A stretch of 64,000 bases of DNA, from assembly GCA_029240245.1 (NCBI GenBank), contig JARBTJ010000012.1:1-64000 (forward strand). Reading direction: 5' to 3'. This DNA comes from Herbinix sp. (GTDB lineage: Bacteria > Bacillota > Clostridia > Lachnospirales > Lachnospiraceae). A program made the translations under genes and the position numbers. Below are positions 1 to 64,000 of this stretch, piece after piece (the first letter of the stretch is position 1; every line of letters begins with the position of its first letter). A model generated the notes under the pieces. That model saw only the letters and a list, made by a program, of their open reading frames with translations. It had not been told where the DNA came from and ran no database searches.

Positions 1-33
1 GCATATGTGATCCTATTTGTGATATTAGAGATG

Positions 34-70
34 AAAGTGTCAAAAAGTGCGTAGCACCTTTTGACACTTT
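34..70. repeat. Hairpin repeat, family B copy 1
   Basis: Near-perfect inverted repeat: a 12-base arm AAAGTGTCAAAA (34-45), one mismatch, GTGC/GCAC around a 3-base loop, and the matching arm ending at 70. It lies just past the stop codon of the minus-strand P-type ATPase, so it may act as a transcript end, but no T-tract follows on either strand. Its core (GTAGCACCTTTTGACACTTTAA-like) recurs near 16360, 47943-48057, 48250 and 52974, so it belongs to a dispersed family rather than being a private terminator. Confidence 0.7.
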
Positions 71-109
71 AACTAACTTTTAATTTACACAATATTTTGT
101 CAGGTTAGT

Positions 110-2785
110 TTATTTATTTTTAGACCAGCTGATTAACTTAATAATTTCATTAATAAGTAATGGCACTAAAGCAAAGAGGAATACCACACCCCAGTCTGCG
201 AGGCTTAAGAACTGTACACCGAAAGCAGAAGCAAGCGGAGGAATGGAGATAACTAACAGCTGTAATAATACTCCGGTGATAATAGCACCAATTAAAAATT
301 TGTTTGATAATAACCCAACTTTAAAGATTGACTTCCTTGAATTTCTCATGGATAAGGAATAGAAAAGCTGTGAAGTAGCAAGTACAATAAAGGCCATAGT
401 TCTGGCATAGGTCAACACGGACTGGAATTCTTGGGACTCTGCGTCAATATTCGCTAAATTAGCCAAATTATAACCATGCTCAGTCAGACCCCAGTAAAAT
501 GCAAGCAGTGTAAAAATACCGATGAAAACACCGCCTAAGACAGCTCTGAAACCTGCTCCCTGCGCGAAGAAGCTTTCTTTCGGATTACGAGGCTTCTGTT
601 TCATGACATCGCGATCACCTGGATCCACTCCGAGTGCTATGGCCGGCAGCGAATCGGTAATCAAGTTAATCCAAAGTAATTGGGTAGCAAGTAACGGGAT
701 AGGCCAGTTTAACAAAATGGAGATAAATATCGTAATAACTTCACCAAGGTTACAGGAGAGGAGGAAGATAACGGATTTCTTAATATTATTGTAAATATTT
801 CTTCCTTCTTCAATGGCATGAACAATGGTTGTAAAATTATCGTCCGTAAGGATCATATCGCTGGCACCCTTGGCAACATCGGTACCGGTAATTCCCATGG
901 CAACACCAATATCGGCAAATTTTAAAGAGGGAGCATCATTGACACCGTCACCTGTCATGGATACGATATTTCCGTGAGCTTTAAAAGCTCTGACAATCTT
1001 CACCTTATGCTCAGGTGATACTCGTGCAAATACACGATAATTATTAATGGCTTTCGAAAATTCGTCATCCGATAACTCATCAATTTCAGCACCGGTGATG
1101 CTTTGTTCGATAGACTGTGCGATTCCTAACTCTTTCGCAATAGCAACCGCTGTATTCTTGTGGTCACCGGTGATCATGATAGGAGTGATACCGGCCATTT
1201 TTGCATCCCGGATGGAATCCTTAACCTCCATTCTTGGAGGATCAATCATACCGACGAGTCCTATTACGGTTAAATCCTTTTCCATCTCAGAAGGATCAAT
1301 GATTTTGTCGGTATCTTTAAAGGCAACACCAAGAACTCTTAAGGCACTGTCTGACATTTGTTCCGTTATCTTTAAGTAATCTGCTTTTAATTCGGCTGTC
1401 AAGGGAACAATTTTACCGTTAACAAATGCTGTACTTGAAATTTTTAAAATATTATCGATGGCACCCTTGGTATGCACTCGATAGCCGCTGCCCTCGATAT
1501 TTAGAGTTGACATTAGCTTCCGATCAGAATCAAATGGATTTTCTGATACCCTTTTATGTTTTTCGTTAAGTTTGGTTCGGGAAAGGTTATATTTATCACC
1601 TAAGATAATTAACGCAATTTCGGTTGGGTCACCGGTTCCCTGTCCATTTTCATAGGTTGCATCCGAACAGAGCACCAGGGATTTAATTAATTCGGCTTCT
1701 CCCATGGATGCAGTTAAATTGGACGCATCTCCGGGAACATCAATCAGGGTTCCTTGTGTATATTGCTTCACAACCGTCATTTTATTTTGTGTCAGTGTAC
1801 CGGTTTTATCGGAGCATATGATATTGACCGAACCGAGTGTTTCAACCGCTGGCAGCTTTTTAACGATGGCATTAATTTTTGACATTTTGGTTACACCAAG
1901 TGCCAAAACGATGGCTACGATAGCCGCCAGACCTTCCGGAATGGCAGCAACAGCAAGACTGATTGCTGTTAAAAACATTTCAAATAAGTCTCTTTTCTGA
2001 ATTAAAGCAATTAAGAAAATTAACACACAAATTCCGATTGCAAGATATCCCAACGTTTTGCCGAGCTCTTCCAGTCTTTTTTGAAGAGGAGTCATTTCTT
2101 CATTATCAGAGTCAAGTATTTTTGCGATTTTACCGATTTCTGTTTCCATAGCAGTCGCAATTACAATACCTTCACCTCGGCCATAGGTTGTGAGTGTGGA
2201 CATAAAAGCCATATTGGTTTTATCGCCGATGGGTGTTTTCGGATCGGTAAGCAAATCAGACGCATTTTTTGATGAGGGCACAGATTCTCCGGTCAGTGCA
2301 GATTCTTCAATCTGAAGATTTGCACTTTCAATTAACCTTAAATCCGCCGGCACATACCTTCCTGCATCGAGAATAACGATATCTCCCGGAACTACTTCTT
2401 CAGAATTGATCTCCTTTGCTTCTCCATTACGGCGAACCAGGGATCTTGGGGTGGTCATTTTCTGGAGTGCCTCTACCGCCTTACCAGCTTTATACTCTTG
2501 AATGACACCGATAACTGCATTCAGTATAATAACTAATAAGATGATTACGGAATCGGTTATTTCACCGATTGCTAAAGTGATAATCGCTGCACCAATAAGA
2601 ACATAGATTAACATATCCTTTAACTGGGATAAAAAGAGAGTAATAAGACTCTTTTTTGGTTTCCCTTTTAATTTGTTCATGCCGTATTTCTCAAGCCGAA
2701 GCTTTACTTCTTCCTCGCTAAGACCGGCGGATGGATTTACATTTAATTCTTTTAAAACATCCTCCTGTGATTTTGAAAACCACAT
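110..2785 (-). CDS. Calcium-type cation-translocating P-type ATPase
   Basis: P2-type ATPase (SERCA/PMCA-like) of 891 aa that exports Ca2+ or a similar cation across the membrane using ATP. Visible order: N-terminal cation-ATPase domain (about 1-50), TM1-2 (about 55-97), actuator loop with TGES at 165-168, TM3-4 with PEGL at 283-286 (the ion-binding helix), phosphorylated Asp in DKTGT at 326-330, HTKGA near 440, hinge TGDGVNDAP at 611-619, and a six-helix C-terminal block. The start at 2785 is chosen because AGAGGTGA lies a few bases upstream; an in-frame ATG 18 bases earlier would put that ribosome-binding site inside the gene. Single-gene unit divergent from the MscS-type channel. Ca2+ specificity is inferred from the family; Mn2+ is possible. 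Confidence 0.93.
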   Translation of the reverse strand: MWFSKSQEDVLKELNVNPSAGLSEEEVKLRLEKYGMNKLKGKPKKSLITLFLSQLKDMLIYVLIGAAIITLAIGEITDSVIILLVIILNAVIGVIQEYKAGKAVEALQKMTTPRSLVRRNGEAKEINSEEVVPGDIVILDAGRYVPADLRLIESANLQIEESALTGESVPSSKNASDLLTDPKTPIGDKTNMAFMSTLTTYGRGEGIVIATAMETEIGKIAKILDSDNEEMTPLQKRLEELGKTLGYLAIGICVLIFLIALIQKRDLFEMFLTAISLAVAAIPEGLAAIVAIVLALGVTKMSKINAIVKKLPAVETLGSVNIICSDKTGTLTQNKMTVVKQYTQGTLIDVPGDASNLTASMGEAELIKSLVLCSDATYENGQGTGDPTEIALIILGDKYNLSRTKLNEKHKRVSENPFDSDRKLMSTLNIEGSGYRVHTKGAIDNILKISSTAFVNGKIVPLTAELKADYLKITEQMSDSALRVLGVAFKDTDKIIDPSEMEKDLTVIGLVGMIDPPRMEVKDSIRDAKMAGITPIMITGDHKNTAVAIAKELGIAQSIEQSITGAEIDELSDDEFSKAINNYRVFARVSPEHKVKIVRAFKAHGNIVSMTGDGVNDAPSLKFADIGVAMGITGTDVAKGASDMILTDDNFTTIVHAIEEGRNIYNNIKKSVIFLLSCNLGEVITIFISILLNWPIPLLATQLLWINLITDSLPAIALGVDPGDRDVMKQKPRNPKESFFAQGAGFRAVLGGVFIGIFTLLAFYWGLTEHGYNLANLANIDAESQEFQSVLTYARTMAFIVLATSQLFYSLSMRNSRKSIFKVGLLSNKFLIGAIITGVLLQLLVISIPPLASAFGVQFLSLADWGVVFLFALVPLLINEIIKLISWSKNK

Positions 2786-2967
2786 AAAATCACCTCTTTC
2801 CATTTCTTGTTTATTATGTTTCCAAAAAAATAATTCTTTATCCTACACTTTCATTGTCGTGAATGATTTATTCGTTGACGATTTAAAGTGCATCATCAGA
2901 AGTATAACATCTCAAATAAAATTTATCATTAAAATTTTCTTAAAAATGAAATATTTAGAGAAAAATT

Positions 2968-2996
2968 TTGACATCCTGTCATATCAATAGTAAAAT
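2968..2996 (+). promoter_or_regulatory. SigA-type promoter of the MscS-family channel gene
   Basis: TTGACA (2968-2973), 17-base spacer, TAAAAT (2991-2996). Predicted start near 3003, about 28 bases before the ATG, with a GA-rich ribosome-binding site between. Confidence 0.8.
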
Positions 2997-3030
2997 TTTA
3001 ATCAAAGAGAAGTAGAAAGAGGGCAAGAAG

Positions 3031-4284
3031 ATGAATTATATTAAGGATTTTTTACTGCAATACGGTTTTAAAGTAGAGATTACCGGGTATCTGGCTTATG
3101 CAATTCTGGTTTTGTTCATTTTTATTATTTGTCTGATAACGAATATAATTCTAATTAATGTTGTACTTAAAATACTGACTAGTATTATTAGTAAGAATAA
3201 AACAAAATGGGATGACATTTTGCTTAACCGCAAAGTATTCCACCGACTGATCGGTTTGGTTCCGGCAATCATTGTTTATATTTTTGCACCAGCTTTTAAT
3301 GGATTCCAGATAATTATCCGAAGGTCTGCCTCCACATATATTTTGATTGTATTGTTATTTGTAATAAGCTCGGTCCTGGATTCCATTAATGATATCTATA
3401 AAACACATCCCATCTCGAAGGTAAGACCGATCAAAGGACTTCTTCAAGTAATTAAAATTATCACCTATATCATCATAGGTATTGTTGTAATTGCAAACTT
3501 AATGGGAGAGAGCCCACTGATTTTATTATCCGGAATCGGTGCATTAGCCGCGGTATTTTCTTTTGTATTTAAAGATTCAATTCTTGGCTTTATTGCAGGA
3601 ATCCAATTAACCTCCAATGATATGCTCCGGATCGGAGATTGGATAGAAATGGCAAAATACGGGGCTGATGGTGATGTCATCGATATTACATTAAACACGG
3701 TAAAGGTACAGAATTTCGATAAAACTATAGTTTCAATACCTGCCTATGCACTTGTATCAGATTCCTTCAAAAATTGGAGGGGCATGACTGAATTTGGTGC
3801 TCGTCGGATGAAGCGTTCCATATATATTGATGTGAACAGCATCGGTTTTTGTACGCCGCAGATGATTGATAAATTTAGAAGTATTTATTATCTTAAGAAT
3901 TATATCACGGAAAAAGAAAATGAAATCAAAGAATATAATCAAAGTTTCGGTGAAGATGAGGTATTATTAATTAATGGAAGGCACTTAACGAATATCGGTA
4001 CGTTTCGTATTTATATACAATATTATTTAAAAAATCATCCGGAGCTTCATGACAATATGGCACAGCTGGTACGTCAGCTTGCACCGGGAGAGAATGGTCT
4101 TCCTTTAGAAATTTATGCCTTTATTAAAAATACAAATTGGGAGCATTATGAAGGTATCCAATCTGACATTTTTGATCATATTCTATCGGTGGCAGGAGAG
4201 TTTGGTTTAAGGATATTTCAAAATCCTACCGGTTTTGATGTAAAGCAGATCAACTCCGGAACCTCCGATGGATCTAAGGAATAA
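3031..4284 (+). CDS. MscS-family mechanosensitive ion channel (YbdG/MscM-like)
   Basis: Membrane channel of 417 aa expected to gate under membrane tension and release solutes during osmotic downshock. Hydrophobic segments at about 20-45, 72-90, 100-118 and 138-158 precede the pore helix (about 162-190, SGIGALAAVFSFVFKDS), whose Gly/Ala packing is typical of MscS TM3. The following beta-domain contains GDWIEM and a long hydrophilic C-terminus (about 230-417). Length and C-terminal insert resemble E. coli YbdG (415 aa) more than the 286-aa MscS. Preceded by a good promoter (2968-2996); a hairpin follows at 4444-4465. It is a single-gene unit. Confidence 0.9.
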   Translation: MNYIKDFLLQYGFKVEITGYLAYAILVLFIFIICLITNIILINVVLKILTSIISKNKTKWDDILLNRKVFHRLIGLVPAIIVYIFAPAFNGFQIIIRRSASTYILIVLLFVISSVLDSINDIYKTHPISKVRPIKGLLQVIKIITYIIIGIVVIANLMGESPLILLSGIGALAAVFSFVFKDSILGFIAGIQLTSNDMLRIGDWIEMAKYGADGDVIDITLNTVKVQNFDKTIVSIPAYALVSDSFKNWRGMTEFGARRMKRSIYIDVNSIGFCTPQMIDKFRSIYYLKNYITEKENEIKEYNQSFGEDEVLLINGRHLTNIGTFRIYIQYYLKNHPELHDNMAQLVRQLAPGENGLPLEIYAFIKNTNWEHYEGIQSDIFDHILSVAGEFGLRIFQNPTGFDVKQINSGTSDGSKE

Positions 4285-4443
4285 ATCTATGATAAAAATA
4301 GAAAGGAAAATTATTAACGAGAATTAGAAAGGAATTTATAATGAACTTTATATATGATATTCATAATGAGATTTTTATGAAAATTTATATTGAAATTACT
4401 GAAGAATGAGACCGGTTAATTACTTGATAGATAAATGATAAGA

Positions 4444-4465
4444 GCAGGAATTTTTAAATTCCTGC
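4444..4465. terminator. Possible terminator hairpin between convergent genes
   Basis: Perfect dyad GCAGGAATTT/AAATTCCTGC separated by two bases, so about nine pairs fold with a small loop. There is no clean T-run on either side, although the plus side becomes T-rich later (4495-4502). It could end the channel transcript. Confidence 0.45.
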
Positions 4466-4536
4466 CCTTACCATTTTGGTGTCTCAATTATTCGGTTTTT
4501 TTAATGCTTGAATTGATCCTACTCCTCATGGGTATA

Positions 4537-4829
4537 CAAGAACTTTAACCTATAAAGGTTTAGTATTCTTGATATCTTGATGGTACTTCTTACAACATAA
4601 AACTAAATCCTAAAGCCTCATAATTGTTTGAACTATCCAACGCAATCATCTCCTAAGTTTCTGATAAACTCTTGCTGTTTGTAATTCTGAGACTAAATTA
4701 CAAACCTTTCATTTTTGATCAAGTGAATTGTATTCCCAATTCATCTTGCTTCTGGTTAGATACGACTAAAACTTATTTCCGAAATTAGGTCTGATATCTA
4801 TCATGCAGTGAAGTTCTTTCGTCGTATCT
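4537..4829. other. Hairpin-rich gene-free stretch behind the V-ATPase operon
   Basis: The 650 bases between 4285 and 4934 hold no convincing gene, but 4537-4829 contains a series of hairpins. They are CAAGAA...TTCTTG at 4537-4571 with inner AACCT/AGGTT; a 10-bp stem GTTTGTAATT at 4677-4705; CAAGTGAATTG with CAATTCATCTTG at 4720-4748; and AGATACGAC/GTCGTATCT at 4758-4829. It could be a structured 3' UTR of the V-ATPase mRNA (minus strand), an independent small RNA, or the remnant of a mobile element. I do not recognise any known RNA family in it. Strand is undecided. Confidence 0.4.
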
Positions 4830-4934
4830 GATAATTATTATGTCTGAAAAACATTTTATTATACTTTTATTATTAATATTTTTAATGTTAAAATTATACA
4901 TTTTTACTTGAGAGTTTCGAAGCCTATATTAGGT

Positions 4935-5558
4935 TTAGTGACTTGCAGTCTGTCGCCTTTTAATTACCTTAAGTCTTGTGAATTCCTCCCGTTCCTTTTC
5001 CTCTAACGCATTCTGAATGGAGGTCGTAAGGTTAGTATAGAAAGGAATGGTGATGTTTTTCAACGCATTGGCACGTTTTTGTGTTTTGTTAATGCTGGTA
5101 GCTAAACGGTAAGCAGAATTTTCGATCATTGATAACCGTATCGTAAGTTCCTTCACTTTATTAAAATGTCGTGTGGCTTCATCCAATGAAAATTTTGTAT
5201 TATAAAAAGCATAGGTAGGTTTTCGCACGGTATTATTGGATTCTACAAGAGGTATTTCAGTTCCCATGATGCTTCGTTGTTTAATACTTATGGATTGTTC
5301 CTCCGGAACGGAGCTGCTTAATTCGGCAACATTTCGGATACCCATCTCAATATTTGCCTTTTGAAGTGCCAAATAAGCAGAAGAGAAGGTGGAATCTATT
5401 TCGGTCTGGATGTTTTTCGCAGTATCGATTAGTTCCATTAATTCTCGGATTAAAATATTTCGCTTCTTGTCCATCAGCTCATAACCCTGCTTCGCAAGTT
5501 TTAGGGAATTTTTTGCAAGTATTAAATTACCTTTGGTTGGGAAGGTATTTGGATTCAC
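4935..5558 (-). CDS. ntpD: V-type ATP synthase subunit D (central stalk)
   Basis: Central-stalk subunit D of 207 aa, which rotates inside the A3B3 head. The N-terminus NPNTFPTKGNLILAKNSLKLAKQGYELMDKKR is characteristic of the family (PTK..L..LK..L..A..G..LLK.KR), and most of the chain is long helical coiled coil, with the C-terminal half (IENSAYRLATSINKTQKRANAL region, about 145-170) forming the returning helix. Last gene of the nine-gene operon; it starts 10 bases after the stop codon of subunit B, so the two are co-translated. Length is normal. Confidence 0.95.
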   Translation of the reverse strand: MNPNTFPTKGNLILAKNSLKLAKQGYELMDKKRNILIRELMELIDTAKNIQTEIDSTFSSAYLALQKANIEMGIRNVAELSSSVPEEQSISIKQRSIMGTEIPLVESNNTVRKPTYAFYNTKFSLDEATRHFNKVKELTIRLSMIENSAYRLATSINKTQKRANALKNITIPFYTNLTTSIQNALEEKEREEFTRLKVIKRRQTASH

Positions 5559-5568
5559 ATGATCACCT

Positions 5569-6972
5569 CTACTCCTTGTCAGCTATTGTTTCAGTATTTG
5601 CTATTGGATAATATTTTTCCAACGTCTTTGTATCAACACGGTCCAATTCTTCCTTCGGTAAAATGGAAAGAAGCTGCCAGCCTTTATCCAATGTCTGTAT
5701 AATACTGCGGTCCTCTGTTAGACCCTGTGCGATATATTGTTGTTCTAAGGCAATACCGAATTTTAAATACTTTTTATCAATCGGAGACAATTCGTCCTCA
5801 CCGATTACGCTTGCAAGTGCTCTTGCTTCACCAACATGTGCATAGGAAGAAAATAATTGATTGGCAAGATCCTGGTGATCATCCCTGGTAAAGCCTTTCC
5901 CGATACCATCCTTCATCAGACGAGAAAGAGAGGGCAGGATATTAATCGGCGGATAAATAGCTTTCTGGTGCATGGAACGATCCAGTACAATCTGGCCTTC
6001 TGTGATATAACCGGTTAAATCAGGAATAGGATGCGTAATATCATCATTTGGCATGGTCAGAATCGGAATCTGGGTAACGGAGCCTTTACAACCCTTAACG
6101 ATACCGGCTCTTTCATAAATCGTAGCCAGCTCACTATACAGATATCCGGGATAACCCTTTCTACTTGGAATTTCACCTTTGGAGGAGGAAACCTCACGAA
6201 GTGCTTCTGCATAGGAGGTCATATCAGTTAATATAACAAGGATATGCATTCCTTTGTCATAGGCAAGATATTCAGCAGCGGTTAAGGCAACCTTAGGTGT
6301 AATCAGTCGCTCCACGACAGGATCATTGGCTAAATTCAAATACATCACAACGTGGGTGCTGGCTCCACTTTCCTCGAAGGTTCTCCTGAAAAAGTCTGCT
6401 ACATCATGTTTCACTCCCATGGCAGCAAAAACAATAGCAAAATCTTCTTTAGAATCCTCACCTAAGGAAGCCTGTTTAACAATTTGAGCAGCAAGCTGGT
6501 CGTGAGGCAGACCGTTTCCGGAAAATATAGGGAGCTTTTGTCCTCGGATCAAGGTTGTCAGGCAATCAATAGCTGAGATGCCTGTCTTAATATAGTTACG
6601 GGGATATTCTCTGGAACAGGGATTTAAAGGTTTTCCGTTGACATCCCTTTTTAATTCGGAAGTGATATTACCAAGACCGTCGATCGGCTGTCCGATTCCA
6701 TTAAATACACGACCAAGGATATCCTCGGAGAGTGCAAGCTCAAGCGGATGTCCGGTTAATTTAGTGTGTGTATTGAATAAGGACATATCCTCTGTACCCT
6801 GAAATACCTGAATAATAGCTTTATCCTCATATAATTCAACAATTCTTCCAATTTTTTTTATTTTTCCTTCTACCGTCAATTCAACAATTTCATCGAAGGA
6901 AGCATCTCGTATGCCTTCTAGGGCAATTAAGGGACCGTTAATTTCACTTAGTCCTAAATATTCAATCGACAT
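5569..6972 (-). CDS. ntpB: V-type ATP synthase subunit B (non-catalytic)
   Basis: Regulatory B subunit of 467 aa that alternates with catalytic A subunits in the head. It begins [15 protein letters not shown] and carries the beta-barrel, then a nucleotide-binding fold in which the P-loop is degenerate ([16 protein letters not shown], no GKT), as usual for [14 protein letters not shown] and [13 protein letters not shown] are strong family signatures. Lies 15 bases downstream of subunit A and 10 bases upstream of D, in one transcription unit. Confidence 0.96.
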
Positions 6973-6987
6973 CTGACGAACTCCCTT

Positions 6988-8757
6988 CTACGCATTTTTA
7001 GTTATGATGCGGTTATAGAAAGCATCAATCATGGTTATATAATCATCAAATCTATGAAGTTCGTTATTCGGAACCTCATATTTGATGGAAATTACCTTTT
7101 CGAAGATATCCTCTTCCTTTAAGATGGACATCGGCATACTCATATCAATCAGTTGTTTGGCTTTCGAATAAAGATAAAGAATGGTGCGCATCATTTTCAG
7201 CTGCTTTTCCAGAGGTACATAGGTATCCGATGGATGATATGCATTCTGCTGAACAAAGCCTAAGCGGATAACTCTTGCAATCTCCAGAACTAATTTCTGG
7301 TCGTCGGGAAGTACGTCGCTACCGATTAATTTAACGATTTCATTCAATTGACTTTCCTGTGTGAGCAGGCTTAATAATTGATTACGACATTCGATAAAGT
7401 CTTCACCCACATTGGTAATGTACCAGGGAGCTAAATCATTTAAATATTCACTATAACTGGTCAGCCACTGAATAGCAGGAAAATGTCTTGCATATGCCAG
7501 GGATTTATCAAGAGCCCAGAAACAGCGCACGAAACGCTTGGTATTTTGTGTAACCGGCTCAGAAAAATCACCGCCCTGGGGAGAAACAGCACCGATAATG
7601 GAAACACTTCCTTCCGTACCGTTTAAATTTTGCATAAAGCCGGCTCTTTCATAGAAAGCGGAGAGTCTGGAGGCTAAATAGGCCGGGAACCCTTCCTCGG
7701 CAGGCATTTCTTCGAGACGTCCGGATAATTCACGGAGTGCCTCTGCCCAACGGGAGGTAGAATCAGCCATGATAGCAACGTGGTAACCCATATCCCGGTA
7801 ATATTCCGCTAAGGTTATACCAGTATAGATACTAGCTTCGCGTGCTGCAACCGGCATATTGGAGGTATTCGCAATCAGAGTAGTTCTGGCAAGCAGGGGA
7901 TTTCCAGACCTTGGATCTACCAGCTTACTAAAATCCTCGAGAACCTCGGTCATCTCATTACCGCGTTCACCACATCCGATATAAACGATGATATCCGCAT
8001 CGGACCATTTAGCCAGCTGATGCTGAGACATGGTTTTTCCTGTACCAAAGCCGCCCGGAATCGCAGCAGTTCCACCCTTGGCAATTGGGAATAAAGTGTC
8101 TAGAATTCTTTGTCCGGTTATTAAAGGACGGTTAGAAGCATATCGCTTTGATATTGGTCTTGGAATACGAATGGGCCATCTCTGGGTTAAAGTCAAATCC
8201 CTATCAATGCCGTTTTTGTCAGTAAAGGTTACAATTGTATCATGGATGGTATATTTTCCATCCGGAGCGGTTCTTGTTACCACACCCTCAACATTCGGAG
8301 GAACCATTGATTTATGAAGGATGGCACTCGTTTCCGGCACTTCGGCAATAATAGTGCCGCCATAGATACGATCACCCGGTTTCACTGTAATATGAACCTC
8401 CCAGAGTTTACTCATATCCAGGGAATCAACATTAACACCTCTGGAGATAAAGGCACCGGATTGTTTGGCTACTTCTAATAACGGACGTTCGATACCATCA
8501 AAGATATTGCTGATGATACCGGGAGCTAAGGTAACAGAAATAGCAGAGCCGGTAGAAATAACATCATCACCCGGTTTTAAGCCTGAGGTTTCTTCGTATA
8601 CCTGAACCGTGGTTTTGTCCTTCGTTAATCCGATCACTTCACCTACCAGCTTATCTTTGCCGACCAATACCATTTCACCCATTTTAAAGCCCTGGTTACC
8701 GGAAATATAGACCACCGGTCCATTAATACCATATATTTTACCTATTAAACTAATCAT
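6988..8757 (-). CDS. ntpA: V-type ATP synthase catalytic subunit A
   Basis: Catalytic A subunit, 589 aa. Beta-barrel (1-70), the V/A-specific bulge domain (about 110-190), P-loop GGFGTGKT at 235-242, GER at 263-265, Walker B region around ADSTSRWAEALRE, and C-terminal helical domain. The start at 8757 (MISLIGKIYG) is supported by AGGAAG seven bases upstream and by family length; an upstream ATG would add 18 residues and overlap subunit E. The gap to E is then 19 bases. Coupling ATP hydrolysis or synthesis to ion movement through subunits I and K. Confidence 0.96.
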   Translation of the reverse strand: MISLIGKIYGINGPVVYISGNQGFKMGEMVLVGKDKLVGEVIGLTKDKTTVQVYEETSGLKPGDDVISTGSAISVTLAPGIISNIFDGIERPLLEVAKQSGAFISRGVNVDSLDMSKLWEVHITVKPGDRIYGGTIIAEVPETSAILHKSMVPPNVEGVVTRTAPDGKYTIHDTIVTFTDKNGIDRDLTLTQRWPIRIPRPISKRYASNRPLITGQRILDTLFPIAKGGTAAIPGGFGTGKTMSQHQLAKWSDADIIVYIGCGERGNEMTEVLEDFSKLVDPRSGNPLLARTTLIANTSNMPVAAREASIYTGITLAEYYRDMGYHVAIMADSTSRWAEALRELSGRLEEMPAEEGFPAYLASRLSAFYERAGFMQNLNGTEGSVSIIGAVSPQGGDFSEPVTQNTKRFVRCFWALDKSLAYARHFPAIQWLTSYSEYLNDLAPWYITNVGEDFIECRNQLLSLLTQESQLNEIVKLIGSDVLPDDQKLVLEIARVIRLGFVQQNAYHPSDTYVPLEKQLKMMRTILYLYSKAKQLIDMSMPMSILKEEDIFEKVISIKYEVPNNELHRFDDYITMIDAFYNRIITKNA

Positions 8758-8776
8758 GGGAATTCTTCCTTTCCGT

Positions 8777-9346
8777 TTACAAGAGCTTGAAGTTATTCTT
8801 TTCTTCGGCAAGCTTTGTTAGAAACGATTCGTCAATTAAGATGCTGCGAGAGGGCAGTACTGCACGGATTCCGCCTATAAAATCCCGGTTGCTTATTGTA
8901 AGTCTTACCCCGGTTTTGTCTTCCAGAGAAGGTATCAGCTGTTGATCCGTGGGATTAATATAAATAATCATTACATTGCCCTGGGCAAAGTCACTGGCTT
9001 CTTTTATTTTTTTAATGAGAAATTCCGAATAGGAGGGTGTTATCATAAATTCCTTCAATTTTAGCTCTACATCCTTAAAAATCTTTTCCGTAATTTCTTC
9101 TGTTTTTTCATTAACTTTACGTTTATATTCGACAGCCACATTGGAAAGATGCCTGTTTTTTTCCCGAAGGATAATATCGGATTCGATTAAAAATGTATTT
9201 TCCGCTTTTTTTAATGCAGAGTTTTTGTGGTCATCATATGTTTTTTGAAGAATTTTTTTATAATCTTCAATAATGGATATATATTGGGCCGTAGCACTCT
9301 CAATCACCGAATCGTGAAAGTGCTCTAATTTTTCGTTTAGGGTCAT
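8777..9346 (-). CDS. ntpE: V-type ATP synthase subunit E (peripheral stalk)
   Basis: Peripheral-stalk subunit E, 189 aa. N-terminal half is a charged helix (about 1-95, rich in E/K/H with heptad spacing) that pairs with subunit G/H; the C-terminal half is the compact alpha/beta domain that contacts the head (NRDFIGGIRAVLPSRSILIDESF, family-typical). Sits between F and A in the operon. A 91-base gap separates it from F, the largest gap in the operon, with no hairpin that would suggest termination. Confidence 0.9.
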   Translation of the reverse strand: MTLNEKLEHFHDSVIESATAQYISIIEDYKKILQKTYDDHKNSALKKAENTFLIESDIILREKNRHLSNVAVEYKRKVNEKTEEITEKIFKDVELKLKEFMITPSYSEFLIKKIKEASDFAQGNVMIIYINPTDQQLIPSLEDKTGVRLTISNRDFIGGIRAVLPSRSILIDESFLTKLAEEKNNFKLL

Positions 9347-9437
9347 TCATTGCACCAAGCCTTTCCGGGAGTATAATATCTCTTATAAATGCAGGCATAT
9401 ACTCCATATATGAATTTGAAATAAGGACTGGAGAACA

Positions 9438-9746
9438 TTATAATTTAAGGCCTATGGCTTCATTTACATAGGCTGTTATAAAGTCAGGCTTACGTCCGGT
9501 ACCGTGTCTGTCCGGAATCTCAACGATTAAGGGAAGCCTGCGGTTTAATTTAATATCGTTGATGATATCAGGAAATTCTGCGCTTAGTTTTTCGGTGATC
9601 AGGACGATACCGATTGTTTTGTCTGCTAGCACCTTATCGAGTTGTTCTTTTAATGCTGCCTTTGTATGAACTACCGTACCTTCGACACCGCTCAGACGCA
9701 TTCCTGTGTAGGTATCATTATTGTCACTGATAAGATACATCCGCAT
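9438..9746 (-). CDS. ntpG: V-type ATP synthase subunit F
   Basis: Small central-stalk subunit F (NtpG in Enterococcus naming), 102 aa. Opening RMYLISDNNDTYTGMRLSGVEG matches the family's Rossmann-like start (strand, then D and GFRLAG-like loop), followed by IGIVLITEKLSAEFPDII and PLIVEIPDRHGTGR near the C-terminus. It binds subunit D and helps couple rotation. Starts 17 bases after the stop codon of subunit K. Confidence 0.93.
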   Translation of the reverse strand: MRMYLISDNNDTYTGMRLSGVEGTVVHTKAALKEQLDKVLADKTIGIVLITEKLSAEFPDIINDIKLNRRLPLIVEIPDRHGTGRKPDFITAYVNEAIGLKL

Positions 9747-9763
9747 ACGAAAACCTCCATTCC

Positions 9764-10186
9764 TTAGCCTAAAATTGTAAAGGAAACAATTAAGCCATAA
9801 AGTGCAATACCTTCTGCCAGAGCAACAAAGATTAAGGATTTACCCATGATAGAAGCATCCTCGCTGATTGCGCCGAGTGCTGCGGAAGCCGCAGAAGCAA
9901 CGGCGATACCGCCACCGATACAGGATAATCCGGTAGATAAAGCAGCTGCGATATATTTCCAACCATCCGTTGCAGCGGCTGTAACAGTCTCGGCTTCGGC
10001 AGCGGATACTTTACCGCTGAATATTAAAACGTCTGCAATGATTAAGGTTGTGAAGAAAAAGAATGCATTACATGCTAACGTAGCTTTTAGTCCGCCCTTG
10101 GATTTTTTTCGTTGTATCAGAAAAGATCCGAAAGGAATAATAATACTTAAGATTAAAGTAATTACGATTGTTATTTTTAATGCCAT
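9764..10186 (-). CDS. ntpK: V-type ATP synthase subunit K (proteolipid c ring)
   Basis: Ring-forming proteolipid, 140 aa with four hydrophobic helices at about 3-24, 36-57, 76-101 and 113-138. The second hairpin is Gly/Ala-rich (GLSCIGGGIAVASAASAALG) and carries the single carboxylate expected to bind the ion, E in FVALAEGIALYGL. The first hairpin lacks a matching carboxylate, so one ion site per four helices, as in Enterococcus hirae NtpK. The E is followed by G rather than T/S and no Gln is seen in the facing helix, so Na+ coordination as in NtpK is not evident; proton coupling seems more likely but is unproven. Confidence 0.93.
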   Translation of the reverse strand: MALKITIVITLILSIIIPFGSFLIQRKKSKGGLKATLACNAFFFFTTLIIADVLIFSGKVSAAEAETVTAAATDGWKYIAAALSTGLSCIGGGIAVASAASAALGAISEDASIMGKSLIFVALAEGIALYGLIVSFTILG

Positions 10187-10204
10187 AAATGATATCCTCC
10201 AATG

Positions 10205-12121
10205 TTATTTTTTATTATTTTTATAAGGTTTAAATTCTTTGCCGGTTCCCCGGTAAAAGCGGCTAAACATTTCATAATATTCGAGACGAAGTACCTGAAT
10301 ACCGACAATCAGTCCCTCCATAGCTGCTACAAAAATATTTCCAAAGATTAAAATAAAGATATTCGGATCTCCCGTTTCAACCCCGGCTAACAGCATAACA
10401 ACACCCATCATAGCAGCATGACTTAAGGCGAAAGCACCGACACGCAAAAAGGATATGGTGTTAGTAACATAACTTAAAACTACTTCAAACAACTCGAAGG
10501 TAGATTCTACAAAGAACATGCCTTTATGTTCCGGAAATATTTTTTTCTTTTTTTCGAGAACATGAGTGAGTGGCTCCCGAAAGAAAATTAATAAAAGCGG
10601 AAGGGCAAAAAAGATGATTAACAGTATGGTTGCCGGTAGGGGATGCCCGCTAAAAATCAATAAAACGCAGGTGATTGCCATACCGTAGAATAAAAGGCCG
10701 GAGACGCCATTGGTATCAAACAGCACTTTTCCGTACTTCTTTTCTCTTAACCCATTAATAATATTAATTATCATTGCAACAATGATTAAAAATACGCCGA
10801 AACCAACAGCAGTTAATAAAACGGTCATAACATTGTGCATCGGTGAGAGCCAAAAAGCGGGTATCAAATCCTCAAATCCAAATATACTGCCGTATAGAAA
10901 TCCGAAAATGGTAGAAAAGACACCGGCGAAGGAGATAATCGCTGCGATATTCATTTTCTTTATAAAATATAATAGAGCACCGCCAATGACCAGACACAGT
11001 CCCTGTCCGACATCACCGAACATAATTCCGAAGATCAGGGAATAAGTAATAGCTACGAAAGAGGTAGGATCTATCTCATTATAAGCAGGAAAGCCATACA
11101 TCTTTATAAACATTTCAAAGGGTTTAAACAATTTTGGATTTTTTAATTTGGTCGGAGGCTTGGTATCCGATACGTCCATAACATCATCCACCATGCAATA
11201 TACATTCGGCTCTTTTTCAATATCATGTACAAAATTATCGGCATCCTTTTCAGCAATCCAACCACATAAAATAAAGAATACTTCACTGTTTCCTTTATCT
11301 TTGGTACATGCGGCAAGCTTACGGACATCAAAGTTTCTCGTAAAATTATTCAAGGTATTATAAGCCGCAATCAATTCATTTTCCTGCTCTCTTAAAATAT
11401 CCTTGATTTTATTGGAAACGTCGGCAAGTTCACTAAGTACTCCGCTTTTTTGATTTAAAACAGAGTTATAAGCGTCCTCCGTAGTTCCCTCATAAAGATT
11501 AGGCAGTTTGATACGTTCAAAGTGAAGAGAGGCGTAAATTGCATCAATTTTCACCGAATCGGTATGAGATACAAAATAGACACCCCAGACATAATCATGA
11601 TCCCGTTCGCATTCATAAAATAGGGTGTTCAAATTTTCATACACATATTTTGAAAACCGGTCATAATATTCAAGTTGGATTTTTCCGAACCGGAACTTAA
11701 TAAATTTTAAATTTAATATTTTATCAATTTCAAAATCCAAGTGACGGAAGGGTTCCAACTGCCTTAAAGAGTCATCCAAATACGCGCGTTTTTCTTTTAA
11801 ATCTTTTTTTCTTACTTGTAAGTCGGTAAGCTTTGCAATCGTTGAATTTATAATTTCAGCTGCTTTTTCCGGTGGGACAGTACCTGATTGTGCGATTTTA
11901 CTTTTATCAAATTTTCTGATGAGCTCTTCTGACTTTGTTAGAAGATCCTTGTACGGATTAAGATCGACAAAAGGTTTTAAATCATGAACATCACTGAGTT
12001 CGGAAAGGGCATTTTCCAATTGGATATCATATTTATTCAAATAAACATTGATGATATTGTCAAATGCAAGCTTAGGACCGGTAATTCTTAAAAACTTCAT
12101 TTTTTCAATCAATGGTAACAC
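10205..12121 (-). CDS. ntpI: V-type ATP synthase subunit I (a-type membrane subunit)
   Basis: The large two-domain stator subunit, 638 aa, providing the ion half-channels. Residues 1-about 320 form a hydrophilic arm with coiled coil (MKFLRITGPKLAFDNIINVYLNKYDIQLENA). The second half has seven or eight membrane helices, beginning with SLIFGIMFGDVGQGL (family signature) and ending with the helix containing the essential Arg region SFLRVGAFALSHAAM and VQVLRLEYYEMFSRF. MLPLIEK at the start agrees with family; an ATG six codons on (MKFLRI) is an alternative. Confidence 0.93.
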   Translation of the reverse strand: MLPLIEKMKFLRITGPKLAFDNIINVYLNKYDIQLENALSELSDVHDLKPFVDLNPYKDLLTKSEELIRKFDKSKIAQSGTVPPEKAAEIINSTIAKLTDLQVRKKDLKEKRAYLDDSLRQLEPFRHLDFEIDKILNLKFIKFRFGKIQLEYYDRFSKYVYENLNTLFYECERDHDYVWGVYFVSHTDSVKIDAIYASLHFERIKLPNLYEGTTEDAYNSVLNQKSGVLSELADVSNKIKDILREQENELIAAYNTLNNFTRNFDVRKLAACTKDKGNSEVFFILCGWIAEKDADNFVHDIEKEPNVYCMVDDVMDVSDTKPPTKLKNPKLFKPFEMFIKMYGFPAYNEIDPTSFVAITYSLIFGIMFGDVGQGLCLVIGGALLYFIKKMNIAAIISFAGVFSTIFGFLYGSIFGFEDLIPAFWLSPMHNVMTVLLTAVGFGVFLIIVAMIINIINGLREKKYGKVLFDTNGVSGLLFYGMAITCVLLIFSGHPLPATILLIIFFALPLLLIFFREPLTHVLEKKKKIFPEHKGMFFVESTFELFEVVLSYVTNTISFLRVGAFALSHAAMMGVVMLLAGVETGDPNIFILIFGNIFVAAMEGLIVGIQVLRLEYYEMFSRFYRGTGKEFKPYKNNKK

Positions 12122-12170
12122 CTCCGGTATTTAGATTATGCATGATTGAAACTACATAAAGTAACTTCAA

Positions 12171-13205
12171 TTAGGACAGGATATACTTTAGCTTTAGCTG
12201 AGGATCTAACCGGTAGCGGATACATTCAACAGCAGTTGTAAGTCTGGCCACTTCGGTATCTTTTTGGTAAAGATAATGATTGACGGTAGCGGTGGAATAC
12301 GGGTATCTTTCTCTATTTCTCCTGTAAATCCGGTTAACAATGCTTCGATAAGCACTTTCCATGGTAGCATCCTGTAACGAAACAGCAAAGGAGCGGTAAT
12401 GACTTTGTCGTACGATCAAGAAAAATTCATCGTGAGAAGCTGCATTAATTAATCGAAGCAAATTGTCCTTCGGAAGTTTGTAATTAACCGGTATGACGAA
12501 GGATAGAATATTGGCTGATGGCATATCATACATGGTTTTTGCCCGGAAGATCCATAAAATATTCAGCAGATCAATTTCGGTACCTAATCGATCGGTAAAG
12601 GATTTCAAACTGTCCCCGGATAAGAATTTATCCTTCAACTTCCAGGTCTTTTTAAAATAATAGATATCCAGCTGCATTTCATAATCAAAAGAGGTGGCAT
12701 GCCCGGAATTTTGAATTCTCATCAATAAGGAATGGTATTCGGTACCCTTTAAATTATTAATATATTCCTCAATCGTATGACATGCTGCAAGTGTATTAAT
12801 ATTTATTTTGGAATGCTTGCTGAAAAAAGGGTAAAAAATAGATAAATCGTAATTGTCCTGGTCATTATAGATCATACGAATACAGGATTTTAAAATGTTA
12901 ACCTCATATCGGAAGAATATTAATTCCAAATCCTTTCGCTGGGCTTTATCAGCAAAGCGGTAAATTTTCGTAAAATCGTGATAAAGAGCATTAACAAACA
13001 GCTGCTCAGCATCTGACCTATGCAGCTCATGTTCATCATAACGGCTGAAAATCTCTTTATATCCAGGGTGATTTTTCAGAAAAAGTATCAAGTCAGAAAC
13101 CTTATCTAGGATCGATATTTTGTAAAAATCATCAATACTGATCAGATTTGATTCCATTGCCCTAACCTTCGTATTAATACCGCTGTAGGTCAAAAGATTG
13201 CTCAT
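12171..13205 (-). CDS. ntpC: V-type ATP synthase subunit C (AC39/d-type)
   Basis: Funnel-shaped coupling subunit, 344 aa, which joins the central stalk to the K ring. All-helical sequence with the three-fold repeat character of the AC39 family; SNLLTYSGINTKVRAMESNLIS at the N-terminus matches the usual Y..N.R.RAM..LL pattern, and ILWIFRAKTMYDMP (about 215-230) the usual NL..I.R.K..Y. Starts 17 bases after the first gene of the operon and ends 49 bases before subunit I. Confidence 0.9.
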   Translation of the reverse strand: MSNLLTYSGINTKVRAMESNLISIDDFYKISILDKVSDLILFLKNHPGYKEIFSRYDEHELHRSDAEQLFVNALYHDFTKIYRFADKAQRKDLELIFFRYEVNILKSCIRMIYNDQDNYDLSIFYPFFSKHSKININTLAACHTIEEYINNLKGTEYHSLLMRIQNSGHATSFDYEMQLDIYYFKKTWKLKDKFLSGDSLKSFTDRLGTEIDLLNILWIFRAKTMYDMPSANILSFVIPVNYKLPKDNLLRLINAASHDEFFLIVRQSHYRSFAVSLQDATMESAYRSIVNRIYRRNRERYPYSTATVNHYLYQKDTEVARLTTAVECIRYRLDPQLKLKYILS

Positions 13206-13222
13206 AAGGAACCTCCGTTAAT

Positions 13223-13534
13223 TTAAGTACGTGTTATATGCTCAAATATCTGATTTACCAGCAAATTATATTTCTTTTGATTTATTTCTTCTAGGTCCAG
13301 TAAATGCTTTTCACAGTTTTGTATGATTGTTTTCGTTTCATTGGCTAAATCAGCATCTGCCTTTTCCTGTAGAGCTTTTAACTTTTTGGATGTAGAGATA
13401 TTGATTGATTCTTCCATTTGCTTTATATCTTTTTCACGTTCATCATGTAATCTGGTTTTTTCATCTGAGGCACGATCTATGATTTGATTCGCCTTTTTTT
13501 CTATTTCAAAAAGTTGGCTTATCGTTTGCTCCAT
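13223..13534 (-). CDS. ntpF: V-type ATP synthase subunit G/H (peripheral stalk)
   Basis: First gene of the V-ATPase operon: 103 aa, almost entirely charged helix with heptad pattern (EIEKKANQIIDRASDEKTRLHDEREKDIKQ), as expected for the stalk subunit that coils with E. Annotated variously as subunit G, H or NtpF. Good ribosome-binding site GGGAGG reading from the minus strand just upstream. The promoter must lie in 13535-13990 but no convincing -35/-10 pair was found for the minus strand. Confidence 0.82.
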   Translation of the reverse strand: MEQTISQLFEIEKKANQIIDRASDEKTRLHDEREKDIKQMEESINISTSKKLKALQEKADADLANETKTIIQNCEKHLLDLEEINQKKYNLLVNQIFEHITRT

Positions 13535-13992
13535 CTATTAACCTCCCATTAATTTAGACATATATTTACGCAATAATATGTATATTTTAACTCATTTTAA
13601 AAAATATGCTATAGCTATATTGTACAAAATTATAATCTAAATGCAAATAAAATATCATATTTCAATAATATAAATGACGAAAAATGGTATTTGTATTAAA
13701 AAACAGACTCAATTGATAACATATATCAGATAATTTTTCTGTGAAATCAGGGTTTTTCACAATAAAATGTGATGTTTTTTAGATATCTTTAACATAACCA
13801 TGATTTAATAAGCAATTCATTTACCGTCATAATAGCATTGAATTTATTGAGATATATTAGTATATTAGAGTGGAGGGATCGTGTGAGGCCATATTTTTCA
13901 CACGAACATGATAAATATGAATGAAAATTTATTTTATTTGGATGGTGAAATTTATTATAGAATCAAAAGATAGGTAAAGGAGGAATGAAAGT
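13535..13992. promoter_or_regulatory. Divergent intergenic region with two TGTGA inverted repeats
   Basis: AT-rich 458-base region between the V-ATPase operon (minus) and the Crp/Fnr gene (plus). Two dyads stand out: TGTGAAA...TTTCACA at 13740-13761 and the perfect 7-base CGTGTGA...TCACACG at 13880-13904. Both contain TGTGA/TCACA halves, but with 11-12 bases between halves instead of 6. They could be operators for the adjacent regulator or small hairpins. GTGAAATTTATTATAGAAT (from about 13945) could include the -10 box of the regulator gene. Confidence 0.5.
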
Positions 13993-14724
13993 ATGGCAGA
14001 ACAGTGTAAATGCAGAAGTTGCCAGGACAGGCTCTGTATGCATAAGGTGCCGATATTATCATCGCTGGATCAAGAGGAATTATTTAAAATTTCCGAGATA
14101 TTAAGCCATCGGGATTATAAAAAAGGCGAAACGCTTATTTTTGACGGAGACAAACTGGAATCCCTTGTTATCATAAATGAAGGCAATGTGAAAGCATATA
14201 AGTATTCGACGGATGGAAGAGAACAGATTTTGTATATATTTACGGAAGGTGATTTTTTTGGCGAACAAAATCTGCTCAGTGACCGGACAGCTACCTATAC
14301 GGTGGAAGCACTTCAGCCGGTAAAAACCTGTATGCTGTCAAAAACTCAGTTTCAACTGTTGATTCATAAGCATCCGGATATTGCCGTAAAAATTATTAAA
14401 GAGCTTGGAGAACGAATGGTACGTCTGGAGAATGCGTTACAAAGCATGGGGGTACGTAATGTAGATAACCGTATCGGAGGGATTCTACTGGAATATGCCG
14501 TTAAATTCGGAACTGAGACTCCGGAGGGTATCGTAATCCATTTGCCGTTAAGCAGGGAAGGGATTGCTAATTACCTGGGGATTGCACGTGAGACTTTAAG
14601 CCGTAAGCTTGGTCAGTTAGAAAGTGAAGGAATGATCAGTTCCCTCAACAATAAATCAATTTTGATTACTGATTATGATGGGTTGGTATCATTAGCAGGA
14701 AATCCGGAGGATATTCGTATCTAA
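13993..14724 (+). CDS. Crp/Fnr-family regulator with Cys-rich N-terminus
   Basis: Transcription regulator of 243 aa. An N-terminal CKCRSCQDRLC segment puts four cysteines at 5, 7, 10 and 15, followed by a cyclic-nucleotide-type beta-roll (about 22-130, with EGDFFGEQNLLSD) and a C-terminal HTH_Crp domain whose recognition helix is in SREGIANYLGIARETLSRKL (about 187-210). The Cys cluster resembles the Fe-S site of FNR but with different spacing, so it may sense O2, NO or redox; the ligand is unknown. Neighbours (Ric, rubrerythrin, DUF1858) and FNR-like sites at -41.5 in front of two of them suggest it is their activator. Ribosome-binding site AAGGAGG. Confidence 0.9.
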   Translation: MAEQCKCRSCQDRLCMHKVPILSSLDQEELFKISEILSHRDYKKGETLIFDGDKLESLVIINEGNVKAYKYSTDGREQILYIFTEGDFFGEQNLLSDRTATYTVEALQPVKTCMLSKTQFQLLIHKHPDIAVKIIKELGERMVRLENALQSMGVRNVDNRIGGILLEYAVKFGTETPEGIVIHLPLSREGIANYLGIARETLSRKLGQLESEGMISSLNNKSILITDYDGLVSLAGNPEDIRI

Positions 14725-14763
14725 TTTCGTTAATGGGTCGCTTCAAAATAATAAATTTTAGTT

Positions 14764-14805
14764 TTGATTCAAATCACAGAATTATATTCTCCTATGCGTT
14801 AACAT
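14764..14805 (+). promoter_or_regulatory. FNR-like site and promoter of ric
   Basis: TTGATTCAAATCAC (14764-14777) matches the FNR pattern TTGAT-N4-ATCAA at nine of ten positions. A TAACAT -10 box at 14800-14805 predicts a start at 14812, placing the dyad centre (14770.5) at -41.5, the classical class II activator position. No good -35 box is present, as expected for an activated promoter. The regulator is inferred to be the Crp/Fnr protein encoded just upstream. Confidence 0.65.
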
Positions 14806-14844
14806 GAACGCATCAATAAACGAACATAACAGGAGGATATGAGT

Positions 14845-15534
14845 ATGAATAATATAAATAAGGAAATGACAATCGGTGGTATCGTTGCCGCACTGCCGGA
14901 AGCGAAAAATATTTTTAGCGCATTTGACATTGATTTCTGCTGTGGTGGTAACCGATTATTATCGGAGGTAATCATTCATCAGAATTTGAAGGAGGAGGAT
15001 TTACAGGACCGGTTAAATGCTGCTTTAAAGGAACGTAAGAACTGCTATGAGGACAGGGAGGATGATTTTACTCAAATGAGTCCGTCCGTATTATCCACCT
15101 ACATTGAGGATAAACATCATTCTTATATGCGTCAGACACTGCCTCAGATTTCCCAGGTTTTAGAGACTATATTACGTGTACATGGCATAAATCATCGAGA
15201 GCTGTTTGATGTATACCGTTTATTTGGTACTTTAAAGGCTGATTTAGAGCAGCATCTGTTAAAGGAAGAAACCATGCTGTTTCCTGCATTATCCCGCGAT
15301 GAAATTAATCGTGGAGAAGTAACAGGGCTTACCACCGAAATCATTGGTGAGCATGTAGCGGCCGGTGATATATTGAGTAAGCTTCGTAATACAACAAAGA
15401 ATTATACCCTTCCTGAGGATGCTTGCGGTACGTATCAGATGGCGTATTATTTGCTGGAGGAGATGGAGAAGGATCTGCATCAGCACATTCATCTGGAAAA
15501 CAATATTCTTCTGAAGGAATATGATTTAAGATAA
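14845..15534 (+). CDS. ric: Iron-sulfur cluster repair di-iron protein Ric (YtfE/ScdA/DnrN)
   Basis: Di-iron protein of 229 aa that restores Fe-S clusters after nitrosative or oxidative damage. The N-terminal ScdA/DUF542 domain is plain (MTIGGIVAALPEAKNIFSAF, then DFCCGG), followed by a hemerythrin-like four-helix domain with His/Glu ligands in DKHHSYMRQ, DLEQHLLKEE, GEHVAAGDIL and HQHIHLENNIL. The ATG at 14845 is preferred over one at 14839: AGGAGG (14831-14836) is eight bases from the former and only two from the latter. Single-gene unit with an FNR-like promoter and a terminator at 15544-15612. Confidence 0.93.
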   Translation: MNNINKEMTIGGIVAALPEAKNIFSAFDIDFCCGGNRLLSEVIIHQNLKEEDLQDRLNAALKERKNCYEDREDDFTQMSPSVLSTYIEDKHHSYMRQTLPQISQVLETILRVHGINHRELFDVYRLFGTLKADLEQHLLKEETMLFPALSRDEINRGEVTGLTTEIIGEHVAAGDILSKLRNTTKNYTLPEDACGTYQMAYYLLEEMEKDLHQHIHLENNILLKEYDLR

Positions 15535-15543
15535 TTTTAGTAG

Positions 15544-15612
15544 GGGCTGTGATAAGGAAAGTATTTCGTGAATCCATTTCATGAAATGTCTATTCATATC
15601 ACAGTCCTTTTT
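15544..15612 (+). terminator. Intrinsic terminator of ric
   Basis: Long stem GGGCTGTGATA (15544-15554) with TATCACAGTCC (15597-15607), inner hairpin ATTTCGTGAA/TTCATGAAAT, then five T. Confidence 0.85.
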
Positions 15613-15692
15613 GATTCAATCCTGCCTAAAATATGAATTTGTTTCTAAGTTACGGGAATAATAGAACTAAATTTCATTTGGAGGTAAATTTG

Positions 15693-16289
15693 ATGTCAGT
15701 AGAATTTAAGAACAGCCAGACCAAGGATAATCTGATGCGAGCTTTTGCAGGGGAGAGTCAGGCAAGAAACCGGTATACCTTTGCGGCCTCACAGGCAAAA
15801 AAAGAACACCATCATGCAATAGAAGCTATTTTCCGTTATACCGCTGATCAGGAAAAAGAGCATGCAGAAATCTTTTACAATTATTTAAAGGATCTTGCCG
15901 GTGAAAATATTCAGGTAGACGGAGCCTATCCGGTAGATATTCATGATAATGTACTTAAGCTTCTCCAGTCTGCGGCTCATAATGAGTATGAAGAATATGA
16001 TCCGGTATATAAGAACTTTGGTGACATTGCCAAGGAGGAGGGTTTTAACAAAATCGCAACTACATTTCATATGATTGCAGGTATTGAAAAAACACATGGA
16101 GACCGTTTTAAACGCTTTGCACAGTTTTTGGAAGAGAATAAACTTTATGTATCAGACGTAGAAACCGGTTGGATTTGTTTAAACTGTGGATATATTCACT
16201 GGGGAAAGGAAGCTCCTAAGGAATGTCCGGTATGCCACCATGATCAAGGTTACTTTATCCGTGTTGAATTATCACCTTTCCAAGAGTGA
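15693..16289 (+). CDS. rbr: Rubrerythrin
   Basis: Non-heme iron peroxidase of 198 aa that reduces H2O2 in anaerobes. An N-terminal di-iron four-helix domain has the ligand motifs ESQARNRY, QEKEHAEIF, HNEYEEY and GIEKTHGDRF. The C-terminal rubredoxin domain holds Fe(SCys)4 in CLNCGYIHWG...CPVCHH. Start at 15693 is set by GGAGG at 15680-15684; an in-frame ATG 60 bases earlier has no ribosome-binding site and would add a non-family leader. Own transcription unit between the ric terminator and the hairpin at 16346-16402; electrons likely come from ferredoxin or rubredoxin reductases elsewhere. Confidence 0.96.
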   Translation: MSVEFKNSQTKDNLMRAFAGESQARNRYTFAASQAKKEHHHAIEAIFRYTADQEKEHAEIFYNYLKDLAGENIQVDGAYPVDIHDNVLKLLQSAAHNEYEEYDPVYKNFGDIAKEEGFNKIATTFHMIAGIEKTHGDRFKRFAQFLEENKLYVSDVETGWICLNCGYIHWGKEAPKECPVCHHDQGYFIRVELSPFQE

Positions 16290-16345
16290 TGGGGATAGAC
16301 GATTGTAGTTAATCATAAACGGTATTAAATTATAATTATGATAAC

Positions 16346-16402
16346 AAATTTGGTTAAAGAGTTAAAAGCTCCTTCGGTGCTTTCGGCACTTTAACCAAAT
16401 TT
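16346..16402 (+). terminator. Hairpin after rubrerythrin, related to repeat family B
   Basis: Perfect 14-bp stem AAATTTGGTTAAAG/CTTTAACCAAATTT enclosing TTAAAAGCTCCTTCGGTGCTTTCGG-like sequence with its own small hairpin. No T-tract follows. The interior resembles the left arm of the element at 47943 (AAAAGCACCTGCGGTGCTTT), hence a probable family B member. Confidence 0.55.
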
Positions 16403-16416
16403 CAAACATAAAAAAA

Positions 16417-16478
16417 CAATGCAATTCAATTACGAAAAAACAATGCAATTACAATGCAATAATAAAAACAATGCAATT
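16417..16478 (+). repeat. Short irregular repeats CAATGCAATT
   Basis: Four copies of CAATGCAATT (third ends in A) at 16417, 16441, 16452 and 16469 separated by A-rich spacers. Unit is too short and irregular for a CRISPR. The remainder of the 555-base gap up to 16845 holds the promoter and leader of the next gene. Confidence 0.7.
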
Positions 16479-16672
16479 ATGAAAACATGTTATAACGTGA
16501 TAGAATAAATCATAGGTGACGTTACGAAGGTTATTCCGCATGCTTCAATACTTAAGCGACTGATTATAGAATAGTAACAGCACCTATTATTTAAATTAAA
16601 TTTAAGTGGTTTTTGATTTAAGTATATATGGTAATTAATACTACATAACATAGAAAAATGCACTAGTATATA

Positions 16673-16701
16673 TTGACAACAAGACTTTATAAGATTATAA
16701 T
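16673..16701 (+). promoter_or_regulatory. Perfect-consensus SigA promoter of the YrpB-type gene
   Basis: TTGACA (16673-16678), exactly 17 bases, TATAAT (16696-16701). Predicted start 16708, leaving a 137-base leader before the ATG at 16845. Confidence 0.88.
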
Positions 16702-16708
16702 AAGGTTA

Positions 16709-16724
16709 CCGGTGGAAACACCGG
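16709..16724 (+). promoter_or_regulatory. 5'-terminal GNRA stem-loop in the leader
   Basis: CCGGTG-GAAA-CACCGG, a perfect 6-bp GC stem with a stable GAAA tetraloop beginning one base after the predicted transcript start. Such end hairpins are known to protect mRNAs from 5' decay; the tail ATTTT is too weak for termination. No known riboswitch was recognised in the rest of the leader. Confidence 0.55.
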
Positions 16725-16844
16725 ATTTTATCAGATGAATAGTTTGACAATCAAAGTAAATGAATGGGATTATTAACGAAACCTAAAATAGATTAAATTT
16801 TATATAGTTAGTGCCGTAAGTAAACGGAGGAATGGAGGTTAATT

Positions 16845-17900
16845 ATGAAAATGAAACCATTAATCATCGGGGATTTAATAGCAAAAATACCTATTATTCA
16901 AGGTGGAATGGGTGTTGGTGTAAGCAGATCTAAGCTGGCTGCCGCTGTTGCAAGAGAGGGTGGCATTGGGATTATTTCAACCGCCCAGATTGGGTATGAT
17001 GAACCGGATTTTCAAAAGCATCAGGTAGATTCCAATATTATAGCTGTAGAAAAACATATCAAGTTAGCAAAAGCAAATGCAGAAGGCGGAGTGGTAGGAG
17101 TTAATATCATGGTAGCTACCAAGCAATATGAAAGATATGTCAAGGCAGCCTGTGAAGCGGGAGCCGATGTTATTATCTCAGGAGCCGGACTGCCGATTTC
17201 ACTTCCCGAACTGGTGAAAGGTTTCAAGACAAAAATTGCTCCGATTGTTTCAAGCATAAGAGCTGCATCGGTCATACTTAAAATGTGGGATAAAAAATAT
17301 CAGACAACTGCAGATTTTATCGTAATTGAAGGACCTCGTGCGGGCGGTCATTTAGGATTTAGCAAGGATCAATTGGATCATATAGAAGAAATGGACTATG
17401 ACGCAGAAATGAAGGGCATTATTGAATATAAGAAGGAATTCGAGGAAAAATATCAAAAGGATATACCGGTAGTGATTGCCGGAGGTATCTTTGACCGGGA
17501 TGATATCAAGCATGCTTTGGAGCTTGGTGCGGACGGTGTACAGATAGCGACTAGATTTGTGGTTACAGAGGAATGTGATGCCAGCCAGGAATATAAAAAT
17601 GCTTACTTAAATTCAAAAAAAGAAGATGTAAAGATCGTAATCAGTCCGGTAGGTATGCCGGGTCGTGCAATCATCAATCCGTTTTTAAAAAGGGTAGAGG
17701 AAGGCAAACTGGTGATTCATAAATGTTTTAACTGTTTAGAGCATTGTAATCCGAAAGAAGCACCTTATTGCATCACTAAGGCGTTAATCGATGCGGTACA
17801 GGGTAACATTGAAGAAGGATTAATTTTTTGCGGCGATAATGTACATCGACTGAAAGAAATGACAACGGTGAAAGCCATCTTTGAGGAGTTAGTATTCTAA
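16845..17900 (+). CDS. NAD(P)H-dependent flavin oxidoreductase (YrpB/nitronate monooxygenase/FabK-like)
   Basis: FMN-binding TIM-barrel enzyme of 351 aa. PIIQGGMGVGVSRSKLAAAVAREGGIGII near the N-terminus is the conserved FMN phosphate-site start, VGVNIMV and GADVIISGAGLP follow, and GPRAGGHLG and PVVIAGGIFDRDD (about 210) complete the family pattern. Members reduce enoyl-ACP (FabK), oxidise nitronates or have unknown substrates; the sequence does not settle which. A CFNCLEHCNPKEAPYC segment near 300 contains four Cys and is a clostridial subgroup feature, perhaps an Fe-S or metal site. Single-gene unit with a perfect promoter and a strong 3' palindrome; ribosome-binding site GGAGG six bases from the ATG. 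Confidence 0.9.
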   Translation: MKMKPLIIGDLIAKIPIIQGGMGVGVSRSKLAAAVAREGGIGIISTAQIGYDEPDFQKHQVDSNIIAVEKHIKLAKANAEGGVVGVNIMVATKQYERYVKAACEAGADVIISGAGLPISLPELVKGFKTKIAPIVSSIRAASVILKMWDKKYQTTADFIVIEGPRAGGHLGFSKDQLDHIEEMDYDAEMKGIIEYKKEFEEKYQKDIPVVIAGGIFDRDDIKHALELGADGVQIATRFVVTEECDASQEYKNAYLNSKKEDVKIVISPVGMPGRAIINPFLKRVEEGKLVIHKCFNCLEHCNPKEAPYCITKALIDAVQGNIEEGLIFCGDNVHRLKEMTTVKAIFEELVF

Positions 17901-17914
17901 CGCATAATCATCAC

Positions 17915-17952
17915 GAGCTGCGGTAAACATAAATTTATGTTTACCGCAGCTC
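17915..17952 (+). terminator. Terminator palindrome after the YrpB-type gene
   Basis: A 38-base perfect palindrome beginning GAGCTGCGGTAAACATAAA, i.e. up to about 17 usable pairs, followed by TTATATTTA. Confidence 0.82.
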
Positions 17953-18042
17953 TTATATTTACGCGAAGATAAAGTGAAGTATCAGTCAAGCGAGGTTTGA
18001 GTTGATACAAACGCAAGAATAAATTACCAAAAGCATGATAAA

Positions 18043-18085
18043 TGTGATTTGTATCACAGAAATATATGGTTTTTTTTATTAAAAT
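18043..18085 (+). promoter_or_regulatory. CRP/FNR-type palindrome and promoter of the DUF1858 gene
   Basis: TGTGATTTGTATCACA (18043-18058) is a perfect 16-base palindrome fitting both TGTGA-N6-TCACA and GTGAT-N4-ATCAC. A -10 box TAAAAT at 18080-18085 predicts a start at 18092 and puts the dyad centre (18050.5) at -41.5. This is the same geometry as in front of ric at 14764. The gap 17901-18212 otherwise holds only the terminator at 17915. Confidence 0.72.
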
Positions 18086-18212
18086 AATAGAAAGATAAGA
18101 TTATGAGGTTAGTTTATGAGATTATTTTCTATTTTAATCATATATAAATTGAATCGAAACATTCTGATATGATAAAATACGATATACATTCCCATAACAG
18201 GAGGTAAGAATA

Positions 18213-18443
18213 ATGAGTGGAGAACGTTTGAATTTAAATAAAACCGTATATGAACTCTGCAGTGAATATCCTGAGCTGCCACAGGTATTGGCCCAACTTG
18301 GGTTTATAGATATCACAAAGCCGGGCATGTTAAACACGGTCGGTAGATTTATGACACTCTCCAAGGGTGCTGCAGCAAAAAAGATTGATCTTGAACAGGT
18401 GAAAACAACACTCAGGGATCATGGATATGAGATAGAAGATTAA
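18213..18443 (+). CDS. DUF1858 domain protein
   Basis: Small soluble protein of 76 aa consisting of one DUF1858 domain: LNLNKTVYELCSEYPELPQVLAQLGFIDITKPGML. This resembles the ScdA N-terminal fold (also seen at the start of Ric) and includes a Cys at 16. DUF1858 proteins commonly accompany DUF438/hemerythrin proteins, one of which lies at 24355. Function is unknown; a role in sensing or repair of Fe centres under NO/O2 stress is inferred from the CRP/FNR-type promoter at 18043-18085. AGGAGG ribosome-binding site. Confidence 0.85.
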   Translation: MSGERLNLNKTVYELCSEYPELPQVLAQLGFIDITKPGMLNTVGRFMTLSKGAAAKKIDLEQVKTTLRDHGYEIED

Positions 18444-18600
18444 TGTAATAGCAAACGACACCGATTTATGAAATGTATGTGCATCCTATCATCCGGTAAA
18501 GAGATTCAAGCAGGAGGATTATATTTATAACTTTTTGCGACTATAATGATTTATATGAATTACATAGGAGATCTATGATTCGTAACAAGGAGGAAGTATT

Positions 18601-20010
18601 ATGAGAAAGCAACAGGTAGGAGTCATTGGACTTGCAGTAATGGGAAAAAATTTGGCACTTAATATCGCGGAACACGGATTTACGGTATCAGTTTATAATC
18701 GGTCACCGGAAAAGACGGATGAAATGCTCGAGGATGCGAAAACAGAAGGCTTAAATGACCGTGTAACAGGAAATTACACTTTAGAGGAATTTGTTGCATC
18801 TCTTGAGTTACCAAGAAAGATTATTCTGATGGTAAAAGCCGGGGAAGCCGTGGATGACACGATTAAGCTGCTACTTCCGTTAATCTCAAAAGGTGATTTA
18901 CTGATGGATGGCGGAAACTCCTATTATCCTGATACTATGCGAAGAAGCATGGAACTAGAGGAGCTCGGTTATCATTACCTCGGAACCGGTATATCCGGCG
19001 GAGAAGAAGGTGCCAGAAAGGGACCATCCATTATGCCCGGAGGTAAACTCATGGCATATCATATGATGGAGGAGCTTTTAACAACGATCTCAGCAAAGGC
19101 GGAGAATGAACCCTGCTGCACTTATATCGGAGAAAACGGAGCCGGCCATTTTGTTAAAATGGTTCATAACGGAATTGAATATGCGGATATGCAGCTGATC
19201 AGCGAAGCTTACTTTATCCTAAAGCAATTGCTTCATCTGACTCCACCGGAGTTTCACGAAATATTTAAGGAATGGAATAAGGGTGAGTTAAATAGTTATC
19301 TGATTGATATTACAGCAGATATTTTTACAAAGAAGGATACGGAAACCGGAAAATATATCGTAGATCTTATCCTGGATTCTGCCGGCCAGAAGGGTACCGG
19401 TAAATGGACCGGACAGATTTCACTTGATCTGGGCGTACCGGCTTCAACGATTACCATTGCTGTTTTTGAACGCTATTTATCCTCCATGAAGAAAGAGCGT
19501 ATAGCAGCAGCAAATATTCTGACAGGACCTAGTGTAACCACAGAGAAATCAAAGGATTTAATAGAATCCGTACGAAAAGCACTATATGCAAGTAAAATAT
19601 GTGTCTATGCACAGGGATTTGGACTGCTTCGGGCTGCTTCCGAAAAGTTTGGATGGAATTTAAAATACGGTGAGATAGCGAAAATCTTCCGTGGAGGCTG
19701 CATCATCCGGGCACAATTTTTAAATGAGATATCAAAGGCCTATGAGAAGAATCCGACGTTAGTAAATTTATTACTGGAGGATTATTTTAAGGATTGTGTT
19801 AACAGGTATCAACCGGAGTGGAGAGAGGTAATAATAACAGCAATTAAAAACGGAATTCCGGTACCTGCCTTCTCCAGTGCATTGGCGTATTATGACAGTT
19901 ACCGTAGCGCAGAACTGCCGATGAATTTACTTCAGGCACAAAGGGATTATTTTGGAGCGCATACGTACCAGCGAATCGATAAAGAGGGTAGTTTCCATAC
20001 CCAGTGGTAA
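18601..20010 (+). CDS. gndA: 6-phosphogluconate dehydrogenase (decarboxylating)
   Basis: Converts 6-phosphogluconate to ribulose-5-phosphate and CO2 with NADP+ reduction; 469 aa, the long-form length. N-terminal Rossmann motif [20 protein letters not shown] with NR at 34-35 (NADP preference), substrate loop [19 protein letters not shown] (about 128-146), catalytic Lys/Asn/Glu in [13 protein letters not shown] (about 184-196) and C-terminal helical domain with KGTGKWT. First gene of an operon with zwf (31 bases between) and the cyclase-family gene. A TATAAT at 18542-18547 may be the promoter -10. Heavy AAGGAGG ribosome-binding site. Confidence 0.97.
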
Positions 20011-20041
20011 ATAATTACGAACGAACAGGAGGAATATGCTT

Positions 20042-21544
20042 ATGATGGATTATATAGAAAGCGGTGATGTGAAAATGTCTGCTATATTAGTGATTTTCGG
20101 AGGTACCGGAGACTTGACACACCGGAAATTGATACCTTCGCTGTATAATTTGGTCCTGGATAAGCTGCTTCCGGAACATTTTGCCGTAGTTTGCGTCGGT
20201 AGAAGGGATAAAACCTTGGAGGAATACCGAAAGGATATCAAGGAATCCGTCAGCAGGTATTCACGAAATAAAATAGATGAAGATGTCTGGAGCAAGCTTC
20301 AGAATATGATTTACTATTATCAATTTGACTTTACGGATACGGAAGGGTTCGGTGGCTTAAAGTATTTCCTGGAGGACATAGATCAAAAACATAAAACCGA
20401 AGGAAACCGGGTGTTTTACCTGGCTGTTGCACCGGAATATTTTGAAACCATCGTCCATGGTCTGCAAATTGGTAACATGGCTGACAGGCAGGGTGCCTGG
20501 AGTAAGCTTGTGATTGAAAAACCCTTCGGCAAGGATTTAAAAACAGCAAGAAAATTAAACAATAAACTGATTGAAGTATTCGATGAGAATAATATTTACC
20601 GGATCGATCATTATCTAGGCAAGGAAATGATTCAAAATATTATGGTTCTGAGGTTCTGTAATCTGATTTTTGAATCCATCTGGAATAATAAATTTATTGA
20701 TAATATTCAGATATCTCTGACAGAAAAACTGGGTGTAAATTCCAGAGGCGGATATTATGAGCATTCCGGTGCGATGCGGGATATGTTGCAAAACCATATT
20801 ATCCAGATTCTGTCTCTGGTTGCAATGGAACCTCCGGTAAATCTAAAGACGGATTCCATCCGTACGGAAAAGTTGAAAGTGATTCAGGCAATTGAGGAAA
20901 TAACACCGGAGTTTCTGAAAAACAATGTTATTTTCGGACAGTATGGAAAGGGATTTATCGATGGAACTCCTGTGCCTTCTTACCGGGAGGAGTTAAATGT
21001 TCCAAAGGATTCGAATACGGAAACCTTTGTGGCATTAAAGCTTCATATTAATAATTTCCGCTGGGCTGGGACTCCTTTTTATATCAGGACCGGAAAGCGC
21101 CTAGGCTCAGGTTCTGCAGAAATAGTAGTTCAGTTCAAAGACATGCCTAACATTTTATACCTTAAGGATACAGAAATGCAGGAACCGAATCTGCTCGTAT
21201 TACGTATTCAGCCAAATGTAGGTGTATTTTTTCAGTTTAATACCAAGGATTTTACGACACATCACGGAATTGTTCCAACCAAGATGGATACCAGCTATGA
21301 AACACCAACCCAGGGGAACACACCGGAGGCATATGAACGTCTGATATATGATATTTTACGTGGTGATGCAACCCTGTTTTCCAGATGGGATGAGGTGGAA
21401 GCGGCTTGGACAGTTGCTGACCAGATTATACAATACAGAGAACAAAAAAAGTCACAATTTCCAAATTATGATTCGGGTTCTATGGGACCGGTCAAAGCCT
21501 TTGAGCTTTTAGCAAAGGACGGACGAAAATGGTGGAACATATAG
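20042..21544 (+). CDS. zwf: Glucose-6-phosphate 1-dehydrogenase
   Basis: Oxidises glucose-6-phosphate to 6-phosphogluconolactone with NADP+; 500 aa. Coenzyme motif VIFGGTGDLTHRKL near the start, the highly conserved active-site segment RIDHYLGKE with catalytic His (about 190), and FIRTGKRL-like YIRTGKRLG near 345 are all present. Starts: AGGAGG (20027-20032) is nine bases from the ATG at 20042, better than three bases from the ATG at 20036; MSAILVIF at 20075 is a third possibility. Together with gndA it yields two NADPH per glucose-6-P. No phosphogluconolactonase gene is adjacent. Confidence 0.96.
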   Translation: MMDYIESGDVKMSAILVIFGGTGDLTHRKLIPSLYNLVLDKLLPEHFAVVCVGRRDKTLEEYRKDIKESVSRYSRNKIDEDVWSKLQNMIYYYQFDFTDTEGFGGLKYFLEDIDQKHKTEGNRVFYLAVAPEYFETIVHGLQIGNMADRQGAWSKLVIEKPFGKDLKTARKLNNKLIEVFDENNIYRIDHYLGKEMIQNIMVLRFCNLIFESIWNNKFIDNIQISLTEKLGVNSRGGYYEHSGAMRDMLQNHIIQILSLVAMEPPVNLKTDSIRTEKLKVIQAIEEITPEFLKNNVIFGQYGKGFIDGTPVPSYREELNVPKDSNTETFVALKLHINNFRWAGTPFYIRTGKRLGSGSAEIVVQFKDMPNILYLKDTEMQEPNLLVLRIQPNVGVFFQFNTKDFTTHHGIVPTKMDTSYETPTQGNTPEAYERLIYDILRGDATLFSRWDEVEAAWTVADQIIQYREQKKSQFPNYDSGSMGPVKAFELLAKDGRKWWNI

Positions 21545-21556
21545 GAGGCGTTAGAT

Positions 21557-22195
21557 ATGATAATTAATACCAACAACATGTTAATATATGATATATCCAT
21601 GCCGATTACAAAACAAATGCCTGTATATAAAGGGAAGGAGGAGAAACGGCCTAATATAACAGTTGCGGCTGATTTTTCTACAGGTTCGGTTTATGAATCT
21701 ATACTAACTATGAATTTGCATACCGGTACGCATTTGGACCGTCCCCTGCATATGATTCCGAATGGAAGTACCTTGGAGACACTGGAGTTATCCAAGGTAA
21801 TCACCCGAGCAAAGATTTTAGATTTGACGAGCGTGAATGATAAAATTACAGCTGATGATTTAAAGCATAAGAACATAGAAGAAGGGGATTTCGTGCTATT
21901 AAAAACCAAAAATTCATTTGAGGATATCTTAGAAAATCAATTTATCTACGTTGACCGGACGGGTGCCGAGTATTTAAAAGAAATGAAGATCTGTGGAGTA
22001 GGCATCGACAGTCTGGGAATAGAACGGAACCAGTCTGAGCATGAGACACATATTATGCTTCTAAACGAGGATATTGTAATATTGGAAGGGTTATGCTTAT
22101 CGGAAATTGAGGAGGGTGATTATTTGTTAATCGCTGCTCCGGTGAAGCTAGTGGGTACCGAGGCATCTCCGGTAAGAGCGATTCTGTTAAAATAA
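21557..22195 (+). CDS. Cyclase-family metal-dependent hydrolase (kynurenine formamidase-like)
   Basis: Member of the cyclase/KynB fold, 212 aa. The zinc-binding signature HTGTHLDRPLH is at 55-65 and a late HETH about 165 fits the second metal-site His/Glu. These enzymes hydrolyse N-formylkynurenine, isatin or cyclic amides; no tryptophan-degradation gene is nearby, so substrate is open. It starts 13 bases after zwf with AGGAGG overlapping the zwf end, so it belongs to the gnd-zwf operon; a link to lactone hydrolysis in the pentose-phosphate route is a tempting but untested idea. Confidence 0.85.
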   Translation: MIINTNNMLIYDISMPITKQMPVYKGKEEKRPNITVAADFSTGSVYESILTMNLHTGTHLDRPLHMIPNGSTLETLELSKVITRAKILDLTSVNDKITADDLKHKNIEEGDFVLLKTKNSFEDILENQFIYVDRTGAEYLKEMKICGVGIDSLGIERNQSEHETHIMLLNEDIVILEGLCLSEIEEGDYLLIAAPVKLVGTEASPVRAILLK

Positions 22196-22484
22196 GATAT
22201 ACTATTATGATATGACTTTTTCGCAGTATAAACGGAGGATGCATATCATATTTTGTGTGTAATCAAGTGCGGTATCATTAAAACTTTCATTTTCTTTTGT
22301 AACATATTTCGACATCTGGAATATGATATTAATGTAAACAAAAGATAAAATGAGAGTGCAGAGGCAATCATAAATTCCGTAGCTTAGGTTACAATATGTT
22401 TAAATAAATGTATCATCCTGTAATCCATGAAACGAAATAAATCATTGCCTATAGCCTCCTGATAAGCGGAATGGAGGTGAATTA

Positions 22485-22835
22485 ATGGGCTGGAAATTAG
22501 AAAAAATTGATTTAAGTGGTTATGACCAATTGAAACCGAATGAAGAGAGAGATCTTTGTATCGTACTCGATGAAGAGAAACGTGCTGTTATACATGGCGT
22601 TGTAAAATTCCCAAATGGAAGACCAGTCAAAGATGCAGCAGTAAAACTTTTCAAAAAAGTAGGTCACAAAGACTGCAAAGATTCTTGCGAATTAATTCCG
22701 GTTACTTTTACATTTACAGACGATTGCGGTCAATTCATGTTCGGCGTGGATTCCTGTGTAGATTACGTGTTAAAGGTATTCTATTACAAAGAGGAAAAAC
22801 CTTTTCCTCCAAGGGATATAGATATCGTTGAATAG
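22485..22835 (+). CDS. Small carboxypeptidase-regulatory-like (beta-sandwich) domain protein
   Basis: Protein of 116 aa without signal peptide. AVIHGVVKFPNGRPVKDAAVKLFKK followed by TFTFTDDCGQFMFGV and DYVLKVFYYKE has the repeating pattern of a transthyretin-like/CarboxypepD_reg domain (G.V....G.P...A.V.L......T...G.F.F). Four Cys (about 67, 71, 86 and 93) are unusual for such a domain. Role unknown; similar small proteins occur in clostridia and may be cell-envelope or spore-associated. Good GGAGG ribosome-binding site, own terminator at 22864. The 289 bases upstream show no clear promoter. Confidence 0.65.
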   Translation: MGWKLEKIDLSGYDQLKPNEERDLCIVLDEEKRAVIHGVVKFPNGRPVKDAAVKLFKKVGHKDCKDSCELIPVTFTFTDDCGQFMFGVDSCVDYVLKVFYYKEEKPFPPRDIDIVE

Positions 22836-22863
22836 TGATGAAAAGGATCATTTAGGATAATGG

Positions 22864-22897
22864 GGGCTGTTATGCTATCGTGTATTAGCGACAGCCC
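22864..22897 (+). terminator. Hairpin after the small beta-domain gene
   Basis: GGGCTGT/ACAGCCC outer stem with inner GCTA/TAGC, followed by TATTATATAA; a weak-tailed terminator. Confidence 0.65.
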
Positions 22898-22968
22898 TAT
22901 TATATAAGAAGGATAAAATTCTCTGACTAAAATGTTCAAAAACAGCATAAGTAGGAAAGGAAATTACA

Positions 22969-24306
22969 ATGAACAAGAGAAATTACGGACTATTTACGGC
23001 AGTTACCATGATAACAGGAATAGTTATTGGTTCTGGTATCTTTTTTAAATCGGATGATATACTGAAGTATACCAATGGTAATGTGTTACTGGGTATCATA
23101 GTATTTATCGCTGCAGCAATTGCGATCGTATTTGGCTGTCTGGCCATATCACAGCTTGCAACAAGAACGGACAAGCCAGGAGGGCTGGTCGCCTATGCAG
23201 AAGAATTTGTTGGCATTAGAAGTTCCTGTGCTTTTGGATGGTTTCAAACCTTTTTGTACCTGCCAACCTTGGCTGCGGTCGTATCCTGGGTTACTGGTAT
23301 TTATATCAGCCAGCTGTTTGGTATCCCGGCAACCTTAGAAAACTGGACAATCATCGGGACCATCAACATGACATTACTTTTTATTTTGAATGCTTTGTCA
23401 GCAAAACTGGGTGGTGTGGTTCAGAATGCATCCATGATTATCAAGTTGATTCCACTATTGTTAATTGCATTCGCGGGACTTGCTTTTGGTAATCCAGGTA
23501 ATATTTTTGCGAATGATATTGAAGCATTTCCGGCTTCCGCAGGTAATTTTACCTGGTTGGCTGCCTTTGCACCGATTGCATTTTCCTTCGACGGTTGGAT
23601 TGTATCCACTTCGATTTCGAATGAAATTAAGAATAGCAAGAGGAATCTCCCATTAGCACTTACGATTTCCCCTTTTATCATCCTGATTGCATACATTGCA
23701 TATTTTGTGGGTATGTCTTTCTTAATCGGACCGGATTCCATAATGGAACAAGAAGATGGTTCCGTGTTTACAGCTGCAAATAAATTATTTGGTGGTATCG
23801 GAGCGAAAATTATCCTTACTTTTGTAGTTATCTCTGTACTAGGAACAGCAAATGGCGTTATTTTGGGTTATATCCGAATGCCATTTTCTCTTGCTGTCAG
23901 AAAAATGATCCCTGGAAGTAATCAATTAGCCAAAGAAGAGAAAAAATTGAACGGGATGCCTCTTAATTCGGCCATATTTGCATATGTGATGTCACTTGCC
24001 TGGATGGCAATTCACTACTTTACCCAGAAATATGGCATGCGCGGGGATGTATCGGAAATATCCATCGGAATCAGTTATTTTAATTATATTATTCTTTATT
24101 TTGCTGTTATGCGTCTTGCCCGTAAGGGTGAAATTAAAAGCAAATACAAAGGTTACGTCATTCCGGTTCTAGCTACCGTGGGATCGTTTGTCATCATTTC
24201 CGGCAGCATAACCCATCCTTTGTTTTTCTATTATGCAGCGATTTGCTTTGGTGTAATGCTGGCAGGTAGTTTGTTCTATCAAAAGAATGAGAAAATTATC
24301 ATTTAA
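22969..24306 (+). CDS. APC-family amino acid permease
   Basis: Integral membrane transporter of 445 aa with about 12 hydrophobic helices. TM1 carries the APC substrate-site motif GIVIGSGIFF (about 17-26), TM2 ends in CLAISQLATRTDKPGGLVAYAEE, and TM6 contains FAPIAFSFDGWIVSTSISNEIKN (about 195-215), typical of the LAT/serine-threonine exchanger group (SteT, YfnA-like). Substrate cannot be read from the sequence. It lies 48 bases before the DUF438 gene on the same strand and may be cotranscribed with it. AGGAAAGGAAATT ribosome-binding region. Confidence 0.9.
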   Translation: MNKRNYGLFTAVTMITGIVIGSGIFFKSDDILKYTNGNVLLGIIVFIAAAIAIVFGCLAISQLATRTDKPGGLVAYAEEFVGIRSSCAFGWFQTFLYLPTLAAVVSWVTGIYISQLFGIPATLENWTIIGTINMTLLFILNALSAKLGGVVQNASMIIKLIPLLLIAFAGLAFGNPGNIFANDIEAFPASAGNFTWLAAFAPIAFSFDGWIVSTSISNEIKNSKRNLPLALTISPFIILIAYIAYFVGMSFLIGPDSIMEQEDGSVFTAANKLFGGIGAKIILTFVVISVLGTANGVILGYIRMPFSLAVRKMIPGSNQLAKEEKKLNGMPLNSAIFAYVMSLAWMAIHYFTQKYGMRGDVSEISIGISYFNYIILYFAVMRLARKGEIKSKYKGYVIPVLATVGSFVIISGSITHPLFFYYAAICFGVMLAGSLFYQKNEKIII

Positions 24307-24354
24307 CTTTTATTAAGGTGTGAAAATAATAGGATTTCCATAAGGAGGTAATCT

Positions 24355-25587
24355 ATGAGTGAATATATTAATAACCGGGAATTTCGTCAAAAAGTACTGA
24401 AGGAATTAATACTGGAGCTTCACGAAGGAAAAAGCGTTGAAGAAGTAAAGGAACGATTTTCAAAGCTGATTGAGGGTATCTCTGCCACTGAAATCTCTGC
24501 AATGGAGAACGCACTGATAAAAGAAGGAATGCCTGTTGCCGAAGTGCAAAGACTTTGTGATGTGCATGCAGCAGTATTTAAAGGCTCCATAGAAGAAATA
24601 CACCGTCCGGAAAGGGAAGAGGATAATCCGGGACATCCGGTACACACCTTTAAAGCAGAAAATCGTGCACTGGAGCGCTTAATCGGTAAAAAAATACGGC
24701 CGGCTCTGGAACAATTAAACAAGGAAGACAGCGATGATTTCAGACAGAATTTAAGCGATAACATGAAATCACTGTGGGAAGTGGATAAGCACTACTTACG
24801 AAAAGAAAATCTGCTATTCCCTTACATGGAGAAGTATGGTATCACCGCTCCTCCGAAGGTAATGTGGGGTGTTGATGATGAAATCAGATTGGACATCAAG
24901 GCTACCATAAAGCTGATATCCGACAAAGACGGAAAATTAGAGGACATGAAGCAAAAGGTAGAAAACGCAATAAGCCGTGTGGAGGAAATGATATTTAAGG
25001 AAGAAAACATTTTATTTCCAATGGTACTTGATACTTTGTCCGAGGATGAATGGCTGAAAATAGCAAAGGAAAGTGCTGAAATCGGATTTTGCCTTTATCA
25101 GCCGGTCAGGGAGTGGAAGCCGATGAAAGTTAATGTGGAAGAGAAGGCGAACGAGCAGGGTGATAAACCGGCAAGTGATGGGTATATTGAATTTGATTCG
25201 GGCATTCTGTCCAAAGAAGAAATTGAAGCCATGCTTAATGCGATGCCGGTGGATGTCACGTTTGTAGACAAGGATGGTATCGTCAAATTTTTCTCCCAGG
25301 GCAAGGAACGCATCTTTCCAAGAACAAAAGCAGTTATCGGAAGAATGGTGCAGAACTGTCATCCGCCGGCAAGTGTCCATATTGTGGAGCAAATCGTTGC
25401 TGATTTAAAATCCGGGAAAAAGGATCATGAGGATTTTTGGATCCATATGAAGGGTAAATATGTTCTCATTCGGTATTTTGCTGTTAGAGATAAGAACGGA
25501 GAATTTTTGGGAACTTTGGAATTTACCCAGGACATTCAACCGATACAGGATATCAGTGGTGAAAAACGTCTTGCCACGCAAGAATAA
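24355..25587 (+). CDS. DUF438-hemerythrin-PAS protein
   Basis: Cytosolic 410-aa protein with three parts: DUF438 (about 10-75), a hemerythrin-like HHE domain (about 90-225, with HPVHTFKAEN, KHYLRKENLLFPYME and FKEENILFPMV supplying His/Glu ligands), and a PAS domain (about 285-400, starting LNAMPVDVTFVDKDGIVKFFSQG). Probably senses O2, NO or redox via the di-iron centre and signals through PAS; no output domain is attached. The DUF1858 protein at 18213, a common partner, is 6 kb away. GGAGG lies six bases before the ATG. Confidence 0.9.
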   Translation: MSEYINNREFRQKVLKELILELHEGKSVEEVKERFSKLIEGISATEISAMENALIKEGMPVAEVQRLCDVHAAVFKGSIEEIHRPEREEDNPGHPVHTFKAENRALERLIGKKIRPALEQLNKEDSDDFRQNLSDNMKSLWEVDKHYLRKENLLFPYMEKYGITAPPKVMWGVDDEIRLDIKATIKLISDKDGKLEDMKQKVENAISRVEEMIFKEENILFPMVLDTLSEDEWLKIAKESAEIGFCLYQPVREWKPMKVNVEEKANEQGDKPASDGYIEFDSGILSKEEIEAMLNAMPVDVTFVDKDGIVKFFSQGKERIFPRTKAVIGRMVQNCHPPASVHIVEQIVADLKSGKKDHEDFWIHMKGKYVLIRYFAVRDKNGEFLGTLEFTQDIQPIQDISGEKRLATQE

Positions 25588-25721
25588 TGCATGAAAATAG
25601 TCATTCTATCAGTTATAACGAGGTCATAATACTAAGGTAAACTATGAATCTAAGTTTATGTCTAAATATGACCAAGAATAACAGATGGAATGGCTAATTT
25701 TTTTGAGCTGTTGCAATATAT

Positions 25722-25830
25722 TATATCAAATACATATCAAAAATACATATCAAAAACACATATCAAAAACACATATCAAAAACATATAAAAAATACATAT
25801 CAAAAACATATAAAAAATACATGCAAAAAT
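25722..25830 (+). repeat. AT-rich tandem array (unit about ATATCAAAAACAC)
   Basis: About nine degenerate 11-13-base units (ATATCAAAAATAC, ATATCAAAAACAC, ATATAAAAAATAC). It fills the centre of the 387-base gap 25588-25974 in front of the DegV gene. No spacers, so not a CRISPR. The rest of the gap shows no clear terminator. Confidence 0.85.
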
Positions 25831-25974
25831 ATTATCAATCGGTCAGAACTATGAGTGTCTCATTAAATAAAGTAAGAATTGATATAGTTCTTGTCCGTAA
25901 AAATATTATGTTTTTTATCTTTACAAAATTTAAAATAGGTTCATAATAATTATATTAAGTTAAGGAGAAGAAGC

Positions 25975-26829
25975 ATGCGAAAAAATATTAAAATTTTAGC
26001 TGACAGTACCTGTGATTTATCTCAGGAGTTGATTTCCAGGTATGATATCAGTATCATCCCATTGATGATTTCCATGGGAGTAACTTCTTATAAGGATGGG
26101 ATTGAAGTAACCAATAAGGAAATATATCATTGGTCCGATGAAACGGGTGAAACACCAAAAACAGCTGCCCCCACCCTTGGAGATGCCCAGGATTTTTTGA
26201 AACCTTTTATGCTGGAGGAAAAGGAAGTAATATTTTTTGGTATCTCTGAGGCTATGTCGGCAACCTGTAATGTACTTCGACTGGCTGCTGAAGCTTTAGA
26301 GTATGTTGGTTTGCATGTAATAGATTCCAAGAATTTGTCTACCGGAATCGGTCTTCAGATTATCCGTGCTGCTGAACTTGCTGAACAAGGCCTTTGTGTA
26401 GAAGAAATCCTTCGGGATAACCATAATATTAATGGAAGGGTTAGAGCCAGCTTTGTTGTGGATACCTTAACCTTCCTTCATAGAGGTGGAAGATGTAATA
26501 CGGTTACTGCACTGTTGGCCAATACCCTAAAATTGAAGCCGGAAATTGTTGTGGTAGACGGGAAAATGGATGTAGAGAAAAAGTACAGAGGTAATCAGAA
26601 ATCGGTAATACTAAAATACATGAAGGATCTGGAGGAGGGTCTTCGGGGAGCGGAACCCGACCGCGTGTTTATCACTCACTCCGGTTGTCCGGAGGATACC
26701 ATAAAGGATGTTGTTACATATTTAAACAACCTACATATATTTAATGAAATATTCGTTACTCAGGCAGGTGGAGTAATATCCTCCCACTGCGGTCCGAACA
26801 CCTTGGGAATTTTATATATCAGTAAATAA
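25975..26829 (+). CDS. DegV-family fatty-acid-binding protein
   Basis: Protein of 284 aa with the DegV fold, which holds one fatty acid molecule; in Gram-positives these act as FakB with the kinase FakA. Signatures: ILADSTCDLS at the N-terminus, TAAPTLGDAQDF (TSQPS-like ligand loop, about 63-75), FGISEAMSATCNV (S.LSGTY-like), HRGGRCN near 165 and FITHSGCPED near 230. FakA is not in this window, so whether it is FakB is open. AAGGAGAAG ribosome-binding site; no promoter identified with confidence. Confidence 0.92.
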   Translation: MRKNIKILADSTCDLSQELISRYDISIIPLMISMGVTSYKDGIEVTNKEIYHWSDETGETPKTAAPTLGDAQDFLKPFMLEEKEVIFFGISEAMSATCNVLRLAAEALEYVGLHVIDSKNLSTGIGLQIIRAAELAEQGLCVEEILRDNHNINGRVRASFVVDTLTFLHRGGRCNTVTALLANTLKLKPEIVVVDGKMDVEKKYRGNQKSVILKYMKDLEEGLRGAEPDRVFITHSGCPEDTIKDVVTYLNNLHIFNEIFVTQAGGVISSHCGPNTLGILYISK

Positions 26830-26890
26830 CAGGGAATTTGTTGCTGTCGGGAATAGTTAAGGATTATTTGTTCGTAAAGGATGACAAAGG

Positions 26891-27715
26891 ATGCATGATT
26901 TAAGCTTATATGAAAGAAAAATTATTCAAGATAAAGAATTCCCGGTAGATATATTTAAAAATGTTATTCAAAAACCGGGTATCATCTTTTTGCCACACTG
27001 GCATGAGCATCTGGAGCTGCATTATATTATGAAAGGACAAGGCTTTTTTTACTGCAACCAGAATCCGATTGCGGTGGAGGAAGGCAGTCTGGTTATTATT
27101 AATAGCAATGAATTACATAAAGGAATTGGCAGTACTCAGGATTATGAAGCACTGGTAATTATTTTTGAAATGAATGCATTTTCGAAGGAAGTAGCAGAAG
27201 GAAATGTGGTATTTCAATCACATATCAAAGCAGATCAGAAAATCAATGAATTGCTGAAAGCGATCTACCAGGAAGAAAATGAAAAACGGTACGGTTATAA
27301 GCTTGCTATGAAGGGTAAATTCTATGAATTGATTACTCATTTACTTCGGAATTATGTATTAAAAAGCGAAGAAGCAAAGGATAATATCAGACGCAGGAGA
27401 AATTTAAATCGTTTGAATACAGTTATGAAATATATCCAGGATAATTATTCGGAGCCGATTACAAATGAGGAGCTGGCTGAGTTAGTTCATGTCAGTGAAT
27501 ACCGCTTCTGTCATTTGTTTAAGGAAAGTCTTGGGCAGAGCCCTTCTAATTTTATCAATGAAGTGCGACTGAAAAAAGCCTATCATTTGTTAGAGCAGAA
27601 GGAAATGACCATAGCAGAGATTGCTGCAGCCGTTGGTTTCCAGGATTATAATAATTTTGGACGGCTGTTTCGAAAATACTATGGGTTCGCGCCTTCCAAT
27701 GTATGGAGCAAATAA
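26891..27715 (+). CDS. AraC-family transcriptional regulator
   Basis: Regulator of 274 aa: an N-terminal cupin-type ligand domain (about 20-110; FLPHWHEHLELHYIMKGQG, typical of sugar-responsive AraC proteins) and a C-terminal pair of HTH motifs (about 175-274; SEPITNEELAELVHVSEY and EMTIAEIAAAVGFQDYNNFGR). It precedes five sugar-type enzyme genes on the same strand, so is the obvious candidate activator of that cluster, but a strong terminator at 27767-27827 separates them. The ribosome-binding site is weak (AAAGGATG about ten bases upstream); the reading frame closes just upstream so this ATG is the earliest start. Confidence 0.92.
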   Translation: MHDLSLYERKIIQDKEFPVDIFKNVIQKPGIIFLPHWHEHLELHYIMKGQGFFYCNQNPIAVEEGSLVIINSNELHKGIGSTQDYEALVIIFEMNAFSKEVAEGNVVFQSHIKADQKINELLKAIYQEENEKRYGYKLAMKGKFYELITHLLRNYVLKSEEAKDNIRRRRNLNRLNTVMKYIQDNYSEPITNEELAELVHVSEYRFCHLFKESLGQSPSNFINEVRLKKAYHLLEQKEMTIAEIAAAVGFQDYNNFGRLFRKYYGFAPSNVWSK

Positions 27716-27766
27716 GGCTTTTCGTTTGGATGAAGGGAATAGATCATAATCGAAATAATCATGGGA

Positions 27767-27827
27767 ATATCTATAGAAGTAGCAAGATTGTATGAGTAAT
27801 CAGCAAAACTTCTATAGATATTTTTTT
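27767..27827 (+). terminator. Terminator between the AraC gene and the sugar-enzyme cluster
   Basis: 14-bp perfect stem ATATCTATAGAAGT/ACTTCTATAGATAT followed by a run of seven T. Confidence 0.9.
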
Positions 27828-27901
27828 AGCAAAAATATATGATATGGTTAACAATTTAATAAGGAAAATAGATAATTTTATGAAATAAAGGAGGTTTTTA
27901 T

Positions 27902-28873
27902 ATGAAATTAGGCACATTTACTGTAGTTTTAGGTGATATGGGATTGGAGCAGACCTGTGAATTTTTAGCTAAAAATGGGGTTCAAATGGTTGAAATTGGC
28001 TGTGGCGGTTATCCGGGTCAGGCACATTGTAACCCTAAGGAATTATTGCAGGATGAAGCGAAACTGGAACAATTTAAAAAGGTAATTCGTGATCACCAAT
28101 TAGAAATCAGTGCATTGAGCTGTCATGGCAATATGATTCATCCGGTGAAAGAAATAGCGAAGAGCTATGATGATGACTTAACAGATGCAATATTATTAGC
28201 AGAGAAACTGGGAATCAATGTAATTAATACATTTTCCGGCTGCCCAGGAGGAAGTCCGGAGGATAAAACCCCGAACTGGATAACCTGCCCCTGGCCGGAT
28301 GACTTTTTACATGCACTGGATTATCAATGGAATGAGGTATTAATACCCTATTGGAAGCAGAAAGTGGCGTTTGCTAAGGAGCATGGTGTCAATAAAATCG
28401 CACTGGAGCTTCATCCCGGATTTTTGGTATATAATACAAAGACGCTGCTACGATTAAGAAAGGAAGTAGGTCCTGAAATCGGTGCAAACTTCGACCCAAG
28501 CCATCTGGTATGGCAGGGGATGGATCCTTGTACCTGCATCAGAGAGCTTGGCAAGGAAGGTGCTATTTTCCATTTCCATGCGAAGGATACGAAAATAGAT
28601 GCTGCAAATACATCATTAAACGGTGTTCTTGATACAACCCATTATGCCGAAGAGATTAACCGCTCTTGGATTTTTAGAGCTGTTGGATATGGTCAGGGTG
28701 AGGATTATTGGAAAGCTATTTTATCTGAGCTTCGTATGGCAGGCTATGATTATGTAATCAGCATTGAGCATGAGGATAGCTTAATGACAGGAAGAGAAGG
28801 ACTGATAAAGGCGATTAAGTGCCTCAAGGATTTATTGATTTATGAGCCTAAGGGAGTTATGTTCTGGGCATAA
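27902..28873 (+). CDS. Sugar phosphate isomerase/epimerase family TIM barrel (1)
   Basis: Xylose-isomerase-like TIM barrel, 323 aa. Metal-site residues read as E in KIALELHPG (about 180), D and H in GANFDPSHLVW (about 200-206), H in FHFHAKD (about 228) and E in VISIEHED (about 286). NTFSGCPGGSPEDKTPNW is a conserved insertion in a subgroup found beside Gfo/Idh/MocA dehydrogenases. Probably isomerises or epimerises a keto-sugar or cyclitol; not assignable further. First enzyme of the cluster under the AraC gene; AAAGGAGG ribosome-binding site. Confidence 0.85.
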   Translation: MKLGTFTVVLGDMGLEQTCEFLAKNGVQMVEIGCGGYPGQAHCNPKELLQDEAKLEQFKKVIRDHQLEISALSCHGNMIHPVKEIAKSYDDDLTDAILLAEKLGINVINTFSGCPGGSPEDKTPNWITCPWPDDFLHALDYQWNEVLIPYWKQKVAFAKEHGVNKIALELHPGFLVYNTKTLLRLRKEVGPEIGANFDPSHLVWQGMDPCTCIRELGKEGAIFHFHAKDTKIDAANTSLNGVLDTTHYAEEINRSWIFRAVGYGQGEDYWKAILSELRMAGYDYVISIEHEDSLMTGREGLIKAIKCLKDLLIYEPKGVMFWA

Positions 28874-28927
28874 GCAGAGCAAAATCAGTTATTAAGAGCA
28901 AGAAGTAAATATTAAAAGAAATATCAC

Positions 28928-28995
28928 AAGAAATAAATAAGTATAAGAAATAAATAAGCATATGAAATAAATAAGCACATGAAATAAATAAGCAT
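28928..28995 (+). repeat. 17-bp tandem repeat, four copies
   Basis: Units AAGAAATAAATAAGTAT, AAGAAATAAATAAGCAT, ATGAAATAAATAAGCAC and ATGAAATAAATAAGCAT abut head to tail at 28928, 28945, 28962 and 28979. They end about 18 bases before the start codon of the next gene, directly upstream of its ribosome-binding site, within the 140-base gap of the cluster. Confidence 0.92.
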
Positions 28996-29013
28996 AAGAA
29001 AGAGAAGGATGTT

Positions 29014-30072
29014 ATGGAACCGAAGGAAGTTATGATAGGCATTATCGGCTTAGGTGGGATGGGAAACTGGCACAGAGAGACTCTTGAAACCATTGACGGC
29101 ATCAAGGTCGCAGGAATCTATGATATTAAGGAAGATAGAATAAATTTTGCAAGAGAATGCGGTGTTAAAACCTATGATAGTTTGGAGGATTTACTGGGCG
29201 ATCCGATTATTGATATCGTATTGATTGCGACACCGAACGATTTGCATAAGCCGATTGCAATACAGGCTATGAGAGCTGGAAAGCACGTAATAAGTGAAAA
29301 GCCCGTTACCTTAAATTCCTCTGATCTGCAGGAAATGATAGATGTATCGGTAGAGACGAAAAGATTTTTTACAGTTCATCAGAATCGACGTTGGGATGAG
29401 GATTTCCTGACTATGAAGCGTATTTTTGATGAAAACAGCCTGGGAGAAGTATTTCGTATCGAATCCAGAGTACATGGCTCCAGAGGAATTCCCGGCGATT
29501 GGCGTCAGGAAAAGGAGCATGGTGGCGGAATGGTACTTGATTGGGGTGTTCATCTTCTCGACCAGATACTTTTGATGATGGGAAATACCAAATTAAAAAC
29601 CGTATTTGCTACAATGACAAATGTTACAAATCAGTTGGTGGATGATGGTTTTACCGCGCATTTAACCTTTGAAACGGGCTGTGAGGTTTTAGTAGAGGTA
29701 GGAACCAGCAATTTCATTTCCCTGCCGAGATGGTATATGCTTGGGCAGAATGGAACCGCGATCATCGAGGATTGGAGCTTAAATGGAAGACTGGTTTGCG
29801 CCAACGGGAAAAGCGAAACAGATGTGGTTCCTGTGCGTACCGCAGCCGGATTAACAAAAACGATGGCCCCACGCAGAGATGATACCATCATGACGAAGGA
29901 GCTGCCGATTGTAAAGAGTGACATTCGTGATTTTTACAAAAACATAATAAAAGTACTGGAGAATCAAGAAGAGGCAAAGATAAAATTACCTGAGGTTATG
30001 CGTGTCATGAAGCTGATGGAGGCTATCTTTACCTCGGCAGAAGATAAAAAGGTCATTAAGTTTGAAGTATAA
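29014..30072 (+). CDS. Gfo/Idh/MocA-family NAD(P)-dependent dehydrogenase (1)
   Basis: Oxidoreductase of 352 aa. Rossmann start IGIIGLGGMGNWH, EKP at about 95 (ISEKPVTLN, the conserved catalytic Lys), and GGGMVLDWGVHLLDQ (about 170-184) with the D-x3-H pair of the active site. Such enzymes oxidise a ring hydroxyl of inositols, glycosides or amino-sugars. It lies between two TIM-barrel isomerases; the arrangement recalls inositol catabolism or E. coli ycjS/ycjR-type 3-keto-glycoside chemistry. Ribosome-binding site AGAAGGA is just after the 17-bp repeat array. Confidence 0.9.
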   Translation: MEPKEVMIGIIGLGGMGNWHRETLETIDGIKVAGIYDIKEDRINFARECGVKTYDSLEDLLGDPIIDIVLIATPNDLHKPIAIQAMRAGKHVISEKPVTLNSSDLQEMIDVSVETKRFFTVHQNRRWDEDFLTMKRIFDENSLGEVFRIESRVHGSRGIPGDWRQEKEHGGGMVLDWGVHLLDQILLMMGNTKLKTVFATMTNVTNQLVDDGFTAHLTFETGCEVLVEVGTSNFISLPRWYMLGQNGTAIIEDWSLNGRLVCANGKSETDVVPVRTAAGLTKTMAPRRDDTIMTKELPIVKSDIRDFYKNIIKVLENQEEAKIKLPEVMRVMKLMEAIFTSAEDKKVIKFEV

Positions 30073-30105
30073 TCTCTCATATTTCAAGGAAAGGCTGGTA
30101 TCAAT

Positions 30106-30867
30106 ATGAAAAAGTTACCTGTTGCGCTGCAGTTATATTCCATTCGGGAAGAAGCGGAAAAAGATTTTGCTAAAACAATGGCAAAAGTGAAAAGTATGGG
30201 CTATGACGGTGTTGAGTTAGCAGGATTATATGGTCATACTCCGGAAAAAATTAAGGAATGCTTAAATAAAGTAGGTTTAATACCTATTGCTGCTCATGTA
30301 TCCTATCTGGAATTCATGGCTGATTTATCAGCAACGGTTAGAAAATATGCAACCATCGGATGCCAATTCTTGGTGATTCCATATCTGACGGAGGATTACC
30401 GATATGGTACAAAAAAATTTATTGAGGTAATGGAGAACATCCCGATGATTGCAAGAGAATGCCATAAAGAGGGCATTACACTTCTTTATCATAATCATGA
30501 CTTCGAATATGCCAGGACGAAGGAAGGCAGCTTTGTTCTTGATTACATGTATGAAGAGATTCCTGCGAGTGTACTACAAACGGAGTTAGATACTTGCTGG
30601 ATTAAGGTTGCAGGGGAAGAGCCGGTTGAATATATCAGAAAATATAGCGGACGCTGTCCGATTGTTCATCTAAAGGATTTCGTGAATATACCGTCTTTTG
30701 ATTTTAGAGCAGTCGGCTACGGAGTACAGGATTTTCCGGCAATTCTACGGGCAGCTGTATCGGCGGGCAGTCAATGGGTGGTGGTGGAACAAGACAGGCA
30801 TTCTCAATATTCATCTTTAGAAGATGCTGATCTTAGCAAAAGCTATTTAGAATCCATCGGATGGTAA
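30106..30867 (+). CDS. Sugar phosphate isomerase/epimerase family TIM barrel (2)
   Basis: TIM barrel of 253 aa starting LPVALQLYSIREEAEKDF, which is characteristic of the YcjR/IolE-like group. Likely metal ligands: E in HNHDFEY region (about 138), D in TELDTCWI (about 170), H in IVHLKDF (about 193) and E in VVVEQD (about 229). Located 33 bases after the first dehydrogenase and 13 bases before the third isomerase, so clearly one operon. Substrate unknown; a 3-dehydro-glycoside epimerase or hydrolase role is inferred from context. Confidence 0.87.
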   Translation: MKKLPVALQLYSIREEAEKDFAKTMAKVKSMGYDGVELAGLYGHTPEKIKECLNKVGLIPIAAHVSYLEFMADLSATVRKYATIGCQFLVIPYLTEDYRYGTKKFIEVMENIPMIARECHKEGITLLYHNHDFEYARTKEGSFVLDYMYEEIPASVLQTELDTCWIKVAGEEPVEYIRKYSGRCPIVHLKDFVNIPSFDFRAVGYGVQDFPAILRAAVSAGSQWVVVEQDRHSQYSSLEDADLSKSYLESIGW

Positions 30868-30880
30868 AGGAGAAACAGGA

Positions 30881-31759
30881 ATGAATCAAATACAAATCGG
30901 TACCTGTATTCCCGGTAATGTAGCACCACAGTGGCTTCCTCATTTTATCAAAGAAGGGTTTGAGACAGTATCCATTAATTTTCATATGTCCCTTGAAGGT
31001 ATGGATCTGGAGGAACTCTCAAAGAAAGTCATGGATATGATCGGAGATTCCGGTGTAAAGGTAACGACGCTCGGGCTTTACTGCAATCCCATACAGAATG
31101 AAGAAGATGTAAAACAACTGGAGTACTGTATAGAAAAAGCAGAATTGTTCGGAGCAAAGAACATCAGTACCTTTGCGGGAGCTTATGAAGGAAGACCGGT
31201 AGAGGAAGCAATTCCTGCGTTTGGAAGAGTATTTCGTGAGCTTATAAAACGTGCAGCTGACCGTAATTTAAATATCACTATAGAAAACTGTCCAATGGGT
31301 GGAAATTGGCACCGTGCCACTTGTAATATCGGTTTTAACCCGAAGGCCTGGGAGCTGATGTTCAACGAAGTACCGGATAAGAATTTCGGATTGGAATGGG
31401 AACCGGCACATCAGATGACACAATTGATTGACCCAATCCCGCAGTTAAAAAAATGGCTGCCTAAAATCCTTCATATCCATGGAAAGGATGCTACCGTTGA
31501 CCGAGATGTCGTTCGACAGTATGGAGTCCTGGGTGCCGCAAGATACGCGTATGACAGGACGCCGGGCTTTGGTGATAATAACTGGAGGGATATTATATCA
31601 ATTCTTCATATGGGCGGATATGAGGGTGATATCTGCATCGAAGGCTATCATGATATGATTTATAACGGAGACTGGGAAATGACTTCCCAGCTTCATGCAC
31701 TACATTATTTAAAATGGTGCCGTGGCGGTGAATTCGTACCAAACCCTTGGAATAAATAG
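30881..31759 (+). CDS. Sugar phosphate isomerase/epimerase family TIM barrel (3)
   Basis: TIM barrel of 292 aa. Metal-site candidates are E in NITIENCPMGG (about 133), E in GLEWEPAHQ (about 170), H in ILHIHGKDA (about 198) and E in DICIEGYHD (about 252). GNWHRATCNIGFNP is a conserved stretch of the subfamily. Third such barrel in the same operon, and not closely similar to the other two by eye, so they should act on different intermediates rather than being recent duplicates. GGAGAAACAGG ribosome-binding site. Confidence 0.86.
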   Translation: MNQIQIGTCIPGNVAPQWLPHFIKEGFETVSINFHMSLEGMDLEELSKKVMDMIGDSGVKVTTLGLYCNPIQNEEDVKQLEYCIEKAELFGAKNISTFAGAYEGRPVEEAIPAFGRVFRELIKRAADRNLNITIENCPMGGNWHRATCNIGFNPKAWELMFNEVPDKNFGLEWEPAHQMTQLIDPIPQLKKWLPKILHIHGKDATVDRDVVRQYGVLGAARYAYDRTPGFGDNNWRDIISILHMGGYEGDICIEGYHDMIYNGDWEMTSQLHALHYLKWCRGGEFVPNPWNK

Positions 31760-31881
31760 TTCAATTCAATGTAAATAGGGAAGCGAAAAGTTGGTAACTA
31801 TGAAAAGTGAAGGAAGAAGAGAATACACAATTTATAGGATAAGCTCAATTTAATTACTGAAGGAAAGAAAGGGATAGAACA

Positions 31882-32961
31882 ATGGAGAGAATTAAAGTAG
31901 GAATTGTTGGATGCGGCGGTATAGCGAACGGGAAGCATCTTCCGGCAATAAAAAGAAACGGTAACATTGAAATTGTTGCTTTTTGTGATTTAAAGGCAGA
32001 GAGAGCTGAGGAAGCGAAAAAGAACTACGGAACAGAGGATGCACGTGTTTATACCGATTATACAGAGCTGCTTAAGGAAGATTTAACAGCGGTATATGTT
32101 CTGACTCCGAATAAATCTCACGCTGCTATCTCGATTGCGGCTATGAAATCAGGGAAGCATGTAATGTGTGAAAAGCCTATGGCAAAAACATATGCAGAAG
32201 CAAAGCAGATGGTAGACACCGCCAAAGAAACCAACAAAATTCTCACCATTGGTTATCAGAATAGATACCGTGCGGATGCCACCTACTTAAAGAGAGCTTG
32301 CGAAAACGGCGATCTGGGTGATATTTATTACGCAAAGGCGCATGCGGTTAGAAGACGTGCAGTCCCTACCTGGGGTGTATTCCTAAACGAGGAGGAACAG
32401 GGCGGAGGTCCGTTAATTGATATCGGAACCCATGCGTTGGATTTAACTCTTTGGATGATGGATAACTATGTTCCGGAATCGGTTACCGGATCCGTGTTCC
32501 GTAAATTAGCAGACCAGAAGGAACAGGGTAATGCCTTCGGTGAATGGAATCCGGAGGAATTTACCGTAGAAGATTCTGCCTTCGGATTTATTAAAATGAA
32601 AAACGGGGCCACCATTGTACTTGAGTCCTCCTGGGCCCTCAATACCCTTGAGGTAGACGAAGCAAAGACAAGCCTGTGCGGAACTAAAGCAGGTGCGGAT
32701 ATGAAGGAAGGCCTGCGCATTAACCGGGTACAATACAATAAGCAAACGGTAGAGAAACCGGATTTAAATTCCGGTGGTGTAGCTTTCTATCAGGGAGAAG
32801 GCCAAAAAGAAACGGATGTTGAGCAAAGGATTTTCTACCATGCAATTACAAAAGGCTCAGAGCTGGTGGTGAAGCCGGAACAAGCCATGGTCGTAACAAG
32901 AATACTGGAAGCAATTTATGAGTCAGCAAATACAGGAAAAACCGTATATTTTAATGAGTAA
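31882..32961 (+). CDS. Gfo/Idh/MocA-family NAD(P)-dependent dehydrogenase (2)
   Basis: Oxidoreductase of 359 aa with Rossmann motif VGIVGCGGIANGKHL, CEKP at about 94 and GGGPLIDIGTHALDL (about 175-189; D-x3-H). It retains an Arg-rich segment AVRRRAVPTWGVFLNEE, typical of the subgroup close to AfrA/YcjS-like glycoside 3-dehydrogenases. A 122-base gap precedes it without a visible terminator, so it may be the end of the same operon or have its own promoter. A strong terminator follows at 33050-33111. Having two dehydrogenases suggests oxidation at one end of the pathway and reduction at the other. Confidence 0.9.
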   Translation: MERIKVGIVGCGGIANGKHLPAIKRNGNIEIVAFCDLKAERAEEAKKNYGTEDARVYTDYTELLKEDLTAVYVLTPNKSHAAISIAAMKSGKHVMCEKPMAKTYAEAKQMVDTAKETNKILTIGYQNRYRADATYLKRACENGDLGDIYYAKAHAVRRRAVPTWGVFLNEEEQGGGPLIDIGTHALDLTLWMMDNYVPESVTGSVFRKLADQKEQGNAFGEWNPEEFTVEDSAFGFIKMKNGATIVLESSWALNTLEVDEAKTSLCGTKAGADMKEGLRINRVQYNKQTVEKPDLNSGGVAFYQGEGQKETDVEQRIFYHAITKGSELVVKPEQAMVVTRILEAIYESANTGKTVYFNE

Positions 32962-33049
32962 CAGGATTGGATCGGATGGATTTTCAAGGCATATAACGTA
33001 TTGCTTTCGTAAATCAGATTCCTGCTTAACTCGAAATTAGTTTCATAAT

Positions 33050-33111
33050 AAATCTGTCATTACAGGGTTAACTTGAATGGTTAACAAAATCCTGGAGTGA
33101 CAGATTTTTTT
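33050..33111 (+). terminator. Terminator of the sugar-enzyme cluster
   Basis: AATCTGTCA/TGACAGATT stem with inner CAGG/CCTG and GTTAAC repeats in the loop, then a run of seven T. Confidence 0.9.
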
Positions 33112-33226
33112 ATTTAAATTGGAAAATATAAAAAGAACGTAATAGTAATGAGTAAAAAAGGAAACAATGTTATTTAGCAAATATCATACGCTTATTTAAC
33201 GAATTTATGAAATGGAGGTATTTTTT

Positions 33227-33421
33227 ATGTTGAAGAAAGGCAAAGATAATTTACAAGGCAACAACAATAAAAGACTGAATGATACAAAACCGACGAATTG
33301 TGAATGCACTGCAGCCTGGCAAAATTCTGCTGAAAAATATGATGTGGATCAGGTGAATAAACCATCCATAGAACGCGTGATCGATGCGAAAAACTGGGTA
33401 GATAACGGAAGTAAGCTGTAG
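33227..33421 (+). CDS. DUF3787 (CDIF630_02480-type) small spore protein
   Basis: Small 64-aa hydrophilic protein. The pattern CTAAWQNSAEKYDVDQVNKPS followed by ERVIDAKNWVDNGSKL fits the DUF3787 family (TAAW...vs.V..Ps...V..AK.WVdeN.K), members of which are found on Clostridioides spores. Start at 33227 is chosen because GGAGG at 33214-33218 sits eight bases upstream; an ATG at 33212 overlaps that site. It lies 18 bases ahead of the PFOR gene on the same strand, an odd pairing of a spore protein with a central metabolic enzyme. Recognition is from memory of the family motif, hence moderate confidence. Confidence 0.62.
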   Translation: MLKKGKDNLQGNNNKRLNDTKPTNCECTAAWQNSAEKYDVDQVNKPSIERVIDAKNWVDNGSKL

Positions 33422-33439
33422 AAGGAGAGGGAAATTATT

Positions 33440-36400
33440 ATGGCTAAGATTCAAATGACGGTAGACGGTAATACCGCTGCAGCATATGCAGCATATGCGT
33501 TTACGGAGGTGGCTGCAATATACCCAATTACTCCTTCCTCCGGTATGGCAGAATCCACCGATGAATGGTCTGCGAATGGACGAAAAAACATGTTCGGACA
33601 GGAAGTACATGTAGAAGAAATGCAATCGGAAGCAGGTGCAGCGGGTGCCTTTCATGGTTCTCTACAAGGAGGTGCCTTAACTACAACTTTTACCGCATCT
33701 CAGGGTTTATTATTAATGATACCTAATATGTATAAAGCTGCCGGTGAATTGCTTCCCGGTGTCATCCATGTGAGTGCAAGAGCAATTGCAGCCCATGCCT
33801 TAAATATTTTTGGTGATCATCAAGATGTAATGGCTACCAGACAGACCGGTTGTGCGCTACTCGCCTCGGGGTCTGTTCAGGAAGTTGTTGATATGGCACC
33901 GATTGCTCATTTGTCAGCAATAAAAGGAAGGCTTCCCTTTGTTCATTTCTTTGATGGCTTCCGCACTTCCCATGAGGTACAGAAAATAGAAGCACTGGAG
34001 TACAGGGATTACGCTGAGATGGTTGATATGGAGGCTGTTTACAGCTTACGAAATCGTGCTTTGTCACCAAATCATCCGTCCATCCGTGGTACCGCTCAAA
34101 ACTCGGATATCTATTTTCAAGGAAGGGAAGCTTCAAATCCTTTTTATCAGGATATTATACCGATTGTAGAAGGGTATTTAAATAAAATGAGCGAATATAC
34201 CGGAAGAAAATACGGTTTATTCGATTATTACGGAGATCCGGAAGCAAAATACCTTATCATTGCCATGGGTTCTGTAACACAAACCATAGAACAAACGATT
34301 GATTATTTTAACAAACAGGGTGAAAAATATGGCTTAATCAAGGTTCATTTGTATCGGCCTTTCTCAATGGAGCATTTTCTGGCAAAGATACCGAAATCAG
34401 TTGAAAAAATTGCTGTTCTTGACCGTACTAAGGAACCCGGAGCAATCGGTGAACCTCTTTATCTGGATGTTTGCTCCACCTTCATTACGGCACAGAATAA
34501 ACCGGTAATCATAGGCGGAAGGTATGGACTGGGATCGAAGGATACAACACCGGATCAAATTGCTGCAGTATATGAGAATTTAAAACTGGATAACCCAAAG
34601 AATTCCTTTACCATAGGAATCATAGACGATGTTACCAAAACATCCTTACTGCCGGTGAGGGATTTTGTTTCAGAGCCGGAGGATGTGATTTCCTGTCAGA
34701 TATGGGGACTTGGTTCAGACGGAACGGTTGGTGCGAATAAACAGGCGGTGAAAATCGTTGGTGAGCATTCCGATTTGAAGGTTCAGGCTTATTTTGATTA
34801 TGACTCTAAAAAATCAGGAGGTTTGACTGTTTCCCACCTGCGTTTTGGTAAAAATGAAATTCGTTCGACCTATTTGGTTAACCGTGCAGATTATGTTGCA
34901 TGCCATAACCAGTCCTATGTTAATAAATATGACCTGTTAGAGAGTATTAAACGGGGTGGCACTTTTGTATTAAATACTCAGTGGGATGAGAAAGAATTGG
35001 AAATAAATCTACCTGCGGCTATGAGACGCAAGCTTGCCGAACTGGATATTACGTTCTATACCATTAATGCTATCAATATAGCAGAAGAAATTGGTCTGGG
35101 AAACCGTATCAATATGGTAATGCAGGGAGCTTTCTTTAAATTAACGAATATTTTACCGGATAAAATCTATGAGACAGAGTTGAAAAATGTTATAACGAAA
35201 ATGTATGGTAAAAAGGGTGAAAAAATCGTTAAGATGAACCAGGAAGCAGTAGATAAGGGTATTAATGCGATTCATAAGGTGAAAATACCTCATTCCTGGA
35301 AAGATAGTACTGACAATGCTGTTAATGAAGTCGACGAACCGGAATTTATTAAAAAAATCATGAGGCCAATGGCTGCACTAAAGGGAACAGAGTTGCCGGT
35401 GAGTGCCTTTACTGGAATTGAAGATGGTACGTTCCCTTCCGGTACTACTGCCTATGAAAAACGCGGAATTGCAGTTAATGTGCCTGAATGGATAGAAGAA
35501 CGTTGTATCCAATGTAATCAATGTGCTTATGTCTGTCCTCATGCGGTTATCCGTCCATTTTTACTTAATGAGGAGGAGGTCAAAAAAGCTCCGGAAACTT
35601 TTGTTACAAAGAATGCTACCGGTAAAGCTTATGCCGGTCTACAATATAAAATACAGATTAGTCCGATGGACTGTACCGGTTGCGGTAACTGTGCGGATAT
35701 CTGTCCGGCTCCGGGCAAGGCATTAATTATGCAGCCGATTGGTACACAAATTCCGAAAGAAGTGGTTAATTGGAATTATGCTGTTCAGAGTGTAAGCTTC
35801 AAGGAAAATCTGGCGTATGGTCCTGCGTTTAAGGAAAGCCAGTTTAAGCCACCGTTAATTGAGTTCTCAGGTGCCTGTGCCGGCTGCGGAGAAACTCCTT
35901 ATATCAAGCTTCTTACTCAGCTCTTCGGAGAACGTATGATGATAGCCAATGCTACCGGTTGTTCCTCGATATGGGCTGCATCTGCTCCAAGTACCGCTTA
36001 TACAATAAATCGGGAAGGAAAAGGTCCCTCCTGGGCAAATTCCTTATTTGAAGATAATGCTGAATATGGTTTCGGTATGTATCTGGCTGTAACACAAATC
36101 AGAAATAAGCTGGAAGTCGACATGCGTAAGTTGATTGATATGAATGTTGAGGAAAAAGTGAAAGAAGCACTCCACGATTGGATTCATTATAAAAATGACG
36201 GAAAAACCTCGGAAGAAGTCAGCAATAAGGTTCTTGATGTTCTGGAACATTTCGTTTCTACAGATGTAGAAGCAAATCAACTGGTCAATAATATTAAGAA
36301 TAACGGGGATTATTTGACGAAGCGTTCTATCTGGATGCTCGGTGGTGATGGTTGGGCCTATGATATCGGTTATGGAGGTCTTGATCATGTGATGGCTTCG

Positions 36401-36994
36401 GGTGAAGATGTCAATGTACTTGTATTTGATACGGAGGTTTATTCTAATACCGGCGGTCAGGCATCGAAATCTACCCCGACCGCAGCAATCGCTAAATTTG
36501 CAGCATCCGGTAAGAAGCAGGGTAAGAAGGATTTGGCCCGTATGATGATGACCTATGGAAATGTATATGTAGCTCAGGTTGGTATCAATGCGGATAACTC
36601 ACAATTAATCAAGGCTTTTCGGGAGGCGGAGGAACACCATGGTCCTTCCATCGTTATCGCTTATTCACCTTGTATTAATCATGGTATCAAAGAGGGTATG
36701 GGACGAAGCATGGCAACCATCAAAAAAGCCGTGCAGTGTGGTTACTGGCATTTATTCCGTTATAATCCGGCTTTGAAGGAGCAGGGAAAAAATCCGTTTG
36801 TTCTGGATTCAAAGGAACCGACCGAAAGCTTCCGTGAATTCATATCAGGCCAGGTAAGGTACAGCTCTCTCGAAAAATCATTCCCGGAAAAAGCGGAGGA
36901 ACTTTTTGTTATGGCAGAGAACCATGCGAAGGAAAAATATAGGATTTATAAACAGATGGCGGAAGCCGGAGCAATCATAATCGAGAAAGAATAA
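33440..36994 (+). CDS. nifJ: Pyruvate:ferredoxin (flavodoxin) oxidoreductase
   Basis: Single-chain PFOR of 1184 aa that makes acetyl-CoA, CO2 and reduced ferredoxin from pyruvate, the hub of clostridial fermentation. Domain order: N-terminal pyrimidine-binding domain (IYPITPSSGMAESTDEW at about 29), transketolase-C-like and gamma domains, two [4Fe-4S] motifs at about 685-760 (CIQCNQCAYVCPH and CTGCGNCADICPA), then the TPP-binding domain with SGACAGCGETPY, a third cluster Cys ATGCSS, and GGDGWAYDIGYGGLDH. Length is normal. GGAGAGGG ribosome-binding site; terminator at 37001-37054. Confidence 0.98.
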   Translation: MAKIQMTVDGNTAAAYAAYAFTEVAAIYPITPSSGMAESTDEWSANGRKNMFGQEVHVEEMQSEAGAAGAFHGSLQGGALTTTFTASQGLLLMIPNMYKAAGELLPGVIHVSARAIAAHALNIFGDHQDVMATRQTGCALLASGSVQEVVDMAPIAHLSAIKGRLPFVHFFDGFRTSHEVQKIEALEYRDYAEMVDMEAVYSLRNRALSPNHPSIRGTAQNSDIYFQGREASNPFYQDIIPIVEGYLNKMSEYTGRKYGLFDYYGDPEAKYLIIAMGSVTQTIEQTIDYFNKQGEKYGLIKVHLYRPFSMEHFLAKIPKSVEKIAVLDRTKEPGAIGEPLYLDVCSTFITAQNKPVIIGGRYGLGSKDTTPDQIAAVYENLKLDNPKNSFTIGIIDDVTKTSLLPVRDFVSEPEDVISCQIWGLGSDGTVGANKQAVKIVGEHSDLKVQAYFDYDSKKSGGLTVSHLRFGKNEIRSTYLVNRADYVACHNQSYVNKYDLLESIKRGGTFVLNTQWDEKELEINLPAAMRRKLAELDITFYTINAINIAEEIGLGNRINMVMQGAFFKLTNILPDKIYETELKNVITKMYGKKGEKIVKMNQEAVDKGINAIHKVKIPHSWKDSTDNAVNEVDEPEFIKKIMRPMAALKGTELPVSAFTGIEDGTFPSGTTAYEKRGIAVNVPEWIEERCIQCNQCAYVCPHAVIRPFLLNEEEVKKAPETFVTKNATGKAYAGLQYKIQISPMDCTGCGNCADICPAPGKALIMQPIGTQIPKEVVNWNYAVQSVSFKENLAYGPAFKESQFKPPLIEFSGACAGCGETPYIKLLTQLFGERMMIANATGCSSIWAASAPSTAYTINREGKGPSWANSLFEDNAEYGFGMYLAVTQIRNKLEVDMRKLIDMNVEEKVKEALHDWIHYKNDGKTSEEVSNKVLDVLEHFVSTDVEANQLVNNIKNNGDYLTKRSIWMLGGDGWAYDIGYGGLDHVMASGEDVNVLVFDTEVYSNTGGQASKSTPTAAIAKFAASGKKQGKKDLARMMMTYGNVYVAQVGINADNSQLIKAFREAEEHHGPSIVIAYSPCINHGIKEGMGRSMATIKKAVQCGYWHLFRYNPALKEQGKNPFVLDSKEPTESFREFISGQVRYSSLEKSFPEKAEELFVMAENHAKEKYRIYKQMAEAGAIIIEKE

Positions 36995-37000
36995 ATAGAT

Positions 37001-37054
37001 AAATCTGCTGCAAGATTGTCCTTACAAACAGGACAGGCTGCGGCAGATTTTTTT
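37001..37054 (+). terminator. Terminator of the PFOR gene
   Basis: AAATCTGCTGCA with TGCGGCAGATTT, inner TCCT/AGGA pairing, then seven T. Confidence 0.92.
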
Positions 37055-37207
37055 ATGGTAACTTATTGGATAACTGTCATTAACAAAACTAGAATTTAAT
37101 ACTAAATTGATAGCAAATAATAATGAAATAAAGGAAAAATATAACAGGTATTCTATTAATTACATAGGCCAAAAGGCATATTCCTTATACGTGTTTTACA
37201 AAGTATG

Positions 37208-37216
37208 TGGTATAAT
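37208..37216 (+). promoter_or_regulatory. Extended -10 promoter of the DUF6514-like gene
   Basis: TGGTATAAT: TATAAT at 37211-37216 with TG one base upstream. No clear -35 box, as tolerated in extended -10 promoters. Start near 37223, 50 bases before the GTG codon. Confidence 0.6.
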
Positions 37217-37272
37217 GGTGTTGTCAATTATGTGGTCGTTTTCATAATACTTATGAAGAGGGGTGGCGTTGC

Positions 37273-37539
37273 GTGATAGCTAAGTCGTTTAAATCCAGCA
37301 CGAGAGTTATTAAGACAGAAGATGTTAATGTGATTTACAATTTAGTTTTTAAAAATGCTCTTTATAGCTTTGAATGTTATAAAGAAGGAAGTAATGGCAG
37401 TGATATTGAAAATTATTGCTTGTTGGAAGATGTTACAGATGATGAAGGAGAAGCAGAAGCTTTTCTACACTTAATGGCAAAGGGTAAAGTGTTCCCGGTA
37501 CATATACAAGATATGGTTGTGGATTATTTTGAAGAATAA
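37273..37539 (+). CDS. DUF6514-like small protein
   Basis: Soluble acidic protein of 88 aa with a GTG start (GAGGGG lies about ten bases upstream). YSFECYKEGS...IENYCLLEDVTDDEGEAEAFLHLMAKGKVFPVHIQDMVVDYFEE has the layout of a family common in Lachnospiraceae and Clostridium: a beta-strand pair, then a helix and a P.H..D...D end. Function unknown. Single-gene unit with its own promoter and a terminator at 37660-37685. The family call is by eye and may be wrong. Confidence 0.6.
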   Translation: MIAKSFKSSTRVIKTEDVNVIYNLVFKNALYSFECYKEGSNGSDIENYCLLEDVTDDEGEAEAFLHLMAKGKVFPVHIQDMVVDYFEE

Positions 37540-37659
37540 GCATCATATCGGCTAGTAATCAGGCTTGATTGATTACCCTGGATGTACGTGAATGTAAGAT
37601 TATGACTGCATAAAATGCGAGACTTAAGAAGAGGCTGTTATCGAATAACCGGTTTATGG

Positions 37660-37685
37660 GAGGTTGTTTATGACAACCTCTTTTT
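37660..37685 (+). terminator. Terminator of the DUF6514-like gene
   Basis: GAGGTTGT-TTATG-ACAACCTC, 8-bp stem with 5-base loop and five T. Confidence 0.88.
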
Positions 37686-37797
37686 AATGTCTTTATAAAT
37701 TAAAGGTAATAATATACAATGCTTGGGAAATGCATATTTACAGGTGAAAAAGGAAAATATAGGGGTATGGATTTTGATTATGGAAAGAAGGTAGTTC

Positions 37798-39252
37798 ATG
37801 GAAATTACACTGAATTCACAGGTGATTAAGGAACATTTCTCGAAAAGCGGCGATGTATTAGTTCGTCCGATTAAAATAAAGCAAAACAATGTAACTTTTC
37901 ATATTTTCTGTGTGGATGGATTGATCAACTCCCAATTGGTTGATATGGCACTCTTGCAGTCCTTGACGTTAGATCCGTACCTCACCGAAGTGAAAACCGA
38001 ACGAGCGGTAATGGATTATTTACTGGGGAGTGGCTCTTATCATGTTTTTGCATCAGAAGAGGCGGATATTACTAAGGTTTTAAAGAATGTGTTAAGTGGA
38101 ATGGTTGCCTTTATTTTTGACGGGGAACAAAAAGCGGTGATTTATGATATCCGTATGTTTGAGAAACGCTCGATACAAGCACCCGAGGAAGAGGGTGTAA
38201 TGAAAGGGGCAAAGGATTCATTTATCGAAGTGATGCGAATTAATACGGCTTTAATCAGGCGTAGAATTCGTTCGGAATATCTTGTTATGGAAACCCTGAC
38301 CGCTGGACGAATTTCAAAGACGGATATGACACTTGCTTATATTAGTAATATAGCCAATTTGGAGACGGTCAATCGTATCAAAGATAAGATTAACACCATA
38401 GATATTGATAATGTTTCTACACCCGCATTTATAGAAGAGTTCCTAATTGAAAATAAAAAGAGTATCTTTCCGCAGATCATGTATACTCAGCGACCGGACC
38501 GCGTCTCCGCTAACCTTTCCGACGGAAGGATTGCTCTGGTGGTTGACGGAATGCCCTTTGTTTATCTGCTGCCTTGTCAGCTTCCAATGATGATGCAGAC
38601 TCCGGAGGATTATGCGAACCACTTTTTTGTCGGCTCATTTTTACGAATCATCCGGTATACTCTTATGATTATCACGTTATTCTTACCGGCTTTTTATATT
38701 GCTGCCACCACCTATCAGAATCAAATGCTACCGGTACAGTTGGCTTTATCCATTCAAAAGTCTAAGGTGAATGTACCTTTTTCATCGGCCACGGAGGTTT
38801 TGGGTCTGTTGATCGCGTTTGAAATCTTAATCGAAGCGGGACTTCGGCTACCAAAAGCAGTCGGAACAGCAATGTCAATTTTGGGTGGTTTGGTAATCGG
38901 TCAATCAGCGGTGGCCGCAAGCTTGATTTCACCGGCAGTAGTCGTTATTGTTGCTCTAGCGGGTATCGCAGGATTTATACTACCGAATCAGGATTTAAGC
39001 AGTGGTGTTCGTCTTACAAGATTTCTACTTGCAATTTTAGCCGCTCTGGCAGGATTTTTCGGTCTGGTGGTTGGATTAGTTATTCTGATCGTTCATTTGT
39101 GCAGTCTTGATAATTACGGTGTTGCCTATTTGTCACCCTTTGTTGACATAGAGGAAAGCAACCGGAAGGATACCTTGTTACGGTTCCCAATTAAGTTTTT
39201 TAAAAAACGCCCGGATGATATAGCCCCTGAAAACATAACGAAACAAAATTAA
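37798..39252 (+). CDS. Spore germination protein, GerA family (A subunit)
   Basis: A subunit of a germinant receptor, 484 aa, located in the inner spore membrane. N-terminal soluble half with the hallmark pattern SIQAPEEEGVMKGAKDSFIEV (about 128-148) and RIRSEYL; C-terminal membrane part from about 285 to 450 with QLPMMMQTPEDYANHFFVGSFLRIIRY and PLPAFYIAATTY-type loop LPAFYIAATTYQNQMLP (about 300-316). First gene of an A-C-D-B operon; 20 bases to the next gene. It opens on nutrients to release ions during germination. Promoter not identified; a SigG-type promoter would be expected. Confidence 0.96.
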   Translation: MEITLNSQVIKEHFSKSGDVLVRPIKIKQNNVTFHIFCVDGLINSQLVDMALLQSLTLDPYLTEVKTERAVMDYLLGSGSYHVFASEEADITKVLKNVLSGMVAFIFDGEQKAVIYDIRMFEKRSIQAPEEEGVMKGAKDSFIEVMRINTALIRRRIRSEYLVMETLTAGRISKTDMTLAYISNIANLETVNRIKDKINTIDIDNVSTPAFIEEFLIENKKSIFPQIMYTQRPDRVSANLSDGRIALVVDGMPFVYLLPCQLPMMMQTPEDYANHFFVGSFLRIIRYTLMIITLFLPAFYIAATTYQNQMLPVQLALSIQKSKVNVPFSSATEVLGLLIAFEILIEAGLRLPKAVGTAMSILGGLVIGQSAVAASLISPAVVVIVALAGIAGFILPNQDLSSGVRLTRFLLAILAALAGFFGLVVGLVILIVHLCSLDNYGVAYLSPFVDIEESNRKDTLLRFPIKFFKKRPDDIAPENITKQN

Positions 39253-39271
39253 GAAAGAAAAGAGTGTTTCC

Positions 39272-40375
39272 ATGAAAAGACTGATATTTTTGCTCCTTCC
39301 ATTTTTGCTATGCGGCTGCTCCAGGGATATGAATCGGAGGGAAATTGATGAAGTGAATTTTATCCATGCCCTTGGCATAGATTATGCGGATGGAGAATAT
39401 ACCATAAGTGCTATTTTTAATTCCGGAGGAGGTGCCGATCCGGAAGGGTCGGGTGAAGCCGGCAGTGAGGAAATATCAAACGGTACGGGTAAGACGCCTT
39501 ACGCAGCCTATGAGGATTTAAGGCTAAAGAATAAGAAGGCGATTACATTGACACAAGCGGGTTTCTTTTTGATTGGTGATACAGCAGCAAAGGAGGGAAT
39601 TGATCTTTGCCTGGATTTCCTTTCCCGGAATGAAACCATTAAGCTGGAATCCTTGATCTATGTTACGAAGGGAGAAAAAGCTGAGGATTTTATTAATGCC
39701 GCAATTGAAAATAAGCAGGCGGTCTCCGAGGATTTGGAAGCAATTAAGCAAAAGCAGCAGGAAATTATCACTAGAAATGATAATAATTTAGTAAATATTT
39801 TAAATGAAATGAAGCAAAATTATTCCAGCGTTCTCATTCCTTATCTGACGGCTGAGGAAAGTGGTTTTCTGATTGAAGGATATGCGATCTTTGATCAGTT
39901 AAAGCTTTATGATTACCTGGATAAGGAAACCTCCAGCGGTATCAATTTCATGAAAAATATAGTCAGAAGTTATCCGATCCATTTAGAGAATGGTACAGGA
40001 TTATCCATCTCTTATACGGATACCGATTTAAAGACTAAGCTGGAGAATGATAAGATAATTATAAAAATTAAAGTAAATTTTGAAAGTATGATTAAGGAAG
40101 TAAACATGGAGGGTGACACCTTTACGTATGAAGTACTTTCGAAGCTTACCAAAGAACAGAATCAATACGTTGAAAATATCATTAGGAAAGCAGCGGATTA
40201 CTCGGTTACCACGGGTTTGGACATCTTACAATTAGCCCGGATCATAGAGAATCAAAATGTTAGTCAATGGAGAGATTTAAAAGAAACCTGGGAGGATAAT
40301 ATCTCGAAAATCGAATTTGAATACGAATTAAATTCAAGAATTGTGAAGTCATTCATCCTGGGAAAAGAGAGGTAG
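39272..40375 (+). CDS. Ger(x)C-family spore germination lipoprotein (C subunit)
   Basis: Lipoprotein of 367 aa anchored to the outer face of the inner spore membrane. Signal MKRLIFLLLPFLLCGC gives a lipobox with Cys 16 as the lipidated residue. EIDEVNFIHALGIDYADGEYTISAIF is the family's EI....f..aiGiD start, followed by the three-domain GerC layout with VTTGLDILQLARIIEN near 315. Length normal. Five bases separate it from the next, small gene, indicating tight coupling. Confidence 0.95.
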   Translation: MKRLIFLLLPFLLCGCSRDMNRREIDEVNFIHALGIDYADGEYTISAIFNSGGGADPEGSGEAGSEEISNGTGKTPYAAYEDLRLKNKKAITLTQAGFFLIGDTAAKEGIDLCLDFLSRNETIKLESLIYVTKGEKAEDFINAAIENKQAVSEDLEAIKQKQQEIITRNDNNLVNILNEMKQNYSSVLIPYLTAEESGFLIEGYAIFDQLKLYDYLDKETSSGINFMKNIVRSYPIHLENGTGLSISYTDTDLKTKLENDKIIIKIKVNFESMIKEVNMEGDTFTYEVLSKLTKEQNQYVENIIRKAADYSVTTGLDILQLARIIENQNVSQWRDLKETWEDNISKIEFEYELNSRIVKSFILGKER

Positions 40376-40380
40376 TTGTA

Positions 40381-40569
40381 ATGATTTATGTTTTTGCTGT
40401 AACATTAATTTATACCTTTGTAAAGAAAAAAGAGGAACTGTTGGAGGAAAAAAGAAATCTGGTGTTATTTATGCTTTTATCTGTGATAGGCATTTCTCTT
40501 GGTATTATCTATATGATTAATCCGTATCTACCTAGCTTGACCTTGATGCTGGAAAAATATATGAAATGA
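40381..40569 (+). CDS. Two-TM small protein in the ger operon (possible D subunit)
   Basis: Protein of 62 aa made of two membrane helices (about 1-16 and 27-49) around a charged EELLEEKRN loop. Known gerA-type operons of Bacillus often encode such a two-helix D subunit that modulates receptor function; this fits in size, topology and position, but sequence similarity cannot be tested here. It lies five bases after gerC and overlaps the ribosome-binding site of the B subunit gene, so expression is coupled. Confidence 0.72.
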   Translation: MIYVFAVTLIYTFVKKKEELLEEKRNLVLFMLLSVIGISLGIIYMINPYLPSLTLMLEKYMK

Positions 40570-40579
40570 GGTGATACTG

Positions 40580-41680
40580 ATGAATAGAGAGGTTACCCTG
40601 CGACAGACAGCCTTTATGTACCTGTTTATATCCCTATCACCCATATTACGTCAAATACCGAATGCAGTTGCGAGCGAAGCAGGCAGAAGTGGATATTTGA
40701 GTCCGCTATGGTCACTGGTTCCGATATTTTTACTGACAGCAATTTTAATAGCAGTAATTAAGACCTTTCCTGGGTTGAACATCTATGAAATTATGGTACA
40801 GCTGATTGGTAAGTTTTTTGCTAAGCTGATTATTTTTCTTTACCTGTTATGGATACTTTTATCAATCGTTTCGAAAATAAATATTTATGCACTTACAATA
40901 CAGTTTACTCTGATGCCCCAGACCAGATCAAATTATTTTATGATCATCTTAATCCTTTTGGTTTACTTCGCACTCAATAGAGGAGCCAAGACAGTATTCC
41001 GATTTTCGGAATTTACATTAGGACCGATTCTGTTTCTGTTTGCTGTATTATTCCTCTGTGCATTAACAAGGCTGAGAACCGATTATTTGTTGCCGGTTTC
41101 AACCATTAACATCCCGTCCACTATTTTTGCTTCAAAGGATGTGATCGCAGTCGGAGGTAATATAATCGTAATTTTGTTTTTTGCCGATAAATTCGGAATT
41201 ACAATTACAAAATCACAAATAAGAAAGCTTTGGGGCGGAGTTTTGGTATTCGTAATCCTGTCCTTTGTGATCACGATATTTACTTTTGGGATAACAGGAG
41301 CGGATTTTACCGCCTCTGCATCGTTTCCTTTTTATATGACAGTAAAAAGTATATCATTTTTTAATATATTTGAACGCTTTGAAGTACTGGTGACATTGTT
41401 CTGCGTTCTATCGGATTTTATTGCTATCTGCATCATGGCATTTCTTGTGCTTCGCTGCTTTGAATGGATTTTTAATTTAAAACAGGGCAAGATAATCGCT
41501 GTTCCGTTAACGGTTTTGATTTTCTATCTGACCTATTATATCAGTAGTACCCAGTTTGAGTTTAATTTTTTATACCGCACGATAATTGTAAATGTAAATT
41601 TGATTTTTCAATATGTGATTCCGGCTTTACTCGGGTTTCTTTGCCTGATTAAGAGAAAGAAGATACAAAAACAGTTTTGA
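40580..41680 (+). CDS. Spore germination protein, GerB family (B subunit)
   Basis: Integral membrane B subunit, 366 aa, with ten hydrophobic helices and the APC-like fold of endospore germination permeases. EVTLRQTAFMYLFISLSPILRQIPNAVASEAGRSGYLSPLWSL at the N-terminus is typical (binding of germinant is assigned to B subunits). ATG at 40580 with GAGGTGAT six bases upstream is a better start than a GTG nine bases earlier. The gene order A-C-D-B differs from the Bacillus A-B-C order. A bidirectional terminator follows at 41765-41812. Confidence 0.95.
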   Translation: MNREVTLRQTAFMYLFISLSPILRQIPNAVASEAGRSGYLSPLWSLVPIFLLTAILIAVIKTFPGLNIYEIMVQLIGKFFAKLIIFLYLLWILLSIVSKINIYALTIQFTLMPQTRSNYFMIILILLVYFALNRGAKTVFRFSEFTLGPILFLFAVLFLCALTRLRTDYLLPVSTINIPSTIFASKDVIAVGGNIIVILFFADKFGITITKSQIRKLWGGVLVFVILSFVITIFTFGITGADFTASASFPFYMTVKSISFFNIFERFEVLVTLFCVLSDFIAICIMAFLVLRCFEWIFNLKQGKIIAVPLTVLIFYLTYYISSTQFEFNFLYRTIIVNVNLIFQYVIPALLGFLCLIKRKKIQKQF

Positions 41681-41764
41681 GATTGCACCTGTATACTGTC
41701 TATCTTTATATAATAAAATTTATGTCACTGAACCATAAACGAAGTTTCATGAATAAAAGTATAA

Positions 41765-41812
41765 GGATAGCTTGATCCGTCATCGATATGTGATGTATGG
41801 ATCAAGCTATCC
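41765..41812. terminator. Bidirectional terminator between gerB and the M23 gene
   Basis: Perfect 14-bp stem GGATAGCTTGATCC/GGATCAAGCTATCC. On the plus strand TATTGA follows; on the minus strand TTATACTTTTATT follows. Serves both convergent genes. Confidence 0.8.
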
Positions 41813-41865
41813 TATTGACTTATATGATAAGTATCTGTCTACGTGTCGGTAGCTGCTCAGCACGG

Positions 41866-42972
41866 TCACTCATAGATATGTATGTCAAATTCCTCATCAT
41901 CATACTGATAGATGCTATGATTGATATAATGCTCCGCAATCGGATCGATGTATTGATATATTCGGTGATATTCCTTTGTCTCCTGGTCTTTTAACGTTTC
42001 ACTCCGGTTTCGGTATAAAAATTGGATGAGATCATAGCAATCAATCCAGATTTCGTTCACACTTTCCTTCTGTGATTCATCAAAAATGAGCTGCAGCCCG
42101 AAATGAAGATGCGTAGTTTGAATATTATTGGCATTTTCATTGGTACTATAGCCGGTGCGTCCCATATACCCGATGACATCACCGGCTTGAACTATACTTC
42201 CCACTTCCAGGGATTTATTGTAAGGAAAATTTTTTCTTAAATGAGCATAATAATAATATCGTTTCTTGTCAAAGCTACGGATACCAATACGCCAACCCCC
42301 GTATTGATTCCAGCCAAGAGCTTCAACATAACCGGATTCTACCGCAACGATGGGAGTCCCGACCTGACCCATCATGTCATGACCAAGGTGCTTGCGTCGA
42401 TAGCCGTAGCTTCTTGAAACACCGAAATCATCAAAATGGCTGTAGGGGTAAAATTTTGCAATCGGCAAAAACACCTTAAGCCCATATTTTTCCTCCCAAC
42501 GTTTTCCTCCGGGAGCCGTTTCGTCTGCCACTTCTATTTTATAATCACCGACCATACCGCCGAGAACAGCTGTATAAGCTTCCAGATAATATTTATAATA
42601 TTTGGAGTCCTTGGTTAAGGAGTCCATGGTTTCTTCTTTCGTCTTAAGTTTCGTTACAAGGTCATTCAAGTGACTTTCTTTAAATCTCGAAAAATCTCCT
42701 CCGTATTTTGCCCCAAGATAAGCCAATAACTCAATCCAATTGAGTTTCACTTCTTCCTCCCGGGATTTTACATCACACTGGTAAGCTTTTTCCATAGCTT
42801 TACTGCTTACGTCAAAACTCACCCATTTAATATAATCTTTCTCGGCATCATACATGGAAGTATAAACAGCGCCTTCTTTATCAAAATTTTGTTTTATCAG
42901 AACAGAAGAAAATATAACTAAGATTAACAGTTCACAAAGTATGATGTGCCTTGCCTTATGCTTTCGAAACAT
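41866..42972 (-). CDS. M23-family metallopeptidase (membrane-anchored)
   Basis: Protein of 368 aa with an N-terminal membrane anchor (about 9-26), a helical linker, and a C-terminal peptidase_M23 (LytM) domain (about 190-300). Zinc ligands are intact: H-x3-D in HLGHDMMG and HxH in THLHFGL, plus a further His in YYYAHLR. The catalytic domain has the pattern of Bacillus/Clostridium sporulation endopeptidases, so it may cut peptidoglycan cross-links during sporulation or growth. Start 42972 is set by AAGGAAG seven bases away; the upstream ATG at 42990 lacks a site. Confidence 0.93.
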   Translation of the reverse strand: MFRKHKARHIILCELLILVIFSSVLIKQNFDKEGAVYTSMYDAEKDYIKWVSFDVSSKAMEKAYQCDVKSREEEVKLNWIELLAYLGAKYGGDFSRFKESHLNDLVTKLKTKEETMDSLTKDSKYYKYYLEAYTAVLGGMVGDYKIEVADETAPGGKRWEEKYGLKVFLPIAKFYPYSHFDDFGVSRSYGYRRKHLGHDMMGQVGTPIVAVESGYVEALGWNQYGGWRIGIRSFDKKRYYYYAHLRKNFPYNKSLEVGSIVQAGDVIGYMGRTGYSTNENANNIQTTHLHFGLQLIFDESQKESVNEIWIDCYDLIQFLYRNRSETLKDQETKEYHRIYQYIDPIAEHYINHSIYQYDDEEFDIHIYE

Positions 42973-43066
42973 TTTTTTACTTCCTTGCATTCAAAACTTG
43001 TAACATTTTATGTTTTTTACATGCCATCTATAACCTTTGCAGCCAATTTCATAATAATTTTTTCAA

Positions 43067-43777
43067 CTATTCGAAGATATCCCTTAACATTTTCTTGTTC
43101 ATCTTACGATAAATATTAATTTTCTCAAGGCTGTAATCATACGTAACCAGAAGTAACTCCTTTTTCTCCTTAATTCCTTTCAGCAAAAGCTGTTTCTCCA
43201 ACCAGGTTTCATCCTTTCCGGTACTCATTAAATTATCCTTTAGTATCTTTCCGTCGATGATGACATTCGCCATTGGCCTTGCCTGGATAGTATCGATATT
43301 TAGGTCATCGGGTGTCAACGGGCGGCATTGGGACTTGGGTAAAATACTAACGGTACCGTTTGATTCTAAATAGACGGAATGGATGTCCTCTAAATCAAAA
43401 TAGCCGGATAAGCGGCAGGAAGATAATAATTCATCCACGTCAAGTCTTGCCCTTAACAAATTCTTATCATATATGATACCATCCTGATAAAGCAACAAAG
43501 CCTGTCCTTCGAAAAAACGTCTGAGAACAATTGATTTGCAGGTAATGTAGGATATGAAGATGGAGGAGACACTGAACACTATCATAGCAACAAGGGGTTC
43601 TAAGAAACTATCCGTGGACATAACAGCCATTTCTCCGGCTATGGAACCGATGGCTATACTACTGACATAGTCGAACATACTTAATTGGGACATTTCACGG
43701 TTACCCATGATTTTAGTAAAAAAGAATAGGGAAACCATTGATCCGAAGGCGGAAATGGCAATTTTAAATAAATCCAT
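43067..43777 (-). CDS. DUF421 (YetF-type) membrane protein
   Basis: Protein of 236 aa with three N-terminal membrane helices (about 5-25, 38-58, 62-82) and a cytosolic DUF421 domain. LFFFTKIMGNREMSQLSMFDYVSSIAIGSIAGEMA is the family signature (R..GKr.i..lt.fD.v..i.lG), and LLRARLDVDELLSSCRLSGYFDLEDIHSVYLESNG the conserved C-terminal fold. DUF421 proteins are frequent in endospore formers; a role in spore germination or membrane stress is suspected but unproven. Divergent from the ABC exporter genes. Confidence 0.94.
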   Translation of the reverse strand: MDLFKIAISAFGSMVSLFFFTKIMGNREMSQLSMFDYVSSIAIGSIAGEMAVMSTDSFLEPLVAMIVFSVSSIFISYITCKSIVLRRFFEGQALLLYQDGIIYDKNLLRARLDVDELLSSCRLSGYFDLEDIHSVYLESNGTVSILPKSQCRPLTPDDLNIDTIQARPMANVIIDGKILKDNLMSTGKDETWLEKQLLLKGIKEKKELLLVTYDYSLEKINIYRKMNKKMLRDIFE

Positions 43778-44080
43778 GCGATTGACCTCCTAAACTTCTA
43801 TTTGTAGTTTTTAATATCTTCCTGCTCTGTTTGGGGAATACTAATATTAGCATTTGCAGATTATTGAAAAATATGAACGATTCCATAAGATTGGATTTAC
43901 TATTCTATGATCGAGCGTTGATATCATTTTAAATCTGAATTTTGTATTAAATAAAGCGTTTGGTACTTGTAAGCTTTGGGAAATAAGCATAATATTAGGA
44001 AATAACTTTTACAAAAGTGAAGAAGTGGAGTGAATTATTGAAACGCTTAATAACACTACTTCGGCAGAAGGAGAACATAT
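43778..44080. other. Divergent intergenic region without recognisable elements
   Basis: 303 AT-rich bases between the DUF421 gene (minus) and the ABC genes (plus). No convincing promoter pair, operator or hairpin found by eye; AGAAGGAGAA at about 44066 is the ribosome-binding site for the ABC ATPase. Confidence 0.7.
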
Positions 44081-44785
44081 ATGAAAGACTTTATTGAGTT
44101 AAAACAAGTTCGAAAAAAATATCAAATGGGCGAAGTGGTTATTCATGCCTTGGATGGTATTGATTTTATGATTGAAGAGGGTGAGTTTGTAGTAATTGTG
44201 GGACCCAGCGGAGCAGGTAAAACTACGGTTCTTAATATACTTGGAGGAATGGATACTGCATCAGAGGGAACCGTATCTGTGGATGGGATTGATATTGCCC
44301 GTTTTAATGAGAAACAGTTGACGAAATATCGCAGAGATGATATCGGCTTTGTATTTCAGTTTTATAATCTTGTTCAAAATCTTACAGCGAAAGAAAATGT
44401 GGAACTGGCTGCCCAAATCTGCAAGAATCCTCTGGATGCGGAATTGATATTAAAAGAAGTGGGGTTAGAAGAGCGTGTTCACAATTTTCCTGCTCAATTG
44501 TCCGGTGGCGAGCAGCAGAGAGTGGCTATTGCGAGAGCACTGGCAAAAAATCCAAAGCTGCTGTTATGTGATGAGCCAACCGGAGCTCTGGATTATCTTA
44601 CCGGTAAATCAATCCTAAAGCTATTGCAGGATACCTGCAAACAGCGTAATATGACTGTTATTGTAATAACTCATAATACCGCACTTACTCCAATGGCAGA
44701 CCGTATCATTAAGATAAAAAATGGTAAGGTGTCCGAAATGATACTTAATGAAAATACGGTTTCGGTGGAAACGATAGAATGGTAG
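44081..44785 (+). CDS. ABC transporter ATP-binding protein (MacB/LolD type)
   Basis: ATPase of 234 aa that powers the neighbouring FtsX-like permease. Walker A GPSGAGKT at 41-48, Q-loop [11 protein letters not shown], signature [15 protein letters not shown] (about 142-156) and Walker [13 protein letters not shown] are complete. The group drives mechanotransmission (lipoprotein, peptide or antibiotic extrusion) rather than classical import. The permease starts eight bases after its stop codon, a two-gene operon. No two-component genes flank, unlike BceAB-type detox systems. Confidence 0.97.
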
Positions 44786-44793
44786 GCTAAAAT

Positions 44794-47478
44794 ATGAGAA
44801 AAAGAGCAATTTGGAAAGATTTTTTCATGGAAATAAGGACGAGCTTAAGCCGTTTTTTATCTATATTTCTAATTGTAGCACTTGGGGTTGCTTTCTTTAC
44901 CGGAATACGCGCTACCAATCCGGATATGAGATTAACAGCGGATTCTTATTTTGATGACAGTAGACTTATGGATATCCGGGTTGTCAGTACTATGGGTATT
45001 ACCGAAGAGGATGTTAATGCGATCCGAGGACTTACAGGAGTAGAAGATGCCGAACCAATATTTACTACACATGTAGTATGTGAAAATGATCATAACGAAA
45101 TTGTTATTGAGATCATGTCAAATACAGAAAGAACCAATAAAATTAATGTAGTGGAGGGGAGGCTTCCTGAAAATGGACAGGAGGTATTGGTGGAGCAAAG
45201 CTTCCTTAATTCTGCAGGAGTTAACATCGGTGATAAGATTAAGCTGAAGTCCGGAACCGACGCTGATTTATCTGATACTTTGGCGGAAGAGGAATTTACG
45301 ATTGTCGGTATTGGTACCACCGCTTATTACATGTCCTTTCAACGCGGAAGTACTGAAATCGGAACCGGAGAAGTAGATAGCTATATCGTTGTGCTTCCTG
45401 AGGTATTTGTATCCGAGGTTTATTCCGGAGTGAACCTAGTGGTATCAGGAGCAAAGGATTTAATTGCTTTCTCTGAGGGTTATGACGAAAAAGTAGATGA
45501 GACAGCGGATTTGATCAAGGGTATTGCAAAGCAGCAATGCCAAGACAGATATTTAGGAATATATAAGGAAGCTTCTGCGAAGATAGAAGAAGCCAAAGAT
45601 GAGCTTAATAAGAAGAGGGAGGAGGCAAAACAAAAAAGTATTGATGCAGAAAACTCTTTATTCCTATTAAATTTAAATGATATGGAATTACAGACAGCCA
45701 TTCAAAATATAAACGATGAAATGAAAAAAGCGGAAGAGGAATTTCAAAAAGCAGAGAATAAAATAAAAGTTTCGGAAATTGAAATATCGAAATTAGAAGC
45801 CCCGGTCTGGTATGTTTTAGATAGGGGAAGTATCGAAGCTTATGCAGAATATGAGCAGAATGCGGACCGAATCGGAGCAATCGGAGAGGTTTTTCCGGCA
45901 ATATTTTTTCTGGTGGCTGCTTTAATCAGTCTAACTACCATGACCAGAATGGTGGAGGAACAAAGAACACAGATCGGAACGTTGAAGGCCCTGGGGTATA
46001 TAAAAACATCAATCGCAGCCAAATATATTCTTTATGCTCTGTTAGCAACCCTGGGAGGAAGTATTGCCGGAGCTCTTATTGGTTCAAAGGTATTACCGAT
46101 GGTTATCATAACGGCATATAAAATCCTTTACCGGAATATTCCGAAGGTAATTGCACCTTTTAATACCTATTACGCATCGCTTGCTACGATACTTGCTGTC
46201 TTTTGTGTGGAAGCAGCTACTTTCTTATCCTGCTTTAAAGAGCTGGCGGCAAAACCGGCGGAGTTAATGAGACCAACTGCCCCGAAAAACGGAAAGAGGG
46301 TTGTTATGGAACGAATCCCTTGGATCTGGAATCGACTCACCTTTACCTGGAAGGCTACGATCCGTAATCTAATTCGATATAAAAAACGGTTTTTTATGAC
46401 GATTTTCGGAATCGGTGGTTGTATGGCCTTATTATTGGTGGGCTTTGGATTAAAGGATTCTATTTTTGTGATTTATACCAGACAATTCGATGAGATCATG
46501 CCTTATGATGCGACTGTAAGTATTGATCAAGAGGCTGATCCAATACAGATTGCAGAGCTTGATCATGTATTAAAATCTAGTGCGACAATTATATCCTTTT
46601 TAAATGTATTTGATCATAAGGTAGATATCAGCTTTCATGGGAAAGTAAAAAGCATCAATATGATTGTTCCGTCGGATTCTGAAAAAATGGAAGATTTCAT
46701 CGTCTTTCGAGACCGTGTCGGGCACAAACCTTATGAGTTATCGGAGGATGGTGTCATAATAACGGAACAGATTGCCGGATCACTGGGTATGAAACCAGGG
46801 GATATGATCACAATCAAAAAGGGAGACGAGACAGTTAATGCGAAAGTAGCTGCCATTGTAGAAAATTATATGAGTCATTATGTGTATATGGATTCCGGTA
46901 TGTACCAGAAACTGTTTTTGGTGGAACCGGAGTACAATGAATATTTTCTACTGTTTCCGGATTCCGATTCAGAAGGAGAGTTAAGTATAGGTAATCAATT
47001 ACTGGGATTAGAAGCAGCTTCCGGTATCTTTTACATCAGTTATTTCAAAAACTTATTAGATAATATGCTTGTAAGCTTGAATATTGTTGTATGGGTACTG
47101 ATTATAGCAGCCGGAGCATTAGCCTTTGTCGTGTTATATAACTTAAATAATATCAATATCAATGAGCGCAGGAGAGAGCTTGCAACCATTAAGGTGCTGG
47201 GGTTTTATGATAACGAATTAGCGAAGTATGTATACCGTGAAAATATGATACTTACTATCTTTGGATCCCTATTTGGAATCCTGTTTGGAATCGTTTTGCA
47301 CCGATATGTTATTACAACCGTCGAAATAGAGATGGTCATGTTCGGACGTACCATAGACTTCTCCAGTTACCTTTACAGCATCCTGTTAACCTTTTTATTC
47401 TCTGCCTTCGTAAACTTTATGATGTTTTTTAAATTAAAAAAAATCGATATGATAGAGTCCCTAAAAAGTGTGGAATAG
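44794..47478 (+). CDS. FtsX-domain ABC transporter permease
   Basis: Large permease of 894 aa with two FtsX/MacB-type modules. TM1 is at about 19-40, followed by an extracellular domain (about 50-250), a coiled coil (about 255-335, highly charged EAKDELNKKREEAKQKS), then three helices (about 368-390, 415-440, 460-480), a second extracellular domain after a helix at about 540, and three final helices. Members often exceed 1000 aa with long coiled coils; here the coil is short. The substrate is unknown. A bidirectional hairpin follows at 47531-47561. Confidence 0.94.
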   Translation: MRKRAIWKDFFMEIRTSLSRFLSIFLIVALGVAFFTGIRATNPDMRLTADSYFDDSRLMDIRVVSTMGITEEDVNAIRGLTGVEDAEPIFTTHVVCENDHNEIVIEIMSNTERTNKINVVEGRLPENGQEVLVEQSFLNSAGVNIGDKIKLKSGTDADLSDTLAEEEFTIVGIGTTAYYMSFQRGSTEIGTGEVDSYIVVLPEVFVSEVYSGVNLVVSGAKDLIAFSEGYDEKVDETADLIKGIAKQQCQDRYLGIYKEASAKIEEAKDELNKKREEAKQKSIDAENSLFLLNLNDMELQTAIQNINDEMKKAEEEFQKAENKIKVSEIEISKLEAPVWYVLDRGSIEAYAEYEQNADRIGAIGEVFPAIFFLVAALISLTTMTRMVEEQRTQIGTLKALGYIKTSIAAKYILYALLATLGGSIAGALIGSKVLPMVIITAYKILYRNIPKVIAPFNTYYASLATILAVFCVEAATFLSCFKELAAKPAELMRPTAPKNGKRVVMERIPWIWNRLTFTWKATIRNLIRYKKRFFMTIFGIGGCMALLLVGFGLKDSIFVIYTRQFDEIMPYDATVSIDQEADPIQIAELDHVLKSSATIISFLNVFDHKVDISFHGKVKSINMIVPSDSEKMEDFIVFRDRVGHKPYELSEDGVIITEQIAGSLGMKPGDMITIKKGDETVNAKVAAIVENYMSHYVYMDSGMYQKLFLVEPEYNEYFLLFPDSDSEGELSIGNQLLGLEAASGIFYISYFKNLLDNMLVSLNIVVWVLIIAAGALAFVVLYNLNNININERRRELATIKVLGFYDNELAKYVYRENMILTIFGSLFGILFGIVLHRYVITTVEIEMVMFGRTIDFSSYLYSILLTFLFSAFVNFMMFFKLKKIDMIESLKSVE

Positions 47479-47530
47479 GAGTAAATCCTTATAGAAAAGA
47501 CTGATAAATATAACATTCGATATACAAAAA

Positions 47531-47561
47531 GATCAGGAGATATCAATAACATCTCCTGATC
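47531..47561. terminator. Hairpin, terminator for the minus-strand GNAT gene
   Basis: GATCAGGAGAT/ATCTCCTGATC with a 9-base loop. On the minus strand five T follow directly, on the plus strand only ATATTAATG, so it fits the GNAT gene best but may also stop the permease transcript. Confidence 0.8.
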
Positions 47562-47628
47562 ATATTAATGTAATTGCTGTATTATGAATCAAGCAATTAT
47601 ACTTGCAATACGGTACTGACTTTATCCT

Positions 47629-47901
47629 TTATGCCAGCAAATCCCTGTTCTCCGGATGCTCCTCAAACCATTTGACAGCATAGCTGCAGGAAAGCTTAGC
47701 CTTTAGGTTATTCTCCCGAAGTTGTGTTACGGCTTCTTCCATTAGCTTACCGGCAATTCCCTGACCGCGCAGGGAGGAATCCACATAGGTATGGTCAATA
47801 TTTACAACATTTTCACTTACCTTTGGGAAGGTAACTACTGCGATCATATGCTTCTCGTCATTTTCTAAATAAATCTTATTTACATCATGGATGAAATTCA
47901 T
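47629..47901 (-). CDS. Short GNAT-type N-acetyltransferase (YjdJ/NATD1-like)
   Basis: Minimal GCN5-related acetyltransferase of 90 aa. HTYVDSSLRGQGIAGKLMEEAVTQLRE contains the acetyl-CoA pyrophosphate loop (R-G-Q-G-I-A), with the conserved C-terminal Y-A-x-x-W-F-x-x-H-P-E (SYAVKWFEEHPE), which is the hallmark of this compact family. Substrate unknown. Single-gene unit on the minus strand; AAAGGCAGGGTT ribosome-binding region. Confidence 0.9.
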   Translation of the reverse strand: MNFIHDVNKIYLENDEKHMIAVVTFPKVSENVVNIDHTYVDSSLRGQGIAGKLMEEAVTQLRENNLKAKLSCSYAVKWFEEHPENRDLLA

Positions 47902-47942
47902 TTTAAACCCTGCCTTTCTTTCATAAATATAGCAACAAGATG

Positions 47943-48057
47943 AAATGTCAAAAGCACCTGCGGTGCTTTCCGGCTACAATATATATTGTTAATGCAAGCT
48001 AGCTCGCATATTAATATAATTGTAGCTGGTAATGTGTGTAGTACCTTTTGACAATTT
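47943..48057. repeat. Long imperfect palindrome (MITE-like), family B
   Basis: About 115 bases folding into one long hairpin: arms AAATGTCAAAAGCAC (47943-47957) and GTACCTTTTGACAATTT (48041-48057) imperfectly pair, then CGGCTACAAT/ATTGTAGCTG pair at ten of eleven, then AT-rich arms, with AGCTAGCT at the tip. Left arm also contains the AAAAGC...GTGCTTT hairpin of 16360 and right arm shares GTA(G)CACCTTTTGACA with 34-70 and 48250. The remaining gap up to 48343 contains the next inverted repeat and a terminator, no gene. Confidence 0.75.
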
Positions 48058-48191
48058 ACTCAACATGATTATACTATATCATAATTTAAAACAGTATAAC
48101 ACAAAATAATGGATTAGAAAATTACAATTCCAAAAAATATGCTGAAATCGTATAGAGCAAACGTATAGTGCGTATAGAGTTTATAAACCAA

Positions 48192-48292
48192 TTTTATTTC
48201 ATAGGACGCATTTATTATGAAAGATAAACAATGTATTAATAGGTATGAAAAGTACGTAGCACCTTTTGACACTTTAACCCTATGAAATAAAA
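48192..48292. repeat. 101-base block bounded by a 14-bp inverted repeat
   Basis: TTTTATTTCATAGG at 48192-48205 is exactly repeated inverted at 48279-48292. Inside, 48250-48275 carries the family B end (GTACGTAGCACCTTTTGACACTTTAA). Could be a second, smaller mobile cassette or the decayed end of one. The right arm doubles as the T-run of the ferredoxin terminator on the minus strand. Confidence 0.6.
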
Positions 48293-48334
48293 AAGAGATC
48301 ATGACTGCTACCGATGATAGCAGAAAATGATCTC
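48285..48334 (-). terminator. Terminator of the ferredoxin gene
   Basis: Reading the minus strand: GAGATCAT stem with inner CTGCTA/TAGCAG, then six T and ATTTC. It lies 10 bases beyond the ferredoxin stop codon. Confidence 0.88.
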
Positions 48335-48343
48335 AGCTTAAAT

Positions 48344-48535
48344 TTATTCCGTAAGATCGATGACACTGACAGGGCAGCCATCTCTGGCTTCTTCAGCTCT
48401 TTCCAGACAATTTTCCGGTATATCACCCTCGATTGCCTGAGAAACATCATTTTCATTGTAGGTAAAAACCTCCGGACATACATCGATGCATAAACCACAG
48501 CTAATGCAGCCGTCTTGGTCAACTGATGCTTTCAT
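48344..48535 (-). CDS. Ferredoxin, single [4Fe-4S], Desulfovibrio gigas type
   Basis: Small electron carrier of 63 aa. Cys at 10, 13, 16 (CISCGLC) and 54 (GCPVSVI) bind one cluster; Cys 20 and 43 are placed as the disulfide pair found in this ferredoxin group (CxxCxxCxxxCP... C ...CP). Ends IDLTE as usual. Likely partner of PFOR or of redox enzymes elsewhere. Good ribosome-binding site (AAAGGAG on the minus strand); own terminator. Confidence 0.95.
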   Translation of the reverse strand: MKASVDQDGCISCGLCIDVCPEVFTYNENDVSQAIEGDIPENCLERAEEARDGCPVSVIDLTE

Positions 48536-48563
48536 GGGAATACTCCTTTCTATTTACAATTAT

Positions 48564-48639
48564 GGAAGGTGTTTGCGAAGCAATAAGTAGTATATGCTGA
48601 TTGCGCAATTTATACAGAATATGAGTTTCGCAATTACCT
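48564..48639 (+). repeat. MITE-like element, family A copy 1
   Basis: 76-base element starting GGAAGGTGTTTGCGAAGC and ending AGTTTCGCAATTACC; the ends are inverted repeats (TTGCGAA/TTCGCAA core). A second copy in inverse orientation lies at 53010-53075. The ends match closely (AAGGYGTTTGCGAARCAATA and AGTTTCGCAATTRCC plus ATACAGAATAT just inside) while the middle differs. Flanked by TTTACAATTAT and TTTACAGTTAT, which look like a target-site duplication of about 11 bases. Confidence 0.82.
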
Positions 48640-48765
48640 TTTACAGTTATTGATTTGAAATATAAACTCACCAATAATATGAGACTTATTCCAATCAAAA
48701 AAGAACTTCACGTATTATTATAGGAGGAATATTGGATTTTATACCTGCAACATTGTTTTCCTTCA

Positions 48766-48794
48766 TTGACATATCGGTGAGGAACCGCTAAAAT
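48766..48794 (+). promoter_or_regulatory. Promoter of the flavin reductase gene
   Basis: TTGACA (48766-48771), 17 bases, TAAAAT (48789-48794); start near 48801, 30 bases before the ATG. Confidence 0.85.
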
Positions 48795-48830
48795 TGGAAT
48801 TCAAATAAACAAGACAAAGGAGTAGATGGA

Positions 48831-49397
48831 ATGGAAAAGGAGTTTTGGAGACCCGGTAATATGTTGTACCCTATTCCGGCAGTGATGGTCAGCTGTGCGG
48901 ATGAGAAACATAAGCCCAATATAATAACGGTAGCATGGGCCGGAACCGTTTGCAGTAGTCCTTCTATGGTGTCGGTATCCATTCGGAAGGAACGCTATTC
49001 CTATGATATTATTAAATCCAGCAGAGAATTTGTTGTTAATCTGGTAACTAAGGATCTGGTATATAAAGCTGATTATTGCGGTGTAAAATCGGGCAGAGAG
49101 GTAGATAAATTTAAAGAGATGAATCTGACACCGGTGATGGGAAAAATGACGTTTGCTCCGTTAATAGACGAAAGTCCTGTAAATATAGAATGTAAATTGA
49201 AAGAAATTATACCGCTTGGAAGCCATGATATGTTTCTGGGTGAAGTGGAAAGTGTTGTGGTGGATAAAAAATATATGGATTCTGCCGGTAAATTTCATTT
49301 GAATAAATCTGGTTTAATCGTATATTCCCACGGCGAATATTATGGACTGGGAGAACTGTTGGGGAAATTCGGTTATTCGGTAAAAAAGAAGAAGTAA
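48831..49397 (+). CDS. Flavin reductase family protein (flavoredoxin-like)
   Basis: FMN-binding split-barrel protein of 188 aa. RPGNMLYPIPAVMVSCADEKHKPNIITVAWAGTVCSSPSMVSVSIRKERYSYDII shows the family's N-terminal strand pattern and PPMVSVSIR-like cofactor loop, and EFVVNL and SPVNIECKL follow as usual. Members transfer electrons in anaerobes or serve as NAD(P)H:flavin reductases. Monocistronic: promoter at 48766 and terminator at 49406. AAAGGAG ribosome-binding site eight bases from the ATG. Confidence 0.93.
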   Translation: MEKEFWRPGNMLYPIPAVMVSCADEKHKPNIITVAWAGTVCSSPSMVSVSIRKERYSYDIIKSSREFVVNLVTKDLVYKADYCGVKSGREVDKFKEMNLTPVMGKMTFAPLIDESPVNIECKLKEIIPLGSHDMFLGEVESVVVDKKYMDSAGKFHLNKSGLIVYSHGEYYGLGELLGKFGYSVKKKK

Positions 49398-49405
49398 TCA
49401 AAAAT

Positions 49406-49453
49406 GGACCCTCCACAGGATGAAAACAACCATCTGTGTGGAAAGTCCTTTTT
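49406..49453 (+). terminator. Terminator after the flavin reductase gene
   Basis: GGAC..TCCACAGATG-type stem with CATCTGTGTGGA..GTCC around a short A-rich loop, then five T. It ends one base before the convergent phosphoesterase gene. Confidence 0.88.
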
Positions 49454-49454
49454 A

Positions 49455-50393
49455 TTATTTTTTGTTCTTTCTCATATATTTAAAATATTCTTCCAGACTT
49501 ACAGGCTGTTCTAAAATTTCGCGACCAACATAAAGCGTACGGTCCGGTTTCGTCATCAATGCCCATTTTACCAAAGTGATCATCCCGTTTCGAATTTCTA
49601 AGGCGGTAATACACCTGGGATGAACACAGCTTCCATCATTAAAATAGAGGGGTTCCCCCGGCTTTGGGAAAACAGCACGATGGGTATGACCTGCTATCAC
49701 AAGTTGATTTTCCTGTTCCGCCCATTCCATAATCTTTTTCTCTATATTTCCTTTAATGCGGTTATTCTTCGCAGCACTGGTAGGATCTCTAATTCCCATT
49801 AACTCCAGTGGTCTCCATACATAACGTACTAAAAAACGAGCCAGTTTCCAGAGAGTACTGTTTAAAAAATCACCTTGATGTCCGTGTACTAAGAACAACA
49901 TATCATTGGAGGTCCAATGCTTTAATATAATACCTTCGGTTATTTTGATTCCTGGGAAAAGAGGAAGCATGGAATGGATACTGTCGCAATAAAAGGCCGA
50001 GCATTTTGTCTTTGTATACTTTGGATCTTTTTTGATGATATCGTGATTTCCGAATAGCATATGAAGCCGGCCTTCTTTGTAAAGAAGGGACATGAGCCAA
50101 TATGCATCACTGTGTGTATGAATGATATCCTGTATATTACGATTTTCCCATAATTCGTCCCCGTCACCTAATTCGATATAAGTATACCCACTTTCATAAT
50201 AATAGGACAAAGCGGCGAAAAACAGATTCTGGTTATTAGAAAAATTATCTCCCCAACTGCCATCTCCACGATGGCAGTCGCTCATAATGACAAATCGGGA
50301 GGACTCGTCAAAAGGTATCACCTTGGAGGAGGCAAGGGCCTTTGATAAACGTTTTGAAGCTGACATAACCTCACAACCTTCCGTTTGTTCCAT
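49455..50393 (-). CDS. Calcineurin-like metallophosphoesterase
   Basis: Binuclear-metal phosphoesterase of 312 aa with all core motifs: D-x-H in MSDCHRGDG (about 39-46), GDGDE (about 78), GNHD (about 118), HGH in VHGHQGD (about 186) and GHTHR (about 247). It resembles UDP-2,3-diacylglucosamine-pyrophosphatase-like or Ser/Thr phosphatase-like groups but substrate is unclear. Its first ATG overlaps the stop codon of the DUF4474 gene (TAATG), implying translational coupling; an internal ATG at 50366 (MSASKR) behind GAGG is possible as the true start. Confidence 0.9.
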   Translation of the reverse strand: MEQTEGCEVMSASKRLSKALASSKVIPFDESSRFVIMSDCHRGDGSWGDNFSNNQNLFFAALSYYYESGYTYIELGDGDELWENRNIQDIIHTHSDAYWLMSLLYKEGRLHMLFGNHDIIKKDPKYTKTKCSAFYCDSIHSMLPLFPGIKITEGIILKHWTSNDMLFLVHGHQGDFLNSTLWKLARFLVRYVWRPLELMGIRDPTSAAKNNRIKGNIEKKIMEWAEQENQLVIAGHTHRAVFPKPGEPLYFNDGSCVHPRCITALEIRNGMITLVKWALMTKPDRTLYVGREILEQPVSLEEYFKYMRKNKK

Positions 50394-51424
50394 TATTTTA
50401 AATGTGATTTCAAAGTACTATAGGCATCATATACTGCTTTGGGTTTACCCATATGGAGTATCTGATTATACATAGTCGGGGATTCCTTACGTACTATTAC
50501 CAATTTATCCAGTGTTTCGCTATAAGATTCCGTAAGTTGGTTATAGGCATCACATAAGGATTCATTGTTACGCTGCATAATAAAGTCTGTAAATGCTGTT
50601 CTGGTCAGAGGTTGTGAAGTATGAGGCTTGGAATATCGAATATATACCTTTTTACCTTGAATCGCATATTCATTTTCTTTGTATCCGGCCTTTTGCAGTG
50701 CATATAAGAAAGCATAGGCCATTTGTCTGTCAAGTAACTCCAGAGTAATATCCATGGAAAGCTCGGAAGGATTGGTGAATTCACCAAGCTTAAAGCCGGT
50801 TAACCACCAATGATAGTCCGATCTGGTAAACAAAATATTGCCGTTTTTACGAAGTACAAAGGACATATTGATGCGATCTTCATCTTTAACGCAAAAATAG
50901 AACGTACCGTTAAAAATACCAGGAATATTTATATCAGGACCTGTTGTATAGTAAATACCGACTTCTCCACCGGTGGTCATTCCGTATTGACCTTTCCAAA
51001 ATTCGATCAACCATTTTTTACCATTATATTCAAAACGTATGGGTTCGCAATCTATAATCATGCTTAAGGCTGCACTTGCTTCGTCATAAAGTCTGCAATA
51101 GCCCAGCTGCCGCTGCCAGGGATTCATGATGGAGAGAAAAATATCCTCATAGGGTTCGTAGGCAAAACCAAACGCATTTAAATCACGATTTAATTCCTCA
51201 ATCCTTTCGGCATCATTTCCGATAATATCATATACCGGACGTATTACTTCTCCTTTCTTTTTCCCTTTTTTCTTCTTGACAAATATCCTGGAAACAATGG
51301 ATACTATGACAATTATGATAATACCAAGGGTGATGAAAATAGCACTGTATTGGAAAAAGAAGGCCCAAAAGGCAGTCGCAGTCATCAAGCTGTAAATCAG
51401 ATTCTGGGTTAGTAGAAATAACAT
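50393..51424 (-). CDS. DUF4474-type membrane-anchored protein
   Basis: Protein of 343 aa with two close membrane helices (about 1-22 and 25-50), a lysine-rich linker (KKKKGKKKGE) and a soluble domain. KKWLIEFWKGQYGMTTGGEVGIYYT, EDRINMSFVLRKNG and HWWLTGFKLGEFTNPSELSMDI fit the DUF4474 domain, as I remember it. Function unknown. Start 51424 has AAAGGAGTGG five bases upstream; two ATGs farther upstream lack one. Forms a two-gene unit with the downstream phosphoesterase, overlapping by one base. Confidence 0.75.
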   Translation of the reverse strand: MLFLLTQNLIYSLMTATAFWAFFFQYSAIFITLGIIIIVIVSIVSRIFVKKKKGKKKGEVIRPVYDIIGNDAERIEELNRDLNAFGFAYEPYEDIFLSIMNPWQRQLGYCRLYDEASAALSMIIDCEPIRFEYNGKKWLIEFWKGQYGMTTGGEVGIYYTTGPDINIPGIFNGTFYFCVKDEDRINMSFVLRKNGNILFTRSDYHWWLTGFKLGEFTNPSELSMDITLELLDRQMAYAFLYALQKAGYKENEYAIQGKKVYIRYSKPHTSQPLTRTAFTDFIMQRNNESLCDAYNQLTESYSETLDKLVIVRKESPTMYNQILHMGKPKAVYDAYSTLKSHLK

Positions 51425-51576
51425 AAAATCCACTCCTTTCATTATGTTATATATCATCATATTCCGGTACCGTTTCGGTTGTTCAATGCTTCGTTGATAC
51501 AGACAAAATAATATTGGGATGAATTTACTAACTTAAATTGACCCTCCAGAGTTTGTAAAGTTAACTTAGAATACGG

Positions 51577-51604
51577 TTGACATACATTTTCAATGAGATA
51601 TAAT
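51577..51604 (+). promoter_or_regulatory. Promoter of the Mrp/NBP35 gene
   Basis: TTGACA (51577-51582), 16 bases, TATAAT (51599-51604); start near 51611, giving a 52-base leader. Confidence 0.85.
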
Positions 51605-51662
51605 AACTTCGAAGATAGATGAATGGATAACATTAAATTAGTAAAGTAAGGAGAGCAAAAAA

Positions 51663-52490
51663 ATGAGTGAATGTAGCAGTAATTGCAACACCTGTAGTTC
51701 AAATTGTGCAGATAGAAAAGAAACGAAAAATGAATTTTCGGTACAAGCGCATGAAATGAGCTGTATTAAAAAGGTGATTGGTGTCGTTAGCGGAAAAGGC
51801 GGCGTGGGTAAATCCCTGGTTACCTCTTTGATGGCTGTCACGATGAATCGGAGAGGATTTCATAGTGCCATATTAGATGCTGATATTACGGGACCTTCGA
51901 TTCCGAAGGCATTTGGACTAAATAAGAAAGCAACGGGTAATGAGCTTGGGTTATTTCCGGTGAAGAGTAACACGGGAATTGATATCATGTCCATCAATTT
52001 ATTACTGAACAATGAAACAGATCCTGTAGTCTGGAGAGGTCCGATCATTGCAGGTACTGTAAAACAATTCTGGTCCGATGTAATATGGAATGATGTGGAT
52101 TTTATGTTTGTTGATATGCCGCCGGGAACAGGGGATGTGCCGTTAACCGTATTCCAATCACTTCCGGTGGATGGTATTATTATTGTTACTTCACCGCAGG
52201 AGCTGGTTTCCATGATTGTGGGAAAAGCGGTGAAAATGGCAGAATTAATGAACATACCCATCTTAGGGCTTGTTGAAAATATGTCATATTTCCAATGTCC
52301 CGACTGCGATAAAAAATATCCTGTTTTCGGTGAAAGCCATCTGGAGGAGATTGCGAAAGCTCATAATATCGAACAGACAGCAAGGCTGCCGATTAATCCG
52401 AAATTAGCAGCAGCCTGTGACAAAGGTATGATAGAATTGTTTGAAGGGGATTGGGTGGATTCCTTGGCAGACACATTAGAAAAGCTATAA
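51663..52490 (+). CDS. Mrp/NBP35-family iron-sulfur carrier ATPase
   Basis: P-loop ATPase of 275 aa that assembles or carries [4Fe-4S] clusters. N-terminal Cys motif C4-C8-C11-C15 (CSSNCNTCSSNC) is like eukaryotic NBP35, the deviant Walker A GKGGVGKS is at 44-51, DADITGPSIPKAFG and DMPPGTGDVPLT follow, and the cluster-bridging CPDC is at 212-215. Both Cys sets are intact, so a functional carrier is likely. Own promoter at 51577; the next gene has its own promoter too. Confidence 0.95.
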   Translation: MSECSSNCNTCSSNCADRKETKNEFSVQAHEMSCIKKVIGVVSGKGGVGKSLVTSLMAVTMNRRGFHSAILDADITGPSIPKAFGLNKKATGNELGLFPVKSNTGIDIMSINLLLNNETDPVVWRGPIIAGTVKQFWSDVIWNDVDFMFVDMPPGTGDVPLTVFQSLPVDGIIIVTSPQELVSMIVGKAVKMAELMNIPILGLVENMSYFQCPDCDKKYPVFGESHLEEIAKAHNIEQTARLPINPKLAAACDKGMIELFEGDWVDSLADTLEKL

Positions 52491-52517
52491 ATTGATACTA
52501 TAATGAAAAGCTGATGC

Positions 52518-52546
52518 TTGACATCATTTACGGTATCGCTTATTAT
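52518..52546 (+). promoter_or_regulatory. Promoter of the NusG-domain-II gene
   Basis: TTGACA (52518-52523), 17 bases, TATTAT (52541-52546); start near 52553. Confidence 0.8.
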
Positions 52547-52598
52547 TTGAATATTATCAAAAACATCACGCTGTAAGAACAGGTTAAAAGGAGAAAAC

Positions 52599-52967
52599 GT
52601 GATTAAAAAAAATGATTTGATTTTAATAGGCGCCGTAATTATTTTGGGGTTAGGAATTATATTTTTTATCAATGTAACGAAAACAGAGGGAAGCAAGGTG
52701 CTGATCACCATTGATGGGAAAGAATATGATACGTTTCCCTTAGATGAAGATACCACATTCACCGTGGAACTGGATAACGGTGAATATAATACCTTTGTGA
52801 TTAAGGATGGACAGGTTGATATGACGGAGGCGAGCTGCCCGGATAAGGTGTGTGTCAGACATAAGGAAATCCATTATAACAACGAGACGATTGTCTGCCT
52901 CCCAAACAATGTGGTTCTTCAGATTATTGGCGGCGAGGAAGATGAAATCGATGCAATTGCCAAATAA
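52599..52967 (+). CDS. NusG domain II-containing membrane-anchored protein
   Basis: Protein of 122 aa starting at GTG behind AAAAGGAG. A single N-terminal membrane helix (about 6-25) is followed by an extracellular beta-domain: VLITIDGKEYDTFPLDEDTTFTV, MTEASCPDKVCVRHKEI and TIVCLPNNVVLQI fit NusG_II (PF07009-type) with the paired Cys of SCPDKVC and a later C in IVCLPN. Such genes usually sit beside the Gx transporter gene, as here. Probable link to respiratory or quinone/flavin membrane complexes; the function is not established. Confidence 0.88.
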   Translation: MIKKNDLILIGAVIILGLGIIFFINVTKTEGSKVLITIDGKEYDTFPLDEDTTFTVELDNGEYNTFVIKDGQVDMTEASCPDKVCVRHKEIHYNNETIVCLPNNVVLQIIGGEEDEIDAIAK

Positions 52968-52973
52968 AATTAC

Positions 52974-53001
52974 AGTGTCAAAAGCACCTTTTGCACTTTA
53001 A
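52974..53001. repeat. Hairpin repeat, family B partial copy
   Basis: AGTGTCAAAAGCACC followed by TTTTGCACTTTAA; matches both halves of the element at 34-70 except for a deletion of the centre. It directly abuts the direct repeat that flanks the family A element. Confidence 0.65.
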
Positions 53002-53009
53002 TCCAATTA

Positions 53010-53075
53010 TGGCAATTGCGAAACTTATATTCTGTATGTGCAATTGCAAAAACTATATTGTTTCGCAAACGCCTT
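53010..53075 (-). repeat. MITE-like element, family A copy 2
   Basis: 66 bases in opposite orientation to copy 1, with the same ends and an internal region about ten bases shorter. It is bracketed by perfect 14-base direct repeats CTTTAATCCAATTA (52996-53009 and 53076-53089), the expected footprint of an insertion, although the length is more than typical for a transposase. The insertion sits between the NusG_II and Gx transporter genes, which are normally adjacent, leaving the ribosome-binding site of the latter. Confidence 0.85.
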
Positions 53076-53102
53076 CTTTAATCCAATTAGTAAGGAGACA
53101 CG

Positions 53103-53603
53103 ATGAAAACAAAGAAAATAGCTACCTATGGCCTGTTAGTTGCATTAGCGTTTATATTAAGTTATGTTGAAACCTTAGTCACGATACCCTTCCCCCCGGT
53201 TCCGGGGATGAAGCTGGGGCTTGCCAATCTGGTTGTATTAGCAGCATTATATACTATGGGAGGGAAGGAATCCCTCGTTCTGTCCGTACTGAGAATCGTC
53301 CTGGTAGGCTTTACCTTCGGACATCCGTCCACTATGTTGTTCAGCATTGCAGGTGGTTTATTAAGTTGGATTCTGATGCTTCTTTTTATGAAGACAAAAT
53401 GGTTCAGCCTGGTTGGAGTAAGTATCGTCGGTGGTATTTCCCACAATATTGGGCAGATACTAGTTGCTATTTATATCGTAGATAACATAAATATAGCCTA
53501 TTACCTGCCTTATTTATTGATAACAGGAGCGGTTACCGGTACTTTAATAGGGATACTGGGAGCTATGATTGTAAAAAGAATTAAGAATGTTCAAAACACT
53601 TAA
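53103..53603 (+). CDS. Gx transporter family (heptaprenyl diphosphate synthase component I-like)
   Basis: Hydrophobic protein of 166 aa with five or six membrane helices, related to ECF-type S components. LSYVETLVTIPFPPVPGMKLGLANLVVLAALYTMGGKESL and RIVLVGFTFGHPSTMLFSIAGGLLSW are strongly conserved family stretches (PGvKLGLaN). Despite the historic name there is no prenyl synthase catalytic motif; it probably binds a small ligand for membrane uptake. Follows NusG_II, as in many clostridia. AAGGAG ribosome-binding site. Confidence 0.92.
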   Translation: MKTKKIATYGLLVALAFILSYVETLVTIPFPPVPGMKLGLANLVVLAALYTMGGKESLVLSVLRIVLVGFTFGHPSTMLFSIAGGLLSWILMLLFMKTKWFSLVGVSIVGGISHNIGQILVAIYIVDNINIAYYLPYLLITGAVTGTLIGILGAMIVKRIKNVQNT

Positions 53604-53716
53604 TTCGTGTGAATTAAAACCGTTGCCGAAGTATGGTATCATTTTTACTGTGTTAAAGCTTTTGGTATGTTAAAAGACCTAAGAGAATAAACTTCATCGG
53701 ATAAAGGAAGGTTCAT

Positions 53717-54301
53717 ATGGCAAAATTATACTTTAAATATGGTGTAATGGGAAGCTCAAAAACAGCACAGGCATTGATTACGAAATTCAATTATGAAGAA
53801 CGGGGTATGAAGGTATTATTAATTAAACCCCAGACAGATAGCAGGGAAGGAGAAGGATTAATAAAATCACGAGCCGGCCTTTCTGCCTCTGCCTATATTC
53901 TTCCCTTTTCAGAGAACGTATATGAAAGCTATCAAAAACGAAGTAATCCGGTAGATGTCATCATTGTAGACGAAAGCCAATTCTTATCGGAAGATCAGGT
54001 GGACCAGCTGGCACTTCTGGTGATTGATTATAATATTCCTGTTTTGTGCTTTGGACTGCGTACGGATTTTCGTACGAAAATGTTTCCCGGGAGTAAGCGC
54101 TTGTTAGAAATCGCCGATTCAATTACGGAAATAAAAACGATTTGCTTCTGTGGAAAGAAGGCAACCGTGAATGTTAGAATGGATGGAAACGGTACGATTA
54201 TCACCGAAGGGGAGCAAATCTTAATCGGTGGAAATGACCGGTATACTCCGATGTGTTACCAGTGCTATATCGAAGGTCTGAAAAAGCAGAAGAAGTTGTA
54301 A
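53717..54301 (+). CDS. tdk: Thymidine kinase (type II)
   Basis: Salvages thymidine to dTMP; 194 aa. P-loop GVMGSSKT at 9-16, with Ser where the last Gly of GSGKT is usual, DESQFLS (about 85-91) with the catalytic Glu, FGLRTDFRTKMFPGS lasso-like segment, and zinc ligands CFC and CYQCY near 137 and 178. Length is normal. The GK-to-SK change is worth checking but the rest is fully conserved. Weak AAGGAAGG ribosome-binding site; strong terminator at 54376. Confidence 0.94.
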   Translation: MAKLYFKYGVMGSSKTAQALITKFNYEERGMKVLLIKPQTDSREGEGLIKSRAGLSASAYILPFSENVYESYQKRSNPVDVIIVDESQFLSEDQVDQLALLVIDYNIPVLCFGLRTDFRTKMFPGSKRLLEIADSITEIKTICFCGKKATVNVRMDGNGTIITEGEQILIGGNDRYTPMCYQCYIEGLKKQKKL

Positions 54302-54375
54302 TCGATGGAATGAACAAAAGATTTAATAGGAATGCTGTAACAATGAAATCCTTTCCATAAGAATTTATAATTGAA

Positions 54376-54414
54376 GGGAAATGTGTAGCCATAGCTACAT
54401 GTTTCCCTTTTTTT
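54376..54414 (+). terminator. Terminator of tdk
   Basis: GGGAAATGTGTAGC pairs with GCTACATGTTTCCC around CATA, followed by seven T. Confidence 0.93.
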
Positions 54415-54502
54415 CTATGATATACTAATGCAGAACCCAGAGGAAATTAATAAACCTTTAAAATAAATAAATCTCATGTATATGATAATCAGGAGGAACA
54501 AA

Positions 54503-55252
54503 ATGATAAGAAAAATAATACAGATTGACGAAGAATTATGTAATGGCTGCGGGATTTGTGTCAGTGCCTGCCATGAGGGTGCCATCGGTTTAGTAGAGGG
54601 AAAGGCGAAACTTTTAAGAGATGATTACTGTGACGGACTCGGAAACTGTCTGCCGGCTTGCCCTACCAATGCGATAACCTTTATTGAAAGAGAAGCCTTA
54701 GCTTACAATGAAGAAGAAGTAAAGAGGAACATGGAAAAGCTGGAAAAGGAAAACTTCACAAAAAAGGAGAGCAGCACTCCTGCAGCAGAGGTCCATGGCG
54801 GTTGTCCCGGTTCCAGAATGATGAGTTTGCAAAGAACACAGGAGCAGGAAATACCCACGGATGCTGCAATAAAACCGGCGGTATCCATGTTAAGGCAGTG
54901 GCCGGTTCAAATCCAGCTGGTGCCCGTTAACGCGCCTTACTTTAAAGATGCGGATCTTTTAATTGCAGCAGACTGTACTGCATATTCCTTTGGTGATTTT
55001 CATCAGTTTATGAAGAATAAAATTACTTTAATCGGTTGTCCGAAACTGGATGATGCTGATTATGCAGGAAAGCTTTCTCAAATATTATCTCTTAATAATA
55101 TTAAAAGCATCACGGTGATCCGTATGGAAGTTCCCTGCTGTGGAGGTATTGTCCATGCAGTGAAACAGGCAATGTTAAACAGTAGTCAGATGATACCTTG
55201 GAGAGTAATTACCATATCTACCGAGGGTAAAATAATCGAAGACACACAATAA
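54503..55252 (+). CDS. Two-[4Fe-4S] ferredoxin-like iron-sulfur protein
   Basis: Protein of 249 aa with a bacterial ferredoxin domain: CNGCGICVSACHEGAI and CDGLGNCLPACPTNAIT (about 12-60) bind two clusters. The remainder has further Cys (HGGCPGSRM near 100, AADCTAY near 165, GCPKLDD near 185, PCCGG near 215) and an adjacent Rossmann-like fold. Such proteins occur beside hybrid-cluster protein or Crp genes in clostridia; role in electron transfer inferred. Start 54503 fits AGGAGG nine bases upstream. Its last four codons are the first unit of the 12-bp tandem repeat. Confidence 0.88.
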   Translation: MIRKIIQIDEELCNGCGICVSACHEGAIGLVEGKAKLLRDDYCDGLGNCLPACPTNAITFIEREALAYNEEEVKRNMEKLEKENFTKKESSTPAAEVHGGCPGSRMMSLQRTQEQEIPTDAAIKPAVSMLRQWPVQIQLVPVNAPYFKDADLLIAADCTAYSFGDFHQFMKNKITLIGCPKLDDADYAGKLSQILSLNNIKSITVIRMEVPCCGGIVHAVKQAMLNSSQMIPWRVITISTEGKIIEDTQ

Positions 55253-55336
55253 GACACACAATAAGACACACAATAAGACACACAATAAGACACACAATAA
55301 GACACACAATAAGACACACAATAAGACACATGATAA
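55241..55336 (+). repeat. 12-bp tandem repeat containing the stop codon
   Basis: Unit GACACACAATAA: seven exact copies from 55241 to 55324 and a degenerate eighth (GACACATGATAA) to 55336. The first copy encodes the final Asp-Thr-Gln and stop of the Fe-S protein, so every unit repeats the in-frame stop. The rest of the 527-base gap to 55780 holds a terminator and the next promoter. Confidence 0.97.
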
Positions 55337-55439
55337 GAACAGACAGCAAGATACACAATCCTTATGTTTGTCGTTATGAATGAAAAGTAAGCAATGGAAA
55401 GCTAGCTGTGAAAAGGTTAGGATATGAATTCGATTTATG

Positions 55440-55499
55440 GGATGCTTCACTATATATTATTCCTGGTTAAGGATTAAGTATAGTGAAACATCCTTTTTT
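55440..55499 (+). terminator. Terminator upstream of the nucleoside importer operon
   Basis: GGATGCTTCACTATA with TATAGTGAAACATCC, long loop, then six T. Confidence 0.9.
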
Positions 55500-55704
55500 A
55501 CAGTCTTGAATTAATTATAACTGTCAGGTTAAAAAGATAGCATTGCAAATACGCGATCACCGGAATGAAGTAATAATTATTTCCTTCAAGCTGTTAAATA
55601 TTTTTATTAATGGACAAGATAAATAACGATTGGTAGTTGATGAACGGTGAAACCTTACCTGTTAATTTTATTCAACGTTTTAATCTATATTATATTGGAA
55701 ATAG

Positions 55705-55732
55705 TTGAATTTTTTTGAAGTTTTAGTATAAT
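55705..55732 (+). promoter_or_regulatory. Promoter of the BMP lipoprotein gene
   Basis: TTGAAT (55705-55710), 16 bases, TATAAT (55727-55732); start near 55739. Leader of about 41 bases, too short for a purine riboswitch. Confidence 0.8.
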
Positions 55733-55779
55733 GTATATGACGGTGCTTGTACCGATAAAAATATGGAGGAGAAAATTTT

Positions 55780-56988
55780 ATGAAGAAATTACTATCAATT
55801 ATGTTAGTGCTGGTTTTAGCATTAAGTATGCTGACCGGCTGTGGCACAAAGGATGACGGTAAGGATGATGGCAACAACGATGCCGGTAATAATGCCGGTA
55901 GTGATGCCGGTAGTGATAACACAGCAAGTGGTTATGAAATTGCGCTTATCACAGATAAAGGTAATATTGATGACAAGTCCTTTAATCAAGGTTCCTGGGA
56001 GGGCGTTGTAAAATTTGCAAAGGAGAATAATATTACGCATAACTATTATAAACCGGAAGAGGCTTCCGATGCCGGTTATCTTCAAGCAATTGAGCTGGCA
56101 ATCACCGGCGGAGCTAAGGTTGTTGTAACCCCCGGTTTCTTATTCGAGGTTCCGATTTATGAAGCACAGACTTTATATCCGGAAGTGAAATTCATCTTAC
56201 TTGATGGCTCGCCTCGTACGACTGATTATAGTGATTTTACGATTAAAACCAATGTAGCAAGTATTAAGTATGCTGAAGAAGAATCCGGTTATCTTGCAGG
56301 TTATGCTGCAGTAAAGGATGGCTATAAGAAGCTTGGCTTCATGGGTGGTATGGCTCTTCCTGCAGTTCAAGCTTTTGGTTACGGCTTCTTACAGGGTGCA
56401 CAGGATGCAGCCAAAGAGTTAGGACTTGCCGATAATGAATTATCCGTTATTTATCACTATACCGGTAACTTTGATGAGAATGATACCAACAAAGCAACCG
56501 CAAAAACAATGTATCAGGAAGGCACTGAAGTTATCTTTGCTTGCGGTGGCTCCGTTGGTAAGAGCGTTATGGCTGCAGCTTCTGAAGCCGGCAAAAAGGT
56601 AATCGGTGTTGATACAGACCAAAGATATGATAGTGAAACTGTTATTACATCAGCAACCAAGGGCTTGGGAGCATCTGTATTTCAGGTTCTTGATGCTATT
56701 TATAATACCAAGACCTGGGAGACATATGCAGGAACTACAACATATTTCAATGCTGAAAATGATGGCGTTGGACTACCTACTATCGTAATTGGTGATGCCA
56801 ATGCCAATGCCTTTGACAGATTTGCTTCCTTTGATAAAGCAGCATATGATGTTGTATTTAAAACATTAGTAGACGGAACGGTAGATCCGATCCGCGAAAT
56901 TACATTGGCTGATACAAACGGATATGCTACTGCAGAGGAACTTGTTAATAGTCTTAGTTTAACAAAGGTAGCTGTTGAGGTTAGATAG
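55780..56988 (+). CDS. BMP-family nucleoside-binding lipoprotein
   Basis: Substrate-binding protein of 402 aa for an ABC importer. Signal peptide with lipobox LTGC (Cys 21), an Asp/Gly/Asn-rich low-complexity linker (about 24-48), then the periplasmic-binding fold. IALITDKGNIDDKSFNQGSWEG and KLGFMGGMALPAVQAFGYGFLQGAQDA are the BMP/PnrA hallmarks. Family members bind purine nucleosides; here that is inferred. The ABC genes follow 113 bases later, past a terminator at 57054. Confidence 0.96.
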   Translation: MKKLLSIMLVLVLALSMLTGCGTKDDGKDDGNNDAGNNAGSDAGSDNTASGYEIALITDKGNIDDKSFNQGSWEGVVKFAKENNITHNYYKPEEASDAGYLQAIELAITGGAKVVVTPGFLFEVPIYEAQTLYPEVKFILLDGSPRTTDYSDFTIKTNVASIKYAEEESGYLAGYAAVKDGYKKLGFMGGMALPAVQAFGYGFLQGAQDAAKELGLADNELSVIYHYTGNFDENDTNKATAKTMYQEGTEVIFACGGSVGKSVMAAASEAGKKVIGVDTDQRYDSETVITSATKGLGASVFQVLDAIYNTKTWETYAGTTTYFNAENDGVGLPTIVIGDANANAFDRFASFDKAAYDVVFKTLVDGTVDPIREITLADTNGYATAEELVNSLSLTKVAVEVR

Positions 56989-57053
56989 TATTCGTCCCTA
57001 TATAAAATAGCAGACATATTGTCCTAAAGCCTTAAGAAATGTAAGTCTCGAAG

Positions 57054-57082
57054 GGGGAAGACGAATGTCTTTCCCCTTTTTT
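57054..57082 (+). terminator. Internal terminator between BMP and ABC genes
   Basis: GGGGAAGAC-GAAT-GTCTTTCCCC followed by six T. Placed inside the operon, so it likely lets more lipoprotein than ABC subunits be made. Confidence 0.9.
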
Positions 57083-57155
57083 AAGTCACACATGCCAAAA
57101 GTTGATTGGTTACAGCTATCGGCACCTATGTCATAATTTTATGAGAGAGGTTAAC

Positions 57156-58703
57156 GTGGAAAACTATATTATAGAAATGCTTCATATAACGAAAGAATTT
57201 CCGGGGATCTTAGCAAATGATGATATTACCCTACGGCTTCGCAAAGGGGAAATTCATGCATTGCTGGGGGAGAACGGTGCAGGAAAATCTACGCTTATGA
57301 GTGTACTTTTCGGTCTGTATCAGGCTGAAAAGGGTGAAATCCGTAAAAGCGGAAAACCTGTGAAAATCAATAATCCAAACGATGCTAATGGACTGGGAAT
57401 CGGTATGGTGCATCAGCATTTTAAGCTGGTCGACATTTTTACAGTATTAGAAAACATTATTCTGGGTGTTGAACCAAAGAAAATGGGTTTTATCGATAAG
57501 AAAGAAGCAAGAGAGAAGGTTATCAACTTAAGCAGACAATATGGTCTTAAGGTAAATCCGGATGAACTGATCGAAAAAATATCTGTCGGAATGCAGCAGC
57601 GTGTTGAAATTTTAAAGATGCTGTACCGTGAAAACGAAATCCTAATATTCGATGAGCCGACAGCAGTACTTACCCCACAGGAAATAGATGAACTGATGGA
57701 CATCATGAGGGGGTTTGCCAAGGAAGGAAAGTCGATCTTATTTATTACACATAAATTGAATGAAATTATGGCTGTTGCAGACCGTTGTACAGTACTTCGA
57801 AAAGGAAAATGCATCGGCACAGTTGATATAAAGGACACCACGAAAGAAGAATTGTCAAAAATGATGGTAGGTCGTGATGTCAGCTTTAAGGTCGATAAAA
57901 AGGAAGCCGAGATGAAGGAGGTAATATTAAAGGTACAGAATGTTACGGTTCCTTCGCATTCCCATAAAAACAATGCAGTAAAAAATGTTACCTTTGAGGT
58001 GCATGCAGGTGAGATTGTCGGTATCGCCGGAATTGACGGAAATGGTCAGACTGAGTTTATCAATGCTCTGACGGGACTTGATAAAATGAGTAACGGTTAT
58101 ATCACACTTTGCGATAAAGATATTACAAAGGCGACGATACGTGGACGGTCGAAATCAGGTATGAGCCATATCCCGGAAGACAGACACAAACATGGTCTGG
58201 TTCTTGATTATTCCTTAGAAGAGAATATGGTATTACAAAGATACTGGCAATCGGAATTTGAAAATAAAGGCTTTATACGTAAAATGAAAGTCCGTTCCTA
58301 TGCGGAAGACTTAATTACCCGATTTGATATACGCAGCAGCCAGGGTCCTGTGACGATTGCTAGAAGCATGTCCGGCGGTAACCAGCAGAAGGTAATCGTT
58401 GCCCGTGAGATTGATAAAGAGCATAAGCTTTTAATCGCGGTTCAGCCAACAAGAGGTCTTGATGTAGGTGCAATTGAGAATATACACCGCCAGCTCGTAG
58501 CAACCAGAGATGCAGGTAAGGCTGTTTTACTGGTTTCCCTGGAGCTTGATGAGGTCATGAATGTTAGTGACCGGATTCTTGTCATGTATGAAGGTGAAAT
58601 CGTAGGCGAACTTGATCCGAAGAAGATTACCGTTCAAGAGCTGGGCTTATATATGTCGGGGGCAAAGCGGGACGTAGTAAAGGAGAATGGGAATGCAAAA
58701 TAA
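57156..58703 (+). CDS. Nucleoside ABC transporter ATP-binding protein (two-domain)
   Basis: RbsA/NupA-type double ATPase, about 515 aa. First domain: Walker A GENGAGKST, signature ISVGMQQRVEILK, Walker B LIFDEPTAVLTPQE. Second: degenerate Walker A GIDGNGQTE, signature MSGGNQQKVIVARE, LLIAVQPTRGLDVGA. Start at GTG 57156 is favoured because AGAGAGG precedes it by five to six bases; an ATG 15 bases earlier has no site. Overlaps the next gene by 11 bases. Confidence 0.95.
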   Translation: MENYIIEMLHITKEFPGILANDDITLRLRKGEIHALLGENGAGKSTLMSVLFGLYQAEKGEIRKSGKPVKINNPNDANGLGIGMVHQHFKLVDIFTVLENIILGVEPKKMGFIDKKEAREKVINLSRQYGLKVNPDELIEKISVGMQQRVEILKMLYRENEILIFDEPTAVLTPQEIDELMDIMRGFAKEGKSILFITHKLNEIMAVADRCTVLRKGKCIGTVDIKDTTKEELSKMMVGRDVSFKVDKKEAEMKEVILKVQNVTVPSHSHKNNAVKNVTFEVHAGEIVGIAGIDGNGQTEFINALTGLDKMSNGYITLCDKDITKATIRGRSKSGMSHIPEDRHKHGLVLDYSLEENMVLQRYWQSEFENKGFIRKMKVRSYAEDLITRFDIRSSQGPVTIARSMSGGNQQKVIVAREIDKEHKLLIAVQPTRGLDVGAIENIHRQLVATRDAGKAVLLVSLELDEVMNVSDRILVMYEGEIVGELDPKKITVQELGLYMSGAKRDVVKENGNAK

Positions 58704-60039
58704 TAGGACTTCACAAAATAAAACATTTGCATTAACAAAGATAATGAAAAGTAAAGCATTTTCTGCATTTACCTCTGCTTTACTTGCTATTATTCTAGGC
58801 CTGTTGATCGGTTTTTTGGTTATGGTCATCGCTGGTCCCGAAAAAGCGGTTTTAGGTTTTCGAACGGTTTTAACTGGTGGGTTTAAAAAGCTCGGTAACG
58901 TATTTTATTATGCAACACCAATTATGATGACCGGTCTTGCCGTAGGCTTTGCATTTAAGATGGGTCTGTTCAATATCGGAGCCTCTGGCCAATATACCAT
59001 GGGTATGTTTTTCGCCTTGTATGCAGGATTTATGTGGAAGCTTCCGGTAGGGATTCACTGGATTGTATGTGTACTTGCCGGAATGGTCGGTGGTATGCTA
59101 TGGGGTCTGATTCCCGGTATTTTCAAGGCTTTACTTAACGTAAATGAGGTAATTACTTCAATTATGTTTAACTATATCGGAATGTATCTGGTAGACATGT
59201 TAATCCAACAAAATGCAACCATGTATGTGGCTACAACAACAAGAACGGCCTATCTGCCGGTTTCTTCCCAGCTACCTTCACTCGGAGTACGTAATTCCAA
59301 TGTAAATATATCCATATTTATCGCTATTGCAATAGCTATTATTTTATTCATCATTCTGCATATGACGACCTTTGGTTATGAGTTAAAAGCGACCGGATAT
59401 AATAAGCATGCCAGTAAGTATGCCGGTATGAACGGTACCAGAAATATTATCCTGACTATGGCAATGGCCGGTGGTTTGGCAGGCCTTGGCGGTGCCTTTT
59501 ACATTCTGGCCCCAGCTACCATTCCGGGAAGCAGTATGACCTATGAACCGATTAATATTATCGCCGCGAATGGATTTAACGGTATAGCGGTTGCGCTTTT
59601 AGGTAACTCCAGTCCGATTGGTATTATATTTTCCTCCATATTCATTTCCCATATCCAGCGAGGGGGTACCTTAACCAGCTTATATGGATATAAACCGGAG
59701 ATTATCGATATCGTTATAGCAATTATTATTTATTTTTCCGCTTTCTCTATGTTAATGAAAACAGCGGTTGGCAGCTATTTAAAAAGGTCCTACAGCAGAA
59801 GACATACGGAAACAGAGCGGAAAGAGGAAGCAGATATTCCAAATCCCTCCGAATTGAAGGATGAAGTGGACATACCATCTGCCGTGGACGCCCCGCCGGA
59901 TACGAAGAAGGATACTGTGAGGGCAACTAAAACTGAGGAGAAAGATGCCGTGAATGTAACAGAAGATATTAAATTGGAAACTTTACAGGAAGAGAACACG
60001 GCAGTAAATAACTTGAAAGCAGGGGAAGAGGAGGTTTAA
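58693..60039 (+). CDS. Nucleoside ABC transporter permease (1) with long acidic tail
   Basis: Permease of 448 aa with about nine membrane helices (about 18-360) and the branched-chain/ribose-type loop LKATGYNKHASKYAGMN. GQYTMGMFFALYAGF and GAFYILAPATIPGSSMTYEP are typical. The last about 85 residues are a hydrophilic, charged tail (RKEEADIPNPSELKDEVDIP and onward, rich in E, D, K and T) that I do not recognise as part of the family. Start 58693 has AGGAG seven bases upstream and overlaps the ATPase gene. Next gene starts two bases after its stop. Confidence 0.94.
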   Translation: MQNNRTSQNKTFALTKIMKSKAFSAFTSALLAIILGLLIGFLVMVIAGPEKAVLGFRTVLTGGFKKLGNVFYYATPIMMTGLAVGFAFKMGLFNIGASGQYTMGMFFALYAGFMWKLPVGIHWIVCVLAGMVGGMLWGLIPGIFKALLNVNEVITSIMFNYIGMYLVDMLIQQNATMYVATTTRTAYLPVSSQLPSLGVRNSNVNISIFIAIAIAIILFIILHMTTFGYELKATGYNKHASKYAGMNGTRNIILTMAMAGGLAGLGGAFYILAPATIPGSSMTYEPINIIAANGFNGIAVALLGNSSPIGIIFSSIFISHIQRGGTLTSLYGYKPEIIDIVIAIIIYFSAFSMLMKTAVGSYLKRSYSRRHTETERKEEADIPNPSELKDEVDIPSAVDAPPDTKKDTVRATKTEEKDAVNVTEDIKLETLQEENTAVNNLKAGEEEV

Positions 60040-60041
60040 AT

Positions 60042-61007
60042 ATGGATATATTTTATTATCTAATTCAGAATACACTTCCGGTGATGGTTGCTCTGCTTTT
60101 GGTAGCACTTGGCGGTATGTTCAGTGAACGCAGCGGTGTAATCAATATTGCTCTAGAAGGTATCATGCTTTTTGGTGCCTATATTGGTTGCTTGTTTGTA
60201 TATTTTATCGAGAAATCTTCGCTACCTTCTCAGATTATTCTTTTATTGGGAATGGTAGTGGCAGCTTGCGCAGGCTTAGTCTTTTCCCTGCTGTTATCCA
60301 TGGCTGCAGTCAATATGAAAGCAGACCAGACAATTGTCGGTACTGCCCTAAATATGCTGGTTCCGGCCGGTGTCCTGTTATTTTCCAAAATGTTTTTCAT
60401 GAGTGACGGAGTAACAACTAATATTAATTTCTATGTTAGAAATGTACCGGTACTTGGCAAAATACCAATTCTCGGAGAATTATTTTTTCAGAACACTTAC
60501 ATTAGTGTATATATCGGTATACTAATCTTAATACTTGCTACAGTTGTATTTTATAAGACCAGTTTCGGTCTTCACCTTCGTGCCTGCGGTGAACATCCCC
60601 AGGCGGCTGACTCCGTAGGTATTAATGTTTATCGTATGCGGTATGCCGGTGTAAGTATCTCCGGTATTTTGGGAGGAATCGGCGGTTTCTTCTATGCAGT
60701 CGGAGTAACCAATGGTAATAGTAACGGTCATACCGGAGTAGCAGGCTTTGGTTTCCTTGCTCTGGCTGTAATGATCTTCGGTCAGTGGAAGCCAATAAAG
60801 ATATTGTTCGCCGCTTTGTTTTTTGCCTTCTTACGTACCATGGCATATTCGGTCGCATTGATACCGTTCCTGAAGTCCTTGAACATTAACCAGACTTACT
60901 ATAAAATGCTTCCTTATGTGGCGACGATGGTGGTACTTGCTTTTACCTCTAAAAAATCACGTGCACCGAAAGCAGAAGGAATTCCTTATGATAAGGGTAT
61001 GCGGTAA
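60042..61007 (+). CDS. Nucleoside ABC transporter permease (2)
   Basis: Second permease, 321 aa, about nine helices. Starts FYYLIQNTLPVMVALLLVALGGMFSERSGVINIALEGIMLFGAY, the family-typical first helices (ERSGVINIALEG), and carries the coupling loop HLRACGEHPQAADSVGINVYRMRYAGV. Pairs with permease 1 to form the transmembrane channel. Two-base spacing and AGAGGAGG ribosome-binding site ensure coupling. No terminator identified with certainty afterwards. Confidence 0.96.
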   Translation: MDIFYYLIQNTLPVMVALLLVALGGMFSERSGVINIALEGIMLFGAYIGCLFVYFIEKSSLPSQIILLLGMVVAACAGLVFSLLLSMAAVNMKADQTIVGTALNMLVPAGVLLFSKMFFMSDGVTTNINFYVRNVPVLGKIPILGELFFQNTYISVYIGILILILATVVFYKTSFGLHLRACGEHPQAADSVGINVYRMRYAGVSISGILGGIGGFFYAVGVTNGNSNGHTGVAGFGFLALAVMIFGQWKPIKILFAALFFAFLRTMAYSVALIPFLKSLNINQTYYKMLPYVATMVVLAFTSKKSRAPKAEGIPYDKGMR

Positions 61008-61125
61008 AGGGTTATTATACCGGTCATTTACGTAGAAGTAATATTTATCTTCACGTCACAAAAACTGTAGCAGATGCTCGTTTCCTATCATATCCTTGTA
61101 GTATAACTATAAAAAGGGGATTATT

Positions 61126-61884
61126 ATGGAAGATCGTCTGGCTTATCAAATGCCGTTAATCGGTGATAAAGCACCTTCATTTCATGCAATCACTACCCAG
61201 GGAGAAATCAATTTCCCTCAGGATTACCATGGAAGATGGGTAATCCTTTTCTCCCATCCGGCAGATTTCACTCCTGTTTGTACTACGGAATTTATGACTT
61301 TTGCTTCCATGATGAATGAATTTAAAGCACTTGGCACGGAATTAGTCGGCTTATCGATAGATGCTATTTATTCTCATATTGCATGGTTGCGCAAAATCAG
61401 GGAATTATCCTGGAAGGATATCAAGCATATTGAAGTAACCTTTCCGTTAATCGCTGATTTAACGATGGATATTGCAAAAAAATACGGCATGGTGCATCCG
61501 AGCAGTTCGGGAACACAAACAGTCCGTGCAGTATTCGTCATTGATCCGGAGGCTACGATACGGGCAATTATCTATTATCCGGCAACAACCGGTCGAAATA
61601 TGGAGGAGATAAAGCGTCTTATCATCGCGCTGCAGAAATCGGATTGTGAAAATGTCGCAACACCAGCAAACTGGATGCCGTGTGATGATGTGATAGTACC
61701 GGCACCGGGCACCTGTGGTGCAGCAAATGACAGAATGAACCATGTAAATGAAAATTCTTATTGTTTAGATTGGTTTTTATGCTTTAAACAATCAAACTGC
61801 AGTCCCTGCGGAGGTTCCCTGCCGGAAGCGATGCCTTATCCTTCCGCATTCTCAAGCAGGCTGAGAGACCATTATAAAAGATAA
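61126..61884 (+). CDS. Peroxiredoxin (Prx6/1-Cys-like) with Cys-rich C-terminus
   Basis: Thiol peroxidase of 252 aa. Peroxidatic Cys 52 lies in HPADFTPVCTTEF, and the C-terminal half to about residue 170 is Prx-like (LIADLTMDIAKKYGMVHP, RAVFVIDPEATIRAII). The last 80 residues carry six or seven more Cys (174, 186, 197, 213, 219, 225, 228), far more than a resolving Cys; archaeal-type Prx6 proteins have fewer. Extra Cys may bind metal or relay disulfides. Own transcript with AGGGG ribosome-binding site and terminator at 61923. Confidence 0.93.
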   Translation: MEDRLAYQMPLIGDKAPSFHAITTQGEINFPQDYHGRWVILFSHPADFTPVCTTEFMTFASMMNEFKALGTELVGLSIDAIYSHIAWLRKIRELSWKDIKHIEVTFPLIADLTMDIAKKYGMVHPSSSGTQTVRAVFVIDPEATIRAIIYYPATTGRNMEEIKRLIIALQKSDCENVATPANWMPCDDVIVPAPGTCGAANDRMNHVNENSYCLDWFLCFKQSNCSPCGGSLPEAMPYPSAFSSRLRDHYKR

Positions 61885-61922
61885 GAAATAACAACTTCAT
61901 ACGACCAATATATATAATATGA

Positions 61923-61980
61923 AAAGATCCTTCTTGGGAAACGATGCGAAGATAAAATTCTCCTAAGAAGGATCTTTATT
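61923..61980 (+). terminator. Terminator of the peroxiredoxin gene
   Basis: AAAGATCCTTCTT/AAGAAGGATCTTT, 13-bp stem with 29-base loop, then TATT. Confidence 0.85.
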
Positions 61981-62129
61981 CATGCTGATAAAGCATTTCG
62001 CAGAGTTGTTAGTATTTTATAAGTTGATTTTGAATCAGGAGGATTTCGGAATTTATATTATACATCGATGGAAAAGACTTTTGTGTAAGTAATCCATAGA
62101 AAATTTTGAAGTAATTCATAATGATATGT

Positions 62130-62171
62130 AAGATTATGAACTGCTTTTGCAAGATTATAAAGTGCTTATTT
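62130..62171 (+). repeat. Imperfect 21-bp direct repeat upstream of the DMT gene
   Basis: AAGATTATGAACTGCTTTTGC followed directly by AAGATTATAAAGTGCTTATTT; about 15 of 21 bases agree. It ends 27 bases upstream of the -35 box at 62199, within the 384-base gap 61885-62268, and could be an activator binding pair. Confidence 0.5.
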
Positions 62172-62198
62172 TACTGTATTTTGCTTGTTTTCTACAAC

Positions 62199-62227
62199 TT
62201 GACAGTAGGTCGTGTTACGACTATAAT
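62199..62227 (+). promoter_or_regulatory. Consensus promoter of the DMT gene with a dyad in the spacer
   Basis: TTGACA (62199-62204), 17 bases, TATAAT (62222-62227). The spacer contains GTCGT-GTT-ACGAC (62209-62221), a perfect inverted repeat ending directly at the -10 box, suitable as an operator. Confidence 0.85.
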
Positions 62228-62268
62228 GACTGATGGATATGAATGATGAACGATTGAGGTAATTTAAA

Positions 62269-63183
62269 ATGAACAAAGGATCGAAAGCCTTAGCAGCAAA
62301 GTTTGCTTTATTCGGAGCAGCCCTGATATGGGGAGGCTCTTTTCTTATTGTGAAAAATTCGATGGATGTAATGAAGCCGCATGTACTGCTGGCACTGCGT
62401 TTTACGGTCGGATGTTTATTGCTTTGTTTGATATTTTATAAAAAGCTGAAGAATTTGAATAAGGAATATTTTATTACAGGTGGAATCATGGGCTTATTCC
62501 TGTTTACTGCTTATAGTTTGCAGACGATCGGAATTACAGACACGACACCAGGAAAGAATGCATTTTTAACAACGATTTATTGTGTTTTGGTTCCATTTTT
62601 ATATTGGATCGTGGACAAGAAAAAGCCGGATATCTATAATTATATCGCTGCTTTTTTGATTATTACCGGAATAGGTTTCGTATCCTTAGAGGGCAGCTTT
62701 TCCATACGAATGGGAGATGCCTTCACCCTGGCGGGAGGTGTCTTTTACGCAGCTCATATGATAGCAGTCACTAAGTTTACCAGAAAGAAGGACCCGGTAC
62801 TTCTTACCATCCTGCAGTTTGGTTATGCAGGTGTCTTTTCCTGGATTGTGGCTTTCCTCTTTGAAGATATACCGACAGAATGGTCGTTTGAAACAATAAC
62901 GGGTTTGTTGTATCTTTCGGTTTTTGCAACCGCGGTTGCTTTATTATTACAGAATATCGGACAAAAGTATACTAAGCCGTCTCAGGCAGCAATCATATTA
63001 AGTTTTGAGTCTGTCTTTGGCGTTATCTTGTCCGTTCTGTTTTATCAGGAGGAGCTTACGCTTCAGTTGATGATCGGCTTTGCATTAATTTTCCTTTCGG
63101 TTATAATTTCCGAGACAAAATTAAGTTTTCTGTGGAAGGGAAATCCAGCTCACAGCATGACGAAAGAGCTTATGGAAGAATAA
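62269..63183 (+). CDS. DMT-superfamily transporter (EamA family)
   Basis: Membrane protein of 304 aa with ten predicted helices in two EamA repeats. FALFGAALIWGGSFLIVKNSMDVMKPHVLLALRF begins repeat 1 (A...WG..F...K), and FTLAGGVFYAAHMIAVTKFTRK starts repeat 2; ILSFESVFGVILSVLFYQEEL (about 245-265) is the conserved E..f......e motif. Substrate is not predictable; family members export amino acids or nucleotide-sugars. Monocistronic with a consensus promoter. Confidence 0.93.
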   Translation: MNKGSKALAAKFALFGAALIWGGSFLIVKNSMDVMKPHVLLALRFTVGCLLLCLIFYKKLKNLNKEYFITGGIMGLFLFTAYSLQTIGITDTTPGKNAFLTTIYCVLVPFLYWIVDKKKPDIYNYIAAFLIITGIGFVSLEGSFSIRMGDAFTLAGGVFYAAHMIAVTKFTRKKDPVLLTILQFGYAGVFSWIVAFLFEDIPTEWSFETITGLLYLSVFATAVALLLQNIGQKYTKPSQAAIILSFESVFGVILSVLFYQEELTLQLMIGFALIFLSVIISETKLSFLWKGNPAHSMTKELMEE

Positions 63184-63283
63184 TCTATGAATATGAATCA
63201 TTGTCACAGATCAGGTATGCTGCATAAAATGAAGCATAGGAATCACTTTGCACTGCATAGGCGTTTTGCCAAGCTACAGTACA

Positions 63284-63371
63284 ATCTGATCAGGCGACGA
63301 GCAGTTACCCGACATATCGTGCAGCCGGGCTGACATTCAGCAGCAGGTTTATAATGCCTGTGGGACAGTAG
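63284..63371 (+). ncRNA. NiCo (czcD-type) riboswitch aptamer
   Basis: Sequence order matches the NiCo aptamer: CTGATCAGGC, a variable P2 arm (ACGA...TCGT), GCAGCCGGGC, a GCTGA/TCAGC hairpin, CAGCAGG...CCTG and the hallmark GGGACAG, as in characterised NiCo aptamers (for example CTGAGCAGGC ... GCAGCCGGGC ... GGGACAG). The class is known to sense Co2+/Ni2+ and to switch metal exporters on. Position directly before a P-type ATPase and its overlap with a terminator (63356-63400) support the call. P1 pairing is weak by eye. Confidence 0.87.
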
Positions 63372-63400
63372 TTTACTCTATGTGTTCCGCAGGCTTTTTT
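63356..63400 (+). terminator. Riboswitch expression-platform terminator
   Basis: GCCTGTGGGACA (63356-63367) pairs completely, with two G-T wobbles, to TGTTCCGCAGGC (63383-63394), followed by six T. The 5' strand includes the aptamer's CCTG and GGGACA, so the aptamer fold and terminator are mutually exclusive: an ON switch when metal binds. Confidence 0.9.
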
Positions 63401-63455
63401 CGTCTTGCGGATCACAATATCATATGCATTGCCTTGTATTTAGGAGGTAATTATT

Positions 63456-64000
63456 CTGACGAAACAAGACGGTTTAACTTTACAGCAAGTGAGAGAACTT
63501 CAATTACAATACGGCAAAAATGAAATAGCGATAAAAACAAAGCAAAAATTTGTAAAAAAAATAGTTCATATTTTTTCGGAACCAATCTATTTCCTGTTAT
63601 CCTGTTCGGCAATTATTTATTTTCTGCTTGGCGAGTCTTTTGATGGGATTATTATGATAGGATTTGTTGGTTTTGTAATAGGTATTGATGTACTGCAGAA
63701 TGCCAGAACGGATAGAATCTTAAGAAAATTAAAAGAGATTACTACTCCTAAGATAAAAGTTATCCGCGATGGCAGGGAAATGATGATTTCCGGTGTCGAT
63801 TTGGTGCCGGGGGATGTCATGCTGATCTCAGAGGGAGTTAAAATACCTGCCGATGGTTATCTTTTATCCGCGACCGGATTATGTGTGGATGAAAGTATAT
63901 TAACCGGTGAGTCGGAAAGTGTATATAAATATAGTGTCAGTAATCCAAAAGAACCGGTTACCGAGGAATATGTATTGTTCCGCAGGGATTATTGCTATAC
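63456..64000 (+). CDS. P-type cation-transporting ATPase, N-terminal part (runs off the window)
   Basis: Frame open from 63444 to the end of the window with 181 codons seen. N-terminal cation-ATPase domain (GLTLQQVRELQLQYGKNEI), helices TM1-2 (about 41-80), PGD at 118-120, PADG 131-134 and TGES at 150-153. The catalytic Asp lies beyond the edge. There is no ATG, GTG or TTG near AGGAGG (63442-63447); CTG at 63456, eight bases away, is the best start. ATT at 63453 or GTG at 63489 are less likely. The NiCo riboswitch upstream predicts Co2+/Ni2+ export; the domain type is otherwise typical of Ca2+/Mg2+ pumps. Confidence 0.85.
   Translation, partial: MTKQDGLTLQQVRELQLQYGKNEIAIKTKQKFVKKIVHIFSEPIYFLLSCSAIIYFLLGESFDGIIMIGFVGFVIGIDVLQNARTDRILRKLKEITTPKIKVIRDGREMMISGVDLVPGDVMLISEGVKIPADGYLLSATGLCVDESILTGESESVYKYSVSNPKEPVTEEYVLFRRDYCY

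Follow-up and report, generated by a model that had tools for sequence, protein, structure and literature searches.

A probable extended NiCo (czcD) riboswitch ahead of a P2-type ATPase gene in Herbinix sp.

Introduction

Near the end of a 64,000-nucleotide stretch of DNA from Herbinix sp., the whole of which is called the window here, a gene for a P-type ATPase opens behind a sequence that resembles a metal-sensing RNA. The question raised by this locus is how that RNA is built and what it can tell about the metal moved by the pump. In the available portions of two accounts of NiCo RNAs, the metal is described as preventing terminator formation, so that transcription is switched on (PMC7689651, PMC7917058). 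The primary work on the class (Furukawa 2015; Xu and Cotruvo 2020, 2022) is known to us through PMC7689651, PMC9294342, PMC9434800 and PMC11477304, each of them available in part. The reading that we favour, with a probability of about three in four, is that the locus holds an extended form of the NiCo (czcD) riboswitch, in which a 5' helix called P0, the aptamer and a terminator that excludes it govern a metal-exporting P2-type ATPase. It is founded on the aptamer, the overlap between aptamer and terminator, the conservation of both P0 strands and the clade to which the pump belongs, all of which are observed by sequence comparison.

Results

A scan with the Rfam models at their gathering thresholds gave a single match in the whole window, over the full length of the NiCo family RF02683 on the forward strand (67.6 bits against a gathering score of 37, E 1.8e-13; coordinates of this and the other features are in Table 1). 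The conserved pieces of the aptamer are found at 63286-63295 (CTGATCAGGC), 63321-63330 (GCAGCCGGGC) and 63362-63368 (GGGACAG). The G-rich junctions GGGC and GGGAC of the class were matched at the level of the Rfam alignment, and the conserved Gs of NiCo RNA are said to bind the metal in the available part of PMC7689651. The sequence-only reading had named a NiCo riboswitch with its conserved pieces at these three places, and both points are borne out, the first of them by the covariance model. RNAfold did not draw the known four-helix fold for the aptamer by itself, so it is the covariance model on which the identification depends. The element reaches beyond the 63284-63400 first proposed for it, with promoter-like boxes from 63201 and P0 from 63243. 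A second copy of the same layout (NiCo and pump) is present in this assembly, on a small contig of 4,015 bases. Two true copies per genome were considered and not accepted, as the assembly is 77% complete and 2.65% contaminated and the second copy may belong to a relative; it was left unused as evidence of duplication.

Table 1. Features of the riboswitch and pump locus in the window
Feature	Position	Strand	Basis
Predicted promoter TTGTCA-18-TAAAAT	63201..63230	+	10/12 consensus matches
P0 (leader strand, variable hairpin, flank strand)	63243..63285	+	match to model R1; not covered by the paired region of the Rfam model
P0 5' strand TTGCACTG	63248..63255	+	7/8 paired to 63277-63284; the exception is C.A
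Hairpin in P0 loop (GGC..GCC)	63260..63271	+	hairpins fold in long linkers of other sites
Flank ACAGTACAA, containing the P0 3' strand	63276..63284	+	9 initial positions, left unpaired, of the Rfam NiCo model
NiCo aptamer	63276..63370	+	RF02683, 67.6 bits
Intrinsic terminator	63356..63400	+	12/12 pairs and six T, fold; overlaps the aptamer P4 3' strand and GGGACA
Ribosome-binding site AGGAGG	63442..63447	+	read, 8 nt 5' of CTG
P2-type ATPase, 851 aa, CTG start	63456..64000, continuing beyond the window (L003:3457-6012)	+	start by alignment to the ATG of relatives

All 12 positions of the terminator arms at 63356-63367 and 63383-63394 are paired, with two G-U pairs among them, and TTTTTT follows directly 3' of the second arm at 63395-63400. 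As the earlier reading had stated, the 5' arm of this 12-bp stem is built from the P4 and GGGACA bases of the aptamer, and terminator and aptamer are mutually exclusive in the window, as is characteristic of the NiCo class. Aptamer and terminator together fold at -45.9 kcal/mol, a value that becomes -26.2 kcal/mol when the 3' arm of the terminator is masked. A simple terminator scanner missed the structure at 63356-63394, probably because the loop of the 12-pair stem has 15 bases and the scanner allows 8. With one finder used throughout on 94 distinct of 100 NiCo sites, and shuffled downstream sequence as the control, the 5' arm of a terminator begins 10-35 nt inside the 3' end of the aptamer at 93 of the 94 sites, versus 29 of the 282 shuffles.

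Between the promoter and the aptamer lies P0, a conserved element absent from the sequence-only reading, in which UUGCACUG is able to pair with the Rfam-unpaired CAGUACAA over a variable hairpin. Alignment of leaders, in the genus and then over all sites, showed a conserved (C)UCUUUGCACUGCAU 5' of the aptamer, and, one fixed C.A apart, the leader core UUUGCACUG is the complement of CAGUACAAA, with which the Rfam model starts and which is unpaired there. For counting, the leader was defined as TTGC[AG]CTG within 70 nt and the flank as ACAGTACAA with at most one mismatch, and sites under the Rfam gathering score (e.g. L080-L083) were retained. In a sample of 122 distinct sites out of 128, with 3 omitted (N or short context), leader and flank occurred together at 74 sites, the leader only at 3, the flank only at 7 and neither at 35; these sites are related, so a Fisher value on the co-occurrence should not be read as a true probability. 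A later set at phylum level gave 13, 0, 1 and 14 in the same order, or 7, 0, 1 and 14 without the 6 of its 28 sites that repeat other sites. Over all 180 usable distinct sites (3 omitted and 7 repeats removed), the leader accompanied 81 of the 90 selected by the flank alone; it was present at 84 sites and missing from 96, so P0 is dispensable for the basic switch.

The linker between the P0 strands is either 6-13 or 20-31 nt long, and 43 of the 44 linkers of at least 14 nt fold to a hairpin below -1 kcal/mol, with stems that differ. Cells of P0 were paired in 96.6% of cases over 77 aligned sites, versus 12-56% in slid versions. The same 77 sites gave no two-sided covariation in the basal strands and a pair count no better than that of letter shuffles, because there is very little variation in the P0 columns and the sites were selected in part by the leader core; since leader-positive rows were chosen by TTGC[AG]CTG, the invariance of the core is partly due to this choice. 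The single compensatory pair seen for P0 is that of L244, a phylum-level flank-only site, where G-C has changed to A-U on both sides and the helix is preserved (UUUACACUG versus CAGUAUAAA). A substitute P0 duplex of other sequence reached p of at most 0.05 at 3 of the 96 leader-negative sites, which is about chance, and one of the three is L244. Pairing of the leader with the stretch ahead of the ribosome-binding site could be drawn by eye in some rows; it was discarded, L047 and L059 being without it.

To see P0 apart from the aptamer, a covariance model (R1) was made from 65 of the 77 leader-positive rows with P1 excluded; it omits the 10 rows of the close clade of the window, together with L201 and L207, and keeps L116, the sister of that clade. 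Its sole match in the window up to E 10 is P0 (35.5 bits, E 5.4e-8 by a rough calibration). Applied to 52 loci, R1 gave 28 strong matches, 27 of them adjoining NiCo, and a further one at chance level; the remaining strong match, in L048, lies about 190 nt before a NiCo match, next to a run of N. In 196 genomes of the class there were 15 matches, 13 at NiCo sites, the other two being cut by a contig end (G354) or inside a coding gene without NiCo (G300). A plain P0 pattern gave 25 matches in 195 related genomes, 24 of which adjoin NiCo, and the 25th (G066) is 193 nt before NiCo, beside a run of N; the reversed pattern gave 0 matches among the genomes listed. In whole genomes, then, P0 is found almost only at NiCo sites. 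We found no account of an upstream helix on NiCo RNAs in the available portions of PMC7689651, PMC11477304, PMC9484302, PMC9481103 and PMC7917058, nor in those of PMC7266159, PMC9331361, PMC9294342 and PMC9434800; the primary papers were outside this search.

The promoter predicted in the window is weak when taken alone, the 4 promoter-like matches in the region being within shuffle noise (mean 2.0, sd 1.6). At 66 of 75 leader-positive sites, 11-16 nt separate the end of the best -10-like box from UUUGC, and the median box score is 8.4 versus 5.0 at 342 random anchors. This near-fixed spacing suggests that P0 is probably the 5'-most element of the transcript.

The ATPase frame opens with CTG (63456-63458) behind a good ribosome-binding site, where its relatives have ATG; a rare CUG start and an error in the assembly are the two explanations for this. 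The protein carries the Pfam domains Cation_ATPase N and C and E1-E2_ATPase. Among the NCBIfam families listed, the general P-type family TIGR01494 alone is exceeded in its cut-off. The top NCBIfam match is the PMR1-type Ca2+ ATPase TIGR01522, with 501 bits against a cut-off of 798, and the scores for the magnesium ATPase TIGR01524 (353 against 611) and the P1B heavy-metal ATPase TIGR01525 (217 against 346) are under their cut-offs as well. Of the solved chains, the closest is the Ca2+ pump lmo0841 (LMCA1), to which the pump is similar over its full length (E 4.5e-117) but from which it differs, in the alignment, at positions of M4, M5 and M6 that we take to be the ion site, as in SERCA: PGEF replaces PEAL in M4, H replaces N in M5 and E replaces N in M6, with the D of M6 retained. 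In relatives the M4 motif is mostly PEEFP, and PGEFP (PGELP in L047) is specific to the clade of the window itself. Plasmid-borne homologues were sought and nothing useful was found.

NiCo RNAs were present in 46 of 195 related genomes at E 0.001 or better, 42 of them over the cut-off. The first gene 3' of 52 NiCo sites, classed by BLAST (CDF-type) with ten proteins cross-checked in Pfam, is of this pump type in 16 cases, a CDF-type exporter in 28, P1B-like in 2 and something else or none in 6. We also collected loci through the pump protein, with a query made from 16 NiCo-linked pumps and the RNA not used in the selection. NiCo lies at most 400 nt upstream of the pump in 47 of the best 80 loci obtained in this way. 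No other metal riboswitch was found at Rfam thresholds ahead of the pump among these best 80 loci, and yybP-ykoY had no match there at its gathering score, two of the loci (L129 and L134) being without upstream sequence. A fluoride riboswitch lies about 1.2 kb upstream of the pump of L110.

For a tree of 82 pumps we used 73 of the best 80 loci and 9 rows chosen through NiCo, leaving off the partial rows L125, L129, L134, L136, L151, L156 and L162. On this tree, which is limited by its quick method and by near relatives among the rows, the NiCo label changes 4 times, versus a mean of 23.4 for shuffled labels. NiCo is upstream in 52 of the 56 rows of the pump clade (43 of 47 once the 9 NiCo-selected rows are set aside), and the clade rows lacking it are three Bathyarchaeia and one Syntrophomonadaceae; outside the clade it is found in 2 of 26 rows (L133 and L138). 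With 52 of 56 clade rows, the association of pump and riboswitch is not a local accident. The Bathyarchaeia pumps (L099, L124 and L159) are nested within the bacterial NiCo-linked clade and have no riboswitch, which suggests that the gene was transferred without the RNA.

Some other NiCo sites are arranged differently. At L040:108-3265, NiCo precedes by about 350 nt a pump of another kind, whose M4 motif PEMLP is reminiscent of the MgtA type, and at L041:248-3491 it precedes an ABC transporter ATPase and an FtsX-like permease, with no metal pump. L116 has two NiCo matches on the same strand, 1.3 kb apart (509-601 and 1900-1984), the second of which precedes the pump. The available part of a survey of 783 NiCo RNAs counts zero tandem arrangements (PMC9481103), and the pair in L116 would be a tandem in that sense only if one transcript holds both.

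An Rrf2 regulator is encoded 3' of the pump (L003:6090-6593 and L004:775-1206), ahead of metY- and cysK-like genes named from reading the sequence. It has extra cysteines (C-x5-C-x5-C in L004) and is under the cut-offs of the CymR and IscR models. At 9 loci of the genus the regulator comes after the ATPase, and the two genes overlap only in C123; at 11 of 19 loci no ATPase was found beside the regulator, some of these loci being near contig ends. An operon of pump and regulator under the riboswitch was rejected: by eye, 6 of 7 gaps between the two genes contain promoter-like sequence (TTGAA..TATTAT or TAATAT), and having such sequence of its own the regulator is probably started separately. 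The upstream regions of metY share, by eye, a motif like CATACTA..TATGAATACTATG. Elsewhere in the window, a 12-base tandem repeat (AAGACACACAAT) occurs in ten copies at 55239-55359, covering the end of a ferredoxin-like gene and the sequence just behind it.

Discussion

Aptamer and terminator make this locus a new member of the NiCo class, and what sets it apart as a variant is the conserved 5' element and the dedicated clade of P2-type pumps. It shares with the NiCo/czcD riboswitch of RF02683 an aptamer recognised by the covariance model, a terminator derived from that aptamer and an efflux-type gene on the 3' side. It differs in having P0, represented in the Rfam model by nothing more than the 9 unpaired positions at the start of that model, and in the type of its pump, CDF-type exporters being the genes that follow 28 of the 52 classed NiCo sites.

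As to the metal, the available portion of PMC7689651 reports binding of Ni2+ and Co2+, doubted to be strong enough for control in cells, together with a response to Fe2+, Fe2+ resistance conferred by one regulated pump, and weak binding of Mn2+ by the aptamer. In the parts available of three further sources, the ligand is called under debate (PMC9294342), mostly Fe2+ occupancy is predicted in E. coli (PMC9434800) and the class is entered as an Fe2+ riboswitch (PMC11477304). The sequence-only reading had Co2+ or Ni2+ blocking termination and turning on the pump, and had assigned that metal to a pump of the Ca2+/Mg2+-like kind. The mechanism fits the locus, with its aptamer, its exclusive terminator and a P-type ATPase of just this kind behind them, but the choice of metal is not supported as it was put: with published work divided between Fe2+ and Ni2+/Co2+ as the ligand, the pump cannot be given one particular metal. 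The riboswitch narrows the cargo to a first-row transition metal without naming which one, and given the dispute we read the pump as a probable exporter of Fe2+, Co2+ or Ni2+, with Fe2+ placed first. Among the matches listed there was no paper that describes a riboswitch-controlled P2 pump for iron efflux, and no relevant one was found for the motif PEEFP.

A metal riboswitch has pointed to the cargo of a Ca2+-like P-type ATPase in another case, that of the Mn2+ riboswitch before a Streptococcus Mn2+/Ca2+ ATPase (Martin 2019, known from its title as cited in the available part of PMC9331361). There, however, both the RNA class and the metal are different, and yybP-ykoY is the RNA left unmatched in our best 80 loci. 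Perhaps the pump of the window is nevertheless of the LMCA1 or PMR1 kind, an ATPase for Ca2+ or Mn2+, with a NiCo switch that responds to Mn2+ or to general metal stress. The PMR1-type family as the top NCBIfam match, lmo0841 as the nearest solved chain and the weak Mn2+ binding described in the available text of PMC7689651 speak in its favour, but the PMR1 score is well under the cut-off, the residues at the lmo0841 ion site differ in M4, M5 and M6, and yybP-ykoY is missing ahead of these pumps (two of the 80 loci being without upstream sequence), and we regard this explanation as very unlikely.

The ligand, the direction of the switch in Herbinix sp., the substrate of the pump and P0 as a helix with a role in folding are what we infer for the extended riboswitch, and its action may be pictured as follows. 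The transcript would start a few nucleotides before the leader, which would fold first as the hairpin P0 with its 3' strand ending at P1, and the four-helix aptamer would form after it. When metal is absent, the terminator would take the P4/GGGACA bases of the aptamer and transcription would stop; with Fe2+, Co2+ or Ni2+ bound, the aptamer would retain these bases and the polymerase would continue into the ATPase gene, whose P2-type product most likely exports the bound first-row divalent metal. The most likely contribution of P0 is to let P1 and the aptamer fold first; its plainest role would be to form early itself, to stack on P1 and to keep the flank off the P1 5' strand. CUG is present in the P1 5' strand at 83 of 83 leader-positive sites versus 34 of 94 leader-negative ones (177 of the 180 sites entered this count), and GGGACAG at 82 of 83 versus 34 of 94. 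The constant CUG fits a link between P0 and P1 but may reflect shared descent.

Two other views of P0 deserve attention. The conservation upstream of an otherwise ordinary NiCo riboswitch could be that of a DNA-level element, such as a start-site sequence or an operator, with no RNA helix, and the nearly fixed distance of the leader from the -10-like box, the nearly palindromic leader (TGCACTGCA) and the lack of two-sided covariation in the basal stem of the 77-row set would all agree with it. Such an element is nevertheless improbable in our judgement, because the complementary flank co-occurs with the leader at a variable 6-31 nt, the longer linkers being hairpinned, because P0 cells pair far above the slid versions, and because L244 has its compensatory pair. 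P0 could also be one half of a strand exchange that brings a second input besides the metal, leader pairing with flank while P1 forms in the ON state and flank pairing with the P1 5' strand in the OFF state. The constancy of CUG and GGGACAG at leader-positive sites is consistent with such an exchange, as is a possible flank:P1 hairpin, which has 4 bp at 65 of 83 sites and 3 bp at 14, the window included. That hairpin is weak, however (median -1.3 kcal/mol, -0.4 kcal/mol in the window), the median cost of blocking the leader is 2.4 kcal/mol, so that P0 should nearly always win, and the constant P1 letters may reflect shared descent; we consider the exchange unlikely.

The extended riboswitch also allows a more speculative thought, which we offer as a tentative possibility: natural NiCo RNAs of this widespread type might be two-domain RNAs, in which the P0 arm, with its two 4-bp stems around the fixed C.A and its variable apical hairpin, is a part of the sensor and modifies its affinity for metal or its choice of metal, or else supplies a second input. 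If this were true, aptamers studied without P0 would have given misleading affinities, which would bear on the dispute between Ni2+/Co2+ and Fe2+. A conserved part outside the usual aptamer could thus help to settle which metal NiCo RNA senses. As for the pumps, the clade consists of P2-type ATPases that would pass, by sequence alone, for pumps of Ca2+ or Mg2+; their cargo is probably a transition metal.
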